Shown here: piece by piece, positions 1 to 64,000 of the stretch | Layout of the letters: every line of letters begins with the position of its first letter | Position numbering within the stretch: the stretch's first letter is position 1 | NCBI GenBank assembly: GCA_009885695.1 | Contig: VFKE01000056.1 | Coordinates: forward strand, 1 to 64,000 | Length of the DNA: 64,000 bases | Direction: 5' to 3' | Source of the DNA: Verrucomicrobiota bacterium | GTDB lineage: Bacteria; Verrucomicrobiota; Verrucomicrobiia; Verrucomicrobiales; Verrucomicrobiaceae | Translations under genes and position numbers: made by a program | The notes under the pieces: model-generated | The model's database searches: none | What the model was told of the DNA's origin: nothing | What the model saw: only the letters and a program-made list of their open reading frames with translations

Positions 1-163
1 CTGTCCACGGCGGATTTTGGCGTGGTGCCCCTTGCAAAATCAAGGGTTCCAGCGCGCAAATGCCGCGAAAATAGCTGAAAACTCGGTCGAGTAGCGAAAG
101 ACGGGCTAACAGCCTGATACTGAGCTGAGTGAACGGGACTTGAGCAGTCACCTTCCGAGTGAG

Positions 164-291
164 CGCCAGGGCGGTTTAAATAATTTCGTAGCCGCGTTCG
201 TAAGAACGCGGGAAATAGGCAGACCTCGTTGGCTGCCGTGGCTTCTTCCCGCACTCTTACGAGATGCGGCTACGTCTTTTATAAAAATGCT
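164..291 (+). repeat. REPIN/MITE-like element, copy 1 (GTAGCCGCGTTCGTAAGAACGCGG ... CCCGCACTCTTACGAGATGCGGCTAC)
   Basis: Near-identical inverted copy at 24030-24158; outer CGTAGCCGC/GCGGCTACG inverted repeat plus internal hairpins. Confidence 0.85.
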
Positions 292-370
292 CCAGGTGCG
301 TACGCCAGTGCATGATTTTAAGGCTATGGGCTGTCAACTGTTAGCCATCGACTTTCCTTTTAAGGTTGAT

Positions 371-514
371 TCAGCCCTTCTCAACAATGTCCAACCCGCG
401 CGTGTCTGCCATGATTCCAGCAGCAGCGCCACCGACGCGGAGGTTAGATTCACCATAAGCCTTGGAGAATAGGCTGATGGCCAGCAATGCAGTCAGAATT
501 TGTGTCTTCATCAT
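371..514 (-). CDS. Small (47 aa) putative secreted peptide; may be a chimera with a duplicated VWA-gene 3' fragment
   Basis: Reverse-strand ORF MMKTQILTALLAISLFSKAYGESNLRVGGAAAGIMADTRGLDIVEKG*, signal-peptide-like N-terminus; not in the supplied ORF track (short). Confidence 0.3.
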   Translation of the reverse strand: MMKTQILTALLAISLFSKAYGESNLRVGGAAAGIMADTRGLDIVEKG

Positions 515-589
515 CAGAGTGAGTGGGGGATTATTGGCGAAAAATATGAGTGTGTGTTTCAGGCCGCGCCTCGTCGTCCAATCAGCGAT

Positions 590-1738
590 TCAGTGCGGCG
601 ACTCCTTGCCATCGCCAAGCCAGGCGAGCGGCAGGCGCATGAAGCGAATCCACTCGCGGCGATGTTTCTCGCCGCCTTCAAAAATCACGCCGGCATCGCC
701 GTTGGGGAAGCGGACAAGGCCGGAGTAGGAAGATGGGCCGACATGGATCAACTTCTTCACCGGCCAGGTCTGCGCTTCGTCGTAGCTGATGCGGACGGTC
801 ATCTTCGTGCGCTCGACCGCGCCGAAAAGCGCGCCCGCATTGTCGGGGTTGGCAAACAGAATGAGGCTCCTGCCGTCCTTGTCCACGCTGCTGTGGCGCA
901 GGATGCTGGCCTGGCAGGGGCATTCGTTCAGCACCCGATCCCACGTGATTGATCCCCACGATTCGCCGCCGTCCTTGCTGATGGCCACGGCGCGGCAGCT
1001 TTGGCCGGTGCCCTGGCGCATATTCAACATGAGCCTGCCATCGGCCAACTCGACGACCTGCGATTCGTTCGTGTGGTTATCCACCGGCTTGCCCATGCGC
1101 CAGTTCTTGCCGCCGTCGTCGCTGTAGATCACGCGAGAGCGAAATCCCGTTTCGTTCTTGGCATCAAGCTTCTCCGGGCAGGTGTAACCGGGAATCACGA
1201 GCCGGCCCGACTTGGTCTGGATGCCGCAGCCAGGCCCCGGCACGAACGTCTCGTCATACGCCCCGATCTTGCCGCCGATGTCGGCAGGCGCGGACCAAGT
1301 CTGGCCGTTGTCGCGGCTGGAGAGCAACAGATGACGGTGATGTGCGCCATGCGTGCGCAGGTTGGTTTTGCGGCACAACAGGAAGACGGTGCCGGTGGTG
1401 CGGTCTGTCAGAGCCACCGGGTTCATGAGCGCGTCGGGTCCCTCGCCGCGCACCAGAACCTGAAGCGGAAGCCATGTCCTGCCCCCATCGAGGCTGCGCT
1501 TGAGCACCATGTCGGTCGGGCTGGCGTCGGTGATGACCTTCTTGCGCGCCTCGCAGAACACGAGCAACGCGCCTGAAGGCGAAATAATCATCGCGGGGAT
1601 GCGGTAGGTACTCACGCCATCCTGTCCCGCGACGAACACATTCGTCTTTGCTGGTTCCGATGGTGACACCGTCTCGGCGTGGAGCGCGGCCAGCGGAGCC
1701 AGCAGCAGGGCGGTGATGAGGGTGAGAGTGTGTTTCAT
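590..1738 (-). CDS. Exo-alpha-sialidase (BNR/Asp-box, GH33-like), secreted
   Basis: Signal peptide; YRIPAM (RIP motif); repeated Asp-boxes SLDGGRTW, SRDNGQTW, SDDGGKNW, SKDGGESW. Confidence 0.92.
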   Translation of the reverse strand: MKHTLTLITALLLAPLAALHAETVSPSEPAKTNVFVAGQDGVSTYRIPAMIISPSGALLVFCEARKKVITDASPTDMVLKRSLDGGRTWLPLQVLVRGEGPDALMNPVALTDRTTGTVFLLCRKTNLRTHGAHHRHLLLSSRDNGQTWSAPADIGGKIGAYDETFVPGPGCGIQTKSGRLVIPGYTCPEKLDAKNETGFRSRVIYSDDGGKNWRMGKPVDNHTNESQVVELADGRLMLNMRQGTGQSCRAVAISKDGGESWGSITWDRVLNECPCQASILRHSSVDKDGRSLILFANPDNAGALFGAVERTKMTVRISYDEAQTWPVKKLIHVGPSSYSGLVRFPNGDAGVIFEGGEKHRREWIRFMRLPLAWLGDGKESPH

Positions 1739-1765
1739 GATTTAGATAAAAGAACGGAATCTGGA

Positions 1766-1810
1766 CACCGGGCCGAATTGGCCCAGGGCGTGCATCGGAG
1801 ACGGCGTGGG
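1766..1810. repeat. 45-nt repeat copy 1 with palindrome GGGCCGAATTGGCCC, upstream of sialidase
   Basis: 38/45 identical by eye to 3472-3516; 28 nt upstream of the start codon. Confidence 0.7.
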
Positions 1811-1905
1811 AGGGGTAATCATAGGTGGAAGAGTCGCAGGATGAGAACTGACGGGAGGAGAAAAAGGCTCGATCAGATGGTAATTAAAGTGACAGGTCGG
1901 CAATC

Positions 1906-3432
1906 TTATTCCTCGAACCGCAAGGAATAGAGATCGGCATCGTTCATTACGACCCGGAGTTGGACGGTCTTGCCCGCCCAAGGGCTGACATCGGACCGGT
2001 TGCCCCAGGTGACGGTCCGATCGAGGGTGTCACCGAAGAGTTCGTCGCTATCGGCCAGCGCGTAGCCCGGCAGGGCGCGGCCGTCGGCATCCTGTAACTC
2101 CACCCGGAGCGTTCCCGCCGCGGACGTCGCGAAATTCAACGACAGGCGGCGGCCGGAAAAAACGAAGGGCGGCGTGTAAAACTCCCCGGGCTTCTGGCGG
2201 GCATGCAGCGAGACAAAGCCATCCACCCGAATCGTGTAGCGGCGCAAGGTTTGACCATCCTTCCAATGGCCTTCATTGGAATAGAAACTCAGTTCCGGCG
2301 GTGCGGTCCGGTCCTCCGCGGGAGTCTCGATCAGTCCGAGACTCTGGTAACCGTCGCCGTAGACCCAATTGTTGCTGCGCTCGGGTCCGGGGACGAGGAA
2401 GGTCTCATCCCACCGATGAAAAGTGAAGCCATCGCGACTGGTCATGAATTGCCCATCGGTGACGACCGTGCCATAACGTGGCGAAAATCTGCTCCGGCTC
2501 TGTCGGTGCACGGGATCGGGCAAGGCCCGCATCGCCGCGGGCGAAAATTTTCGATCCACGTAGCGCGTGGGAAATCCGACAAAGATGTCGGGCGCACGGT
2601 AGTAAGGTTCAACCTGGTTCGTGTACATCGCCTCGTCGGGCGAACCCGGGTACTTCAACATTTTGGCCTCGGTCCAATGGCGAAAATCTTTGGACGTTGC
2701 CACGCGAATATCGCGAATCCCATTTTTGGTATCTTTGGTCGAACGCCCGATCGGCTCATGGAACCCGCGGATGTAGCACCAGTATTGCTTACGCATCGGG
2801 TCCCAAAACGCATTGTTCTGCGAATCGTAGAGTCCTTGTTTCGCATCCATGATGGGCTGATCGGAAATGCGCTGCCAGTGAATCCCGTCAGCGGACTTCA
2901 TGCCCCAAAGCACTTGCGCGCCGCCGGCGGTGGTCGCCTTGTAGCGTTCCTCGGGTGGACAATCCGGGTTCAAATCCCGGAACGGCGTGAAGTTGTCCAG
3001 TTTGGGCTCCGCCCAAACCACGTTGTTGTGCTTGGAGCCCTTTACCTCGAAGAGACCGAGATCCGGTTTGGTCCAGTGCACGCCGTCTTTGCTTTCGGCG
3101 TAGCAGGCGTAGACTTCGGCGCCCCCCAATTTTTTGCCATCGGTCGACGTGAGTTGCGTGCCCATGTAGTACATCCGGATCGTGTCACCATCCCGAATCA
3201 GTCGCTGATAACCCGAGCCACTCCCCTCCCACGGCGCGTCATAGGTCATGACGGTTTCGCGTGGAGTCGGGGCGTGCAGTCGCAACTCAAGTCCGTCGCG
3301 CTTGGCAATCAGATTTTCGTCCACGAAAAGTGCGCGGCGGTTGCCGAGTTGGTAGGGAACTTGCCCATGGCCCATGAGCGAGGCCGCCGATGTAAGCGCG
3401 AGGCAACAGAGCGATGGTATTTTTGAGGTCAT
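1906..3432 (-). CDS. Secreted glycoside-hydrolase-like protein (beta-propeller GH32/43-type)
   Basis: Signal peptide-like N-terminus; repeated W/D-rich blades (FWDPMRKQYWCYIRG, ATSKDFRHWTEA, SRDGFTFHRWDE). Confidence 0.6.
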   Translation of the reverse strand: MTSKIPSLCCLALTSAASLMGHGQVPYQLGNRRALFVDENLIAKRDGLELRLHAPTPRETVMTYDAPWEGSGSGYQRLIRDGDTIRMYYMGTQLTSTDGKKLGGAEVYACYAESKDGVHWTKPDLGLFEVKGSKHNNVVWAEPKLDNFTPFRDLNPDCPPEERYKATTAGGAQVLWGMKSADGIHWQRISDQPIMDAKQGLYDSQNNAFWDPMRKQYWCYIRGFHEPIGRSTKDTKNGIRDIRVATSKDFRHWTEAKMLKYPGSPDEAMYTNQVEPYYRAPDIFVGFPTRYVDRKFSPAAMRALPDPVHRQSRSRFSPRYGTVVTDGQFMTSRDGFTFHRWDETFLVPGPERSNNWVYGDGYQSLGLIETPAEDRTAPPELSFYSNEGHWKDGQTLRRYTIRVDGFVSLHARQKPGEFYTPPFVFSGRRLSLNFATSAAGTLRVELQDADGRALPGYALADSDELFGDTLDRTVTWGNRSDVSPWAGKTVQLRVVMNDADLYSLRFEE

Positions 3433-3471
3433 GGAATTTTTGTTTTTCCTGCTAAGAAATTAATTTCGTGG

Positions 3472-3516
3472 GCGCCGGGCCGGAGTGGCCCAGCGCGTGC
3501 ATCTGAGACGGGGTGG
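3472..3516. repeat. 45-nt repeat copy 2 with palindrome GGGCCGGAGTGGCCC, upstream of the second glycosidase-like gene
   Basis: See 1766-1810; about 40 nt upstream of start codon at 3432. Confidence 0.7.
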
Positions 3517-3759
3517 AAAAATGCAGAATGTGGAATGACGAATCATCCCGGCTATGGCACTTTTGTTGCCTGATCTGTCGTAGTGGCGGTGGGTTGTGCC
3601 GGGTTTTATGTCGCAGTTTCAACGGGCTGAGCATACCTTTGCTGTTCGTCGTGCCAACTTTTTATTGGCAGCGGGTTTGCCACGTTTCAGGCTTGAGGCT
3701 GGAGACCGCAGGCGGATGCGTTGGCCCAATTTCAACAGGTGAGTCTCGAATTTCAGTCG

Positions 3760-6297
3760 TTATGCCGCCCTTCTCAGCCATGTCCAACCCGCCCTCGTCT
3801 GCCACGCTTCCAGCAGCAGCGCCACTATCAGGGCTATGAGCAGCCACCGCTGCACGTCGCGCCAGGCGGGCGGACGCGGCGCGCGCCACACATCGCTCAA
3901 GTCCACGCGCTCAGCACCGCCGCTGCGGACGCTGGCATCCCGCAGCTCATCCAGTCGCGTCCTGTCGAAACTCCACTCCGGATTCGTCACCGCATTCACG
4001 GGACCGAGGGAAAGCGCCGCATCACCGATCTTTACAGCACCGCGCAAATACTTGTCGCCCTCGAGCTCCAACACCGCGCGGTAATGCCCCGGTGCCAGCC
4101 GCTCCCAAGGCACGGCACGCAATTTTCCATCACTGCCAGAGGACACGACCAGTTCCGGCGCGTGCGCGGCAATACGTTCGCTCCAACTTTCGTCATAAAA
4201 TAAATCCGCTTTGAGCTGGCTGCCATCGAGCGAGGTTTTCAATCCGAGACCCGCCGGAAGCTGGTTGCCCATGAGCCAGCGAGCCAGGCTCTGCGTGAAA
4301 CCGCCGTAATTTTTCCATCCGCGTGTCAATGAGGAAAAATCCCCGCCCATGGGAAAAGCCACCGTGGCCACCCGTCCCGTGCCGCGCTGCCAGAATGCCA
4401 TCAGCGGCGCGGCGTATTCATCGCCCGTGATCGCAGCCTGCGTCGCACCGGGTCGCAAGTAACACAAATTGTAACCGTCGATCTTCTTCAGCCAGTCCAT
4501 CGGTGCCGCCGCCATCTCCAGCCATCCAGGCGTGCTTTTCAACTCCACCGGCTCCTCGATAAATGCCGAGCGCGCTACGCTCACTGTCTCCTGAGCGAAC
4601 AGCGCAGGCAGCTCGTTCGCATCCGCATTAAAAAATATTCGTCCGCCGCCGCGCTTGGCCACGTCCTTGAGAAAATCCGCATCACTGTCCTTCTCGGAAC
4701 CGAGACCGATGACGCTGACTGTGCATTTTTCCTTCTGCATCTCAGCGAGCAATTTCACATAATCGCCCGGCTCTTCTGCATCCGCCGCGTCTGCAAATAA
4801 GATGATGTGTCTCTGGCCGACCGATGCAGGCTTGAGGATATCCCAGCCAGCTTTTAATCCGGTATAGACAAAAATTCCACCGCCCATGCTCTCCACTCGT
4901 CGCGCGGAATTCTGCAATGCACCTCGATTCGGGCCGACCTGCACCAGAGGCGACAGCGGGTGCGCCGCGCTGTCCACGGGAATGATCGAGATGAGATCGT
5001 TATCGCCGAGCAATCCGATCGCGCGCGCCGCGCCCTCGTCCGCCAGATCCATCTTGTGCAACGTGGCGCCGGGCACAGTCATCGACATGCTGCCGGAGCG
5101 ATCCATCACGATGGCCATCGCCACCGCCAATTTCCGGTGCTCCTGCTTCAGTTCCATGCTCACCGGCAGCAGCGGTTCCACGGAGGAGCCAAACCATCCG
5201 CCCGCGGCAAAGCTCGTCTTCCCGCCAATCATCGCCAGTCCCCCGCCCTGCTGGTTCACGAAGAAATCCAACCCCCACACAAACTGGGGATCGAGCTTGT
5301 AAACGGGCACGTTGTTCAGCACCACGACCTTCGCGCCGCTTAACGAGCCCACATTGATCGCGCTCAAATCCGTGACCACGCCCACGTCGAAACCCTGCGC
5401 GACCAGAGCCTCGCCCAGCGGATCATTTTCATAAGATGTCACCAGCAACACCCGGGGCCCACCCTGCACTTCTGTCCATTGCGACGCCGTGTTGTTGCCG
5501 GGCACCGAGTCATCCGCCGGGATCAACCGCACTTCGTAACGATACGCACCAGGCGATGCCAGCCGGTCAGTGAACCGCAATCTTCCCACACCTGCTTCGA
5601 CCGGCGCTTCGCGGCGACCGATGCTCTGTCCATTCCGAAACAGCTCCACCGGCACCGACGCATCATGACCGCCGAGCACCACCACTTCGCCCAGCATCGC
5701 CTCGCGCAACTGCACGCGCCGCGGCAGCACGAACGCGCCAACGCGATAGTCATTCGTCGAATCGCGCGGCGGCAGCCGGTAGTCGAGTGGCACACTTTGC
5801 TTCATGAGCTTCTCCGCCAGTCCGTCGAGCGGTTCCGTGGAAAAGCCATCCGTCAACGCCAGCACCCGCGCCGCACGATCCGGCGACATCTGCGCCAGCG
5901 CAAAGGCGGCCGCAGAATTCAAACGGGTGGCGTTGCGCGCGCCATCGAATTCCGCTCCGTTGGCACCGGAACGAATCAGGGCGCCGCGCTTCACCGATTC
6001 CGCTGCAAAATCGATCAAGAACAAACGGTCGGATGCACCCTTGGATTTTTCCAGAATCGTTTCCCACTCTGCCAGTCGCGGCTGCAATAAATCTTTCGCT
6101 GAATCCGAATGATCCACCAGCACCCAGAGGTCAAGACCATCGCCCGAGCGCCGCAATTGTGGTCGCGCCAACATCAGCACCAGCAGCAAGAGGCACAGAA
6201 CCCGAAACGGTTTCTCCAGCCGCATACCGCGCCAAAACCATCCCGCCGCCGCCAGCAGTGGCAGAAGGAGAAACCATTCGGGTGAGGCGAAGCGCAT
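3760..6297 (-). CDS. VWA-domain membrane protein (BatA-like)
   Basis: N-terminal TM helices; VAMAIVMDRSGSMS (MIDAS) VWA domain; C-terminal TM LLIALIVALLLEAW. Confidence 0.8.
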   Translation of the reverse strand: MRFASPEWFLLLPLLAAAGWFWRGMRLEKPFRVLCLLLLVLMLARPQLRRSGDGLDLWVLVDHSDSAKDLLQPRLAEWETILEKSKGASDRLFLIDFAAESVKRGALIRSGANGAEFDGARNATRLNSAAAFALAQMSPDRAARVLALTDGFSTEPLDGLAEKLMKQSVPLDYRLPPRDSTNDYRVGAFVLPRRVQLREAMLGEVVVLGGHDASVPVELFRNGQSIGRREAPVEAGVGRLRFTDRLASPGAYRYEVRLIPADDSVPGNNTASQWTEVQGGPRVLLVTSYENDPLGEALVAQGFDVGVVTDLSAINVGSLSGAKVVVLNNVPVYKLDPQFVWGLDFFVNQQGGGLAMIGGKTSFAAGGWFGSSVEPLLPVSMELKQEHRKLAVAMAIVMDRSGSMSMTVPGATLHKMDLADEGAARAIGLLGDNDLISIIPVDSAAHPLSPLVQVGPNRGALQNSARRVESMGGGIFVYTGLKAGWDILKPASVGQRHIILFADAADAEEPGDYVKLLAEMQKEKCTVSVIGLGSEKDSDADFLKDVAKRGGGRIFFNADANELPALFAQETVSVARSAFIEEPVELKSTPGWLEMAAAPMDWLKKIDGYNLCYLRPGATQAAITGDEYAAPLMAFWQRGTGRVATVAFPMGGDFSSLTRGWKNYGGFTQSLARWLMGNQLPAGLGLKTSLDGSQLKADLFYDESWSERIAAHAPELVVSSGSDGKLRAVPWERLAPGHYRAVLELEGDKYLRGAVKIGDAALSLGPVNAVTNPEWSFDRTRLDELRDASVRSGGAERVDLSDVWRAPRPPAWRDVQRWLLIALIVALLLEAWQTRAGWTWLRRAA

Positions 6298-6300
6298 GGG

Positions 6301-6372
6301 AATCAGTGGTCAGTAGGTCAGTAGGTCAGTGCGTCTGTAAATCAGTAAATCAGTAAGTCAGTAAGTCAGTAA
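6301..6372. repeat. Octamer tandem array (GTCAGTAN)x9
   Basis: aatcagtg gtcagtag gtcagtag gtcagtgc gtctgtaa atcagtaa atcagtaa gtcagtaa gtcagtaa. Confidence 0.9.
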
Positions 6373-6392
6373 ACGGTGAGATTTGTCGGAGG

Positions 6393-8234
6393 TCAGGCTT
6401 TCACATACTGACGCACTGATTCACTGACTACTGATTTACCGGTTCTCGTCCCGCGCCACGCCCATGCGCCGATGAAGCACGCGACGAGCGCCAGCATCCA
6501 CAGCGGCGTCCATGGATCAGCCTCGCTCTGCTTCAGTGCCGTCTCGATCCGTCGCTGCTTCGAAGTGTCGAGCGACTCCGCATCTCGAAAGTCCGCTTCG
6601 CGAATATCGGCAAAATGCGCCGCGCCGCTGATCCATATTTTATCATCCTCCAGCACTTCAAAAAATCCCGGACGCTCCGGCGCGCGACCCTCAAACATAG
6701 TCGTCGCCCCATTCACACGCAGTTCCACTTTTGCCTCCTGCCTCCTGCCTCCTGCCTCAATTCTCTGCGCGACCTCAAAATTCCCCGCCCATGGTTCCGC
6801 CTTGCGCTCCCGCACCATCTCGACAAAGCGCTGCAACATCACCGGCAGCGCTGGCACCCGGGCAGCATTGGATTGCGCGAGATCCCAATTCAAAATGAGC
6901 CGCTGTATTTGTCTGCCGTCTGCGGTCGCGCCCGGACGCAACAATGCGAGTGCGCGATTCCCCTTCCACAAGAGTGGAATGTCACCGTCTCCCATCGTGA
7001 GTTCCAGTGGCCGTCCACTCAACAGACCCGACCAAGCCAGATCGCGCGTCAGCCGGTGATCCTCCGCCGCCACCCACGCCGGATCCAGCGCACCGTTCTC
7101 TCCCAGTGAGCCACCTAGCTGCACGGCATCGCTGCCCGGCGCGTTGCCCAGTTCGTCGACCACGAAATCAGGCGTGAGCGATCCCAGCTCCACGCCATCG
7201 AGCGCCGCGAAAATTTTCTTCATTAATTCACCTGAAGCACCCGGCGCTCGCACGGCTGCATGCACGATGCGCGGCTTCGGCTTCTGCAACGGCAGCCTAT
7301 CATCCCACGTGAATTTATCAGCGCCGAGCACGAGCGTCACTCGCTCCACATCCGGCGGCAACTCACCTTGCAACGCAATCGTCTGCCCCGGTTCGATGGT
7401 GAATTTATGTTTTCCTTTTCCGCCTTCCGCCTTCTGACTTCCGCCTTCCTCTTCCATCCACCACTCCCTTTCCTGCGTCTCGCGTCCGTAATTTTTCACC
7501 AGCGCGCTCCAATAAGTAGCCGGGGCACCCCGTGATCCGTCATCTTGCGAAACCTGATTCCGCTCACGGAGTGAACGGCCCACACTGGCCTCGCCACCGG
7601 CAAAGCCGACGTTCTCAATTAGTTCACCCGCTGACATTAAAGCCACGTCCGCCGACACTTCCGTCTTGCGGTCGGTGACGAAGATCACGATGCCAGCGCT
7701 GCTCCGAACCAGTCCGCGCCCGGTGAGCAGTGCGGCATCAGGCGCATGTGCCCCCTGCGTCGGCTCCCATTTGTCGAACGCCTTGAGCAACTCGCCGGTT
7801 TCCGATCCTGCATAGAGCCGTGGCTTGCGCGGGCCGGATTCCAACAGATGCCAGTCAGTGTGTGCCGCCGCACCCGGCCAATGCGATAACTTATTCTGCA
7901 ACAGGGCACGCGTCTCTTTTTTGAAAGCACTCATGGAAACAGAACTGTCCAGCACCACCACCACGGTCTGGCGCGAGTCCTGGCGAATCCACCGCGGCTC
8001 GGCGAGCAGCCAGGCGATGATCGTCACGGCGAGCAATTGCAACCAGAGCGGCACCGAATGGCGCAGGCGTTCCAGGCGCGCGCCGCCCACACTCTCCGGC
8101 TTGACACGATCCAGCAGAAACAAGGTGCTGCTGCGCACCTTGCGGGATTGTTCCTGCAAAAAATGAATCAGCAGCACCAGCGGAATGGCGGTCAGAGCCC
8201 AGAGACCGGCGGGATTGGCGAGAATGAGGCGCAT
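6393..8234 (-). CDS. BatA N-terminal/VWA-like membrane protein
   Basis: N-terminus NPAGLWALTAIPLVLLIHFLQ typical of BatA; VVVLDSSVSMSAFKKETR VWA-like motif; C-terminal TM. Confidence 0.75.
   Translation of the reverse strand: MRLILANPAGLWALTAIPLVLLIHFLQEQSRKVRSSTLFLLDRVKPESVGGARLERLRHSVPLWLQLLAVTIIAWLLAEPRWIRQDSRQTVVVVLDSSVSMSAFKKETRALLQNKLSHWPGAAAHTDWHLLESGPRKPRLYAGSETGELLKAFDKWEPTQGAHAPDAALLTGRGLVRSSAGIVIFVTDRKTEVSADVALMSAGELIENVGFAGGEASVGRSLRERNQVSQDDGSRGAPATYWSALVKNYGRETQEREWWMEEEGGSQKAEGGKGKHKFTIEPGQTIALQGELPPDVERVTLVLGADKFTWDDRLPLQKPKPRIVHAAVRAPGASGELMKKIFAALDGVELGSLTPDFVVDELGNAPGSDAVQLGGSLGENGALDPAWVAAEDHRLTRDLAWSGLLSGRPLELTMGDGDIPLLWKGNRALALLRPGATADGRQIQRLILNWDLAQSNAARVPALPVMLQRFVEMVRERKAEPWAGNFEVAQRIEAGGRRQEAKVELRVNGATTMFEGRAPERPGFFEVLEDDKIWISGAAHFADIREADFRDAESLDTSKQRRIETALKQSEADPWTPLWMLALVACFIGAWAWRGTRTGKSVVSESVRQYVKA
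6404..6435. repeat. Inverted counterpart of the octamer array, in the 3' coding end of the upstream gene
   Basis: catactga cgcactga ttcactga ctactgat. Confidence 0.75.
6732..6759. repeat. Heptamer tandem array (TGCCTCC)x4 in coding sequence
   Basis: tgcctcc tgcctcc tgcctcc tgcctca. Confidence 0.9.
7415..7456. repeat. Heptamer array in coding sequence (consensus GCCTTCC)
   Basis: cttttcc gccttcc gccttct gacttcc gccttcc tcttcca. Confidence 0.85.
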
Positions 8235-8258
8235 GATTCAGAAACGATGTTGATCGAA

Positions 8259-8972
8259 TCACCGTGGAAGTTCACCCGGCACAGGGCGGTCCTTGATGCC
8301 CAGGGCGCGCTCGAGTTTCTGCTCGATGAAAAGCGCCTGATCATCAGACGTCCCGGTGCTCAGCAGTTTGCGCGTGGCGCCTTCATGCATGACCGCCCAC
8401 ACTTCGTAAGAAACGCTGGAACCATTTTTGCCCTGGCTCGTTTTCAACTTGCAAAAGAGCTGTTCGATTTCCGATTCCGCGAGTTCCACGCCGCCCCGCC
8501 ACGGCAACGGCCCGTGCCCAATCCTCAAGCTGCCCTGCCCCGCGATCATGACCGTGCGATTAAAAAGCGTCGCTAGGACATAATAAGTCAACCCCACCCC
8601 GACCGCGACATGCGCGATGGGAAAAACCACCATGATCCATGGTGCGTTACCGGATAAAGCCATGCTGTACCAGAACACAAGGAATGCGTCCCACGCGATG
8701 CAGAACGGAATCAGAAAATAGACGATCGCGCTGAACCAGCGCCGGGTGACGCTGATGCTTCCTCCGCGTTCTTCCACCGTCAATCCCGGCGGCAACGGAA
8801 CCTCCGGCCGCGGGCGAAACCCCGGCTCACCCCGCGCCTGATCCATGACACTCGGCAGCGTGGACAAAACCTTGCAGTAGCTGCACTTGATAATGCCTGT
8901 CGTGGTATCGATATCATCCGTACTTAATACGGAACCGCAGTTCGGGCATTTGAGTGCGACGGGAGTGGACAT
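8259..8972 (-). CDS. Zinc-ribbon membrane protein of unknown function
   Basis: CPNCG...CSYC zinc ribbon, then two hydrophobic segments; likely start MSTPVALKCPNC. Confidence 0.6.
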   Translation of the reverse strand: MSTPVALKCPNCGSVLSTDDIDTTTGIIKCSYCKVLSTLPSVMDQARGEPGFRPRPEVPLPPGLTVEERGGSISVTRRWFSAIVYFLIPFCIAWDAFLVFWYSMALSGNAPWIMVVFPIAHVAVGVGLTYYVLATLFNRTVMIAGQGSLRIGHGPLPWRGGVELAESEIEQLFCKLKTSQGKNGSSVSYEVWAVMHEGATRKLLSTGTSDDQALFIEQKLERALGIKDRPVPGELPR

Positions 8973-9115
8973 TATTTGGAAGACTGGCGGCACATAAGAT
9001 GATTTTCACGGCGAGGCAAGACGCGCGAGCAGGCGATTGGTCCGGGCTTTGCATGACAGGCGAACCAAACGCGGCTAACAATCGCAACTCCATCATGGAG
9101 TCGTCCATTTTCCCC

Positions 9116-10171
9116 ATGCAACGATTCACCTGTGACTGCGGCAACGTCCTTTTCTTCGGCAGTTCAACGTGCCTGAAGTGTGGCGGTCAGGTGGGTTATG
9201 ACCCGCAAGGCGGTGCCATGTTGCGGCTGCGACCCGGCGGCACCGCGATGAAGTTGTGCGACAACGGTGTCAAACACGCGGTGTGCAACTGGCTGCTTCC
9301 GGCGGACTCCGACGGCGCGCTGTGTCTAGCCTGCCGGATGAACCGCACCATCCCCGACTTGAGCACGGAGCGCAATCAGACGTTGTGGGGCCGAACGGAA
9401 ATCGCCAAGCGACGACTGATCTACACGCTGCTGCGCATGGGCTTGACGCTGCCATCGAAAGCGGAGAACCCGCAGATCGGACTGGCCTTTGACATCGTCA
9501 GCACACTGTCGAATCCCGAGGTGACAACAGGCCATCTTAATGGTGTCATCACGGTGAATCTGGAGGAAGCCGATGACACCTACCGCCAGTTCAACCGCCA
9601 GCAGCTCGGCGAAAGCAGCCGCACGCTGCTCGGGCATTTCCGGCACGAAAGTGCACACTATCTCTGGCAGCGTTACTTGTCGGAGCTGGCCTGGAATGAT
9701 CCGCTGCGACTGGCATTCCGCGATCGCTTTGGCGATGAATGGCTGGATTACGCAGCGGCGCTGAGTGCGCATTATGAGCATGGCGCGCCCGCCGGCTGGG
9801 AGCAGAGTTTCATCACCGCGTATGCCGCATCGCATCCTTGGGAGGACTGGGCGGAAACGTGGGCGCATTATTTGCAGATTGTGGATGGACTGGAAACTTG
9901 CGAGAGCTTGGGCATCCAGGTGCAATTCATCGCCTTGCCCTTGGTGCCGCTGACCGGCGAAGCGGGAACGCTGCCGCCCATGCTGCCGCAGTGCGGGATT
10001 GCCGATGGCGAGTTCCTCGCGTGGCTTCAGCGCTGGATCTGTCTGTCCACCGTGCTCAATGAAATCTCCAGCAGCCTGGGCGAGCCAGCACTCTATCCCT
10101 TCGTCATCTCCGTGCGCGCCGCACAAAAGCTGCGGCTGGCGCATCATTTCGCGCAGGTGTGGATGCAGTGA
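9116..10171 (+). CDS. Putative zinc-binding metallopeptidase (Peptidase_Mx-like) with N-terminal zinc ribbon
   Basis: MQRFTCDCGNVLFFGSSTCLKCG ribbon; HFRHESAHYLW metalloprotease-like motif. Confidence 0.75.
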   Translation: MQRFTCDCGNVLFFGSSTCLKCGGQVGYDPQGGAMLRLRPGGTAMKLCDNGVKHAVCNWLLPADSDGALCLACRMNRTIPDLSTERNQTLWGRTEIAKRRLIYTLLRMGLTLPSKAENPQIGLAFDIVSTLSNPEVTTGHLNGVITVNLEEADDTYRQFNRQQLGESSRTLLGHFRHESAHYLWQRYLSELAWNDPLRLAFRDRFGDEWLDYAAALSAHYEHGAPAGWEQSFITAYAASHPWEDWAETWAHYLQIVDGLETCESLGIQVQFIALPLVPLTGEAGTLPPMLPQCGIADGEFLAWLQRWICLSTVLNEISSSLGEPALYPFVISVRAAQKLRLAHHFAQVWMQ

Positions 10172-10255
10172 GACAATGCCGGAGCGGCCACGCGCGGCGA
10201 TAGTTGCGTTGGCTGCTGATGCTGGCATGGTGCCGTTATTGAGAGGAACATCTCC

Positions 10256-12538
10256 ATAGACTCGACCCCGCCTGAACGTATTGCCTTCCTGGGCGGATAC
10301 GAACCGCGGCGCTGCGGGATTGCGACCTTCACCCATGACCTGTGTGAAGCGGTGGCTGCTGTAGCACCAGGCTCCGAATGTTTTGCAGGAGCGATGAATG
10401 ATCGCGCCGAAGGCTACAAGTATTCGCCGCGGGTGCGTTTTGAATTGCTGGAGAAGGATCTGGATTCCTACCGACGCGCCGCTGACTTCCTGAACTTCAA
10501 CAACGCGGATGTGCTGTGTGTGCAGCACGAGTTTGGCATTTATGGCGGACCGGCGGGAAGCCATCTGCTGGCCCTTCTCAAGGAGGTACGGATGCCCGTG
10601 GTGACGACCGTGCATACCGTGTTGCGCGTGCCGAGCGCGGTACAGCGCAAGGTCATGATGGAACTGGTGCGGCGCAGCGATCGCCTGGTGGTCATGGCGC
10701 ACAAGGGCGCGGAGATGCTGCGTGAAATTTATGAAGTGCCGGAAGATAAGATGGACCTCATCCCTCATGGCATTCCGGACATTCCATTCGTGGACACAAA
10801 TTTCTACAAAGCGCAACTGGGCGTGGAAGGCCGGATGGTGCTGCTCACCTTTGGACTGCTTGGTCCCGGAAAAGGCATCGAGCATGTCATCGAGGCGCTG
10901 CCGGAAATCGTGCAACGGCATCCAAACGTGGTCTATCTGGTGCTGGGGGCCACGCATCCAAATCTCATCGCCAGCGAAGGTGAGCGATATCGCCTCAGCC
11001 TGGAGCGACTGGCCGAGGATCGCGGAGTGAAGGAGCATGTCATCTTTCACAACCGCTTCGTGTCGCTGGAAGATCTCAAGGAATTCATCGGCGCCGCGGA
11101 CATCTACATCACGCCGTATCTCAACGAAGCACAGATCACTTCCGGCACGCTGGCTTATGTCTTTGGGGCGGGCAAGGCAGTGGTCTCCACACCCTACTGG
11201 CATGCGCAGGAATTGCTGGCGGATGGACGCGGCATCCTGGTGCCATTCCGCAACCCGCCAGCCATCGCCGAAGGAGTATGCAGGTATCTCGATGATCCCG
11301 CACTGATGGAGAAAACACGCCGTGACGCTTTTCAGATGGGCCGGGAGATGGTCTGGCCAGCCGTCGCCCAGCGTTATCTCAAGTGCTTCCAACATGCGCG
11401 CGCCGATCGCAGAGCCGTGCCGCGGCAGGCCTTCGCCGGCTGGACGCTGGCCAGCAGGCCCTACGCCCTGCCACCCTTGCGTCTGGATCACGTGGTGCGC
11501 ATGAGCGACGGGACCGGCATTTTCCAACACGCCATTTTTAATGTTCCCAATTTTCACGAGGGCTACTGCACCGATGACAACGCGCGCGCCTTCATCCTGT
11601 GCAATCTGCTGGATGAACTCGGCGGCGAAGCTCCGGCGGAGAACCTGGACAAACTGGCCACGAGTTATCTCGCGTTCCTCTCCGCAGCCTTGAATTACGA
11701 CTCCGGGCGATTCCGAAACTTCATGAGCCATGGACGGCTATGGCTGGAAGATATGGGAAGCGAGGACAGCCACGCGCGCGCGCTCTGGGCCGTGGGCACC
11801 GGCGCGGGACGCTCGCGCAAGGAGGGACACCGGCGCTTGTGCATCCAGCTTTTTGAACGCGGCCTGCCGGTGGTGGAAACTTTTTCCTCGCCTCGCGCCT
11901 GGGCTTTCACACTGCTGGGCATCCATGAATATTTGCGCCGCGTCGAATCCAATCCTGCGGTGAACTCGGCACGCAATATACTGACCAGCAAGCTGGTCAC
12001 CTTATGGAATAACTGCGCCACCGAGGACTGGCCCTGGTTTGAACCGAGCGCTACTTACGACAACGCGCGCCTCTGCCAGGCACTGATCCTCAGCGGCCAG
12101 TGGATGCCTGACACCGAGGCGCTGGAGATCGGACTGAAATCTTTGCGCTGGCTGGCCTCTATTCAGCGGACACAAGCGGGCCACTTCCGTCCCATTGGCA
12201 GCAACGGATTCTATCAGCGTGACGGTGCGCGGGCGGACTTCGACCAGCAGCCGGTGGAGGCCCAGGCCATGGTCTCGGCTTCCCTTGAAGCCTTTCGCGC
12301 CACGCGCGATGCAACGTGGTCGCGCGCGGCGCAGCGCGCCTTCGAATGGTTTCTCGGCCGCAACGATCTCGGCGTTCCGCTCTACGATTCCAGCACCGGC
12401 GGTTGCAGCGACGGACTGCATCATGACCGCATCAGTGAGAACCAGGGCGCGGAGTCGTCACTGGCCTTCCAGCTTTCCCTCGCCGAAATGAACTACGCCG
12501 AACACTTGTTCGAAGATTCCATGCGCCCCGCCTTATGA
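10256..12538 (+). CDS. GT4-type glycosyltransferase fused to C-terminal glycosidase-like alpha-helical (toroid-type) domain; start codon uncertain
   Basis: GT4 signatures (DLIPHGIPD, LTFGLLGPGKGIEHVIEALP, YLNEAQITSGTLAYVFGAGKAVVSTPYWHAQELL); conserved N-terminus PPERIAFLGGYEPRRCGIATFTHDL encoded upstream of the tracked GTG. Confidence 0.8.
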   Translation: MDSTPPERIAFLGGYEPRRCGIATFTHDLCEAVAAVAPGSECFAGAMNDRAEGYKYSPRVRFELLEKDLDSYRRAADFLNFNNADVLCVQHEFGIYGGPAGSHLLALLKEVRMPVVTTVHTVLRVPSAVQRKVMMELVRRSDRLVVMAHKGAEMLREIYEVPEDKMDLIPHGIPDIPFVDTNFYKAQLGVEGRMVLLTFGLLGPGKGIEHVIEALPEIVQRHPNVVYLVLGATHPNLIASEGERYRLSLERLAEDRGVKEHVIFHNRFVSLEDLKEFIGAADIYITPYLNEAQITSGTLAYVFGAGKAVVSTPYWHAQELLADGRGILVPFRNPPAIAEGVCRYLDDPALMEKTRRDAFQMGREMVWPAVAQRYLKCFQHARADRRAVPRQAFAGWTLASRPYALPPLRLDHVVRMSDGTGIFQHAIFNVPNFHEGYCTDDNARAFILCNLLDELGGEAPAENLDKLATSYLAFLSAALNYDSGRFRNFMSHGRLWLEDMGSEDSHARALWAVGTGAGRSRKEGHRRLCIQLFERGLPVVETFSSPRAWAFTLLGIHEYLRRVESNPAVNSARNILTSKLVTLWNNCATEDWPWFEPSATYDNARLCQALILSGQWMPDTEALEIGLKSLRWLASIQRTQAGHFRPIGSNGFYQRDGARADFDQQPVEAQAMVSASLEAFRATRDATWSRAAQRAFEWFLGRNDLGVPLYDSSTGGCSDGLHHDRISENQGAESSLAFQLSLAEMNYAEHLFEDSMRPAL

Positions 12539-13998
12539 ACACCATCCGGCTTCGCCGCCATGAGGTGACTTTCCAGCCCCAGAGCGCACGAGTCATCATC
12601 CGCCCGTTTATCCCCTCCAGCCCCCGGATCGTTGCCGGCATTCTCAACCGCGCCCTCTCCATGAGCGAGGAAGATGCCATCGCCCAGCTCCAGGTGCTGC
12701 ATGAGGAGTTTGCTTCACGGCATTTCGACATCGAATTGGTCCTGCTGGCGCATTACGAAAAAGTGCGCCCGCAAATCGCCTTGAAGCGTCCGCTCTCCCG
12801 CGTGCGTCAGCTTCTCATCGGGGCGCTTTTTTCCGGTGAGTATGCGCTGGAGTCCGCCGCGCTCTTCAACCCGTCGATCGTGCCTCATCCTGATCAGGGC
12901 GGCGTCCCCGAAGGTGGTCTGCGTTTCATCATGAGCCTGCGCGCGACGGGTGAAGGACACATCTCGTCCATCGAGTTCCGCGCTGGCATCATCGCGCCAG
13001 ATGGCTCGATCGCCGTGGATCCAATTTCACGCTTCGTCACCGTGCCGGAAGTCGTGCCCAATCCCACCTACAAGAAAAAGCGATTCATCACCAAACTCCA
13101 GGAGATGGGATTCGAAAACGGCCACGCCGCCTCGGTGATGGACCCGCTCGCAGAAAGCTTCACATTCCAGGAACTCGATGATAGCGTTCAGCGGGTGCGC
13201 CGTGGGACAAAATACGTTGGCCGCGATCTGCGCCGTGCCCTGGAGTGCATCCGTTGGCTCGCCGACTCAAATTACGAACTCAACTTCCCATCCAAACTCG
13301 CCGTCAGTGAGCGCATCATCTTCCCGGTCTCGCCCAACGAGAGCAACGGCATCGAAGACGCGCGCTTCGTTCGTTTTGTCGATGATGACGGCTCGGTCAT
13401 GTATTGCGCCACCTACACCGCCTACAATGGCCGCGCCATTCTCCCGCAGTTTATCGAGACCCAGGACTTCCTCCACTTCCGCGTCCTCACGCTAAATGGC
13501 AGCGCCGTGCAAAACAAAGGCATGGCACTTTTCCCGCGTCGCATCAACGGTCGTTACGCGATGCTTTCGAGACAGGATGATGAGAACCTCTTCATCATGT
13601 TCTCCGATAATCCGCATCACTGGAGCGATCCTCACTTGCTGCTGCGACCCGCGGAAACATGGGAGTCCGTGAAGATCGGCAATTGTGGCTCACCCATCGA
13701 GACCGAAGCCGGCTGGCTCGTCATCACCCACGGCGTCGGTCCCATGCGCAAGTATTGCATCGGTGCCGCCCTGCTCGATTTGAACGATCCCACAAAAGTC
13801 ATCGGCCGCCTTCGCAAGCCCTTGCTTTCCCCCGAGGGTAACGAGCGCGAGGGTTATGTGCCCAATGTCGTCTACAGTTGCGGTTCATTCATTCACGGTC
13901 GCGAACTGATCCTGCCCTTCGCCATGAGCGATACCGCGTCTGCCATCGTCAGCCTGTCGCTGGATGAATTGCTGGCGGCGTTGCGAATGGGCGCCTGA
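12535..13998 (+). CDS. GH130-type glycosidase/phosphorylase
   Basis: NGIEDARFVRF, YCATYTAYNG, NKGMALFPRRINGRYAMLSRQD...NLFIMFSDNPHHWSDP are GH130-like; ATGA overlap with upstream gene. Confidence 0.85.
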   Translation: MNTIRLRRHEVTFQPQSARVIIRPFIPSSPRIVAGILNRALSMSEEDAIAQLQVLHEEFASRHFDIELVLLAHYEKVRPQIALKRPLSRVRQLLIGALFSGEYALESAALFNPSIVPHPDQGGVPEGGLRFIMSLRATGEGHISSIEFRAGIIAPDGSIAVDPISRFVTVPEVVPNPTYKKKRFITKLQEMGFENGHAASVMDPLAESFTFQELDDSVQRVRRGTKYVGRDLRRALECIRWLADSNYELNFPSKLAVSERIIFPVSPNESNGIEDARFVRFVDDDGSVMYCATYTAYNGRAILPQFIETQDFLHFRVLTLNGSAVQNKGMALFPRRINGRYAMLSRQDDENLFIMFSDNPHHWSDPHLLLRPAETWESVKIGNCGSPIETEAGWLVITHGVGPMRKYCIGAALLDLNDPTKVIGRLRKPLLSPEGNEREGYVPNVVYSCGSFIHGRELILPFAMSDTASAIVSLSLDELLAALRMGA

Positions 13999-14007
13999 CT
14001 AACTTCT

Positions 14008-14026
14008 TATTGAGTCTCGCTCAATA
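14008..14026. terminator. Short hairpin TATTGAG-TCTCG-CTCAATA after GH130 gene (possible terminator or operator)
   Basis: Perfect 7-bp stem, no T-tract. Confidence 0.35.
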
Positions 14027-14037
14027 GGACGATAAAA

Positions 14038-14088
14038 GTGTCGGGGACTGCCAGCCTCCATGACGCGGGCCAGGCTGGCCCCGACACC
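14038..14088. repeat. REP-like inverted repeat GTGTCGGGGNCTGCCAGCCT...AGGCTGGCCCCGACAC
   Basis: Long imperfect stem read directly. Confidence 0.6.
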
Positions 14089-14501
14089 CAATCGTTGACG
14101 AATGCAATTCCCAGTGGTCGTTTCTCCCAATCATGTCAGCCGCCTCCCGATACGCCGTCTGATCCCGCCTGTGAATTCGAAGTCTGAAATAGAAGGAGTG
14201 CGAGTGTGTCGTGAGGCCACTCGCCTAAAATCCGCGCGGTCGAGGTTGCCGGGTTTGCGATTGCCAATCGGCACGAAAGCAAAGTTGGGCGGTTCGATCA
14301 GTTTGACGGGTAGATTTCGTCATGCTCACGCTCCTTCTTTTTCAATACCGCCGCTTGATCCGGCGGATGAGTTTGAGGTGACTGCTCCCGTGCATGAAGC
14401 CGCAAATCCTCGCATGGGACGCTTCCTTAAACTGGTGTCTTCGTGATGCAGTTCCGACTTCAGGCGAAATCCCCCCAGTCCCATTCCGTCTGAAGACGGA
14501 G

Positions 14502-15155
14502 ATGCATAACAAAGACATGGCCCTGCATATTTTTTTCTCCACACTTTTTTGGATGGCAACGTCACTTCACGCGCAGGACAAAGATGCCAATGCTTGGTTC
14601 CGCGAAGGCATCGCCGCGTTCTGCGATCCCAGGCCGAAGGAATCCGTCACCGCATTCAACAAGGTGATCAAACTCGCCCCGCAGACTGCGCCGCAACTCT
14701 GGCAGCGGGGCATGTCACTCTACTACGCTGGCGAATTCAAGAAAGGCCGCGTGCAGTTTGAGCTTCATCAAACCGTGAACCCGCATGATGTGGAAAATGC
14801 TGCATGGCATTTTATTTGCCTGGCGCGCGCCGAGAGTGTCGAAGTCGCACGCAAGGCGTTGATCTCCATCGAAGGTGACGCCCGCGTGCCGATGCAGCAG
14901 GTGCATGATCTCTTCGCCGGCAAGGGCACCCAGGAGGCTGTGATGGCGGCTGCGAATAAAGGCGCCGTCGGCAGCGAGGAACTACGCAACCAGCTTTGCT
15001 ACGCGCATTTGTATCTCGGCTTATATCACGAAGCACTCGGCCACCCTGACAAGGCAAAAGAACACATGCTCAAAGCGGCAACTGATTACAAAATGGATCA
15101 CTACATGGGCAAGGCTGCGCAAGTGCATGCGAAGCTGCGCGGGTGGAAAAAGTAG
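14502..15155 (+). CDS. Secreted TPR-like protein
   Basis: MALHIFFSTLFWMATSLHA signal peptide; WFREGIAAFCDPRPKESVTAFNKVIKLAPQTAPQLWQRGMSLYYAGEF is TPR-like. Confidence 0.65.
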   Translation: MHNKDMALHIFFSTLFWMATSLHAQDKDANAWFREGIAAFCDPRPKESVTAFNKVIKLAPQTAPQLWQRGMSLYYAGEFKKGRVQFELHQTVNPHDVENAAWHFICLARAESVEVARKALISIEGDARVPMQQVHDLFAGKGTQEAVMAAANKGAVGSEELRNQLCYAHLYLGLYHEALGHPDKAKEHMLKAATDYKMDHYMGKAAQVHAKLRGWKK

Positions 15156-15202
15156 GCGGTGCCCCTGGCTTCACTCTTCAAACGTGAAGCGGGACGCATC
15201 AC

Positions 15203-16000
15203 CTACTTCGCCAGTTCCTTGCTCCGCTCCGTCGCCTTGCGCACGGCCTGCACCAGCGCATTCCGCAGTCCCTGTTTTTCCAACTGTTCCAGCCCCGCAA
15301 TCGTGGTGCCACCGGGACTCGTAACTTCATCACGCAGAGCAGCGGGATGCTTGCCTGTCTGCAATACCATCTGCGCGGCTCCGGCCACGGTTTGCGCAGC
15401 GAGCTGCAAGGCCGCCGCACGAGGGAGACCCATGAGTACGCCGCCGTCGGCAAGGGCCTCAATCACGGTGTAAACATAGGCGGGACCGCTGCCGCTCAGA
15501 CCCGTGACGGCATCTAGTAAAACTTCGGCGACTTCGCTGACAGTGCCGACGGATCCCAGGATGGACTTGGCCACGCCAGCGTCTTTGTCGGTAACTTTGC
15601 ATCCACGGGCAAATGCAGAGGCTCCTTGTAAGATTAGCGCCGGAGTGTTCGGCATCGAACGAATGACGCGATGATTCCCGCCGAGCCAGGCTTCGAGGTT
15701 CTTGAGCGGAATGCCAGCAGCTATGGACAAGAACAGTCGATTTTGAATTGGGGTTAAGCTTTGAAGCAGTTTCTGCATGTCCTGCGGCTTCACAGCGAGA
15801 ATGATGATGTCACTTGCGGAGGCGACATCGGAGGGTGCTTTTGCATTCTTGAGCCCCTTAAATTCCTTCGCTAGAGCGGCGGAGGCCTCGGGAAATTTGT
15901 CGCATGCAACAATGTCAACGGGCTTCACGAGTCCCGCCTTGATCACGCCGCGCAGAAGTGCGCCGCCCATTTTACCACAGCCGATAAGTCCGAGTTTCAT
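15203..16000 (-). CDS. proC: Pyrroline-5-carboxylate reductase
   Basis: MKLGLIGCGKMGGALLRG; AVKPQDM; RSMPNTPALI; DAVTGLSGSGPAYVY. Confidence 0.95.
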   Translation of the reverse strand: MKLGLIGCGKMGGALLRGVIKAGLVKPVDIVACDKFPEASAALAKEFKGLKNAKAPSDVASASDIIILAVKPQDMQKLLQSLTPIQNRLFLSIAAGIPLKNLEAWLGGNHRVIRSMPNTPALILQGASAFARGCKVTDKDAGVAKSILGSVGTVSEVAEVLLDAVTGLSGSGPAYVYTVIEALADGGVLMGLPRAAALQLAAQTVAGAAQMVLQTGKHPAALRDEVTSPGGTTIAGLEQLEKQGLRNALVQAVRKATERSKELAK

Positions 16001-16110
16001 GTGCTTGAGAGTCTAGCGCGAGATCGTATTTCAACAAGGAGGAGCGGCGATTGGCCAAGCAGCCTCAGGATTGCCAGCATCCAATCCTTTGCCCCAAACG
16101 AACTAAAATT

Positions 16111-16133
16111 AGAATGATTCTAAGAATCGTTCT
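16111..16133. promoter_or_regulatory. Palindromic operator candidate AGAATGATTCTAAGAATCGTTCT upstream of the Fur-family gene
   Basis: Near-perfect 23-nt palindrome about 36 nt before the start at 16170. Confidence 0.6.
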
Positions 16134-16169
16134 TGATAGAATCTGATTCCCCCGTATTCTGTTCCTGCC

Positions 16170-16640
16170 ATGCGTCCTGTCCCACCCAAATCATCATCCA
16201 AACCCACCGGTTTGGACTGCCGCATGGCTGTTTTGGGTGCAGACGTGCGCCTGACGCCGCACCGTCGCGAAGTCTTTCAAGTGCTGGCCCAGTCCACAGA
16301 TCATCCGACGGCTTATGATGTCTTCGCCCGCGTCAAAGACCGCTCGCCTAATATCTCGCTGGCGACCGTTTATAACTGCCTCGAACACCTGACCACCAGC
16401 GGCGCGATCAAACAGGTGCACGTCGAGCGCTCGCAGTCCCGCTACTGCGCGAACCTGCATGAGCACGTTCATTTTCACTGCGACTCCTGCGGCCAAGTCA
16501 GTGATGCACTGCCGACGACAGACTTCAACCCCGCACAATTCTGGAAGCTGCCCAACGGCGCGCGCATCACGCACACCGATGTGGCCGTGCGCGGCCTCTG
16601 CCCCGATTGCGCGAAGAAACAATCCAAGTCACGCCGATAA
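16170..16640 (+). CDS. Fur/PerR-family metalloregulator
   Basis: [53 protein letters not shown]. Confidence 0.93.
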
Positions 16641-16642
16641 TT

Positions 16643-16677
16643 CATCCTTCCGTCTTCATCCTTCCGTCTTCATCCTT
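16643..16677. repeat. Heptamer array (CATCCTT/CCGTCTT)x5 between fur-like gene and sufC
   Basis: catcctt ccgtctt catcctt ccgtctt catcctt. Confidence 0.9.
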
Positions 16678-16687
16678 TGTATTTTCC

Positions 16688-17443
16688 ATGTCCCTCAAAA
16701 TCGAAAACCTCCACGCCGGAATCCCCGGACGCGAAATCCTCAAAGGCCTCACGCTCGAAGTGAAGCCCGGTGAAGTCCACGCCATCATGGGGCCGAACGG
16801 CTCCGGCAAGAGCACGCTCAGCAAGGTGCTCGCCGGCCATGAGGAATACGCAGTCACCGAGGGCCGGGTCATGCTCGACGACATCAACCTGCTCGAGATC
16901 GCGGTGGACGCCCGCTCGCGCGCCGGACTTTTCCTCGCGTTCCAGTATCCTTTTGAAATCCCCGGCGTGAGCAATGCCAATTTCATCCGTGCGGCACTCC
17001 AGGCCCGCCTGCCGAAGGGCGAGGACCTCGACGCCGTCGCCTTCTACAAGCGCATGTATGCCCGCATGGACGAACTCGAAATGAGCCGGAGCTTCACCGC
17101 ACGCAGCGTGAACGAAGGCTTCTCCGGCGGCGAAAAAAAGCGCAACGAAATTCTCCAGATGATGATGCTGGAGCCGAAGTATGCCGTGCTCGATGAAACA
17201 GACTCCGGTCTCGACATCGACGCCTTGCGTATCGTCTCCAAGGGCGTCAACGCCATGCGCTCGCCGGAGCGCGGCCTTCTCGTCATCACCCATTACCAGC
17301 GCCTGCTCGATTACATCAAGCCGGACGTCGTCCACGTGATGGTGGACGGCCGGATCGTCCGCAGCGGCGGGCCAGAGCTCGCGCTCGTTCTCGAAGAAAA
17401 AGGCTACGACTGGGCCAAGGAAAAACTCGCGAACGCCGCCTGA
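16688..17443 (+). CDS. sufC: Fe-S cluster assembly ATPase SufC
   Basis: [90 protein letters not shown]. Confidence 0.96.
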
Positions 17444-17450
17444 CTTGCCC

Positions 17451-17478
17451 CATTTCACTTATAACTTTTCACCTCTTC
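17451..17478. repeat. Degenerate heptamer array between sufC and sufB
   Basis: catttca cttataa cttttca cctcttc. Confidence 0.5.
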
Positions 17479-17482
17479 CCCC

Positions 17483-18898
17483 ATGACCGCTGAAACTCCA
17501 GACATCTCCGACATCCGGGCTGACAGCGTGGGCGACTTCCGCTTTCCCGAGCAGCATAAATACGACGCGGGCATGGGCCTTAGCGAGAAAACCGTTGACT
17601 ACATCTCCGGCGTTAAGAACGACGACCCATGGGTGCGCGACTTCCGCAAGCACGGCCTGAAGACCTTCCTCGAGAAGCCGATGCCGACCCATTGGGCGAC
17701 CAAGGACCTAGAGAACATCCACTTCGACCAGTTCCGTTACTACTTGTCCGACGGCCAGAAGCCGAAGCGCAGTTGGGACGACGTGCCGGACGACATCAAG
17801 CGCACCTTCGACCGTCTGGGCATTCCCGAGCAGGAGCGCAAATTCCTCGCCGGTGTCGAGGCCCAGTATGATTCCGAGGCTGCCTACTCGAACGTGAAAA
17901 AGGTTGTCGAGGAACAGGGAGTCATCTTCCTCAACAGCAGCGAGGCCTTGCAGAAGCATCCGGAAATCTTCCGCAAATGGTTCGGCAAGGTCATCCCCAC
18001 CGGCGACAACAAATTCTCCGCGCTCAACAGCGCGGTGTTCAGTGGCGGCTCGTTCATCTACATCCCGCCCGGCGTGAAGGTAAAGCATCCGCTCCAGGCC
18101 TACTTCCGCATCAACAGCGAGCAGTTTGGCCAGTTCGAGCGCACGCTCATCATCGCCGACGAAGGCGCCGAGGTCATGTATATGGAGGGCTGCACCGCAC
18201 CCAAGTTCGAGACCGCCACCTTGCACAGCGCCGTGGTCGAGCTGGTCGCCATGAAGGGCGCAAAGATTCAATACGTTACCGTGCAGAACTGGAGCAGTAA
18301 CGTGTTTAACTTAGTAACCAAGCGGGGCCTGGCCCACGAGGAAGCCGAGATCAAATGGATCGACTGCAACATCGGCAGCCGCCTGACCATGAAATATCCC
18401 GGCGTCATCATGAAAGGCCGCAAGGCACGCGGTGAAGTCATCAGCATCGCCCTGGCCAACACCGGCCAGCACCAGGACACCGGCGCCAAGATGGTCCACG
18501 CCGCCGATGAAACGACGAGCAACATCATCAGCAAGTCCATCAGCATCGGCAAAGGCCGCGCCACCTACCGCGGCCTGGTCCACATCCCGAAGCATCTCAA
18601 GGGCTGCAAGAACAACACCGAATGCGACGCCCTGCTCATCAACAGCAGCAGCCGCACCGACACCTATCCCGCCATCAACGTCCGCGGCAACAAGCACGCC
18701 ACCCAGCACGAGGCCAGTGTCAGCCAGGTCAGCGCCGAGCAGATTTTCTACATGCAGCAGCGCGGCCTCAGCGAAGCCGAAGCCATGAGCCTCTCCGTCA
18801 ACGGTTTCATCAATGACCTCGTCCGCGAGTTCCCCATGGAATACAGCGTCGAACTGAAGCGCCTGATTGATTTAGAAATGGAAGGGTCTGTTGGTTAA
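17483..18898 (+). CDS. sufB: Fe-S cluster assembly protein SufB
   Basis: [71 protein letters not shown]. Confidence 0.96.
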
Positions 18899-18917
18899 GC
18901 GATCGGCAATCAATCAA

Positions 18918-20345
18918 ATGTCTCTTGCCATGTCCGTCGCCGCCCCCACCGCCGAATCTATAGTGGACCAGCCTTTGTTCGCGCAACCGCAACTCATGCC
19001 GCAAGCCAATCGCCTGAACGGCGCGCCAGCTTGGTTCCAGCAACGCACCGCCGCAGCCTGGGACGAATTTCAATCGCTGCCCGTTCCCGGAAACAAAGAC
19101 GAACACTGGCGCTACTCCAGCGCGAAGAAACTGGCCTTCGAAACCTTTCAGATAGCCGCTAATCCGAGTGAAGCTGACAAACAAGAAGCGATTGCGCGTT
19201 CCAAGGGGCTGACGGAATACGCAGCGAAGCTCGTGTTCGTCAACGACTGCCTCGCAAGTAACACAGGCATCCTGCCTGTGGGTCCAGCAGGCTTCCAGCC
19301 TGTTGTCAGTTCGGATGTGCCGGCCGGAAGCCCTCACAACACACAGGCCACAGGCCTGTGCCACAACTTCATCTGTTTGCCCTTCGAAGATGCCCTCCGC
19401 ACCCAGGGCGATGTCCTCGAGCAATACCTCATGAAGCGCAAGGCGGAACTCGGTTCAGCAAAATTCGCCGCGCTCCATCTCGCCCACGTCCGCGCCGGAG
19501 CCGTGGTCCTGGTGCCGAAGAACGTCGTCATTGAACATCCCATCGAAGTCTTTCACTGGGTCACAGGCGAGAATGCCGTCATCTTCCCGCACACGCTCAT
19601 CGTCACCGGCGATCACGCGCAGGTCACAGTCGTGGATCATCACGGCTCGCTGCGCGATGAAAGCTGCGCCAGCATCGCCGTGGCCGACTTCGTGGCCGGC
19701 CCCGGCAGCCGCATCACCTACATCAGCGCGCAGGAGATGTCGCTCAGCTCGCGCGCCTTGCACATTTCCTCCACCACCGTCGGTCGTGACGCGTCTGTGA
19801 AAGCGTTGCAGCTCCATCTCGGTGCCGCGTTCAGCCGCAACGAGACCGTAAGCGACCTCATTGGCGAAGGCGCCCGCAGTGAAATGCTCGGCGTATCATT
19901 GCCCTTCGGCGAACAGTGCGTGGACATGCGCACGCTGCAGAATCACATCGCCCCGCGCACCTTCAGCGACTTGCTCTACAAAAACGCACTCTACGATAAA
20001 TCAAAGACGGTCTTTGCCGGCCTCATCCAGGTTGAGGAAGGCGCCCACTACACCGACGCCTACCAGAAGTGCCGCAACCTCCTCAACAGCGAGGAGGCCG
20101 AGGCCGCTTCCATGCCCGGTCTGGAGATCAATGCCGATCAGGTCAAATGCAGCCACGGCGCGACCAGTGCTCCCATCAGCGAGGACGAACTTTTCTATCT
20201 CAAGGCGCGCGGCATTCCCGACAACGAGGCCCGCAAGCTGATCGCCACCGGCTTCATCGAGGACACCATCGCCAAACTGGAGAACCAGACGTTGATGGTC
20301 GATCTGGATCATCGCATCGAGGCGAAATTTGCCGCGATGATATAA
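18918..20345 (+). CDS. sufD: Fe-S cluster assembly protein SufD with in-frame REP-derived insert
   Basis: RTFSDLLYKNALYDKSKTVFAGLIQV; KCSHGATSAPISEDELFYLKARGIP; insert TGILPVGPAGFQPVVSSDVPAGSPHNTQATGLCHNF. Confidence 0.92.
   Translation: MSLAMSVAAPTAESIVDQPLFAQPQLMPQANRLNGAPAWFQQRTAAAWDEFQSLPVPGNKDEHWRYSSAKKLAFETFQIAANPSEADKQEAIARSKGLTEYAAKLVFVNDCLASNTGILPVGPAGFQPVVSSDVPAGSPHNTQATGLCHNFICLPFEDALRTQGDVLEQYLMKRKAELGSAKFAALHLAHVRAGAVVLVPKNVVIEHPIEVFHWVTGENAVIFPHTLIVTGDHAQVTVVDHHGSLRDESCASIAVADFVAGPGSRITYISAQEMSLSSRALHISSTTVGRDASVKALQLHLGAAFSRNETVSDLIGEGARSEMLGVSLPFGEQCVDMRTLQNHIAPRTFSDLLYKNALYDKSKTVFAGLIQVEEGAHYTDAYQKCRNLLNSEEAEAASMPGLEINADQVKCSHGATSAPISEDELFYLKARGIPDNEARKLIATGFIEDTIAKLENQTLMVDLDHRIEAKFAAMI
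19258..19366. repeat. REP-like element (family GTGGCACAGGC) inserted in sufD
   Basis: acaggcatcctgcctgt, gcaggcttccagcctgt, cacaggccacaggcctgtgccaca hairpins. Confidence 0.85.
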
Positions 20346-20376
20346 CTGAAGGGCGGATTTTTTGTCCGCGTATAGC

Positions 20377-20970
20377 TCACTTCAGCTTCGCGCATTCGCA
20401 CCAGCGCCAGCAATCCACCGTGTGATCATTCACCATCCCGGTGGCCTGCATGTGCGCATAGCAAATAGTCGACCCCACAAACTTGAAACCGCGCTGAAGC
20501 AGATCCTTGCTCAAGGCATCACTCTCCTTGGTTTTCGCCGGAAGGTCCTTCATCGTCTTCCATCGATTGACGATGGGCTTACCGCTCACAAAACGCCAAA
20601 TGTAGCGGTCGAAACTGCCGAACTCCTCCTGCACGGCCAGGAATGCTTTGGCATTCGTGACTGCCGAGCGAATCTTGAGCCGGTTGCGGACGATGCCCTC
20701 GTCTGCCAGCAGCGTGGCGATTTTCTTTTCGCCATAGCGCGCGACTTTGGCCGCATCGAATTCGTCAAACGCCCGCCGGTAATTCTCGCGCTTCTTTAAA
20801 ATGGTCAGCCAGCTCAATCCGGCCTGGGCTCCTTCCAGAATGAGAAACTCGAATAGTTTGGCGTCATCATGCAAAGGCAGGCCCCATTCCGCGTCGTGAT
20901 AGACGCGATTCAATTCATGGGACTGCGCCCAGCCGCATACCGTCTTCTCCTTCATTTCACCACCCCGCAT
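20377..20970 (-). CDS. tag: DNA-3-methyladenine glycosylase I
   Basis: CGWAQSHELNRVYHDAEWGLPLHDDAKLFEFLILEGAQAGLSWLTILKKRENYRRAF. Confidence 0.95.
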   Translation of the reverse strand: MRGGEMKEKTVCGWAQSHELNRVYHDAEWGLPLHDDAKLFEFLILEGAQAGLSWLTILKKRENYRRAFDEFDAAKVARYGEKKIATLLADEGIVRNRLKIRSAVTNAKAFLAVQEEFGSFDRYIWRFVSGKPIVNRWKTMKDLPAKTKESDALSKDLLQRGFKFVGSTICYAHMQATGMVNDHTVDCWRWCECAKLK

Positions 20971-21314
20971 TCATAAATAAAAAACGCCGGATTGAGGCCG
21001 GCCAGCGACTCCTTCAGTTTTTCAAGCTCCGCAGCAGGACCGTGAATCTCCAGGCGGATGAGATCATCGAGCGTCATCAGTCCGTTCAGCAGCGTACCAA
21101 CGTTTGCCAGGTGCTCCTGCACACCGGTCGCGCCCACGTAGGCCTCGGGGCAGAAGATCACGTCATCGTTGATCGTAAAATCATAGCCGAGGCTCTTCGG
21201 CTCGGTGGCGCTGATCTTCACAAATGCAGGCAGCAGGGCCTTCGCAGCCTCCAGCTTCCCGGGGCGGGCTTTGTAATAGGGATGAATGCTTACGACGTCT
21301 GCGGGTGTCTTCAT
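20952..21314 (-). CDS. Antibiotic biosynthesis monooxygenase (ABM)-like small protein
   Basis: 120 aa with ABM-like VSIHPYYKARPGKLEAAKALLPAFVKISATEPKSLGYDF pattern. Confidence 0.55.
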   Translation of the reverse strand: MKTPADVVSIHPYYKARPGKLEAAKALLPAFVKISATEPKSLGYDFTINDDVIFCPEAYVGATGVQEHLANVGTLLNGLMTLDDLIRLEIHGPAAELEKLKESLAGLNPAFFIYECGVVK

Positions 21315-21424
21315 GGGCGCAAGGTTTTTTGTTCAGGACCAGCCTGAACCTTTCCGTCGTCGGTGCAAAGAAAATCGCAATCCATGCTTGGCGATTTCCG
21401 GCACCTTCCGGTAAGATCAGCCAG

Positions 21425-21691
21425 ATGAATCCGCACACCTGCCGCACCCTCAGCACGATCTGCTTTCTGGCAGGCGTGAGTTCCATCGTGCTCTCCATCG
21501 CCATCTGGTGGCTCCTCAACAGTGACGACCCGGAGAAAAAAGCCCACGCCGAACGCTTCGGCATTTTCGTCGGCCTCTGGGCGCCGACACTGCTGATTCT
21601 TTCGAACCGCTTCGACCGCTACGCAGACAAAGCCCGGTCGCTGCCAGGCTTGAACCTCAAGGACGAGGACGCGGGACCTGAGAATTCCTGA
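21425..21691 (+). CDS. Small membrane protein of unknown function
   Basis: MNPHTCRTLSTICFLAGVSSIVLSIAIWWLL...FGIFVGLWAPTLLILSNRF, two TM segments. Confidence 0.5.
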   Translation: MNPHTCRTLSTICFLAGVSSIVLSIAIWWLLNSDDPEKKAHAERFGIFVGLWAPTLLILSNRFDRYADKARSLPGLNLKDEDAGPENS

Positions 21692-21745
21692 GCGCTCATG
21701 CGGTGATCAGTTGCATCGGCACGACACTTGCGCCAAGCATCGCTG

Positions 21746-23287
21746 ATGCTCCATCTCCCCCGCTGCTCCGGAATATTGCTCCATCCCACATCCCTGCCGG
21801 GGCGCTTTGGCATCGGTGAACTCGGGCCTGGCGCGGAACTCTGGCTGGAAGCATTGCACCGCATGGGCCAGAAACTCTGGCAGATTCTGCCGCTCGGCCC
21901 CACCGGCTACGGAAATTCGCCCTATCAATCCCTCTCCAGCTTCGCGGGCAATCCGCTGCTCATCAGTTTCGACGCCTTGGTGCGCGACGGCTTGTTCACC
22001 CCGGATGATCTCGCTCTGCTGCCCGAATTTCCCGATGACTACGTGGCCTTCGGTCCGGTGATCGAAGTCCGCAACGCCTTCCTCAAGCTGGCCGCCAGCC
22101 GCTTCACCAGTCAATGCGACGCCAGCCCGCTGCTGCATCGCGCGTTCGAGGCCTTCTGCGAGCGCGAACAATCGTGGCTGGACGACTGGGCCTTGTTCAC
22201 CGTGCTCAAAGAAGCGAACGGCTCCAAGCCATGGACGCAGTGGCCACGCGACCTGGCCTTGCGCGAAGAAATCGCCATGGAGGAAGTGATGTCGGCGCGT
22301 GTCACTGAGATCGAGGAAGCCAAAGCCCTCCAGTTTCTGTTTCACCGCCAGTGGACCAAGATACGCCTGCGCGCAAAGGAGCTGGGCATAGTCATCATCG
22401 GCGACATCCCCATCTTCGCCGCCCACGACAGCGCCGATGTCTGGGCTAACCGCGAGCTGTTCCATCTTGATGAAAACGGCAACCCCACGGTGGTCGCAGG
22501 AGTACCTCCCGATTATTTTAGCGCTACTGGACAACGCTGGGGCAACCCCCTGTATCACTGGGAGAAGCACCAGCAGACGAATTTCGCCTGGTGGAAAGCC
22601 CGCCTCCGTCAGACGCTCTCGCTGGTGGACGTGGTGCGCATCGACCACTTCCGTGGCTTCGCGGCTTATTGGGAAATTCCCGCTATTGAAGAAACGGCCG
22701 TCATAGGCCAGTGGGTGGAAGCACCGGGTGACGCTCTGTTTGCTGCACTCAAGGAAGATCTCGGAGCCAATCTGCCTATCATCGCCGAAGACTTGGGCAT
22801 CATAACGCCGGATGTCGTCACGCTGCGTGATAAGCACCATCTCCCAGGCATGAAGGTCATGCAGTTCGCCTTCGGCGCGGACACGCTGGCTCCGGAATAC
22901 ATCCCTGAGAACTACCCGGAGAACTGCGTAGCCTACACCGGCACCCATGACAACGACACCGTGCTCGGACTCTTCCACAGTGAAGCCGACGAGCACACCA
23001 CCCGCACGACAGAGATGGTTGCAGCCGAGCGGCGCACCATTTTGAATTACACAAAGACCGACGGCAGTGAATTGAACTGGGATTACATCAGCCATGTCTG
23101 GCAGAGCCAATCCAAGCTGGCGCTATGCCCCTTGCAAGATGTGCTCGGCTTAGGCAGCGAATCCCGCATGAACATCCCCGGCAAAAGCGGTGAGTTCTGG
23201 AACTGGCGCTTCCGCTGGGATCAACTCACGCCGCAGATTGAGGAACGGCTGAAGCAGGTGACTGGCGCGGCGGGACGCTGCCCATAG
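21746..23287 (+). CDS. malQ: 4-alpha-glucanotransferase
   Basis: RCSGILLHPTSLPGRFGIGELG; GDIPIFAAHDSADVWANRELF; RIDHFRGFAAYWEIP; IIAEDLGIITPDV; TGTHDNDTVLG. Confidence 0.95.
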   Translation: MLHLPRCSGILLHPTSLPGRFGIGELGPGAELWLEALHRMGQKLWQILPLGPTGYGNSPYQSLSSFAGNPLLISFDALVRDGLFTPDDLALLPEFPDDYVAFGPVIEVRNAFLKLAASRFTSQCDASPLLHRAFEAFCEREQSWLDDWALFTVLKEANGSKPWTQWPRDLALREEIAMEEVMSARVTEIEEAKALQFLFHRQWTKIRLRAKELGIVIIGDIPIFAAHDSADVWANRELFHLDENGNPTVVAGVPPDYFSATGQRWGNPLYHWEKHQQTNFAWWKARLRQTLSLVDVVRIDHFRGFAAYWEIPAIEETAVIGQWVEAPGDALFAALKEDLGANLPIIAEDLGIITPDVVTLRDKHHLPGMKVMQFAFGADTLAPEYIPENYPENCVAYTGTHDNDTVLGLFHSEADEHTTRTTEMVAAERRTILNYTKTDGSELNWDYISHVWQSQSKLALCPLQDVLGLGSESRMNIPGKSGEFWNWRFRWDQLTPQIEERLKQVTGAAGRCP

Positions 23288-23343
23288 TTCAGTTGCGAAA
23301 GAAATTGAGATTAGTGCATCTTTATTTTTGTGCGGAGATTCAC

Positions 23344-23727
23344 TCAACACATCACCACCTGCGGCAGATACTGAAAGTGTGTGTCGGAGGAGCAGAGGAC
23401 AAGGCTATGCTGGACAACGAGGGCAGCAATCCAGAGATCGTTCGTCGGGACGGCAACGCCCTTCTTGCGAAGCTGAAAGTAGAGTTGCGCGTAGTGATGT
23501 GTCGTCTGCTCGTCTGGCAGGAGCACCAAGACGCGGGGGCTGCCGAGGAAACGCTGAAGGTTGGCAGCATTAACGGATTTCTGGTTCCCAGCGGCGAAAC
23601 CGGCGCGGAGTTCACCCAGCACCATAAGCGGAAGATAAATCTGACGTGCGGTGCGGATGATTTGGACGCGCGTGACGTCGCCTCTCATGAAATCGCTGTA
23701 GGCGTTGGTATCCAGCGCGACGTTCAT
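23344..23727 (-). CDS. Type II toxin, PIN-domain (VapC-like)
   Basis: MNVALDTNAYSDFMRGD...LPLMVLGELRAGFAAG...PTNDLWIAALVVQHSLVLCSSDTHF. Confidence 0.88.
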   Translation of the reverse strand: MNVALDTNAYSDFMRGDVTRVQIIRTARQIYLPLMVLGELRAGFAAGNQKSVNAANLQRFLGSPRVLVLLPDEQTTHHYAQLYFQLRKKGVAVPTNDLWIAALVVQHSLVLCSSDTHFQYLPQVVMC

Positions 23728-23972
23728 TTCCACGCCTCCTCGTCCACGCGCTCGAAGTCGGCGATGGCCCGGTCGAACGCCTTGTCCTCCTGCCACGAGC
23801 CAACGAGGGCATCAAGGTCGGTGTGTTCAACCGGCTTCGCCTCAAGTTCGAGGCCCCGGGCGAGCGCTTCGACAGCAACGGCGTTGAGGCTCTTGGCCTC
23901 CTGCCTCGCACGACGGCGCAAAGCACGGTCAATAGCATTAGGAACGGCCCGAATGGTGTATTGCGTATTCAT
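23724..23972 (-). CDS. Antitoxin (VapB/FitA-like), overlaps toxin start
   Basis: MNTQYTIRAVPNAIDRALRRRARQEAKSLNAVAVEALARGL is RHH-like; overlap with downstream PIN ORF. Confidence 0.8.
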   Translation of the reverse strand: MNTQYTIRAVPNAIDRALRRRARQEAKSLNAVAVEALARGLELEAKPVEHTDLDALVGSWQEDKAFDRAIADFERVDEEAWK

Positions 23973-24029
23973 GATGCAGGCAATGTATTCAAATAATGCA
24001 GGCAAGCAAGGCAATTTATGCGCCCATTA

Positions 24030-24158
24030 GAGCATTTTTAAAAAGACGTAGCCGCAACTCGTGAGAGTGCGGGAAAAATCACGGCAGCCAACGAAGTATG
24101 CCTATTCCGCGCGTTCTCACGAACGCGGCTACGAAATTATTTATACCGCACTAGCGGT
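24030..24158 (-). repeat. REPIN/MITE-like element, copy 2, inverted relative to copy 1
   Basis: Reverse complement aligns to 164-291 with few mismatches. Confidence 0.85.
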
Positions 24159-24216
24159 CTGACTCTCCCCTGCGGCTTCATTAAATTGGCTAGGAAATTG
24201 CGAAGATCCGCATCAC

Positions 24217-24627
24217 TCAATCCAGAAAGCGTGCGCGAACTTCAGGCGATGGCACGAGACAGGTATCCGACTTGCCAAACCAACGATAGCGATTCCGCGC
24301 GATGAGGCGATAAGCGGGATCGCGCAGGCATGGTGGAACGATCAGCAATATGCTCAACCAGCACCAAGGTGCGCACAGATGCTGGCAGAGACGCAGTGAT
24401 GCGTCGCTTTCGCGCCAGGCCTTCGAGCCTTCGATCAGCACGAAGCTGTTCATATCTACCTCATCAAGGCCGTGCTCGCGCAGAAGACGGCGGCCTGTTT
24501 CAGATTGCAATGAAGCAAAGCGGCATACGCCGAGCGGATCGCGCGCGATGACGAAGCGGACGCTCCAGGCGCAGAAGTTGCAGACGCCATCGAAGAGAAT
24601 GACCGGGCTATTGTTTTGCATCTTCAT
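24217..24627 (-). CDS. Thiol-disulfide oxidoreductase, DCC family (DUF393)
   Basis: VILFDGVCNFCAWSVRFVIARDP...RFASLQSETGR. Confidence 0.9.
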   Translation of the reverse strand: MKMQNNSPVILFDGVCNFCAWSVRFVIARDPLGVCRFASLQSETGRRLLREHGLDEVDMNSFVLIEGSKAWRESDASLRLCQHLCAPWCWLSILLIVPPCLRDPAYRLIARNRYRWFGKSDTCLVPSPEVRARFLD

Positions 24628-24645
24628 CGTCCAGTGGATTGCGCT

Positions 24646-27399
24646 TCACTCAAACACCGCGCGCTCCACGGTTTCCCGCAACGCCAGCAGCATGTCGCGA
24701 TCGGTGATTTTCTTTCCGGCAGCGTCCTGAAGGTAGATGGCATCAATGGCGACACCTTTCTCGGTGTTGATCCGCGCATGGCAGACGCTGAGACCGTGCT
24801 GGCCGATGGCCATGAAAACATCGTAAAGCAGGCCAATGCGGTCCAGGACCTGAAGTTCGAGGACCGTGTATTCCGCGCTGATCTCGGTGTTGATATGGAT
24901 GCGTTGGGAAATTTCGCCGGCAACGCCTTCAAATTCCTTGAGGGGGGCGCGATTGATTTTAACGGCCTCGCTAAAATCAAAGTGCGTGCTCTGAAAGGCA
25001 TCTTCGATGAGCGCGCACACACGCGCCTTGGTGCGATCATGGGAAACCGGCGTGAGATTGGCGGTGCAGACGCGAAAGATGTCGAGCACCACATCATCGG
25101 AACGCTGGAAGAGGTCGGCGCCGAGAATGTTGATGTTGTTGGCGGCAAGTGCTCCGGCGATGCGGGCGAGGAGCAAATGACGGTCCCAGCTCACCACGAC
25201 AAGTTCGCTGGATCCCTGTTCGGGATGCGCGATCCATTCCAGCGTGGGCAGGAGCCCGGCATCCGCCTTGCCTTCCACCAGCTTCTGAAAAAACTCACGG
25301 ACAAGCCGGAGGTGCTGCGCGATGACCGCAGCATCCCGAAAATTAAAATAGCTGCGCGGCATGCAGGTGAAATGCGCGGCTGTTTCCTCGCCATAACTCT
25401 CGTCCAGATTTCCCATCACCTCCGCCTGAAGTGCGAGCAGCGGCGCTGTGATCCGGCGGGTATAATCAGACGGATCGTCCAGATAGCGCACAGTGTTGCT
25501 ATAGAGCTGACGCAGAAGACTTTCTTTCCATGATGTCCAGCTCCCTTCGCTGGTGCCACGGCTGTCGGCACAACTCATCACCATGAGCGCATCCAGAAAC
25601 GTGCGGTCGCGCGCTATCTTCGCGAATTCTTCGATGACCTGCGAGTCGTCCAGATTCTTCGAGGTCGCTGTCTGATAAAGCGTCAGATGATGATCCACCA
25701 GGAACATGATCAGGCGGCGGCGTTCTCCCTTGATCTGCAACCGGCGGCAGACACGACTGGCAAGGAAGGCGCTGGCATCGGAATGATTGCGCGTGTTCGC
25801 GGCACGGCCAGTGTCATGCAGCAGTAAGGCAAGGTAGAGGATGCCCGGCTCCTGGAGTTTATGAAAGAGCTTCTGGAAGAAGCCCAGGCTTTCATGCGGT
25901 TCGCCCGCAAGCTCATCAAGCTTGTCCATGGTGCGCAGCGTGTGCTCGTCCGCCGTGTAACGATGAAAAAACTCATGCTGCACCAGACAGTCGAGCGCGC
26001 CAAACTCCGGCATCCAGCGCCCGAGAAATCCCACGCGATGCATCTGCCGCAGCACGCGGGAAACTTCGCCCTTTCGGGAGAGGATGGCGCTGAAGCTGTC
26101 ACGCGCCGCCCTGCTGTAACGGAAAGTCTGATCTACCAGAGGAAAGCTTTTCTGCACAAGCTGGAACAATTCCGGACTGAGTCGCAGGTGCCGCTGTTGC
26201 GTGTGAACAAACAGGCGCATGAGTCGGGGAGGGTCATCCTTGAAAATCCGGTCGTTCTCCGGATAGAGGCGCTCATTCTTGCTGATGAAGCCATCGAATT
26301 TCTCGGGTCGTCCCGCGCGGCGGCGCGCAAGGAATCCAAGCACCATGCCGCGCTGCTCCTGCTCGACCGTCTCCAGATGAAACCGGTCCATCAGCTCATT
26401 GGAACGCTGGAGAACGTTCCGTGTATGCGTGTAATAGTCGCGCATGAAGGCCTCAATGCGTCCGAGCATGCCCTTGTGCCGGTAGCCGAGGTTAGTGGCC
26501 ACCACGCCCTGAAGCCGCAGGGTGAGCACGTCCTGTTCGCGTTTCTCAATGTAGTGCAACTCTGTGCGCACGCGCAGGAGAAAGTCATGCGCCTGCGACA
26601 GTTCACGCAGTGAGGTCGGCGTAAGCATTCCGGCTTTTACGAGATCGCGCAGATTCGTGGCGCGCAATTTGGCGTAGGCGGTCCACAGAAGGTTGTGATA
26701 ATCGCGCAGCCCGCCGCAGCCCGTCTTCACATTAGGCTCCTGCACAAACGGAGTCACGCCCTGCTTGCGGTGGCGATCGATGAGATCCTGCTGACGCAGT
26801 TTCAGGAACGCTGTCTCCTTTCCCAGCATGCACTCGCGGTCGAAGCGCTTCTGCAAATCCTCGAACGCCGAGGATTCACCGGCAACCAACCGTGCCTCAA
26901 TCAGCGCGGTCTTGACCTGGTTGTCTTCATTGGCCCGCTTCAGCGTCTCTCCCACAGAACGCGTGGCCGAGTCCCCAACCTTGAATCCACTGTCCCACAA
27001 AGCCGTGAGAAATTGCGTCACCCTGGCCGCGACACCGGCCGGCACCTGCGCACTGTTGCCGGGCAACAGAAGAAGAATGTCCACATCACTGCTCGGATTC
27101 ATCTGCTCACGACCATAACCGCCGGTGGCCACGAGGCTGATCGAACCAGTGTCCTTGTGCTCGCCCGCCACGTGATCCCACAGGCAGATCAAAGCCGCGT
27201 CCACCAGCGCGGCGCGCATCTGGCAGATTTCAACACCGCCGCCTCCCGCGCGGTGCAACATGCGCAGACGCGCCTCTTCAATTTTACGAAAACGCTTCAA
27301 CGCGCGCTGCACTTCCAGCGCCGACCAGGTTTTCCCCAGCGGAGGCGACAGCATCGCGCGCGCACGAGCGGGAATCGAAGAGACACGAGAAGAAGCCAT
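24646..27399 (-). CDS. glnD: [Protein-PII] uridylyltransferase
   Basis: VATGGYGREQMNPSSDVDILLLLP; KTGCGGLRDYHNLLW; HD domain ALLLHDTGRA; two C-terminal ACT-like segments. Confidence 0.94.
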   Translation of the reverse strand: MASSRVSSIPARARAMLSPPLGKTWSALEVQRALKRFRKIEEARLRMLHRAGGGGVEICQMRAALVDAALICLWDHVAGEHKDTGSISLVATGGYGREQMNPSSDVDILLLLPGNSAQVPAGVAARVTQFLTALWDSGFKVGDSATRSVGETLKRANEDNQVKTALIEARLVAGESSAFEDLQKRFDRECMLGKETAFLKLRQQDLIDRHRKQGVTPFVQEPNVKTGCGGLRDYHNLLWTAYAKLRATNLRDLVKAGMLTPTSLRELSQAHDFLLRVRTELHYIEKREQDVLTLRLQGVVATNLGYRHKGMLGRIEAFMRDYYTHTRNVLQRSNELMDRFHLETVEQEQRGMVLGFLARRRAGRPEKFDGFISKNERLYPENDRIFKDDPPRLMRLFVHTQQRHLRLSPELFQLVQKSFPLVDQTFRYSRAARDSFSAILSRKGEVSRVLRQMHRVGFLGRWMPEFGALDCLVQHEFFHRYTADEHTLRTMDKLDELAGEPHESLGFFQKLFHKLQEPGILYLALLLHDTGRAANTRNHSDASAFLASRVCRRLQIKGERRRLIMFLVDHHLTLYQTATSKNLDDSQVIEEFAKIARDRTFLDALMVMSCADSRGTSEGSWTSWKESLLRQLYSNTVRYLDDPSDYTRRITAPLLALQAEVMGNLDESYGEETAAHFTCMPRSYFNFRDAAVIAQHLRLVREFFQKLVEGKADAGLLPTLEWIAHPEQGSSELVVVSWDRHLLLARIAGALAANNINILGADLFQRSDDVVLDIFRVCTANLTPVSHDRTKARVCALIEDAFQSTHFDFSEAVKINRAPLKEFEGVAGEISQRIHINTEISAEYTVLELQVLDRIGLLYDVFMAIGQHGLSVCHARINTEKGVAIDAIYLQDAAGKKITDRDMLLALRETVERAVFE

Positions 27400-27405
27400 G
27401 GACAG

Positions 27406-27939
27406 TCAATAGGACACAACAGAGCGCACCGGTCCGAACGGCTCCACACGCTCGCGTCCATGGAGGAATCCCAGCTCGATAAAAAATACGGAGCCGAGCA
27501 CCTCTGCCTGCAATTCCTGCATCAGTTTGAGCGCCGCACCGGCGGTTCCGCCGGTCGCGAGCAAGTCATCCGCCAGTAACACTTTCTCGCCGGGCGCAAT
27601 GGCGTCGATGTGCATTTCCATCGAGGCGGTGCCGTATTCCAGCGAATAGTCCACCGTGTGCGTGCGCCAGGGAAGCTTGCCTTTTTTCCGCGCCGGGATA
27701 AAACCGCATCCGAGCCGCGCAGCGAGCAACGCGCCAAAGATAAAACCGCGGGCATCAATGCCCACCACCTTGTCCACCTGCTGCATGCCGGCGAGTTCGG
27801 CCATGGCCTCGATGGCATCATGCATCAAGGCCGGATCCGCCAAGACTGGCGTGATGTCCTTGAACATGACCCCGGGCTGGGGAAAATTGGGCACGTCGCG
27901 AATCGCGGCGCGGAGACGGGCTTGGGTCTTGGGGTCCAT
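27406..27939 (-). CDS. apt: Adenine phosphoribosyltransferase
   Basis: IRDVPNFPQPGVMFKDITPVL; GIDARGFIFGALLAARLG; EKVLLADDLLATGGTAGAA. Confidence 0.95.
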   Translation of the reverse strand: MDPKTQARLRAAIRDVPNFPQPGVMFKDITPVLADPALMHDAIEAMAELAGMQQVDKVVGIDARGFIFGALLAARLGCGFIPARKKGKLPWRTHTVDYSLEYGTASMEMHIDAIAPGEKVLLADDLLATGGTAGAALKLMQELQAEVLGSVFFIELGFLHGRERVEPFGPVRSVVSY

Positions 27940-28029
27940 CGGGCAACCGTGGACGTTGCCGCCGTCCGCCGCAAGTGCGAGTGGTTCGCCATTCGACATC
28001 CGCGCCGCTTTGCGCCAAGTTGCGGCCTC

Positions 28030-28809
28030 ATGGAAACTCCCCGATTACTGCTCGCGCTCTCAACCGCCGCCTTCACTGGTGCCGTGGTGCAGGCTGTTCT
28101 GGCCCTGCGCGCAGGTCGCTGGCGTGAGAGTCGCTGGCATTTAGTGCCGATGGCGCTGGGCTTTATTTTCCAGTGCGCCTTCCTCTATCTCCGGGGACAG
28201 GAACACGGGCGCTGCCCGCTAACGAACCAGTTTGAAATTTTCATCTTCATCGGCTGGAGCATCATGCTGCTTTATTTTCTGGTGGGCGCGGCCTACCGGC
28301 TTTCGCTGCTCGGCGTCTTCACCGCGCCCCTGCTGGCCATTCTTCAGACGCTGGCCCTGCTCTCCCCCCTGGATCAGGCGGCAAAGCCGGCGCGGGGCGC
28401 GGTCAACGCCTGGCTGGAACTGCACGCATCCGTCGCGCTCATCGCCTATGCCGCCTTTGCCCTGGCCTGCATCACCGGCGTGATGTTTCTCCTGCAGGAC
28501 CGCCTGCTCAAACGCCACCGCATCAACGCCCTCTTCCACCAACTCCCTCCCATTCATGACCTCGCAAAAGCCATCACCCGCATGATGCTGCTCGGCATCG
28601 TGCTCCTGAGTATCGCGCTCGCGGCCTCGTTTCAGATCAACATCCCCATCACGAACACTAAAATGCTTTTCGCCTGGGGCGTGTGGGCGCTTTACATCGT
28701 CAATCTGCTCCTGATGTGGCGCCGCCGCATCAGTGCCCGGCAGACCGCCTGGCTCGCCATCGGCAGCTTCGGCATCGTGTTCATCTCAATCTGGATGATC
28801 TCCAAATAA
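28030..28809 (+). CDS. Cytochrome c assembly / CcsA-like (HemX-type) membrane protein
   Basis: Eight-TM-like protein; CPLTNQFEIFIFIGWSIMLLYF; located directly before hemA. Confidence 0.75.
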   Translation: METPRLLLALSTAAFTGAVVQAVLALRAGRWRESRWHLVPMALGFIFQCAFLYLRGQEHGRCPLTNQFEIFIFIGWSIMLLYFLVGAAYRLSLLGVFTAPLLAILQTLALLSPLDQAAKPARGAVNAWLELHASVALIAYAAFALACITGVMFLLQDRLLKRHRINALFHQLPPIHDLAKAITRMMLLGIVLLSIALAASFQINIPITNTKMLFAWGVWALYIVNLLLMWRRRISARQTAWLAIGSFGIVFISIWMISK

Positions 28810-28833
28810 TCCACTCCACGAAGATCAAGTGTT

Positions 28834-28868
28834 CACTGACCTCTGACTTCCGACTTCTGACCTCCGTC
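28834..28868. repeat. Heptamer array ending 2 nt before hemA start codon
   Basis: cactgac ctctgac ttccgac ttctgac ctccgtc. Confidence 0.85.
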
Positions 28869-28870
28869 CC

Positions 28871-29944
28871 ATGCTCCTCTGCCTCGGCGTCAATCATCGC
28901 ACCACTCCCATCGAGTTGCGCGAACGGTTGGCCTTTGCCGACAGCAAGGTTCCTGATGCAGCCCGCGCCATCAAATCGCTGCCGGGCTTCGGCGAAAGCG
29001 TCGTGCTCTCGACCTGCAACCGTGTGGAAATCTACACCGCGCGCGCGCCAGCGGATCCCGCATCGGGTTTCTCCTCGCTGACCGGCTACCTCGCCGAACA
29101 CTTCGATCTCACCCCGGAACAAAGCAGCGCCCTGACCAGCTATCACCTCAGCGAAACCGACGCCGCACGCCACCTGTTCCGCGTAGTCAGCGGTTTGGAT
29201 TCCATGGTGCTGGGCGAAACGGAAATTTTCGGCCAGGTCAAAGCCGCTTATGACACGGCGCTCAAATCGGGAGCCACCGGACGCGACCTCAACAAACTCT
29301 TCCAGCGCGCGTTCAGTGTGGGCAAACTGGTGCGCAACGAAACCACCATCCAGCGCGGCTCCACCAGCGTCGGTAGCGTGGCGGTCGAACTGGCCGAGAA
29401 AATCTTCGGCGACCTGCGCGCCTGCCATGTGCTCCTGATCGGCGCTGGCGAGATGAGCCGCGTCTGCGCCCAAAGCCTGCTCTCTCGCGGGGCTAAAAGC
29501 ATTTTCATTTCCAACCGTCACTATGAGCGCGCGGCGGAACTGGCGGCGGAAATGAAGGGCACCGCGCTGCACTTCGACGAATGGGATAAGGCCGTGGATG
29601 ACGTGGACATTGTCATCAGCAGCACCAGCGCGCCTCACTTCGTGGTCACCCCGGAACTCATCGCACCCCTGATGCCCAAGCGCCGCGGGCGGCCGCTCTT
29701 CATCATCGACATCGCCGTCCCGCGCGACGTGGACCCGCGTGTGAACGACATTGAAGAAGTCTATCTTTACGACGTGGACGCACTCCAGGGCATCGCTGAC
29801 GAGGGCCGGCGCGAACGCCAGCGATCCCTCGCGAAATGCGAGGAAATCATCGAAGAGCAGTTGCGCAAATTTGGCTACGCGGAAGATTCGCCGCCCTCTC
29901 CACCGGTGCTCACCCACTTGCCGCCGCAAAACCTCGAACCTTGA
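28871..29944 (+). CDS. hemA: Glutamyl-tRNA reductase
   Basis: GVNHRTTPIELRERLAF; VLSTCNRVEIY; LDSMVLGETEIFGQVK; LIGAGEMSRV. Confidence 0.95.
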   Translation: MLLCLGVNHRTTPIELRERLAFADSKVPDAARAIKSLPGFGESVVLSTCNRVEIYTARAPADPASGFSSLTGYLAEHFDLTPEQSSALTSYHLSETDAARHLFRVVSGLDSMVLGETEIFGQVKAAYDTALKSGATGRDLNKLFQRAFSVGKLVRNETTIQRGSTSVGSVAVELAEKIFGDLRACHVLLIGAGEMSRVCAQSLLSRGAKSIFISNRHYERAAELAAEMKGTALHFDEWDKAVDDVDIVISSTSAPHFVVTPELIAPLMPKRRGRPLFIIDIAVPRDVDPRVNDIEEVYLYDVDALQGIADEGRRERQRSLAKCEEIIEEQLRKFGYAEDSPPSPPVLTHLPPQNLEP

Positions 29945-29973
29945 ACCCTGTATCTTGAATCTTGAATCTCTGA
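29932..29973. repeat. Heptamer array spanning hemA stop and hemC start
   Basis: cctcgaa ccttgaa ccctgta tcttgaa tcttgaa tctctga. Confidence 0.88.
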
Positions 29974-30935
29974 TTTTAGGCACCCGCGGCAGCGAACTGG
30001 CCCTACGCCAAACAGAGATGGTGATGGCTGCTCTGCGCGAAGCCCATTCTTCGCTGGAGGTGATGAAGAAAATCATCTCCACCATCGGCGACCAGCGCAC
30101 CGACCTGCGCTTCAGCGAATTCACAGAAGGCGGGCATCTCGACAAAGGCATCTTCACCAAGGAACTCGAGATCGCGCTCGCGGCGGGTGAGATCAACGCC
30201 GCGGTGCACAGCTTGAAAGACGTGCCCACGGAGTTGGACGCCGCCTTCATGATCGCCGCCACACTGCCGCGCGCGCCGATCGAGGACGTGCTCGTGAGCC
30301 GGGACGGCTATAATTTGAAGATGCTTCCCGCGGGTGCCCGCATCGGAACCAGCAGCGTGAGGCGCATCCGGCAATTGCGATGGCTGCGACCTGATGTGAC
30401 CTGCGTCGAGATTCGCGGCAACGTACCGACACGCGTAAAAAAACTCATCGCGCCCTCCGATCTCGATGGTGTGCTGCTGGCCCGCGCCGGCCTGGAGCGG
30501 CTCGGCCTGCTTTGTGGCACAGGCTTCCAGCCTGTGGTTCCCACGGGCAGCCTGCCCGTGGTCATAGACGGACATACCCTCCGTGCAGCCATCCTCCCCT
30601 GCTCCGAATTTCTTCCCGCCGCAGGCCAGGGCGCCATCGGCATCGAAGCCCGCCGCACGGATGCAAGGACGCTTGAACTGCTCCGCCCCATCAACCACTC
30701 AGAAACGTTCGCCCGCGTCACTGCCGAACGTGAGTTCCTGCACCTGCTCAGGGCCGGATGCCAGACGCCCATCGGTGCGCACACCTGGATCGAGGGCACG
30801 ACGCTGCACATGAAAGTGTGCGTCTTCAACGAATCCGACCCTGCTGCTCCACCCTTCGAGGCCTCCGCCTCCTCGCCGCTCGCGACACCGGAAAATGCCG
30901 CTGCGGAACTGGCGCGACTCGTCCAAACGCGCTAG
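29955..30935 (+). CDS. hemC: Hydroxymethylbilane synthase (probable TTG start) with in-frame REP insert
   Basis: ILGTRGSELALRQTE; AAVHSLKDVPTEL; GTSSVRRIRQL; LPAAGQGAIGIEAR; insert CGTGFQPVVPTGSLPVVIDG. Confidence 0.93.
   Translation: MNLESLILGTRGSELALRQTEMVMAALREAHSSLEVMKKIISTIGDQRTDLRFSEFTEGGHLDKGIFTKELEIALAAGEINAAVHSLKDVPTELDAAFMIAATLPRAPIEDVLVSRDGYNLKMLPAGARIGTSSVRRIRQLRWLRPDVTCVEIRGNVPTRVKKLIAPSDLDGVLLARAGLERLGLLCGTGFQPVVPTGSLPVVIDGHTLRAAILPCSEFLPAAGQGAIGIEARRTDARTLELLRPINHSETFARVTAEREFLHLLRAGCQTPIGAHTWIEGTTLHMKVCVFNESDPAAPPFEASASSPLATPENAAAELARLVQTR
30511..30566. repeat. REP-like element in hemC
   Basis: tgtggcacaggcttccagcctgtggttcccacgggcagcctgcccgtgg, two adjacent hairpins. Confidence 0.85.
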
Positions 30936-30951
30936 GTTGTCCGCCCTCCTA

Positions 30952-32478
30952 ATGTCCAAGTCTATAAACACCCCAGGCATCTGTTACCTCGTCGGCGCTG
31001 GCCCCGGCGATCCCGGACTACTCACCCTGCGCGGCAAAGAATGCATCGAACTCGCCGACGTGCTCGTTTATGACTACCTGAGCAACGCAGAACTGCTGCG
31101 CCATGCCAAACCCGGCGCGGAAAAAATATATGTGGGCAAGAAAGCCAGGGCCCACACGCTTCCCCAGGAGAGCATCAACCAGTTGATCGTCGAGAAAACG
31201 CTCGCGGGCAAAATCGTCACGCGCTTGAAAGGCGGCGACCCAGTGCTCTTCGGTCGCGGTGCGGAAGAAGCTCAGGAACTCGCCGATGCCGGCGTCGCCT
31301 TCGAGATCGTTCCCGGCGTGACATCTGCCATCGCGGGCCCGGCTTATGCCGGCATCCCGGTGACGCATCGTTTGCACGCCTCGCAGGTCACCATCTTCAC
31401 CGGACACGAAGATCCGACCAAACCTGAAAGCTCGCTCAACTACGCGAAAATTGCGCAAGCCGACGGGACCAAGGTCATGCTCATGGGCGTGGACCGCATC
31501 GAAGAGATCACTGCCAAACTCATCGAACATGGCGCGAAACCGGCCACGCCCATCGCCCTCACCCGCTGGGCCACCACGGGACGCCAGCAGACCGTCGAGG
31601 GCACGCTGGCCACCATCGGGCAGATCGTGCAGGAGAAAAATTTCAAAGCACCCGCCGTCTGCGTCATCGGCACCGTGGTGCTGGAGCGCGACAAGCTGAA
31701 CTGGTTCGAGAACCGACCGCTCTTTGGCAAACGCATCGTCGTCACCCGCACGCGCTTGCAGGCGGGCGAGCTCACCAAAAAACTCGCGCAACTCGGCGCA
31801 GATGTCATCGAACTGCCCACCATCCGCATCGAACCGCCGAAAGACTTGAAGGAATTCGGCCAGCTGGTGATGGACTGCCACACCTACGACTGGATCGTCT
31901 TCACCAGCCCCAACGGTGTGGACCGTTTCTTCGAGATGTTCTACAAGCTTTATCAGGATGCCCGCAGCATCGGTGGCGCAAAAATCGCCGCCATCGGACC
32001 GGGCACAGCGGAGAAGATCAAACAGTATCACCTCGCGGTGGATCTCCTCCCGGAGAAGTTCGTCGCCGAGGGACTTATCAAGGCCTTCAAACTGCAAGGC
32101 GTCGAGAACCAGACCATCCTCTGGGTCAAAGCCGAGAGGACGCGTGAAATCATCGCCAACGAACTCACTGGCATGGGCGCCATCGTGGATGAAGCCATCG
32201 CCTACCGCACCGTTCCCGAAACCGAAGACAACAGCGACGCCTTCGCCCGCTTCAAAGACGAGGGAGCGGATGTGATCACGTTCACCAGTTCATCCACCGT
32301 CGAGCATTTTCTAGATTTGAAGCTGCCGCTGCCGGACAAGATCAAGATCGCCAGCATCGGCCCCATAACCTCCAAGACACTCAAGGATCGCGGCTTGCGC
32401 GTGGACATTGAGGCCAAGGAACATAGCATTCCGGGATTGGTGGAGGCGATTGAGAGGAAATTTGGCAGGAGTCAATGA
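30952..32478 (+). CDS. Uroporphyrinogen-III C-methyltransferase / uroporphyrinogen-III synthase fusion (CobA-HemD)
   Basis: YLVGAGPGDPGLLTLRGKECIELADVLVYD; RLKGGDPVLFGRGAEEA; second half IVVTRTRLQAGELTKKLAQLGADVIELPTI...ITFTSSSTVEHF. Confidence 0.93.
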   Translation: MSKSINTPGICYLVGAGPGDPGLLTLRGKECIELADVLVYDYLSNAELLRHAKPGAEKIYVGKKARAHTLPQESINQLIVEKTLAGKIVTRLKGGDPVLFGRGAEEAQELADAGVAFEIVPGVTSAIAGPAYAGIPVTHRLHASQVTIFTGHEDPTKPESSLNYAKIAQADGTKVMLMGVDRIEEITAKLIEHGAKPATPIALTRWATTGRQQTVEGTLATIGQIVQEKNFKAPAVCVIGTVVLERDKLNWFENRPLFGKRIVVTRTRLQAGELTKKLAQLGADVIELPTIRIEPPKDLKEFGQLVMDCHTYDWIVFTSPNGVDRFFEMFYKLYQDARSIGGAKIAAIGPGTAEKIKQYHLAVDLLPEKFVAEGLIKAFKLQGVENQTILWVKAERTREIIANELTGMGAIVDEAIAYRTVPETEDNSDAFARFKDEGADVITFTSSSTVEHFLDLKLPLPDKIKIASIGPITSKTLKDRGLRVDIEAKEHSIPGLVEAIERKFGRSQ

Positions 32479-32498
32479 CTGGCCCTTTCACAAATCGC

Positions 32499-32622
32499 CA
32501 CTGGCAGTGGCAATAAGTTGCAACCTGTGTGTCGTCCGACCATTCTGCCGGGACTGAGTGTGCCATTACCCGGCCAGAATGGCCGGGCTACACACAGGCT
32601 CTGAAAGCCTGTGCCACATAGC
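32499..32622. repeat. REP-like element, intergenic
   Basis: ctggcagtggcaa...ccggccagaatggccgggctacacacaggctctgaaagcctgtgccaca. Confidence 0.75.
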
Positions 32623-32633
32623 GAGCGCGTCAC

Positions 32634-33320
32634 TCAGCCTTCGTAACGATAGCCCGCGCCGTGAACCGTGCGAATGATCTTGGGCGACACCAGATCAAGC
32701 TCGATGCGCTTGCGCAACTGCGAGACCTGCTGGTCCACCGCCCGGCTCTCGGGAAAGAAATCCACGCCCCACGCCACGTCCGCCAGCGCGTCGCGGTCCA
32801 CCACCTTGCCACGGCGATCGTGGAACAAGCGCAGGATTTTCACGTCACGCAGGCTCAGAGCAATCTCTTGCGAATCACGATAAGCCCGCAACTCAGCCGG
32901 CACCACGCGCAAATCGCCCAGCATGAACTCTTCCTCGAACCCGCCCGTTTTCTTGAGCAGTCCCGTGCGTCGCGTGATGGCGCGAATGCGCGCCAGAATC
33001 TCGCGCACCCCAAAAGGCTTGGCCATGTAATCGTCCGCACCGAGTTCGAGACCCAGCACCTTGTCGATCTCCTCTGACTTGGCGGTAAGAAAAAGTATCG
33101 GAACGCTTTCGTCATGTTTGCGAATGCGACGGCATACTTCATACCCGTCCATCTGCGGCATCATCACGTCGAGACACACGAAGTCCGGGACATGCTTCTC
33201 GAACAGGGCTAGCGCCGCACGTCCATCGGCAGCGGCGATCGCCTCAAATCCTTCAGAGCGCAGCACTTCGCAAAGCGCCGCTCGCGTGTGGTCATCATCT
33301 TCGACAACGAGAATCTTCAT
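32634..33320 (-). CDS. Winged-helix response regulator (OmpR/PhoB type)
   Basis: MKILVVEDDDHTRAALCEVL; PDFVCLDVMMPQMDGYEVCRRIR; C-terminal wHTH IIRTVHGAGYRYEG. Confidence 0.94.
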   Translation of the reverse strand: MKILVVEDDDHTRAALCEVLRSEGFEAIAAADGRAALALFEKHVPDFVCLDVMMPQMDGYEVCRRIRKHDESVPILFLTAKSEEIDKVLGLELGADDYMAKPFGVREILARIRAITRRTGLLKKTGGFEEEFMLGDLRVVPAELRAYRDSQEIALSLRDVKILRLFHDRRGKVVDRDALADVAWGVDFFPESRAVDQQVSQLRKRIELDLVSPKIIRTVHGAGYRYEG

Positions 33321-35047
33321 AATAAGTGGGTCGGCGGCCCTCCGCCGACATCTTGTTTAATAGGTAAAACAAGCACAAAACGCGATCCGCCACCCGCCAC
33401 ATCTTCGAGTGAGAGCGAACCACCGTGCAGTTCCGCGAGGTTTCTGGAAATGGACAATCCAATGCCCGTGCCGCTCACTCCTTCAGTCACGTCGTTGCGC
33501 ACGCGCACAAACGGCGCAAACACGGTCGCGCGCATCCGCGCCGGGATGCCGGGGCCGTGATCCTCGATGGTCAGGCGTGCATGCTTCTCATTCACCTGAG
33601 TCGCGATGCTCACGAAGCGCCCGCTGCCGGCATATTTCTCCACATTGGAGAGAAGGTTGCCGATAATCTGCTCCACGGCATCTGGATCGAAGTTGAAAGA
33701 ATTCGGCGCATGTAGTGTACATTCGACAGTGAAGCCCTTGGCCTCCAGTCCGGGTCGCCACATGCCAGCGACGCGCTGCGTTACTTCATCGAGGGATGCG
33801 GCGCGAGGATGAACCGTAAGCTGGTCGCGCTGCTGCTGGCCGAAAGTGAGCACATTATGAATCAATCTGCTCAATCGCGAAGTCTCCGCTTCCACCACCG
33901 AAAGATGCCGCGATGCCGTGTCGTCGTCGAGTTCTTCCATGCGTTGCTGCGCCATCTCGGCATAGAGCCGGATGTTCGTCAGTGGTGTTTTTAATTCATG
34001 CGAGACTTGATTGACGAAAGAGACGCGCCGCCTTGCCTCGCGGATGTCGCGCGTGCTTTCGCGTAGGAAGAGAAGCGCGACCGCCACCAATGCGAGGCCC
34101 GCGCCGCCCAGTCCGGCAATCAGGGGCGCGCGCTGCACCCTGGGCGATTCGTTCCGTGCCGGGAGATAGGCCAGCCGCCACATTCCCAGCGGTGAAGAAC
34201 AGGCCCGTTGGGCGATGGGCGGCAGCACGTCATTCTCTGCCGCCGCACCCCACTGATGCAGGATCATTTTCCCATCGGCCGAAGTGATCTGCATCAAGCC
34301 CCTCGCCTGCGGAGCGTCTGCACCTGAAAGACGATTGACCAGCAGCGAGATTAGTGCGGTCATTTCGATCTCCACTCCAGCAATCTGCTTGTCCGCGCGC
34401 TCCTGCCAGAAAATCATCTGGGGACCGTTGCCGTAAAACCACACATGCCAGCCGCTGGCGGCGATGACCGGTTCCGCTATGCCAGTTTTGCCCGACACTT
34501 TCACATTGGGCCGCACATCGGCCTTTTTTGCATAGGTGGCCTGCGATGGCGATGAGTTCCGGGAATAATTCATCTGGCTCTGCCAGTTTTGAGTCTCCTG
34601 CTGCTGCTGCGCGACGCGTGCCGGCTCCTGCTTGGCCTGCGCGACCGCAGCGCCGAACCGCACGCCAGATTCCCAGACGGATTCCGTGCGGCGCAGAAAC
34701 GCCGTGACATCGGCCATTGCCGCATCAGCGGAACTTGGGATGATCATTTTTCCACGGGTGTTGAGAAGAAAGGCATGGCGCACGAACGGCTGATCACGCG
34801 GCAGTTCATGCAGCTCTTCGTCAGTCAGAGCCGTGTCTTGCAGGAGTGAATCAAGATCACTTTCTAGCCGCGTCATTTCCTGGGAGAGCAATGTATCCGC
34901 TGCACCGAGCTTCTCCTCGATCACGGCAATCCATGAGTTCCGTGCCTGAGCTTGCTGCTGGCGCAGCAGCATGACGCCGATCCATGCCATCAGCGCCAGC
35001 GGCACGGCCACCAGAAATACAAAAAGCAACGTGGAACGCAGGCGCAT
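33317..35047 (-). CDS. Sensor histidine kinase
   Basis: FVNQVSHELKTPLTNIRLYAEM; IGNLLSNVEKYA; DHGPGIPARMR; GTGIGLSISRNLAELHGG. Confidence 0.94.
   Translation of the reverse strand: MRLRSTLLFVFLVAVPLALMAWIGVMLLRQQQAQARNSWIAVIEEKLGAADTLLSQEMTRLESDLDSLLQDTALTDEELHELPRDQPFVRHAFLLNTRGKMIIPSSADAAMADVTAFLRRTESVWESGVRFGAAVAQAKQEPARVAQQQQETQNWQSQMNYSRNSSPSQATYAKKADVRPNVKVSGKTGIAEPVIAASGWHVWFYGNGPQMIFWQERADKQIAGVEIEMTALISLLVNRLSGADAPQARGLMQITSADGKMILHQWGAAAENDVLPPIAQRACSSPLGMWRLAYLPARNESPRVQRAPLIAGLGGAGLALVAVALLFLRESTRDIREARRRVSFVNQVSHELKTPLTNIRLYAEMAQQRMEELDDDTASRHLSVVEAETSRLSRLIHNVLTFGQQQRDQLTVHPRAASLDEVTQRVAGMWRPGLEAKGFTVECTLHAPNSFNFDPDAVEQIIGNLLSNVEKYAGSGRFVSIATQVNEKHARLTIEDHGPGIPARMRATVFAPFVRVRNDVTEGVSGTGIGLSISRNLAELHGGSLSLEDVAGGGSRFVLVLPIKQDVGGGPPTHLL
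33325..33350. repeat. REP-like palindrome AGTGGGTCGGCGGCCCTCCGCCGACA at the 3' end of the kinase gene
   Basis: Shares motif with 43856-43923; encodes kinase tail VGGGPPTH. Confidence 0.65.
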
Positions 35048-35110
35048 GATTCTTGGAAAACAGAAACACGGAAGCCGGCACTGCGCCAGCTTTCCGTGTT
35101 CCCGCCGACA

Positions 35111-36448
35111 TTATTTCTTCCGGAGGCCGTCGTTCTGAGTGTTGTTAACGTTGTAGTCATCTCTCCATCCTTTACGCGCAGTGATGGCCTCACTCCCGCC
35201 CTCCTTGAATTGCCCCTGACGGATCGCCTGGTCGTAACCCTGCTTCTCCAACACCGGCGCTTGGAGCAACTTGCCCTGTTCGAGACACCATGCAGCCGCA
35301 GTGGTGTAGGCTTTCATGGCCTCTTCATGTTTGCCCTCGTCATTCAGCTTCACAGCGATCGCTTCTTTCTCGGTGCCAATGAGCTTCGCGGCGTCCACCA
35401 GCACCGATTTATTCGCACTGGCCGCAACCAGGCTGGCGTCTGAAACGCGGCGGGCTACGGCGCGAGTCGTGATCACGTCCTCGGATTTCGAGACAGCGTT
35501 GATGCAGGTGAGCTGCACATCGGCGACGGTGGCATCGGTTTCCGTGGCACCTTCGGGAATCTCCACTTCGAGCAGCACGTATTTTTCCTGCTTTGCGTAG
35601 AGCTGGTTCATGGTGACCGTCACATCCTGGCCGCGAATATCGGACTCACGTCCGAGCACGCGAACCGGACGAATACCGTCCCCGCAGCGAATGCGCACGT
35701 TGATCCGCTGGGCGACGACCGAGAGGATGTCGCCGAACTCACGCTGGAAGATGACGGCGAGTTCTTCGCTGTTTTTGATAAAGGCGTGGTTGCCATCACT
35801 GCGCAGTGCGAGTTCGGTCATCAGGTCTTCGTTATAACCGAGGCCAAGGCCGAGCGTGGTGACGGTGATGCCCTCCTTCGAGAGTGCAGTGCCCAAGCGT
35901 CCGAGATCCTGCGGCGATGACGGACCCACGTTGGCGATGCCATCGGAAAGCAGAATAATGCGGCTGACCTGGTTTTGCTGCTTGTTCTTGCGAAGCTCTT
36001 CGGAGCCCTTGCTGACACCGGCAAAAAGCCCGGTGGAACCATTCGCCGTGATGCGGTCGATCGCCGATTTCACAGCTTCGCGTTCGTTGAGACTTGAAGC
36101 GGGGGCGACGACCTCCACCTTGTCGGAGAATGCGATGACGGAAACGGTATCGCCAGGACCCAGACGATCCAGCGCCTGCTTCGCGGCTTCCTTGGCGTGT
36201 TTGATCTTGTCACCCTGCATCGAACCAGATTTGTCGATGACGATGGCCACATTGACTGGAGCGCGCTTGGCGGCGGCCTCCAGATCAAAGCCGGTAAGGC
36301 CGACCTTGAGATACGTGGTCATTTTCTTTCCGGCAATAATGCGCGGGTGAGCGAGGTCGGCAGAGAGGCGGACTTTTGGTGCAGAGGGTTCTGCGATGAC
36401 TGAGGTGGCGAGCGCAACCAGCGCGAGGATGATCGATTGAGTTTTCAT
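35111..36448 (-). CDS. Secreted VWA-domain protein
   Basis: Signal peptide; VNVAIVIDKSGSMQGDKIKHAKEAAKQALDRLGPGDTVSVIAFSD. Confidence 0.88.
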   Translation of the reverse strand: MKTQSIILALVALATSVIAEPSAPKVRLSADLAHPRIIAGKKMTTYLKVGLTGFDLEAAAKRAPVNVAIVIDKSGSMQGDKIKHAKEAAKQALDRLGPGDTVSVIAFSDKVEVVAPASSLNEREAVKSAIDRITANGSTGLFAGVSKGSEELRKNKQQNQVSRIILLSDGIANVGPSSPQDLGRLGTALSKEGITVTTLGLGLGYNEDLMTELALRSDGNHAFIKNSEELAVIFQREFGDILSVVAQRINVRIRCGDGIRPVRVLGRESDIRGQDVTVTMNQLYAKQEKYVLLEVEIPEGATETDATVADVQLTCINAVSKSEDVITTRAVARRVSDASLVAASANKSVLVDAAKLIGTEKEAIAVKLNDEGKHEEAMKAYTTAAAWCLEQGKLLQAPVLEKQGYDQAIRQGQFKEGGSEAITARKGWRDDYNVNNTQNDGLRKK

Positions 36449-36489
36449 AGGTTGAGATGTTTTGGGTTTTGAAATTCTGATGGGTGGTT

Positions 36490-37005
36490 TTATTTTGACA
36501 TTAGCAGCGTGGTTCCTTCGAATGGAAGCTTCGTCTTCCCGTAGTCAATGAGCGGCCCCAGCTCATAAATGTTGGTGTAGCCGTAGCTGTGGAGCGTGTT
36601 GAAGGTGTAGATGTTCAGCGAAGCTGGCGCGAACTTGCCCGGAAAGGCTTCGGGTTGGTTGAGGAAGTTGTTGTTGCAGTAGATGAGGATGCGAGCGGTC
36701 TTGTCCGGGATGATTTTTGCGAGCTCTTCCGCCGTCACGTCCGGGAGGCTGAGGTGCTTCGCGCCCTTCACATGCAGCCGGGCGAACATGGCGGCGCTCC
36801 GCGCGTCGAAGACGACGGTACCGGGTTCGGCCGCCATGCGAATGAACTCCTCCTCGGTCACGCGGCGCTGCTCGCGCAGTTTAGCGACTTCGGCGGCATT
36901 TTTCATGAAGCCATCATAGTCGATGAGACGGTTCGGGATTTTCTGGTCGGCAGCGTTCAACGCGAGCGCAGCGAATGTGAAGACGAATGACAGAATAGTT
37001 TTCAT
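36490..37005 (-). CDS. Secreted rhodanese-like protein
   Basis: Signal peptide MKTILSFVFTFAALALNA; VVFDARSAAMFARLHVKGAKHLSLPDV; ILIYCNNNF. Confidence 0.8.
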   Translation of the reverse strand: MKTILSFVFTFAALALNAADQKIPNRLIDYDGFMKNAAEVAKLREQRRVTEEEFIRMAAEPGTVVFDARSAAMFARLHVKGAKHLSLPDVTAEELAKIIPDKTARILIYCNNNFLNQPEAFPGKFAPASLNIYTFNTLHSYGYTNIYELGPLIDYGKTKLPFEGTTLLMSK

Positions 37006-37098
37006 GGCAGTTTGGGTTGGTGGTTTAATCACAGTCCCATTCTCCACATATTCGCGCCGGATGTGTCAGCGCGCCGTCAGAAGATTGTAAGAAGATTG

Positions 37099-37809
37099 TC
37101 AGGGCCAGCGGGGCGCCAGACCCGCTACTTTGGGCCTCGCGGGAAGCGGGCCGGTATCTTCGTAGGACGTGGGATCAACAAGGCCCGCCTCAACAAACGC
37201 CTCGCGCCGCTCGACGCAGGTGCCGCATTGGCCGCAGTGAATGTCGCCGCCCTTATAGCAGCTCCAGGTGTGCGCGTAGTCCACGCCGAGCTTCGCGCCG
37301 CGACGCACGATCTCCGTTTTGTCGAAGTCGATGAACGGACGCAGCAACTCGACAGCAGCGTAGGTTCCGTGCTTTACGGCGTCTGCCATTGCCTGCATGA
37401 ACGGCTCGCGGCAGTCGGGATAAATGGCGTGATCGCCGCTGTGCGCGGCAATGACCAGCGCGTCCGCTCCCCGGCTTTCTGCCAGGCCGCAGGCGACGGC
37501 GAGCATGATGCCGTTGCGGAACGGAACGACCGTGCGCTTCATGCTTTCAGCTTCGTAGTGTCCGTCCGGGATTTCACCGCCGGTCTGCAAAAGATCCGAT
37601 GCGAAGAGCCGGTTCATAAAATCGAGCGCGATAACATCATGCTTCACGCCAAGTTGCGCGGCGTGCCACGCGGCCATCGGAATTTCTTTGTGATTATGCT
37701 TCGAGCCGTAGTCGAAGCTCACGGCACCAGCAACCTCATGCTCCCGCGCGGCCCAGTACAGGGCGGTGACGGAATCCATGCCGCCGCTGAGGAGGACGAG
37801 GGTTTTCAT
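37099..37809 (-). CDS. queC: 7-cyano-7-deazaguanine synthase
   Basis: TLVLLSGGMDSVTALYWA; SFDYGSKHNHKE; CYKGGDIHCGQCGTCVERREAF. Confidence 0.96.
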   Translation of the reverse strand: MKTLVLLSGGMDSVTALYWAAREHEVAGAVSFDYGSKHNHKEIPMAAWHAAQLGVKHDVIALDFMNRLFASDLLQTGGEIPDGHYEAESMKRTVVPFRNGIMLAVACGLAESRGADALVIAAHSGDHAIYPDCREPFMQAMADAVKHGTYAAVELLRPFIDFDKTEIVRRGAKLGVDYAHTWSCYKGGDIHCGQCGTCVERREAFVEAGLVDPTSYEDTGPLPARPKVAGLAPRWP

Positions 37810-37811
37810 AA

Positions 37812-37875
37812 AGTAGTTTCGGACTTTAGTCCGAGCAGTGACAAAAATGAAATCGAACTAAAGTTCGAGACTACT
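37812..37875. repeat. REP-like inverted repeat AAGTAGTTTCGGACTTTAGTCCGA...TCGAACTAAAGTTCGAGACTACTT
   Basis: Two hairpins in inverted order; overlaps queF stop codon. Confidence 0.75.
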
Positions 37876-38295
37876 TTCCGTCCAGTCGGGAAAACGCGCT
37901 TCGCAAGTGAGCTGAATGCCGCCGCGCGAACCAAACTCGCCGCGCACGTGAATCTGCTTGGGCGCGCAGGCTTTGACGAGATCATCGAGGATACGGTTCA
38001 CGATGGCCTCATTGAATGCGGGAAAATTCCGGTAGGACGCCAGATAGAACTTGAGCGACTTCGTCTCGATGCATTTTTTGTCAGGCACATAAACGATCTC
38101 GATGTGGGCACAGTCAGGTTGTCCGGTAACGGGACAAATCGAGGAGAACTCTGGAGCAGTCAGCGTGATGCGGTAGTTCCGTCCCGGCGTGCGGTTGGGA
38201 AAAGTTTCCAGCTTCGCTTCATCGGGCGATTTCGGGAGCCGGTGTTCGCTGCTGCCGAGCAGCTTTAATTTTGATTTTTCGGTTCGTGATTTCAT
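37858..38295 (-). CDS. queF: NADPH-dependent 7-cyano-7-deazaguanine reductase
   Basis: ETFPNRTPGRNYRITLTAPEFSSICPVTGQPDCAHIEIVYVPDKKCIETKSLKFYLASYRN. Confidence 0.95.
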   Translation of the reverse strand: MKSRTEKSKLKLLGSSEHRLPKSPDEAKLETFPNRTPGRNYRITLTAPEFSSICPVTGQPDCAHIEIVYVPDKKCIETKSLKFYLASYRNFPAFNEAIVNRILDDLVKACAPKQIHVRGEFGSRGGIQLTCEARFPDWTESSLEL

Positions 38296-38303
38296 TGGGT
38301 GGC

Positions 38304-38516
38304 TCAAAGCATTTTGCGGAACTCATCCGGTGTCAAACCCGCTGTAGCAGCGATGTGGCCCATGGTGAAGGCATTGATTGGATTGTGCCGCGGAATTTGC
38401 ACCAAGACGACACCGTTGCTCATGTTGATATGCTTCCCCTGCCTCAGAATCACATAGCCAAGTTTCTGCAGCACGCGCACGGCATCCTTCTGACTAATGC
38501 CCGGAAGCTCAGGCAT
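38304..38516 (-). CDS. HicA-type mRNA interferase toxin
   Basis: MPELPGISQKDAVRVLQKLGYVILRQGKHINMSN...VQIPRHNPINAFTMGHIAATAGLTPDEFRKML. Confidence 0.85.
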   Translation of the reverse strand: MPELPGISQKDAVRVLQKLGYVILRQGKHINMSNGVVLVQIPRHNPINAFTMGHIAATAGLTPDEFRKML

Positions 38517-38736
38517 GTGTGAGTCCGGGTTCCACACTTACCGTCTCATGCGTCACACGCGCGCCAAAGACCCGGGGAATATCCTCGTCACGCGAAGCCA
38601 GGTATTCTGCAATGGCCTCGCGAATGTTTGCCATGGCCTCTTCGCGATTGCCACCCTGGGAGCAACAACCCGGAAGATCATTGCACCAGACTGCAAAACC
38701 CTCGTCTGACTCCACCAGCGTGACTCTGTAATCCAT
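38509..38736 (-). CDS. HicB-type antitoxin
   Basis: MDYRVTLVESDEGFAVWCNDLPGCCSQGGNREEAMANIREAIAEYL. Confidence 0.87.
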   Translation of the reverse strand: MDYRVTLVESDEGFAVWCNDLPGCCSQGGNREEAMANIREAIAEYLASRDEDIPRVFGARVTHETVSVEPGLTHA

Positions 38737-38777
38737 GCGGCATTTTAGGCGTGAAATTATCGATGGTCAATAGATCG

Positions 38778-40556
38778 TCAGAACCTCCCCGCGAGCAATT
38801 CGCGCTGGTAAATGAGCTCTTTGGGCATGGAGTCGTAGAGATCGAGATACAATTCGCCGGCATTGAGCAGGTCCTGCCGGAACTCCTTCAAATCCACGCG
38901 CATCAAGGCGTCGAAATTCTCCGGCGTCATGTGATCGAGCCCGTTCATGTTGATCTCATCGTAGCGCGGCATCCAGCCGATCTGGGTTTCGTGGCCCTTG
39001 CCACGGCCGCGACAACGATTCACGATCCATTCCAGCACGCGCATGTTTTCGCCGAAGCCGGGCCAGAGAAACTTTCCGTCCGCGTTTTTTCGGAACCAGT
39101 TCACGTGAAACACACGCGGCACTTCATTGATCAGCCGGCGCATCAAAAGCCAGTGCTTGAAGTAGTCGCCCATGTTGTAACCGCAGAAGGGCAGCATCGC
39201 CATCGGATCACGACGCACCTGACCGATAGTTCCCGCCGCCGCAGCGGTCATCTCGCTGCCCATGGTCGCGCCCAAGAATACACCGTGGGCCCAGTTGAAC
39301 GACTGAAACACGAGCGGCATCGTCGTGGCGCGGCGGCCACCAAAGATGATGGCGTCAATCGGCACACCCTCGGGCTTTTCCCAATCAGGATCAATCGTCG
39401 GACACTGTGAGGCAGGCGCGGTGAAGCGCGAGTTCGCATGCGCAGCCTTGCGTCCGCAATCTGGCGTCCAGTCCTGACCAGTCCAATCAATCAGATGTGC
39501 TGGCGGCTCACCGAGTCCCTCCCACCAGACATCACCGTCATCAGTCAGCGCGACGTTAGTAAAAATGGCGTTCGCTCGCATGGTCGCCATCGCATTGGGA
39601 TTGCTCTGCCAGGAAGTACCCGGTGCAACGCCGAAGTAACCCGCCTCGGGATTCACCGCGTGCAGACGTCCATCCGCGCCAGGACGCAGCCACGCAATGT
39701 CATCACCCACGGTGGTCACCTTCCAGCCCTCGTATCCGGCCGGCGGCACCAACATGGCGAAGTTTGTCTTGCCACATGCGCTCGGAAACGCAGCGGCGAC
39801 GTAGGATTTCTTGCCATCGGGCGATTCCACGCCGCTGATGAGCATGTGCTCCGCCATCCAGCCTTCGTCGCGGCCCATGACGCTGGCGATGCGCAGGGCG
39901 AGACATTTTTTTCCCAGCAGCGCGTTGCCGCCGTAGCCGCTGCCGTAGGACATGATGCTGCGCTCATCGGGGATATGGACGATGTATTTTTCTGTGTTGC
40001 AGGGCCAGGGCACGTCTTTTTCACCGGGGGCCAGCGGTTGGCCGACGCTGTGCAAACACGGCACGAACGCGCCGTCCTCGCCAAGTTCATCCAGCACGGC
40101 CGCGCCCATGCGCGTCATGATTTTCATGCTGACTGCGACGTAGGGCGAGTCCGTGAACTGCACGCCGATGACGCTGAACTTCGATCCCAGCGGCCCCATG
40201 CAAAATGGCACGACATACATCGTGCGGCCACGCATCGAGCCTCGGAAGAGGCCCTTGAGCGTGGCCTTCATTTCATTCGGTTCGCACCAGTTGTTCGACG
40301 GGCCGGCATCCACTTTCCGCTGCGAACAGATGAAGGTGCGGTCCTCCACGCGGGCCACGTCGTTGGGATCGCTCCACGCGAGAAAGCTGTTCGGACGCTT
40401 TTCGGCATTGAGCCTGCGAAATGTTCCCGCCCGCACGAGTTCATCGCACAACGCGCTCCATTCCGCGTCACTGCCGTCGCACCAGTGGATGCGATCGGGT
40501 TGCAGGAGCGCGGCGGATTCCTCCACCCATTGCAGAAGTTGTTGATGACGGGTCAT
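38778..40556 (-). CDS. pckG: Phosphoenolpyruvate carboxykinase (GTP)
   Basis: [77 protein letters not shown]. Confidence 0.96.
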
Positions 40557-40693
40557 GCTGTTTGAAGGAAGTTTATCATGGATTCTAACTGGTATGGCGA
40601 GAAAGGAAAGGCACCGCTTGGCGCTGTAAGTGCAGGAGTTGCGCCAATGCTGCTGCAAAGATGGCGGTTGCACCCCGCCCGGCACGGCGGACA

Positions 40694-41986
40694 ATGCGCG
40701 CCTTGACTTCAAACCGCCATCTCCAGTTTTTCATCATCTTCCTGACGATCCTGCTGAGCACCATTGGCTTTGGGGTCTGCATCCCGGTGCTGCCGCTCTA
40801 CGCCAAGAATTTCGGGGCCACAGAATTCGTCAACGGCCTGCTCACCGGTGTCTTCTCGCTCATGGTGGTGGTCGCCTCGCCGCTCTGGGGCAAATTGTCC
40901 GACCGAATCGGTCGCCGGCCCGTGCTGATCATCAGCATCCTGGGCTCGGCCATCGGCTACTTCATCATGGGCTGGGCGGGCTCCCTGACCTGGCTCTTTG
41001 TGGCGCGGATCATCGATGGTGCCAGCGGCGGAAATGTGGCCACAGCGCAGGCATACATCGCCGACATCACGAAGCCAGACGAACGATCCAAGGCCATGGG
41101 CATGATCGGCGCCGCCTTCGGTCTTGGCTTCATCATCGGTCCCGTCGTCGGCGGCATCATGGCGAATTGGACGGTGCACACGACCATCGCCGGCATATCG
41201 ATCGACATCCCCGAAGGACACATGCCCTTCTATTTTGTCGGCGTGCTCTGCATCATCAATGCCATCATGGTGCACACGTCGCTGCCGGAAAGCCTCACGG
41301 AAGGACGCCGCAGCCAGGCGCATACGGAACAGCCGATCAGCGAACTGCTCAACCACTCCGACGGCCCCGTTTTCATCACAGTGGCCACATCGTATTTCGT
41401 CTGCCTCGCCGCGTTCTCCATCATGACCGCAGTGTTTTCCCTCTTCGGCCAGGCGCGCTTCGGGCTGGATGAAAAACACATCGGCTACATCATGGCCGTG
41501 ATCGGATTGATCGGAGTCATCATGCAGGGCGGCGTCTTGCGGCGCATCCTGCCCATCTTCGGCGAAGTCAAACTGGCGCGCGCTGGATTCGTCCTGCTGC
41601 TCATCAGCTTCATTCTTCTGCCGCTCGTCGGCGGCATGGGCTCCATGCTGGCGGTGAGTTGTCTCATCGCGCTCGGGAACAGTCTCACGCAACCCACGCT
41701 CAACGGGCTCGCCTCGCGCAGCGTCGACGGCGCCTGGCAGGGTCGCGCCATGGGTCTTCTGCAATCCGCCGCCAGCCTCGGTCGCGGCATCGGCCCCATC
41801 CTCGGCGGCTGGCTGCTGGGGATGGATCGCAATAATCCCGCACAATATGGCCGCACACCATTCTGGGTTGCCGCGTTTCTGATGGTCGTCACGCTGATTC
41901 TCGGAGCCGGATTGCGCACGCCCACCCGTGGCGCAGGCGCGGTTCAACGAGGCGAAGCCGACACGGAACCGGCGGCGGAAATCTAG
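40694..41986 (+). CDS. MFS transporter (TetA/DHA1-like)
   Basis: [61 protein letters not shown]. Confidence 0.92.
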
Positions 41987-42003
41987 AGGCTGTCCGAATA
42001 GCC

Positions 42004-42030
42004 GTAGCAAGGGCGTCTCGCCCTCGCTAC
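42004..42030. repeat. Short REP-like hairpin GTAGCAAGGGCGTCTCGCCCTCGCTAC
   Basis: 12-bp arms, one mismatch. Confidence 0.65.
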
Positions 42031-42055
42031 AAATTCACAGCCCGCGCTCCATTCA

Positions 42056-42781
42056 TCACTTCACCGCCGCATACACCCGGTGCACGTCAGGATGCGCGTC
42101 GAGAGTCTGGAGAAACTTCGTGACTTCATCGCGGTGAGCTTCGGTCAATTCCGGAAACTCCTTCGCATGATAGGCCAGTTCCGAGGTCGTGATGGTCCAG
42201 CCCGCCGCTTTCAATGCCTTCGATACGGTGTCGAGCTTTGGCTTGTCACAGTAAAAGCGCGCGCCTGCATGAGCCGCACCCTCATCATCTTCGGCGTCCA
42301 AGGGCTCGACGTTGTCCGCGTCCGCCTCCAGCGCGGCAGTTTCAATGTCGATCGATTTGTCCGGATGCGTCGCCTCGACCAGTCCACCGTGCTCAAACAA
42401 CCAGCCGACCGAGCCCGGCGTGCCCAGGTTGCCACTTTTGAAGAGCAGCTTGATCTCGTTAGCGGTGCGATTGTTGTTGTCCGTGAGACACTCGACGATC
42501 ACCGGAATGCGATGCGGCGTGAAGCCCTCATACACGACCGTATGATACTGCACCGCGTCCGGCCCCGTGCCGCTGCCTTTGGCCAGAGCGCGGTCGATGG
42601 TTTCCCTCGTCACGCTCTGTTTTTTAGCCACCCCAATGGCCGCAGCCAGCCGGGCGTTAAACTCCGGATTGGGTCCGCCGAGTTTGCACGCGACCAGGAT
42701 TTCGCGGACGATCTTGCCCACGACCTTGCCTTTTTGATCCGCGGCGAGTTCACGCCATTTCTGTTTCCATTGTGCGCCCAT
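42056..42781 (-). CDS. YebC/PmpR-family transcriptional regulator
   Basis: AIGVAKKQSVTRETIDRALAKGSG; YEGFTPHRIPVIVECLTDNNNRTANEIKLLFKSGNLGTPGSVGWLFE. Confidence 0.94.
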   Translation of the reverse strand: MGAQWKQKWRELAADQKGKVVGKIVREILVACKLGGPNPEFNARLAAAIGVAKKQSVTRETIDRALAKGSGTGPDAVQYHTVVYEGFTPHRIPVIVECLTDNNNRTANEIKLLFKSGNLGTPGSVGWLFEHGGLVEATHPDKSIDIETAALEADADNVEPLDAEDDEGAAHAGARFYCDKPKLDTVSKALKAAGWTITTSELAYHAKEFPELTEAHRDEVTKFLQTLDAHPDVHRVYAAVK

Positions 42782-42786
42782 GCGTA

Positions 42787-42828
42787 ACTGGTTTTTTGGT
42801 TCGTGGTTCTTCGTTCTTGGTTCAGGAG
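42787..42828. repeat. Heptamer array spanning aguA stop and yebC upstream region
   Basis: actggtt ttttggt tcgtggt tcttcgt tcttggt tcaggag. Confidence 0.8.
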
Positions 42829-43850
42829 AGGCCGGCCCGCGGCTGCTGCTGTGAGATACAATGGATCGCGCCACCTTCAAAGACAAGATCACTGGCGTCG
42901 ACCCCAATGATTTCCCGGCCGGGGAAACATTCGCCAATGAAACCGAGCGCCTGAACGTCAAGTTTGCCCTGGTCAAAAATCGGCACCAGCACCGCATCAT
43001 TGATGATGAGAAAATTTCCGTAGCTCGCCGGCAACCGGTCCAGTCGCCAGTCACCGCGGGGCCGCAAAGGCTCCGGCATCTCCAGCGTCAGCACTTCCAC
43101 CCGACCACCGCTGATCGTGCGCAAATCAGCCAGCCGCTCGCGGTTCTGTTCCAGTGTCCGGTAGTTCGGGTCGCCATCGCGCCGCTCCACCATCGTCAAG
43201 ACGACATCTTCACGGATGAAGCGCGTGATGTCGTCGATGTGGCCGTCGGTGTCATCACCTTCGATCCCCTGCCCGAGCCAGAAAATCGTCTGCACGCCGA
43301 GCAGCCTTTTGATCTCCGCTTCGATCTCCTTGCGCGACCAGTCAGGGTTGCGGTTCTTGTTCAGCAACACAGCTTCGGTCGTCAGCAGCACACCGTTGCC
43401 GTTCACTTCGATGGAGCCGCCTTCGAGAATCATCTTCGACTCGAAGCGCGGGAGATCGAGCGCCTGCGCGATGCGTTCAGGAATCTGGTTATCCAGATCC
43501 CACGGCGGGAACTTCCCGCCCCAGGCATTGAACTGCCAGTCGGTGACTGCCAGCGCGCCGGTCTCGCCATTTCTCACAAAAATTGGTCCGTGATCGCGGC
43601 ACCAGACATCGTTCGTCGGATGATCGTAAAGCTCGACGCGCTTCAGGTCGCCGTGCTGAGCTTCGAGGCTGTGCTCGATGCGCTTGTGCCACGCGCCCGC
43701 GGCGTTGATGCGCACAGTCTCGAATCGCGAGATGGCTGCTGCGATCTCGCCGAACTTGGCCTGGAGCGCCTCATGTGTTTCTGGCGCGCTGTCCCGGTTG
43801 CACGGCCATGAAAGCCAGAGTGCCTCCTGCGGCGACCACTCGGCGGGCAT
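42822..43850 (-). CDS. aguA: Agmatine deiminase
   Basis: MPAEWSPQEALWLSWP; NDVWCRDHGPIFVRN; AWGGKFPPWDLDNQIP; DDTDGHIDDITRFI. Confidence 0.94.
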   Translation of the reverse strand: MPAEWSPQEALWLSWPCNRDSAPETHEALQAKFGEIAAAISRFETVRINAAGAWHKRIEHSLEAQHGDLKRVELYDHPTNDVWCRDHGPIFVRNGETGALAVTDWQFNAWGGKFPPWDLDNQIPERIAQALDLPRFESKMILEGGSIEVNGNGVLLTTEAVLLNKNRNPDWSRKEIEAEIKRLLGVQTIFWLGQGIEGDDTDGHIDDITRFIREDVVLTMVERRDGDPNYRTLEQNRERLADLRTISGGRVEVLTLEMPEPLRPRGDWRLDRLPASYGNFLIINDAVLVPIFDQGKLDVQALGFIGECFPGREIIGVDASDLVFEGGAIHCISQQQPRAGLS

Positions 43851-43855
43851 GGCCC

Positions 43856-43923
43856 AAAGTGGGCCGGCAGCCCTCTGCCGATCATCTGCAACCTCCTGTC
43901 GACCGAGGGCTGCCGACCCACTA
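43856..43923. repeat. REP-like inverted element AGTGGGCCGGCAGCCCTCTGCCG...CGAGGGCTGCCGACCCACT
   Basis: Inverted repeats between aguA and aguB-like gene. Confidence 0.75.
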
Positions 43924-44796
43924 TTATTTCGTTCCATCGTTCCAGCGCTGCGTGATTCCCTGATAGGTGTCAATTCTCCGGTCGCGGAAGAACGGCCAGA
44001 TGCGGCGGAAATCCTCCACCGCCTTCAGATCGCAGGGCACGATCATCACTTCCTCATCAGTGGCTGAAGCCTTGGTCACGATCTCGCCATAAGGATTCGC
44101 CACGAAACTCTGGCCCCAGAATTCGCTTTCTTCTTCAATGCCCACGCGATTCACCGCAGCGACATAGCAGCCGTTGGCCACCGCGTGTCCGCGTTGCACG
44201 GTCTCCCACGCGCCGTGCTGTGCTTTGCCTAGCTCTGCTTTCTCAGATTTCAGCCAGCCGATGGCGGTGGGATACAAGAGAATCTCCGCCCCCTGCATCG
44301 CTGTCAGCCGCGCGGCCTCCGGATACCACTGATCCCAGCAAATGAGCACACCGATCTTCGCGAACTTCGTCTGCCATACGCGATACCCAAGATCGCCGGG
44401 CGTGAAGTAGAATTTTTCATTAAAACCCGGATCCTCGGGAATGTGCATCTTGCGATACTTGCCGAGGAACGCGCCATCGGCGTCGAGGATCGCGGCGGTG
44501 TTGTGATACAAGCCCGGCGCCCTTTTCTCGAAGAGCGATGCGATGATGACCACGCCCAACTCACGCGCCAGATCGCCGAGTTGCTTCGTCGTATCGCCCG
44601 GCACCGACTCGGCCAGATCGAACAGCGCGGTATCCTCGCGTTTGCAGAAATACGGCGTGAGAAACAACTCCTGGAGGCACACGATGTTCGCCCCGCGCTT
44701 CGCCGCATCGCGGACAAGCGCAACGGTGCGACGGAGATTATCCGCTTTGTCGTCAGTGGCGTAAGTTTGAATGAGGCCGAGGTTCACCTTGCTCAT
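43924..44796 (-). CDS. aguB: N-carbamoylputrescine amidase (nitrilase superfamily)
   Basis: IVCLQELFLTPYFCKRED; KYRKMHIPEDPGFNEKFYFTPGD; VLICWDQWYPEAARL. Confidence 0.93.
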   Translation of the reverse strand: MSKVNLGLIQTYATDDKADNLRRTVALVRDAAKRGANIVCLQELFLTPYFCKREDTALFDLAESVPGDTTKQLGDLARELGVVIIASLFEKRAPGLYHNTAAILDADGAFLGKYRKMHIPEDPGFNEKFYFTPGDLGYRVWQTKFAKIGVLICWDQWYPEAARLTAMQGAEILLYPTAIGWLKSEKAELGKAQHGAWETVQRGHAVANGCYVAAVNRVGIEEESEFWGQSFVANPYGEIVTKASATDEEVMIVPCDLKAVEDFRRIWPFFRDRRIDTYQGITQRWNDGTK

Positions 44797-44847
44797 GACT
44801 GATGAAAGAATGAATTGCGCGCGATGCAACCGGAACCCGCTGCTTAT

Positions 44848-44905
44848 GTAGCAAGGTCATCCTGCCCCTTTGGACTCCCAGGCATGGGCTGAATGCCCTT
44901 GCTAC
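44848..44905. repeat. REP-like element GTAGCAAGG...CCCTTGCTAC
   Basis: 9-nt terminal inverted repeat, same arm sequence as 42004-42030. Confidence 0.55.
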
Positions 44906-44938
44906 GACTGAATTCATAAATATAGATCGCACGACTCC

Positions 44939-45481
44939 ATGAAACACATTCTCGCATTTTCATTTGCGCTGCTGCTCACCAACTGCGCAGACAACAAGCA
45001 CCGCCTCGTGGTCAGCGTCGCGCAGCAGCGCATGGCGCTCTTTGACGAAGGAAAATTCGTCACCATGTTCCCGGTCAGCACCTCGAAATTCTGCCTCTCG
45101 AACACACCCGGGTCCTACGGCACGCCACTGGGTCGGCTGGAGGTCGCCAAAAAAATCGGCGACGGCCAGCCCGCCGGCATGAAATTTACCAGTCGCCAGC
45201 CGACTGGCGAGATCGTCCAGCCGAACTCGCCCGGCCGCGACCCGATCGTAACCCGCATCCTCTGGCTGCGGGGCAAGGAATCGTGGAATGCCAACAGCTA
45301 CGATCGCGACATCTACATCCACGGCACCGCAGAGGAATACAAGCTCGGCCAACGCGCGAGTTACGGCTGCGTGCGCATGGCATCCACGCATGTCCTCTGG
45401 CTTTACGACCGAATCGGAACCGGTGCCCGCGTTGACATTCTTCCCGGACCACTGCCTCCGCCGGATCAGTTGCCGCCGTGA
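44939..45481 (+). CDS. L,D-transpeptidase (YkuD) lipoprotein
   Basis: Lipobox-like LLLTNC; IYIHGTAEEYKLGQRASYGCVRM. Confidence 0.88.
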   Translation: MKHILAFSFALLLTNCADNKHRLVVSVAQQRMALFDEGKFVTMFPVSTSKFCLSNTPGSYGTPLGRLEVAKKIGDGQPAGMKFTSRQPTGEIVQPNSPGRDPIVTRILWLRGKESWNANSYDRDIYIHGTAEEYKLGQRASYGCVRMASTHVLWLYDRIGTGARVDILPGPLPPPDQLPP

Positions 45482-45485
45482 TCAC

Positions 45486-45594
45486 TGTGGCACAGCGCCT
45501 CCGGCCTGTGTGTTGCCCGGGCATTCTGCCGGGGCGATCTTCAGATTCCGGGCAGAATGCCCGGGCCACACAGGATGCAAACCAGTGCCACGCT
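45486..45594. repeat. REP-like element (GTGGCACAG...CAGTGCCAC)
   Basis: tgtggcacagcgcctccggcctgtg, cccgggcattctgccgggg, ccgggcagaatgcccggg hairpins. Confidence 0.75.
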
Positions 45595-45657
45595 CAGACT
45601 TGCGCATCGGCGCAATGATGCGTTCTTCCCCGCCCTCAAATCCCCATTTTTAGACTC

Positions 45658-47439
45658 ATGTCCGCCGACAAAAAAGACACCGCCTTCATGGAAAAGCTCG
45701 TAAGCCTCTGCAAGCGTCGCGCCTTTATTTATCAATCGAGCGAAATCTACGGCGGCATCGGCGGCTTCTGGGACTACGGCCCCCTCGGCGCCGAGCTAAA
45801 GCGCAACCTGCGCGACGCCTGGTGGAAGGTCATGACCCGCGAGCGTGAGGATGTGGTTGGACTCGATGCCACCATCATCATGCATCCCGCGATCTGGAAG
45901 GCCAGCGGCCACGTGGACACCTTCGCGGATATGATGCGCGAGTGCTCGCTGACCAACAAGCGCGTGCGGGCCGACCACGTCGAGCCGCAAGCGGGCACAG
46001 TGATGAAGTTCAGCGGAGCCCATGCGCCGACGGAATGGCGACTCGACCGCTCATTCACCGTGCTGATGAAGCAAGGCGAGCACATTGAAAGCTTCCGTAA
46101 GCGTGTGCGGCAGTTGATTGGACAAGGTGCAGGCGCCGCTGCGGGCAAGGTCGAGGAGATCACCTTGCTCGGCGAGGAAAAGATCGACGTCATCGAGGGT
46201 TCGGTGGATTTCCATCCTGATACTGGCGGCCTCTTAAACGAAGCCCGTCCGTTCAACCTCATGCTCAAGACCTACGTCGGTCCCACAGCGACCGAGGCGG
46301 ACGTCGCCTATCTCCGCCCCGAGACCGCGCAGGCCATTTTCGCGCAGTTCAAAAACGTGCTGGATTCCTCACGCGTGAAAGTTCCGTTTGGCATCTGCCA
46401 GATCGGCAAGGCTTTCCGCAATGAAGTCACTCCGAAGAACTTCACCTTTCGCTCGCGCGAATTCGAGCAAATGGAACTCGAGTTCTTCATCAAGCCCGAC
46501 GAAGCCATCGAGATCATTCACGGCAGCGTCGCGCCCTGGAGCAAGGACGCCGATCTGAGCGAACCGCAGCCCAACTGGGGCTGGGAGCTGTGGCACCGCT
46601 ACTGGGTGCAGGAACGCACGAAGTTCTATGCCAGCATCGGTCTCGGCGCGGACGTGCTGGAGTATTTCGAGCAACCGAAGGAAGACCTCGCCCACTACGC
46701 CCGCGCCTGCGTGGACATCCTGTTCAAATTCCCCTTCGGCACCGACGAACTCGAAGGCATCGCCGCGCGCGGCGACTTTGACCTCGGACAGCACCAGAAG
46801 CACAGCGGCAAGAATCTCGAAGTCTTCGACGACGAACTCAAGGCCGCCGTTGCGAAGCTGAGCGACGAACAAAAAGAAGCGATAATCCAGAAGCGTCTCG
46901 CAGCCGAGCAATCGAAAACCAAGGGTGAACCGATGCCCGAAGCCGACGTGCGAGCGTGGTTTGACCGTCTCTTCAAAGGCAACTACCTCCCCCACGTCAT
47001 CGAACCGTCCGCCGGTCTGGATCGTCTCGCACTCGCGGTCTTGTCGCACGCCTTCGACGAATCCGAGGAGACCGACGACAAGGGCAAGAAGGAAACAATC
47101 ACTGTCATGCGCATTCATCCGCGCATCGCGCCGATCAAGGTCGGCGTGTTTCCGCTGGTGAAGAACAAGCCCGAGATCGTGGCCAAGGCGCGTGAAGTTC
47201 ACAACTTGCTCAAGAAGCACCTGAACTGCTTCTGGGACGAGACCGCCAGCATCGGCCGCCGCTATGCGAGACAAGATGAAGCGGGAACGCCCTTCGGTGT
47301 CACCATCGACTTCGATACGCTCGGCGAAAAAGGCCCCGATCTGCTCGACACCGTGACCGTGCGCGAGCGCGACTCCCAAAAGCAGGAGCGCGTCGCCATC
47401 AAAGATTTGCTGGCGTATCTGATGGAGAAGATCGGATAA
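45658..47439 (+). CDS. glyQS: Glycyl-tRNA synthetase, homodimeric class II type
   Basis: FIYQSSEIYGGIGGFWDYGPLGAELKRN; YLRPETAQAIFAQFKN; CQIGKAFRNEVTPKNFTFRSREFEQMELEFF. Confidence 0.96.
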   Translation: MSADKKDTAFMEKLVSLCKRRAFIYQSSEIYGGIGGFWDYGPLGAELKRNLRDAWWKVMTREREDVVGLDATIIMHPAIWKASGHVDTFADMMRECSLTNKRVRADHVEPQAGTVMKFSGAHAPTEWRLDRSFTVLMKQGEHIESFRKRVRQLIGQGAGAAAGKVEEITLLGEEKIDVIEGSVDFHPDTGGLLNEARPFNLMLKTYVGPTATEADVAYLRPETAQAIFAQFKNVLDSSRVKVPFGICQIGKAFRNEVTPKNFTFRSREFEQMELEFFIKPDEAIEIIHGSVAPWSKDADLSEPQPNWGWELWHRYWVQERTKFYASIGLGADVLEYFEQPKEDLAHYARACVDILFKFPFGTDELEGIAARGDFDLGQHQKHSGKNLEVFDDELKAAVAKLSDEQKEAIIQKRLAAEQSKTKGEPMPEADVRAWFDRLFKGNYLPHVIEPSAGLDRLALAVLSHAFDESEETDDKGKKETITVMRIHPRIAPIKVGVFPLVKNKPEIVAKAREVHNLLKKHLNCFWDETASIGRRYARQDEAGTPFGVTIDFDTLGEKGPDLLDTVTVRERDSQKQERVAIKDLLAYLMEKIG

Positions 47440-47480
47440 GATCATCGGAAGCCGGAGCGGTTGCCATACAGAATCCAACT

Positions 47481-47505
47481 GTAGGGCGAGCGCTTCGCTT
47501 GCCCT
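47481..47505. repeat. Short hairpin GTAGGGCGAGCGCTTCGCTTGCCCT before AlkD-like gene
   Basis: 9-bp stem with one G-T pair. Confidence 0.5.
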
Positions 47506-47511
47506 CTTTAC

Positions 47512-48231
47512 ATGAAGCTCAGTCAACTTCGTTCCGCACTGCGGAAACAAGCGTCTCCAAAAGTCGCTACCGTCGCGCAGGGCTTCTTCAAGACCGGCCC
47601 TGGTCAATATGGCGAGGGCGACAGATTCCTCGGCCTGAAAGTTCCACAGGTTCGCGCGCTGGTGAAACTCAGTGATGAACTCACCGGGGACGACGTGCTC
47701 ACCCTGCTGCACTCCGATTGGCATGAGGAACGCCTCTGCGCGCTGCTGATCATGGTGCGCCGTTTTGTAAAAGCGAAACACGATGAAGCCGCGCAACAGC
47801 GATTGGTGAAACTTTATCTCGCCAACACCGCGCACATCAACAACTGGGATCTTGTGGACACCAGCGCACCGCAACTGCTCGGCGTCTGGCTGCTGACGCA
47901 TGACCGCGCGATCCTCGACAAATTTGCCCGATCAAAATATCTCTGGGAACGCCGGATCGCCGTCATCACCACCCAGGCGTTCATCCGCGCGGGGCAACTG
48001 GAAGACACGCTGCGGCTCGTTCGCGGATTGTTGCACGACAGGCACGATCTGATGCACAAGGCCTGCGGCTGGATGCTGCGGGAGGCCGGGAAAAAAGATG
48101 TGGCCGTGCTGATGGACTTTCTGAACGAACACCAAACAAGAATGCCTCGCACGATGCTGCGCTACGCCATCGAGCATTTTCCCGAAGCTGAGCGACAGCG
48201 CAGATTGCGAATGCGTAGTGCGGACTCGTGA
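47512..48231 (+). CDS. DNA alkylation repair protein (AlkD-like)
   Basis: FLGLKVPQVRALVK; DWHEERLCALLIMVRRF; NNWDLVDTSAPQLLG; WERRIAVITTQAFIR. Confidence 0.92.
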   Translation: MKLSQLRSALRKQASPKVATVAQGFFKTGPGQYGEGDRFLGLKVPQVRALVKLSDELTGDDVLTLLHSDWHEERLCALLIMVRRFVKAKHDEAAQQRLVKLYLANTAHINNWDLVDTSAPQLLGVWLLTHDRAILDKFARSKYLWERRIAVITTQAFIRAGQLEDTLRLVRGLLHDRHDLMHKACGWMLREAGKKDVAVLMDFLNEHQTRMPRTMLRYAIEHFPEAERQRRLRMRSADS

Positions 48232-48298
48232 TTTCCCCGCGATCAGCGCCGTTGCATTCGCGGTTGCGCTTCATGCGGTTCCGTGTTCTCAACTGCGC

Positions 48299-49456
48299 AT
48301 GACCATCGTGTGGATCAACAAGCGCAACTGGAAGCATCCAGGGCCGATCGTGAACATGGGCGTGCGCAATGCCCATTCCTTCGCCAGCATCGGATTGCCG
48401 ACGCATCTTTTTCTCGGCCAAGGCACGGCGGACAGCCGCACGGATGAAGATCTACGCGATTTTTATGCGCTGGAGCCGCTGCCACATTTCACCGTCCATC
48501 GCGTGCCGCGTCGCGGCGGTCTGCTGGGAAGCGAAAGCGCCTCCGTTCGCAAAGCCGGGGTGCATCTCGTCCGGGAACTGGCGGCCAGGGAAGATGTGGC
48601 GGTCTTCACTCGCGACGCCGGTTTTCTGCCGCGCCTGGCCTGGATGTGCCGCGGCTCGCGTGTGCGGGGATTTTATGAACTGCATGACCTCTATGCGGAT
48701 CTGTCCTGGCGCGAGCGCAAACCGAGGGCCAGGGACTTGCGTGAAAAATGGCTGGAGCGCCTGTTGCTGCCGCGCATCTCCGGCCTGGTGTGCATCACTC
48801 GGGAGATGGAGAAGCGTTACCAGCAGATTTTTCCCCGGCAAGCCACCATCGCCCGACCGCTAGGGACCGACTTGCTGCCAGCGACCGATGTGGAACTGCG
48901 GCGGAAGTCGCGCACTCTTTTTTATGTGGGCCACATGCACGGGCCGAAAGGAGTTTCGTTTCTGCAAAAGGCCGCCATCGCGCTGGCAGGACATGGCGTG
49001 CGCACGGAATTCTGGGGCGGCTATGAAAAGGATGCGGAACGCATTCGCCAGGCGGCTTCAGCACGGGGGCTGCGCCAATGGATCGAAGCCGTGCCCTTTC
49101 AACCGCCAGCAGCCCTCCGCGCGGCGCTGGCGGAACGCGCCAGCCTGGGCGTGGCGATGCTCGCAGACACTTACTACAATCGTTATCTGACCTGCCCGGT
49201 GAAGGCGCTGGATTATCTCTCTCACGGCATCCCATCCATCGGCACCGATATTCCATCGGTGCGCGAAGTGTTGGATGATTCCGGGACTTACGTCACCGAA
49301 GGAAACCAAAAAGATTTTGTGAGCTCCGCTCTGCGACTTCTGGATGATCCCGCCGCTTACGCGGATGCGGTGAGCCGCACCCGCGCCCGCGCCGCTCAAA
49401 TTACCTGGCAGGAACGGGCCCGCGACTTGGCTGACTTCGCCCGCAGCAGCTTCTGA
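48299..49456 (+). CDS. Glycosyltransferase (GT4-like)
   Basis: YVGHMHGPKGVSFLQKAAIAL; RYLTCPVKALDYLSHGIPSIGTDIPSVREVL. Confidence 0.85.
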   Translation: MTIVWINKRNWKHPGPIVNMGVRNAHSFASIGLPTHLFLGQGTADSRTDEDLRDFYALEPLPHFTVHRVPRRGGLLGSESASVRKAGVHLVRELAAREDVAVFTRDAGFLPRLAWMCRGSRVRGFYELHDLYADLSWRERKPRARDLREKWLERLLLPRISGLVCITREMEKRYQQIFPRQATIARPLGTDLLPATDVELRRKSRTLFYVGHMHGPKGVSFLQKAAIALAGHGVRTEFWGGYEKDAERIRQAASARGLRQWIEAVPFQPPAALRAALAERASLGVAMLADTYYNRYLTCPVKALDYLSHGIPSIGTDIPSVREVLDDSGTYVTEGNQKDFVSSALRLLDDPAAYADAVSRTRARAAQITWQERARDLADFARSSF

Positions 49457-49464
49457 AACTGGTG

Positions 49465-51189
49465 TTACTTTTTCTGCATCGGAATCTCGCGGATCACGCG
49501 CCGGTCGATGTCATGAAAGGCTTTCCCATCAAAAAGAATGCGCTCGAACTCAACCTCGATCATTATCACTCCGGATTCGCCCCGATAGGTTTTCTCTGGC
49601 GGGTGAGTTGAATAGACATAGGCGTGCAACGGCGGAGAGAGAAAATGCAGCCCATCCGCCAGCACTCCATGCTGCTCCTGATAGTTCTTCATCCAAGTGC
49701 GGAGAAATTCATCGAACTGGGGATTGTGCTTGGCATCGCGGACGGGTTTCGCAGTAACAGTGCCGAGCTTCTGAATCATGAAGCGCGCCTCATCGACTGT
49801 CTTGATTCCGCGCATTTGATGAGCCGCCTTCCAGTCATGGATGGCACCAAAGGTCCGCGTGAGAATCTTCTCCCCTCCCGTGCCATCTTCGCGCAAATGA
49901 AGATGATGAAACTGCGTCTGGATCATCGGGAAGTCATAGGGCTCGAAAAATGTGGGCGTGATATAAAGCCGGCGTCCATCCTCCATCACCGCATGGAGCG
50001 CGTATCGCTCCGTGATCTGGGAATCGAACCAGGCCAGCTTGCTCGCCTTGTGCGAATGCGCCGTGAGGAGCATGTAAATCATCGAGCACAGCATGACCGG
50101 CATCGTGAATAATGCGAGGCCGCCGGATCGCGCGGGTGTGACTTCATCCTCCGGCTCCTTATGCCAGAAGGCCGCCACGATGGCCAGTTGAGCGAGAATC
50201 CAGTTCCAAAATGTATCGCCAGAAAAAAAATAGATGCCCATGTGCAGCAGCGCGCGACCCGCCGCCAGGAACACGAACCAGCGGCGGTTCCAAAAAGCTG
50301 TCAGCAACGCCACCTCGATGAAGATCACGAAGATCTTGAGCGGCACCGCCAAGGCTTGCAGTGCCCCATGCAGGCGGATCACGCCTGCCTGATCCCACAG
50401 GAGATTCCATCCGTAGAGAAAAGTGGAGATCGTGAGGTGGTAGAGATCATCATGGAGCGCCCAGTCAGCCCAGTTCTGACCGATCTTCAGCTTCGCCAGG
50501 CCGGGGAGCCAGTAGTGAATAAGATTGGCACCGATGAAGACCACCGTCAGCATCGGCAGTCGAGCCGGCAGCCAGCGCAGCAGCCAGGGCCGCGCCAGTC
50601 CCGCCGCGGCGAGCATGAAGGCCATGTCCAGAATCATCTTTCGATTTGTGGATTCCGCATCCGCGAGGCCGGTGCCCTGCCATTGCAGAAAACTGGTCAG
50701 CACCGCTAACAGCAGCAATGGAAAAATGGAAGGCCTTCTCAAGGTCGCCACTCCCAGCAGCAGAATCACCAGTCGGTCCATCACATGTGCCCGGCCAAAA
50801 AAATAGTTGTAGGGATAAAGCGCCGTCGTCCAGACGAGAATGATGATGATGGTCCACACCACATAATGCAATCTGCCGCCGGGAAAGAAACCGCGCCACG
50901 AGCGCCATTCGCGATTCTGCCAGGCGAAAACTCCACCCAGCACCACGCCCAGCCAGAATCGCCCGTCGCCCACGCTGCGCATCAAAGCGGACCACAAAAA
51001 TGAACTGGAGCGGAAGTCCGGCGAAACCATGGACTCCGCCGGAATCCGCACCAGGCAGTAAAGCCCGAAAACCCCGCCGAGAACCAGGAGCATCTGCAGG
51101 CAGGAAACCCAAGGGAACGAACGTGCGGGAGAAGCTGATGAAGCCAGAGTCGGAGAAGTCATCTTCGATATCTTGGCACGGACGATCAC
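49465..51189 (-). CDS. Polytopic membrane protein, HTTM/gamma-carboxylase-like
   Basis: Multiple TM helices; HLTISTFLYGWNLLWDQAGVIRLHG...LHMGIYFFSGDTFWNW resembles HTTM proteins. Confidence 0.5.
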   Translation of the reverse strand: MIVRAKISKMTSPTLASSASPARSFPWVSCLQMLLVLGGVFGLYCLVRIPAESMVSPDFRSSSFLWSALMRSVGDGRFWLGVVLGGVFAWQNREWRSWRGFFPGGRLHYVVWTIIIILVWTTALYPYNYFFGRAHVMDRLVILLLGVATLRRPSIFPLLLLAVLTSFLQWQGTGLADAESTNRKMILDMAFMLAAAGLARPWLLRWLPARLPMLTVVFIGANLIHYWLPGLAKLKIGQNWADWALHDDLYHLTISTFLYGWNLLWDQAGVIRLHGALQALAVPLKIFVIFIEVALLTAFWNRRWFVFLAAGRALLHMGIYFFSGDTFWNWILAQLAIVAAFWHKEPEDEVTPARSGGLALFTMPVMLCSMIYMLLTAHSHKASKLAWFDSQITERYALHAVMEDGRRLYITPTFFEPYDFPMIQTQFHHLHLREDGTGGEKILTRTFGAIHDWKAAHQMRGIKTVDEARFMIQKLGTVTAKPVRDAKHNPQFDEFLRTWMKNYQEQHGVLADGLHFLSPPLHAYVYSTHPPEKTYRGESGVIMIEVEFERILFDGKAFHDIDRRVIREIPMQKK

Positions 51190-51207
51190 TGTTTGGCAAC
51201 CCCGACG

Positions 51208-51933
51208 CTACCAGATGCCAAGTTCTTCCAATGCCCGCGTGACGTTGCCGGCCCAGTCCTTGTTCGCGGCAGGACTCGCAGGACTCGGATGCAAGATGCG
51301 CGCGATTTTCAGATTCGGAAAATGGGGCTGCAATAGTTTAGCGCGCCCTTCAGCGAAACCGCCAACTCCAATGAGCCACTCCGGCTGGAGAATCTCCACG
51401 ACGCGACGCAAATGATCATCACAGGCGGCGAACACAGGTTCCATCTCCCGCGCAATGATTTTGTCCGGAGTAAGGTTGGCGCCAGTCTCTGACATGAAAA
51501 CAAGCGGACAGAAGTTGGCGACAAAATGATCCTTGAAAAAATTTATGGCAGAACCGTAGCGCTGAGCGAACAAGCCCCATAACCTGCGGCCGCTGACTTC
51601 GCTTTTGGGGCAGTCAAAACCAAGGATGGGACGCTTCGGATGCTCGCGCGCAGGCTTGCCGACAGCCTCGCGGATGCCCATCCAGTCGCGCACGGCCGCA
51701 ATCTCCCCAAAGGGCACACCGGTTTGGGCCATGCCAAAGGGACCCGGGTTCATGCCGAGAAAGATAATTTTCTTCAATCCACCACCGAAACGCGAGAGGT
51801 AGGCTTCATGCGATGCACGGGCATAGTCGAGCGGATCATAAACATGCGTGACCGGATCGCTGAAGCTCAAGCTCCGCAGCGCATCCGACAAGGAGCGGGC
51901 GGCGTCGGTCAGCGTCTCGCGTTGAACTACCAT
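51208..51933 (-). CDS. SMUG1-like uracil-DNA glycosylase
   Basis: KKIIFLGMNPGPFGMAQTGVPFGEIAAVRDWMGI; RILHPSPASPAANKDWAGNV. Confidence 0.9.
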   Translation of the reverse strand: MVVQRETLTDAARSLSDALRSLSFSDPVTHVYDPLDYARASHEAYLSRFGGGLKKIIFLGMNPGPFGMAQTGVPFGEIAAVRDWMGIREAVGKPAREHPKRPILGFDCPKSEVSGRRLWGLFAQRYGSAINFFKDHFVANFCPLVFMSETGANLTPDKIIAREMEPVFAACDDHLRRVVEILQPEWLIGVGGFAEGRAKLLQPHFPNLKIARILHPSPASPAANKDWAGNVTRALEELGIW

Positions 51934-53873
51934 TTGCTGCCCGGATTCTTAAAATAATGTTCTGCGAGCTTCAGGGCCTGACTGGCGTGCTGGTCTGGGG
52001 ACATGATGAATGGCCAGATGATGACCTCGCGAATGTCCCCGGTGAAAAGCATGTTGGGTGCGGGTGGACGCGCGGGGTTGGTGACTGCCTCGGACACATT
52101 GATTTCGCTAAGCGCGGACCAGCCAGGAGGCATGATACATTCGCCAGATGATTTTCCGCCGTCGGTGCCGCTCCGCACTGTAAGTGTGATTTTTTTTATC
52201 TCGGGATCCAGGCGAAGACTGACCAGGCTAAAAATGTTTGTGCTCCGGTCACCAACCTTGCACTCATAGGCAAGTTGCTTTCCCTTGGGCGGCTGAGCGC
52301 TGGCCTTGGCTCGGAACTCATTATTAGGAAACGCCTGCAATTGGATCCATTCATTATTGCCCTTGTTATGAAGTCGCAAAATTGTCACTTCTTTGTTGGT
52401 TATCCGGGGTCGAACAATCAAAAAAATCGTCATTCCCTTGTCTTTCACGTTTTTGCCGAACGGATAGTCCTTCACATCACCCGGACTGGCCACGTGGAAC
52501 ATGCATTTACCGGCATCGAAGCGCAACAGGCTGATCTTTTTCTTAAATTCACCAGGCTGTTCGACGATTTGCATCGGGCAATTCTCCCTACGCCGGTCGC
52601 ATGCGCCGAGAACGGCATCGCCGGCAGCAGGTGAAAGATCGCGCCAGCTCAGGATCAGACTACCGGACTTCGCAGGAGAAATGGTTGCGCCAGCTTCAGA
52701 CCAAGCCTCCATTTTTTCACCGGAAACCCAATGAATGATGGAGCCATCCACAATTGCATCAGCCGGTGGTGCTCCGAGCAAGCCCGCTGATTCACCATAC
52801 ATTTTTATAAACAAAAAAGTACCGCCGCCTATGAGCACGAAGATGCCAATGACGATGTAGAGCCATGCCAGGCTGTTCTTGGCACGAGGCAGCGGTGATG
52901 CTTGGAATAAATTATTCTCAGGCTGTGCCTTCGGCTGAAGTGAACTCGTAGTGCGCGGCGATAATGTTCCCGTCGCGGGACGCGCCACGCTGCTGGAGAT
53001 CGAAGCAGCCGGACCATCTCCGATGGCGGCGGGTTCGCTGATCACTCCTTCCGCAGCGAGACCGCGCAGTGAGTCAAGCGCCTGCTGCGCATTTGCGGGC
53101 CGATCCCCTGGATCGCTGTTCATCAGCCACATCACCCAGTCGCAGAGTTGTGAAGGTAGATCAGAACGTAAATCATGCAGAAGTGTGACTTGATGCTTCA
53201 GATGCATGTCCATCACCCCGGCCACTGTTGCCGCCTGGAATGGACGTTGTCCGGTCAACGCCTGATAATAGACACAACCGAGCGAATACAAATCCGTGCG
53301 ACCATCCAGCGGTTTACGCAGGAACTGCTCTGGTGCCATGTAGAAAATGGAACCGAGGATGTGGCCACGATGGTCCTCGGTCTGCTTTTTCGCGCCATAC
53401 GAAAGCCGGGCGAGACCGAAGTCCACGATCTTGATCTGCAACCGCCCCCCGGGCAGCCGTTTCACCTTCATGTTCTCGGGTTTCAGATCGCGATGCAGGA
53501 TGCTCTGGCCGTGCGCGGAGAGCACGCCTTCGAGCGTCTGGGTGGCCAGTTCATAAAAGTCTCCAATGCCAACCTTGCTGCCCAGGATCCAGTCGGAGAG
53601 CGTGTCGCCCTCCAGAAGCTCCATCACGATAAACAGGCCGTTCTCATCGCTGGCCAGATCGTAGATGGTGACGATGTTCGGATGCTGCAGCGTGGCGAGC
53701 GATGCCGCCTCATTCTTTAGGGCCGACGACTGGGTGTCCTGCTTCTGCTCCTCTTCCTTGGTGAGCAGCCGTTTCAACGCGACGTAGCGGTTGAGCTGCG
53801 TGTCGTAAGCCTTGCACACCGAGCCGGCACCGCCCGCGCCAAGCTCTTCAAGAATTTTATAGCGACCTGACAT
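51927..53873 (-). CDS. Ser/Thr protein kinase, single TM, C-terminal LamG/ConA-like region
   Basis: LGAGGAGSVCKAYD; ILHRDLKPENMKV; KIVDFGLARLS; TM LYIVIGIFVLIGGGTFLFI. Confidence 0.92.
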   Translation of the reverse strand: MSGRYKILEELGAGGAGSVCKAYDTQLNRYVALKRLLTKEEEQKQDTQSSALKNEAASLATLQHPNIVTIYDLASDENGLFIVMELLEGDTLSDWILGSKVGIGDFYELATQTLEGVLSAHGQSILHRDLKPENMKVKRLPGGRLQIKIVDFGLARLSYGAKKQTEDHRGHILGSIFYMAPEQFLRKPLDGRTDLYSLGCVYYQALTGQRPFQAATVAGVMDMHLKHQVTLLHDLRSDLPSQLCDWVMWLMNSDPGDRPANAQQALDSLRGLAAEGVISEPAAIGDGPAASISSSVARPATGTLSPRTTSSLQPKAQPENNLFQASPLPRAKNSLAWLYIVIGIFVLIGGGTFLFIKMYGESAGLLGAPPADAIVDGSIIHWVSGEKMEAWSEAGATISPAKSGSLILSWRDLSPAAGDAVLGACDRRRENCPMQIVEQPGEFKKKISLLRFDAGKCMFHVASPGDVKDYPFGKNVKDKGMTIFLIVRPRITNKEVTILRLHNKGNNEWIQLQAFPNNEFRAKASAQPPKGKQLAYECKVGDRSTNIFSLVSLRLDPEIKKITLTVRSGTDGGKSSGECIMPPGWSALSEINVSEAVTNPARPPAPNMLFTGDIREVIIWPFIMSPDQHASQALKLAEHYFKNPGSKW

Positions 53874-53927
53874 AAAATTGAATGAGCGGACAAAATCCGC
53901 ATTCCAGACCTTCTCAAGGTTTTTTAT

Positions 53928-54968
53928 TCATATCCGGACGGCGCCACATCGCGCCTGGATTTCCGCGATAGCCCACTGCGCGTGCTCGGCGATCAACGGC
54001 TCCTCATCCCGCGCTGCTTCGTTCAATGCTGGCAAATCATCGATCGTGCCGATGTTCCCCAGCACAACGCACACGTTGCGCAGGAACGCGGGACGCTTGA
54101 TCCGCTTGATGGGTGATCTGCGAAACATCTCGCGAAACCCATCTACGGTGAGCTTGAGAAAGTCGCGCAGCTTCATGTCGAACACGGCATCGCGCGCCTG
54201 AAACGCAGCTTCGCGCGAGGCCACGGCGAAACGGTTCCACGGACAGGCATCGAGACAGTCATCGCAACCGTAGATGCGGTCACCGATGGCGCGGCGAAAC
54301 TCCAGCGGAATGCTCCCCTTGTGTTCGATGGTGAGATACGAAATGCAGCGCCGGGCGTCGAGCCGGCGCGGTGCGGTGATGGCCTGGGTGGGACACGCGA
54401 CCATGCAGCGCGTGCACTTGCCGCACAAATCGCGCTGCGGCGCATCCGGTTCCAAGGGCAGGGTGGTCAGTATTTCCGCAAGGAAAAACCATGTGCCAAG
54501 AGAACGATGGATTTGCATGGTGCTCTTCCCATTCCAGCCGAGGCCGGCCTCGTTCGCAAAGTCCCGCTCCAGAACCGGGCCCGTGTCCACATAGCATTTC
54601 TGTGTGCCCCCGTGGGTGTTAAGCCATTCATCCAGCGAGCGTAACTTCTCCGCGATGAGATCGTGATAGTCTTCATTCCAGGCATAGCGCGCGATTTTTC
54701 CTTCCAGCGCTCCCGGCTGCTGCGCTCCCGGAAAATAATTCATGGCCAGCACGATGACCGACTTCGCACCGGGCAACACTGCGACTGGATCACCGCGCCG
54801 TTCCATGTTGCGCGCCATCCATGCCATGTCGCCGTGCTTCCCCTCGGCAATCCACTGCTCGAACAAAGCGCGATGGGCCGCTGGTTGCGCCGTGGCAATC
54901 CGGCAGTCGCCGAAGCCCGCTACCCGCGCCCTCGAAACCAGATCTTGTTTCAACTGCTCCATGCCCAT
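53928..54968 (-). CDS. queG: Epoxyqueuosine reductase
   Basis: YVDTGPVLERDFANEAGLGWNGKSTMQI; CGKCTRCMVACPTQAI; YGCDDCLDACPWN. Confidence 0.96.
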   Translation of the reverse strand: MGMEQLKQDLVSRARVAGFGDCRIATAQPAAHRALFEQWIAEGKHGDMAWMARNMERRGDPVAVLPGAKSVIVLAMNYFPGAQQPGALEGKIARYAWNEDYHDLIAEKLRSLDEWLNTHGGTQKCYVDTGPVLERDFANEAGLGWNGKSTMQIHRSLGTWFFLAEILTTLPLEPDAPQRDLCGKCTRCMVACPTQAITAPRRLDARRCISYLTIEHKGSIPLEFRRAIGDRIYGCDDCLDACPWNRFAVASREAAFQARDAVFDMKLRDFLKLTVDGFREMFRRSPIKRIKRPAFLRNVCVVLGNIGTIDDLPALNEAARDEEPLIAEHAQWAIAEIQARCGAVRI

Positions 54969-55015
54969 GTAAGGCTCAAGATGCCACCGGCTTGGTTTCG
55001 TGCTACTGATACCTC

Positions 55016-57514
55016 GTGATTCCCCGACTCCAGCCCCCTGAATTGCTCGCGCCCTCAGGCAACTGGGACTGCGCGCGCGCCGCAGTGGCCAACGGCGCTG
55101 ACGCGATTTACTTCGGGCTGCCGCGATTCAACGCCCGGCTGCGCGCGGACAATTTTACGGATGATGATTTGCCGCGGCTCATGGAATTTCTCCACCAACA
55201 TGGCGTGCGCGGCCACTGCGCGTTTAACACATTGATCTTCACCAGTGAACTGGCCGATGCAGAAAGACAAATCCGCCTGCTGGACGATACAGGCGTGGAC
55301 GCTGTGATCGTGCAGGACCTCGGTCTCGCACGGATGATCAAAGACATCGCGCCGCGGATCAAACTCCACGCCAGCACGCAGATGACCATCACTTCGCCAG
55401 AAGGCTTGCGTTTTGCGCGCAAGCTCGGACTCGATCTGGCGGTGCTGGCGCGGGAATTATCGCTGCGGGATTTGGAACGATTTCAAAGGGAAAACAATCC
55501 GCTGCCGCTGGAAGTGTTCGTGCATGGCGCGCTCTGTGTGGCCTATTCCGGCCAGTGCCTGACGAGTGAATCGCTCGGCCGGCGCAGCGCCAACCGGGGC
55601 GAATGCGCACAGGCCTGCCGGATGCCCTATGAATTGATCGTCGATGGCGTGAAGCAGGATCTCGGTGAGAAGCGCTACCTGCTTTCGCCTCAAGACCTTG
55701 CGGCGGTGGATGAAATCCCGCGACTGATCGAACTCGGCGTGCGCAGCTTCAAAATTGAAGGCCGGCTGAAGACACCGGAATATGTCGCGGCGGTGACTGG
55801 AGTGTATCGCAAGGCCATTGATGCAGCGATGAAGGTTCAAGGTTCAGGGTTCAGGGTTCAAGGTTGTGATGAAGAAGATCGCCATGCCTTGGAGATGACC
55901 TTCAGCCGCGGTTTGTATTCCGGCTGGATGCACGGCGTGAACCATCAAGAATTAGTGGGCGCGCGCTTTGGCAAAAAGCGCGGGCCGTTCATCGGTGAAG
56001 TTCTGCGTCATGCGACCGATGGCGTGGAGTTGACCGAAATGCGCGTGCCACTGAAGCCGGGCGACGGAGTGGTGTTTGAGAATCCGAGCAACACCGACTA
56101 CGAACAAGGTGGATTCCTCTACGCCGTGAAAGGCAACTGCATCGAATTCCAACGCGAGAAACTCGACTTCACACGCATCCCACTGGGAACACGCCTCTAT
56201 AAAACGAGTGATCCGGCGCTGGACAAGAAGTTGCGTGCGACATTCCAAGGCGAGATTCCCCTGCGCAAGCAGCGCGCCCTGCACTTGAGCGTCAGTGGCG
56301 CAGCGGGTGAATCACTGACGCTCTCGCTGCTTGATGACAAAGGTCAAGCCGCTGAAAGTGTGACATCCGGAATGCCATTGCAGGTAGCGCAAAAACGACC
56401 GCTGACTCGGGAGTCACTCCTGGAGCAATTCGGAAAACTGGGTGGCACACCGTATGAAATCGCCACGCTCGAAGTGCGGCTGGAAGATGATTTGATTCTG
56501 CCGATAAGTGAGTTGAACCGGATGCGGCGGGCCTTGGTGGAAAAGTTGAGTGGCACCGGCTTGCAGCCGGTGTGTAGCGCAGGCATCTTGCCTGCACAGG
56601 ATGCTGCACTGGCGGACAGAATGTCCGCCCTCCACACAGGCTCCAAGCCTGTGCCACAAGCCGAACCGTCGTTGTTCATCCTCTGCCGCAATTCCGAGCA
56701 GATCACCGCAGCACTCGATGCCAATGTGACGCGAATTTACGCGGACTTCGAAGACATCCGGCTGTTCGCGGAAGCGGTTGCGCAGGTGCGACAGCACGGT
56801 GGTGGCACGGAGATATTCCTCGCCACGCCGCGTATCCAGAAACCGGGTGAGTCCGGATATTTCAAGCTGATATCCAACGCAAAGCCAGATGGCGTGCTGA
56901 TCCGCAACCTGGGGTCGATCGAATTTTTCGCATCATTGGGACTGCGAATGGCGGGAGATTTTTCACTCAACGTGGCCAACCCGCTCACCGCTGATTTCTT
57001 GATCGAATCCGGACTGGAACGGCTCACGGTTTCTTACGATCTGGACATCGGCCAGGTGCTCGATCTGCTGCGCGCGGCACCACCGTCCTGGTTTGAACTC
57101 ACGCTGCACCAGCACATGCCGATGTTTCACATGGAGCACTGCGTCTTCGCCGCGTTCATGTCGCAAGGGAAAACATCGCTCGACTGCGGTCGCCCCTGCG
57201 AAAAACACAGCGTCAAACTGCGCGACCGTGTGGGCATGGAACACCCGTTGAAAGCGGACGTCGGCTGCCGGAACACGCTGTTCAACGCCGTGCCGCAGAC
57301 CGGGGCCAGGTTCTTCAGCGATCTGATGCAGGCCGGACTGCGACACTATCGGGTGGAACTTCTTGAGGAATCCGCCAGCGCCGCCGCCCAGGTAATTGAA
57401 ACTTACCAGGCGTTGCTCAGCGGCGCGCGCGGCGGTGCCTTGCTCTGGCGCGAACTTCGGGCGCAATCACAACTCGGCGTGACCAGCGGGACCTTGCGGA
57501 CGGATGACAAATAA
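55016..57514 (+). CDS. U32-family peptidase with heptamer array and REP insert in coding region
   Basis: LLAPSGNWDCARAAVANGADAIYFGL; HGALCVAYSGQCLTSESLGRRSANRGECAQACRMPYEL; RSFKIEGRLKTPEYVA. Confidence 0.93.
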   Translation: MIPRLQPPELLAPSGNWDCARAAVANGADAIYFGLPRFNARLRADNFTDDDLPRLMEFLHQHGVRGHCAFNTLIFTSELADAERQIRLLDDTGVDAVIVQDLGLARMIKDIAPRIKLHASTQMTITSPEGLRFARKLGLDLAVLARELSLRDLERFQRENNPLPLEVFVHGALCVAYSGQCLTSESLGRRSANRGECAQACRMPYELIVDGVKQDLGEKRYLLSPQDLAAVDEIPRLIELGVRSFKIEGRLKTPEYVAAVTGVYRKAIDAAMKVQGSGFRVQGCDEEDRHALEMTFSRGLYSGWMHGVNHQELVGARFGKKRGPFIGEVLRHATDGVELTEMRVPLKPGDGVVFENPSNTDYEQGGFLYAVKGNCIEFQREKLDFTRIPLGTRLYKTSDPALDKKLRATFQGEIPLRKQRALHLSVSGAAGESLTLSLLDDKGQAAESVTSGMPLQVAQKRPLTRESLLEQFGKLGGTPYEIATLEVRLEDDLILPISELNRMRRALVEKLSGTGLQPVCSAGILPAQDAALADRMSALHTGSKPVPQAEPSLFILCRNSEQITAALDANVTRIYADFEDIRLFAEAVAQVRQHGGGTEIFLATPRIQKPGESGYFKLISNAKPDGVLIRNLGSIEFFASLGLRMAGDFSLNVANPLTADFLIESGLERLTVSYDLDIGQVLDLLRAAPPSWFELTLHQHMPMFHMEHCVFAAFMSQGKTSLDCGRPCEKHSVKLRDRVGMEHPLKADVGCRNTLFNAVPQTGARFFSDLMQAGLRHYRVELLEESASAAAQVIETYQALLSGARGGALLWRELRAQSQLGVTSGTLRTDDK
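55834..55868. repeat. Heptamer array (GGTTCAR)x5 in U32 gene
   Basis: ggttcaa ggttcag ggttcag ggttcaa ggttgtg, encodes KVQGSGFRVQGCD. Confidence 0.92.
56549..56659. repeat. REP-like element in U32 gene
   Basis: agtggcaccggcttgcagccggtg...cacacaggctccaagcctgtgccac; encodes SGTGLQPVCSAGILPAQDAALADRMSALHTGSKPVPQ. Confidence 0.9.
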
Positions 57515-57537
57515 TTCTCAGACCACGCGCGCCTTCT

Positions 57538-57737
57538 GTCGCAGAGCGACAATGGATGATAGCCGTGGGTTTCAACCCACGGTTGACGTCCACAAGCGTA
57601 TCCGTCGCGTAGCGACGACGGAACCGGGCTTTGCCAAGCTGTCTCATCGAGTTACATTGTCGCTACGAGACAAAATTAATTTGCGGCTACGACCGTGGGT
57701 TGAAACCCACGGCTACCGTCCGCCGTTGCTCTGCGAC
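57538..57737. mobile_element. MITE-like element, about 200 bp, with about 45-nt imperfect terminal inverted repeats
   Basis: gtcgcagagcgacaatggatgatagccgtgggtttcaacccacgg at the left, inverted counterpart at the right; internal hairpins. Confidence 0.75.
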
Positions 57738-57783
57738 GTGAAGAAACAGCATTGGACACGCTATTTATTATCAGGTGTAAAAT

Positions 57784-57817
57784 ATGAAGCGCGCGAGGCC
57801 CCCCTCGCGCGCTTCAT
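57784..57817. terminator. Bidirectional terminator-like hairpin
   Basis: Perfect 14-bp stem ATGAAGCGCGCGAG/CTCGCGCGCTTCAT between convergent genes. Confidence 0.75.
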
Positions 57818-57842
57818 GTGACGTGCCGTGCTTGAAATCAGT

Positions 57843-58598
57843 TCAAGCCACCGGCACGCTCACCCAGAAAGTGGTGGTGCTGTCCTGTGAATTCACACCC
57901 AATCGAATCCCCGTCTGGTGCGCCAGCATGGCGGCGATCGTGAGGCCGAGACCGAGATGGGAGGCGCTCTTGCTTCCTTGAAACGGACGGAAAACATCCG
58001 CCAGCTTCTCCGGCGCAATTTGCGATCCGGTGTTGCTCACGAGAATGTCGACCCGTTTTTCAGAAGCAGGGCTGATGACTCCAGGGCCGGTCATCTGAAT
58101 CAGCGCGCGACCGCCACCCTTGAGCGCGGCTTCGGCAGCGTTCTTCAGAACTTCGAGCAGCAGCTCCTTGAATTTCGAGGGATCGACCAGCACAGGCGGC
58201 AAGTTGTCCGGCACATCCATTTCAAAAGGCACGCCCGCCTTGATAAACGGATCGCGGATCGCGGTGGCGACAACGCCCATATATTCGTTCAGATTGAGAG
58301 GCTGGAGATTGATCTTGGCGCAGCCACCGGCGGCACGGATACGTTCGCTGAGTCCGGAGATGCTCATGGAGGCCTCCTTGATGTGCTTCATGTTCTCGAA
58401 CACGGTAGCATCCAGTTCCTCGTTCATCAGGATCAGGCTGCTGAAACCCTGGATGATGGCGAGCAGGTTATTGAGCTTGTGCGTCAATCCGCGCAACAAA
58501 TCCTGATGAAAGCCCTCTGAGGACTGCGGCCCGAGGTTTAACTGGTTCGGATAAACGAACTGCATGGGGTTCGCGGGTGTAGGGACAGTGGCAACCAT
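57843..58598 (-). CDS. Histidine kinase-like protein (HATPase), no sensor domain
   Basis: LTHKLNNLLAIIQGF; LLLEVLKNAAEAAL; HLGLGLTIAAMLAHQTGI. Confidence 0.8.
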   Translation of the reverse strand: MVATVPTPANPMQFVYPNQLNLGPQSSEGFHQDLLRGLTHKLNNLLAIIQGFSSLILMNEELDATVFENMKHIKEASMSISGLSERIRAAGGCAKINLQPLNLNEYMGVVATAIRDPFIKAGVPFEMDVPDNLPPVLVDPSKFKELLLEVLKNAAEAALKGGGRALIQMTGPGVISPASEKRVDILVSNTGSQIAPEKLADVFRPFQGSKSASHLGLGLTIAAMLAHQTGIRLGVNSQDSTTTFWVSVPVA

Positions 58599-58746
58599 AA
58601 TTACTAAACCAATTTAATCAAGAAATCTTGAATGTCGAGCAAAATCTCGTGTTTTTTAGAATTTTCATTCTATCGAGACTGGGCGGTGTTTTCTGGTGTA
58701 GCCATCCGGGTTGTCTGATTTCAGACGCCGGGTTTGCCTGTCGGCA

Positions 58747-58810
58747 GTGTGTAGCAGGGCTTTAGCCTGCTTGGCCAAGCCCGGGCAAGATGCCCGCGCT
58801 CCCTTTCATA
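58747..58810. repeat. REP-like element, partial/decayed; related motif at 58918-58938
   Basis: gtgtgtagcagggctttagcctgctt, cccgggcaagatgcccgcgc. Confidence 0.55.
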
Positions 58811-59405
58811 ATGCCCGCGCTCCCTTCATTGAAAAGTAGCTGACGAGGTGACGAGGCACAAATTTGGATGCCCGGTCGCGCCATCCACCAACGAAGGCTC
58901 TGCCCCTCCCCAACGGAGCGTGGGCATCTTGCCCGCGCCTTCCCCTGCCAGACAAGCCTTTCAGCTTTGCGAGTAAAGTGGACTGATAACGTTTGGCGGG
59001 CAGCAAATCTTTCAGTAAATCTGCCTGACAATTGGCAGCCGCCAAAGGGCTGGACTCTTCATCAAAGGAGCACGACTCGCGCGACTAGATTCGTGCCCGA
59101 GTCTCCGGGGCGCGAATGATGGTGAACAAGTTGCACCAAACAATCGCGATTGATCCCGGAGCCTCGGACGGGGGCAAGGACATACGAATGCACAATACCC
59201 TGATGAGATGGAATGGACTGCGCGGGCGCACACTGCCAGCGAGCTCATCAAGTCGGTGCACCAGACTACCAAGCTTTGGACTGTTGACAGTTTGAGATCA
59301 TTCGTTCATCATCTTCTTCGATCATCCACAATCCCGCTTGGTTGCTGGTAACCTAAACTCTCGGCATAAAATTTCCAAACAAAACAAAACAACACGCATC
59401 AAAAT

Positions 59406-59810
59406 ATGAACCAGAACATTCCACAACAGCCGCAATACGTAGCCACCCAACGCCCAGAATCAGGAACAGTAACTGCCCTAGCGGTAGTCTCGATCATTTT
59501 TGGCACAATAGGACTGCTCGGCTCATTCATTCCATGTTTAGGTGCCCTTGCAATCTGGATCGCTATACCGGCAGCATTATGCGGTGCGGGTGCAACCTAT
59601 ATGGCGAAGTCGAAAGGTTGTTCGATTGGTCTTCCGGTGGCGGCTTTCATTGTCAGCGTTCTCGGAATGATAATTTCCGCGGTTCAGATAGTGGCGATCA
59701 GTGGGGCAGCCAAGGCTGCCAATAACGGAGTTCAAGCTCTCGACGCAGAAATGAAGAGAGACGCGAAAGCCCGTCAGGAACGAATCCAGAATGAGAATAA
59801 TAAGCAGTAA
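59406..59810 (+). CDS. DUF4190-like small membrane protein
   Basis: SGTVTALAVVSIIFGTIGLLGSFIPCLGALAIWIAIPAALCGAGATYMAKSKG. Confidence 0.65.
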   Translation: MNQNIPQQPQYVATQRPESGTVTALAVVSIIFGTIGLLGSFIPCLGALAIWIAIPAALCGAGATYMAKSKGCSIGLPVAAFIVSVLGMIISAVQIVAISGAAKAANNGVQALDAEMKRDAKARQERIQNENNKQ

Positions 59811-60387
59811 TTCTACGCAACTCTCATTACAGTGGCGAGCCATTCGGCTAGCGATCACGACCGTTGTGATCTTGATGGCTTCCCTTTTCGTGAAAGGGTC
59901 GGTTTTCCCGGTATTGCGCCCCAGTTGTTGCATTGCCGATATGGGTATCTCATGTTCGTCATGTGGCATCACTCGAAGCATTACTTCGATTCTGCATGGC
60001 GATTTTGAGAGCTCTAAGGCGTTTCATCAAGGTGGCATATTTCTAGTTACGCTAGTTGCTGTGTCACTTGTTTCGAGGCCGTTACCATACCTATTTCCGT
60101 CTTCAAAGTTCATAGCATTGGACGCACTTGCATTCGTCATTGCTTGGATCATATTATCAATAATATTTTTCGGTGCGCCTGGCTCAGGATATAGAGGAAT
60201 CCAAGCCGACGGTTGCAGGATAAGCGAAAGAAAGAGGACGCAGAACCAGGCTTTCCAACCGACGCCGAGGACGGCGCGGTTGAAAGCCGACATTCGGCTA
60301 AATCGGCCCAAACGTTTTTTCCCGCACGGCAACGATGGCGTCCAGCATGCTCTCCGCCTCCGCACGCAATTTGGTGTCGAGGCTTGA
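59791..60387 (+). CDS. DUF2752-like membrane protein with repeat-derived C-terminus
   Basis: PSCCIADMGISCSSCGITRSITSILHGDFESSKAFHQG; tail NQAFQPTPRTARLKADIR overlaps hairpin. Confidence 0.6.
   Translation: MRIISSNSTQLSLQWRAIRLAITTVVILMASLFVKGSVFPVLRPSCCIADMGISCSSCGITRSITSILHGDFESSKAFHQGGIFLVTLVAVSLVSRPLPYLFPSSKFIALDALAFVIAWIILSIIFFGAPGSGYRGIQADGCRISERKRTQNQAFQPTPRTARLKADIRLNRPKRFFPHGNDGVQHALRLRTQFGVEA
60240..60298. other. attC-like hairpin (degenerate)
   Basis: GCAGAAC-CA-GGCTTTcCAACCG-A-CGCCG-AGGA-CGGCG-CGGTTGAAAGCC-GAC-ATTCGGC; stem with one bulged base. Confidence 0.35.
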
Positions 60388-60684
60388 GGTTGCGCGATTG
60401 TAGCGGCGATAAAGCAGGGCCAGCCGGGTTTTGATCTCGTCTTTGGTCATTTTTGTGTTGATGCCGCAAAGTTGTTCGGGCGACTTCTTGGATTGACCGA
60501 CCCTTGGGCTTGAAGACGGGGCGCTGATCCCGCCGGTGGTGGCGCTCAGCGTGGCACTGATTTTATCCAGAAGGCTGCGCGCTTTTTCCGAGGTCTTTTT
60601 TTTGGCGCTGACCCAGGAACCGGGCTTGGCATCCTCTTTGCTGGCAAGTGTCTCGCTGATGGACTGAAATAATTTCTTAAACAT
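60298..60684 (-). CDS. Hypothetical 128-aa protein in Hsp70 locus
   Basis: 27 nt downstream of the Hsp70-like gene on the same strand; no recognised domain. Confidence 0.55.
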   Translation of the reverse strand: MFKKLFQSISETLASKEDAKPGSWVSAKKKTSEKARSLLDKISATLSATTGGISAPSSSPRVGQSKKSPEQLCGINTKMTKDEIKTRLALLYRRYNRATSSLDTKLRAEAESMLDAIVAVREKTFGPI

Positions 60685-60710
60685 GATGGATGGGGAAAGT
60701 TTATGGAGAG

Positions 60711-62198
60711 CTACTCGATGCGAAATTGCCGCAACATCGAGCCTCGCTTGAGCAGTTCCTCCTCGCTAAGGATGCCCGCGCCCTTGTAGGTGACTGCGAC
60801 TTCCTGTGAGCGGCCGCTTTGTTTGTCCATCACCAGAGCCCGGACGCGCTGATTCTCGTCATAGCTGTAGGTGACGGCAATTTCGCAGCCCGCCACGCGG
60901 TCCGGCGGAACCTCCAGCGTGATGCGCCCGATCACATCCACAAAGCGCGGATCCGTATCCTCGCCCTGGGTGATGTCGACTTCGATGACCCGCTCATTGG
61001 CCTCGGAGGTCGTGTAAACCTGGCTCATGGAACAGGGAATCGGCGTGTTCTTGGCGATGACGATGGAATTTTTCACGCCTTCCTCGCCGGTCTTCGAGTT
61101 CACGACATAAGCCAGGGTGCCGTAACTCTGGTTGCAGACTTCACGGATGCGCGCCGATCTCTTGGCGAAGATGGCCGCGCCTAGCGCGACTGCCTCGTCA
61201 ACGTTGCCGCAGGACTTGGGAGGGCTGCCGAAGAATTTTTCCAATGCCGTCTTCACTTTAGGAATGCGGGTGCTGCCGCCCACCAGCACCACATGTTCGA
61301 TGTCGCCCGGCTGCAGTTTCGCGCTGGCGAGCGCTTGCTCCACCAGCATGATCGCGCGTGTCAGCAGTCGCTGCGCGATTTTCTCGAAATTCTCTCGCGT
61401 GAGATCGATACGGGCAATGCCATCCGTGTCGTTGCCGATGGTGTCGTGCACGCGATGGAGTTTGCTGAGCATCTTCTTCGCATCTTCTGCGGCATGCAGC
61501 ACCCTGCGGCGCTGGCGCTCGTCCTTGAAGAGATCGGCATTGACCTGGCTGCGGTATTGCGCGGCGTAGATATCGAGAAGCAATTCGTCAATATTTGCGC
61601 CGCCGAGATGGCGCGCGCCTTCACTGGTCAAGATGCGGATGTTTCCGCCTTCCACCTCCAAGATAGTGACATCCAACGTGCCGCCGCCCATGTCGAACAC
61701 GAGCACACGACCGTGCACGCCCTGGGTCTGCGCATAGTAAACTGCGGCTGCCGTCGGTTCGTTCACCAGTCGTCGCACCTTCATGCCGGCCATCTCTGCT
61801 GCGGCGATGGTGCTCTTGCGCGCCAGTTCGTTGAAGTTTGCCGGCACGGTGATGACCACTTCATGGATGTCACCGATGATGCGCGAGCACTCGCGTTTGA
61901 GCTTCGACAGGATCAAGGCGGATATCTCCGCCGGTGTCCACTTGCGGCCGTCGATCTCCACAAAGTATTCCGGGTCGTCCATGTGACGCTTGATCTGGAA
62001 GACCGTCCGCTCCGGATCACCTCCGTCGCGAGCGGCGCTGCCGACGAGTTTCACCTCTTCGTGGGAATCAAAAAAGACCACGGAAGGAGTGAGTCGTTCG
62101 CCGTCCGCATTGGGCACGATTTCCGGATTGCCGTCGGGCTTGAGGTAAGCCAGGCCGGAAAGAGTGGTGCCAAGATCGATTCCTACGTGTTCAGCCAT
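60711..62198 (-). CDS. Hsp70/DnaK-like chaperone without alpha-helical lid
   Basis: VGIDLGTTLSGLAYL; VFDMGGGTLDVTILE; VVLVGGSTRIPKVK; ends soon after the SBD-beta region. Confidence 0.9.
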   Translation of the reverse strand: MAEHVGIDLGTTLSGLAYLKPDGNPEIVPNADGERLTPSVVFFDSHEEVKLVGSAARDGGDPERTVFQIKRHMDDPEYFVEIDGRKWTPAEISALILSKLKRECSRIIGDIHEVVITVPANFNELARKSTIAAAEMAGMKVRRLVNEPTAAAVYYAQTQGVHGRVLVFDMGGGTLDVTILEVEGGNIRILTSEGARHLGGANIDELLLDIYAAQYRSQVNADLFKDERQRRRVLHAAEDAKKMLSKLHRVHDTIGNDTDGIARIDLTRENFEKIAQRLLTRAIMLVEQALASAKLQPGDIEHVVLVGGSTRIPKVKTALEKFFGSPPKSCGNVDEAVALGAAIFAKRSARIREVCNQSYGTLAYVVNSKTGEEGVKNSIVIAKNTPIPCSMSQVYTTSEANERVIEVDITQGEDTDPRFVDVIGRITLEVPPDRVAGCEIAVTYSYDENQRVRALVMDKQSGRSQEVAVTYKGAGILSEEELLKRGSMLRQFRIE

Positions 62199-62225
62199 CT
62201 TTTTGTCGTGGTAAAATATGTGATT

Positions 62226-64000
62226 TCAGCGCGCTAATGATTCACTGGATGTCTTCACTTCGACCTTCCGAAGAACCACCTCGCGGCCGCCTCCGCCTGA
62301 ATACAGGAAACCCGGCCTGTAGCTTTCGACGACCTTGGGCCGGGCCGGGCCCGACACGCTTTCGACAATCGCGATGCGTTGGCGAAGATCGACGTCCACC
62401 TCGGTGCCTGGCGCCACCTTGAACTCCTCGATGCCGTGTTGATCGAGAATGTCCTCAAAACTCGCCCGCAGTGTTCGCAATTGCTGATCCATTCCGCCAT
62501 TGATGCCAGGGCCGGTAACGCGCTGAATGAGGATGTCGATCAAATCGATGCGTTTAATGAGGTCGTTGGCAAAAAGAATAACGGTCTTCTCGTCCATGTT
62601 CGCGTGCAGGCTCCGCCTGAGGACTTCGTGCTTCTCCTCCAGTTCGCGCACGCGCTCCTTGAGCTTCATGGTCAGCGCAATTTCAGCTTGCTTCGCGTCT
62701 TCGGTCACACGGTGCCTTGCTTCCTCCAGGTCGCGCCCGGCTTTTTCCAGCGCACAGGCGCGGTCCTCTTCTTCCTGCCCGCGCTCAAGCCGGATTTGCT
62801 CCAGACGCTGTTGCTCCTTCGCGACGGATTCATTCAGGGCGTTCAGCTTCAGTTGCTGGGAAAGCTCCTGCTCCGCAGCCTCGCTCAAATGACGGCTGGC
62901 CACGCGCTCCTTGGTTTCCATCATCGCCAGGGCTTCATTGAGCGAAAGCAGCTTGTCACCACTGTGAAGAAGCTCGGCATAGCGGGATTCATTGGCCGCT
63001 ATCTTGTTCAGCAATTCTTCGAGGGAAGCATCTCCGCGCTGAAGCCGCTCCCGGTTCGTCTGCAAACTCGCGGCGATCCCATCCTCCTCACGACGCAGGC
63101 TCTCGACTTGCTTCGTGAGCTCCGCCACCTGGCCAGTCAGTGTAATTTCACGCTCTCCAAGGCTTCCCTGCAAATCGGCGAGACGTTTCTCCGTCACTTC
63201 CACTCCGCCTTGGGCCATTTGCAACCTCTTGCCTTCAAGGCTGATTTGATCACAAATCTGCCGGAGTGATTCCTCGCCTTTTGCGCACTGTTCCCGGAGC
63301 GCATCAAGCCGGTGCGTCGCATCCACAATTTCCTGCTGAGTAACAGTCGCCAGCGCCTTGAGTTGAGCGGAATGTTCTTCCTCCAAAGTGCGCCGCGCCA
63401 CCAACTCGCTCAAATTGTTCTGCGTCGCGGCCTCCTCCAGGCTCAATGCAGCACTCGTGGCACGAATGGATTCTGCTTCAGCCTTGGCTGCCTGAAGCTC
63501 CTGCGTGATCCCGGCATGTGCCTGTTCCACATGAGCGAGATTTTCCCGCTCGGCGGCAAGATGTTCCTCCAGTTCCGCGAGTTCGGCCAAGCGCTCTTGC
63601 GCTGCTTCGGCAGCCATGGTTTCACGCGCTTGTTCATCAGCTATCTCGTGCTCGATCCGGGCCAGGTCCTGGCTGAGCGCCCCTTTCCGCGCCGTCAATG
63701 CGTCAAACGTCTGCAACTCCTCCAGTCTCTGCTTAGAAATGGAATCAAGTGACACCTGTGCCTTTAGGATTTGTTGCTCGATGTCCTTCAGCTCGTTCGC
63801 ACGCCGTTCGAGCATGGTCAGTCGCTCGGCAGCCTGGGTCACTTGATTCATGGCATCTTGCGCTTCTTTTTGCTTGGAAGCCAGCGTGGCGAGGAGGACC
63901 GCAATTTCATTTCGGACTCCTCCGGCACGGTTGGTTTCCAGTTCAAGGTGATCGCGCGTCTGCTGGAGCCGCAGTTTCTCGGCCTCGTGTTCGCGTCGCA
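62226..64000 (-). CDS. Long coiled-coil protein with GrpE-like C-terminus (5' end beyond window)
   Basis: Frame stays open through 64000 upstream of the tracked Met (RREHEAEKLRLQQTRDHLELETNRAGGVRNEIAVLLATLASKQKEAQDA-MNQ); C-terminus LRASFEDILDQHGIEEFKVAPGTEVDVDLRQRIAIVESVSG...VVESYRPGFLYSGGGGREVVLRKVEV is GrpE-like. Confidence 0.75.
   Translation of the reverse strand, partial: RREHEAEKLRLQQTRDHLELETNRAGGVRNEIAVLLATLASKQKEAQDAMNQVTQAAERLTMLERRANELKDIEQQILKAQVSLDSISKQRLEELQTFDALTARKGALSQDLARIEHEIADEQARETMAAEAAQERLAELAELEEHLAAERENLAHVEQAHAGITQELQAAKAEAESIRATSAALSLEEAATQNNLSELVARRTLEEEHSAQLKALATVTQQEIVDATHRLDALREQCAKGEESLRQICDQISLEGKRLQMAQGGVEVTEKRLADLQGSLGEREITLTGQVAELTKQVESLRREEDGIAASLQTNRERLQRGDASLEELLNKIAANESRYAELLHSGDKLLSLNEALAMMETKERVASRHLSEAAEQELSQQLKLNALNESVAKEQQRLEQIRLERGQEEEDRACALEKAGRDLEEARHRVTEDAKQAEIALTMKLKERVRELEEKHEVLRRSLHANMDEKTVILFANDLIKRIDLIDILIQRVTGPGINGGMDQQLRTLRASFEDILDQHGIEEFKVAPGTEVDVDLRQRIAIVESVSGPARPKVVESYRPGFLYSGGGGREVVLRKVEVKTSSESLAR

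Follow-up and report, generated by a model that had tools for sequence, protein, structure and literature searches.

A palindromic REP-type repeat carried in frame within the sufD gene of a Verrucomicrobiaceae bacterium

The sufD gene of the Verrucomicrobiaceae genome studied here contains a hairpin-rich stretch of DNA across which the reading frame stays open. What is this DNA, how did it come to lie inside a gene, and what becomes of it in the protein? The original prediction, made on 64,000 nucleotides of this genome (the whole stretch analysed, hereafter the window), was that a palindromic element at positions 19258-19366 had been exonised into SufD and added roughly 36 residues, much as the palindromic elements (RPEs) of Rickettsia do. 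We consider it very likely that a REPIN headed by GTGG inserted in a loop of sufD and is read through as a disordered loop.

Extent and structure of the repeat

The sufD open reading frame spans positions 18891-20345 on the plus strand, with a likely ATG start at 18930, chosen by alignment with a relative from the same genus (G001), whose SufD begins ...PMSVAVPIAE. The product is identified by NCBIfam TIGR01981 (238 bits, for a cut-off of 222). In the window's own genome (G000), a fragmented draft of 216 contigs, a search found no second SufD, the other match being SufB. The element itself is 107 nt long (GTAACACAGG...CCTGTGCCAC), lies on the plus strand at 19258-19364 and reads in frame as SNTGILPVGPAGFQPVVSSDVPAGSPHNTQATGLCH. 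The predicted start and peptide thus hold, and the end falls two nucleotides short of the predicted one. We also confirm the absence of any stop or frameshift, as the frame is open throughout. A covariance model (R1), for which 13 other copies but not that of sufD served as the training set, scores the stretch at 73.2 bits (E 1.9e-14), and its single-stranded DNA fold has an energy of -29.1 kcal/mol (z -4.2), which none of 200 shuffled sequences equals.

Four stem-loops make up the sufD copy. A left head, decayed from GTGG to GTAA (19258-19261), is followed by a left outer stem-loop (CACAGGCATCCTGCCTGTG, 19262-19280), supported by both the fold and the 13-copy consensus. The single-stranded fold then gives a left inner stem-loop (CAGCAGGCTTCCAGCCTGTTG, 19285-19305), a degenerate right inner stem-loop (19316-19338) and a right outer stem-loop (CACAGGCCACAGGCCTGTG, 19342-19360), after which comes the inverted head, CCAC, which is an intact GTGG. 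The same plan is found in the repeat consensus, which consists of GTGGCACAGGCTTGCAGCCTGTGTGTAGCCCGGGCATTCTGCCCGG, a variable spacer and the inverted equivalent, most copies measuring 102-111 nt. In the 13-copy consensus, GTGGCACAGGC-TTGCA-GCCTGTG, a GT(A/G)G head adjoins a short imperfect palindrome, as in REPs of the GTAG/GTGG superfamily, and each REP unit here comprises two stem-loops, namely GTGGCACAGGC-loop-GCCTGTGTGTAG and a GC-rich hairpin. As the composites are inverted REP pairs separated by a spacer and able to form a larger hairpin, a REPIN with a GTGG head is the best reading of the sufD stretch. No Rfam family matches the element at E values up to 1. Splicing was considered as well and rejected, as we saw no sign of it or of any removal; the word exonised is thus misplaced, and the insert would simply be translated through.

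Dispersal, host genes and codon phase

The repeat is abundant. Within the window, GTGGCACAGGC occurs eight times with at most one mismatch, where 1.8 occurrences are expected and none of 100 shuffles reaches eight; genome-wide, it has 39 exact matches, compared with nine for a reversed control. R1 matches listed on both strands of the genome number 136, corresponding to about 70 places, a dispersal typical of REPs. Some of these copies lie elsewhere in the window. A single REP unit (CGTGFQPVVPTGSLPVV, 30514-30561, plus strand, 38.6 bits) is inserted in frame within hemC, where it adds 12 residues according to the HemC family alignment, and a full composite (56550-56657, plus strand, 108 bits) is inserted in frame within a Pfam-supported U32-peptidase/DUF3656 open frame (55010-57511). 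Two others, at 32507-32617 (minus strand, 69.9 bits) and 45487-45591 (plus strand, 91.3 bits), are composites with no long open frame over them and are probably intergenic. The window also holds repeats of other kinds: a pair of long inverted repeats about 24 kb apart (161-286 and 24035-24159, 85-89% complementary), which belongs to another dispersed family, and a 46-nt inverted repeat of a different palindrome family (GTCGCAGAGCGAC...CGTGGGTTTCAACCCACGG, 57538-57737), just downstream of the U32 peptidase frame.

When 67 of the places in the genome were examined, about 16 proved to fall within long open frames that Pfam matches support, and most of the others had no long open frame over them. 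Besides SufD, the hosts are UvrA (two genes), Mfd, MutS, DNA polymerase I (PolA), GcvP, a PBP1C-like protein, TsaD, the U32 peptidase, an RND transporter, CarB, FeoB, MacB/FtsX, a heparinase and HemC; DNA repair genes account for five of the 16, as a raw count. Copies are also numerous in some relatives, the number of R1 matches varying widely: many in a Phragmitibacter MAG (G005) and in a genome of genus g6 (G006), six on both strands in G001, and none in most genomes of genus g8. Host proteins in the Phragmitibacter MAG are ValS, GcvP, a PpiC-type isomerase, a HyuB-like protein, a glycosyltransferase and SufD. Farther away, weaker matches to R1 are scattered in 20 of 195 genomes of the phylum (strict filters, best 20 candidates scored per genome), which shows no more than that related repeats exist outside this group.

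The scorable copies within genes share one codon phase. In all 21 of them the left arm has its first G at codon position 2, one truncated copy being left out of the count; in sufD, for example, its offset from 18891 is 367 nt. The resulting peptides resemble (S/C/G)GTG(L/F)QPV. One of the other two phases of the consensus contains a stop, and the second is open (VAQACSLC...), so that, given two open phases, 21 copies in a single phase have a probability of about 1e-6. The simplest reading of this bias would be selection against the Cys-rich peptide. The transposase might instead prefer certain target sites, and this alternative accounts for the neglect of the second open phase and for left junctions that are identical in different genera; we regard it as a possible but minority explanation, as selection purging the peptide of the other phase, which is hydrophobic and rich in Cys, explains the bias with no need for a preferred target.

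The SufD loop among relatives

The original prediction held that the insert is lineage-specific, and the SufD alignment bears this out: SufD was matched in 64 genomes of the Verrucomicrobiaceae, and of these only the window's genome and the Phragmitibacter MAG (loci L075 and L032) span the insert. Between the LVFVND strand and the EAL/DAL helix, the loop measures 56 residues in the former, 53 in the latter and 28-29 in the other relatives read. The net gain is thus 27 and 24 residues, respectively, with about 9-12 native loop residues absent. For the window's SufD, the predicted figure of about 36 residues is right for the inserted peptide and too high for the net gain, because about nine ancestral loop residues are missing (29 to 56).

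A looping out of the insert, also predicted, is what the structural model indicates. The AlphaFold2 model of SufD, built with 25 sequences, has a pTM of 0.84, and chains of E. coli SufD are among its closest structural matches (TM about 0.75-0.88). Residues 126-158 are the sole internal segment below a pLDDT of 50, and the insert sits between a strand ending near residue 117 and a strand starting at residue 161, ahead of the beta-helix. The insert therein appears to be a disordered loop, its low pLDDT also reflecting the thin alignment, as only two sequences contain it. Given the open frame, it is probably translated, as a floppy 36-residue loop.

Comparison of the window with the Phragmitibacter MAG indicates how selection acts on the gene and on its insert. 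In the flanks, dN is 0.12 and dS 1.49 (dN/dS 0.083), and in the insert pN is 0.230 and pS 0.236 (dN/dS near 1): purifying selection acts strongly on the host gene and not on the insert, which suggests a tolerated passenger. These values bear on two other explanations. One might suppose, the draft being in so many contigs, that sufD is a pseudogene in decay or that assembly created the insert; we find this extremely improbable for an intact gene with such constrained flanks and no second SufD in the genome, and with an independent genome that has an insert at the same SufD position. Neither do we give much credit to selection of the insert for a function in SufD, as a domesticated linker or interaction loop. 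Its presence with an open frame in two genera might be taken in that sense, but the idea is very unlikely in view of the dN/dS ratio, the lack of predicted structure, the absence of the insert from the remaining SufD-matching genomes of the family, the same-genus relative included, and the occurrence of the same kind of peptide in many unrelated proteins.

Having set aside a function for a tolerated passenger, we may ask how old it is. The insert differs between the window and the Phragmitibacter MAG at 23% of sites, and flanking synonymous sites differ at 65%. Over the part of SufD covered by its contig, G001 is 76% identical to the window's protein, compared with 71% for the Phragmitibacter MAG, and has a loop of ordinary length. 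Because G001 has an empty site and the two inserts are too alike for neutral DNA as old as the split between the genera, the data favour separate insertions in one permissive loop. Transfer of part of sufD from one genus to the other by recombination was likewise considered and rejected, since identity in 15-codon blocks reveals no block resembling the Phragmitibacter MAG outside the insert.

The main alternative is a single ancient insertion in the ancestor of the window's genus and Phragmitibacter, kept in both lineages and lost in G001. Several observations agree with it: the two SufD inserts have identical sites, orientations and left junctions; their central 35 nt are 83% identical, and all of 651 other cross-genome pairs are lower (best 77%); and at each of the four loci compared between these genomes (SufD, GcvP, MutS and UvrA), REP-derived inserts occupy the same place in both and are absent from G001. 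This scenario nonetheless requires a loss that restored the native loop in the closer relative and an insert that diverged far less than flanking synonymous sites, and it does not account for UvrA and MutS, as the insert in the Phragmitibacter UvrA is a different palindrome and that in its MutS is shorter. We thus retain it as a real but less probable possibility, and simple vertical sharing was not adopted, on the grounds of the empty site in G001, the synonymous excess in the flanks and the different element in UvrA.

Separate insertions in one permissive loop may have occurred in other proteins as well. The loci compared were a non-random choice, comprising the above four and HemC, in which the inserts of the window's genome and of G006 share one position. 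These shared loops look like tolerated loops struck repeatedly; the MutS and UvrA sites vary in length over the family even without REPs. Some of the loops have particular contents. In the Phragmitibacter UvrA (L332), the different palindrome filling the loop reads CATGGGCATCCTGCCCATG...; in G001, the loops of uvrA (L333) and gcvP (L287) hold SEVRTERS-like low-complexity tracts; and in the HemC of G006 (L180), the position of the window's hemC insert is taken up by a far longer one, of about 40 residues (SSDTGLQPVGETDILSV...TDKMSVSL). A bolder and rather unlikely proposal is that the REPIN-RAYT system itself inserts by preference into the same permissive loops, those of enzymes for housekeeping and DNA repair, keeping to one codon phase and doing so repeatedly in separate lineages. 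If true, such a system would act as a natural mutagen that inserts loops by means of an element compatible with coding.

A candidate transposase and known REP systems

The genome contains 17 matches to Y1_Tnp. A candidate RAYT is encoded on contig C151 (8944-9525), between inverted half-units of the sufD-element family. Its protein passes the Pfam cut-off for Y1_Tnp and falls just below that of NCBIfam REP_Tyr_transpos (79.4 bits, cut-off 80). It carries an HxH motif in MPNHVHAIV and a candidate catalytic tyrosine in EYIAQNP, and thus combines the Y1 transposase domain, HUH motif, (candidate) tyrosine and REP flanks that characterise RAYTs. Among the relatives searched, its closest homologue is found in G006 (59% identity) and also has REPs on both sides; the best full-length match in the element-rich Phragmitibacter MAG is only 47% identical. 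Judging by its flanking REPs, this RAYT probably mobilises the REPIN; the several other Y1 transposases in the genome, and the low identity of the best match in the Phragmitibacter MAG, speak against this link. On the minus strand of the same contig (L030:914-2437), the RAYT frame meets no stop ahead of the downstream REP and runs on in frame into a NUDIX domain, giving an open frame of 508 aa that is possibly a RAYT-REP-NUDIX read-through or fusion.

In the mechanism that we propose, the RAYT, which belongs to the HUH transposases of IS200/IS605 type, would copy such elements as single-stranded hairpins, and one copy would have inserted in the sufD loop after the LVFVNDxL strand, with the loss of about nine native residues. 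This copy would have been retained because the site is permissive and its frame open and benign (of the GTGFQPV/ILPV type, with many Gly, Pro and polar residues), and the ribosome would pass through it to yield a SufD with a disordered loop. For annotation, TGFQPV- or RQDACAT-like peptides in verrucomicrobial proteins would accordingly be translated repeats rather than motifs. About 15 proteins (SufD, HemC, UvrA, Mfd, MutS, PolA, GcvP and TsaD among them) offer material to study mobile DNA that adds loops, and the host set allows one to ask whether RAYTs have target or phase preferences and why DNA repair genes recur in distant phyla.

In-frame intragenic REPs are already known. Intragenic GTAG REPs were reported in 2013, most cases being in the verrucomicrobium Opitutus terrae, where they add 20-30 residues, both uvrA genes carry REPs, DNA repair genes are emphasised and most GTAG-20 elements have a head mutated to GTGG (PMC3733652). 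The repeats described here resemble them as short tagged palindromes, often dimers, within open reading frames of the same phylum and of similar hosts (uvrA and repair genes), a likeness of description; they differ in that each unit here has two stem-loops. They also resemble REPIN/RAYT systems, REPINs being inverted REP doublets (PMC3116915, 2011) with a GT(A/G)G head (PMC2817692, 2010): doublets of about 105 nt in many copies, the same head, and a RAYT with inverted REP flanks. Described REPINs were analysed as extragenic, whereas about 16 of about 67 copies here lie in domain-supported genes. As for the RPEs, they are described as palindromic repeats inserted in frame and tolerated in housekeeping genes (Ogata 2000, 2002, as reviewed in PMC10969869), and intragenic CGTC-tagged REPs of R. 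conorii have been equated with RPE-4 and RPE-6 (PMC3733652). The predicted analogy is sound as regards in-frame insertion of a tolerated palindrome into protein genes, and the family differs, by description, in its phylum, GTGG head and RAYT link; the closest precedent is that of O. terrae. The sufD element is best placed in the GTAG/GTGG REP-REPIN superfamily. What is new is the set of about 15 domain-supported hosts, the single codon phase, the same loops in different genera and the contrast in dN/dS between the insert (near 1) and its flanks (0.08). Together these extend translated REPs to the Verrucomicrobiaceae with comparative data on empty sites, insert neutrality, phase and loop reuse.
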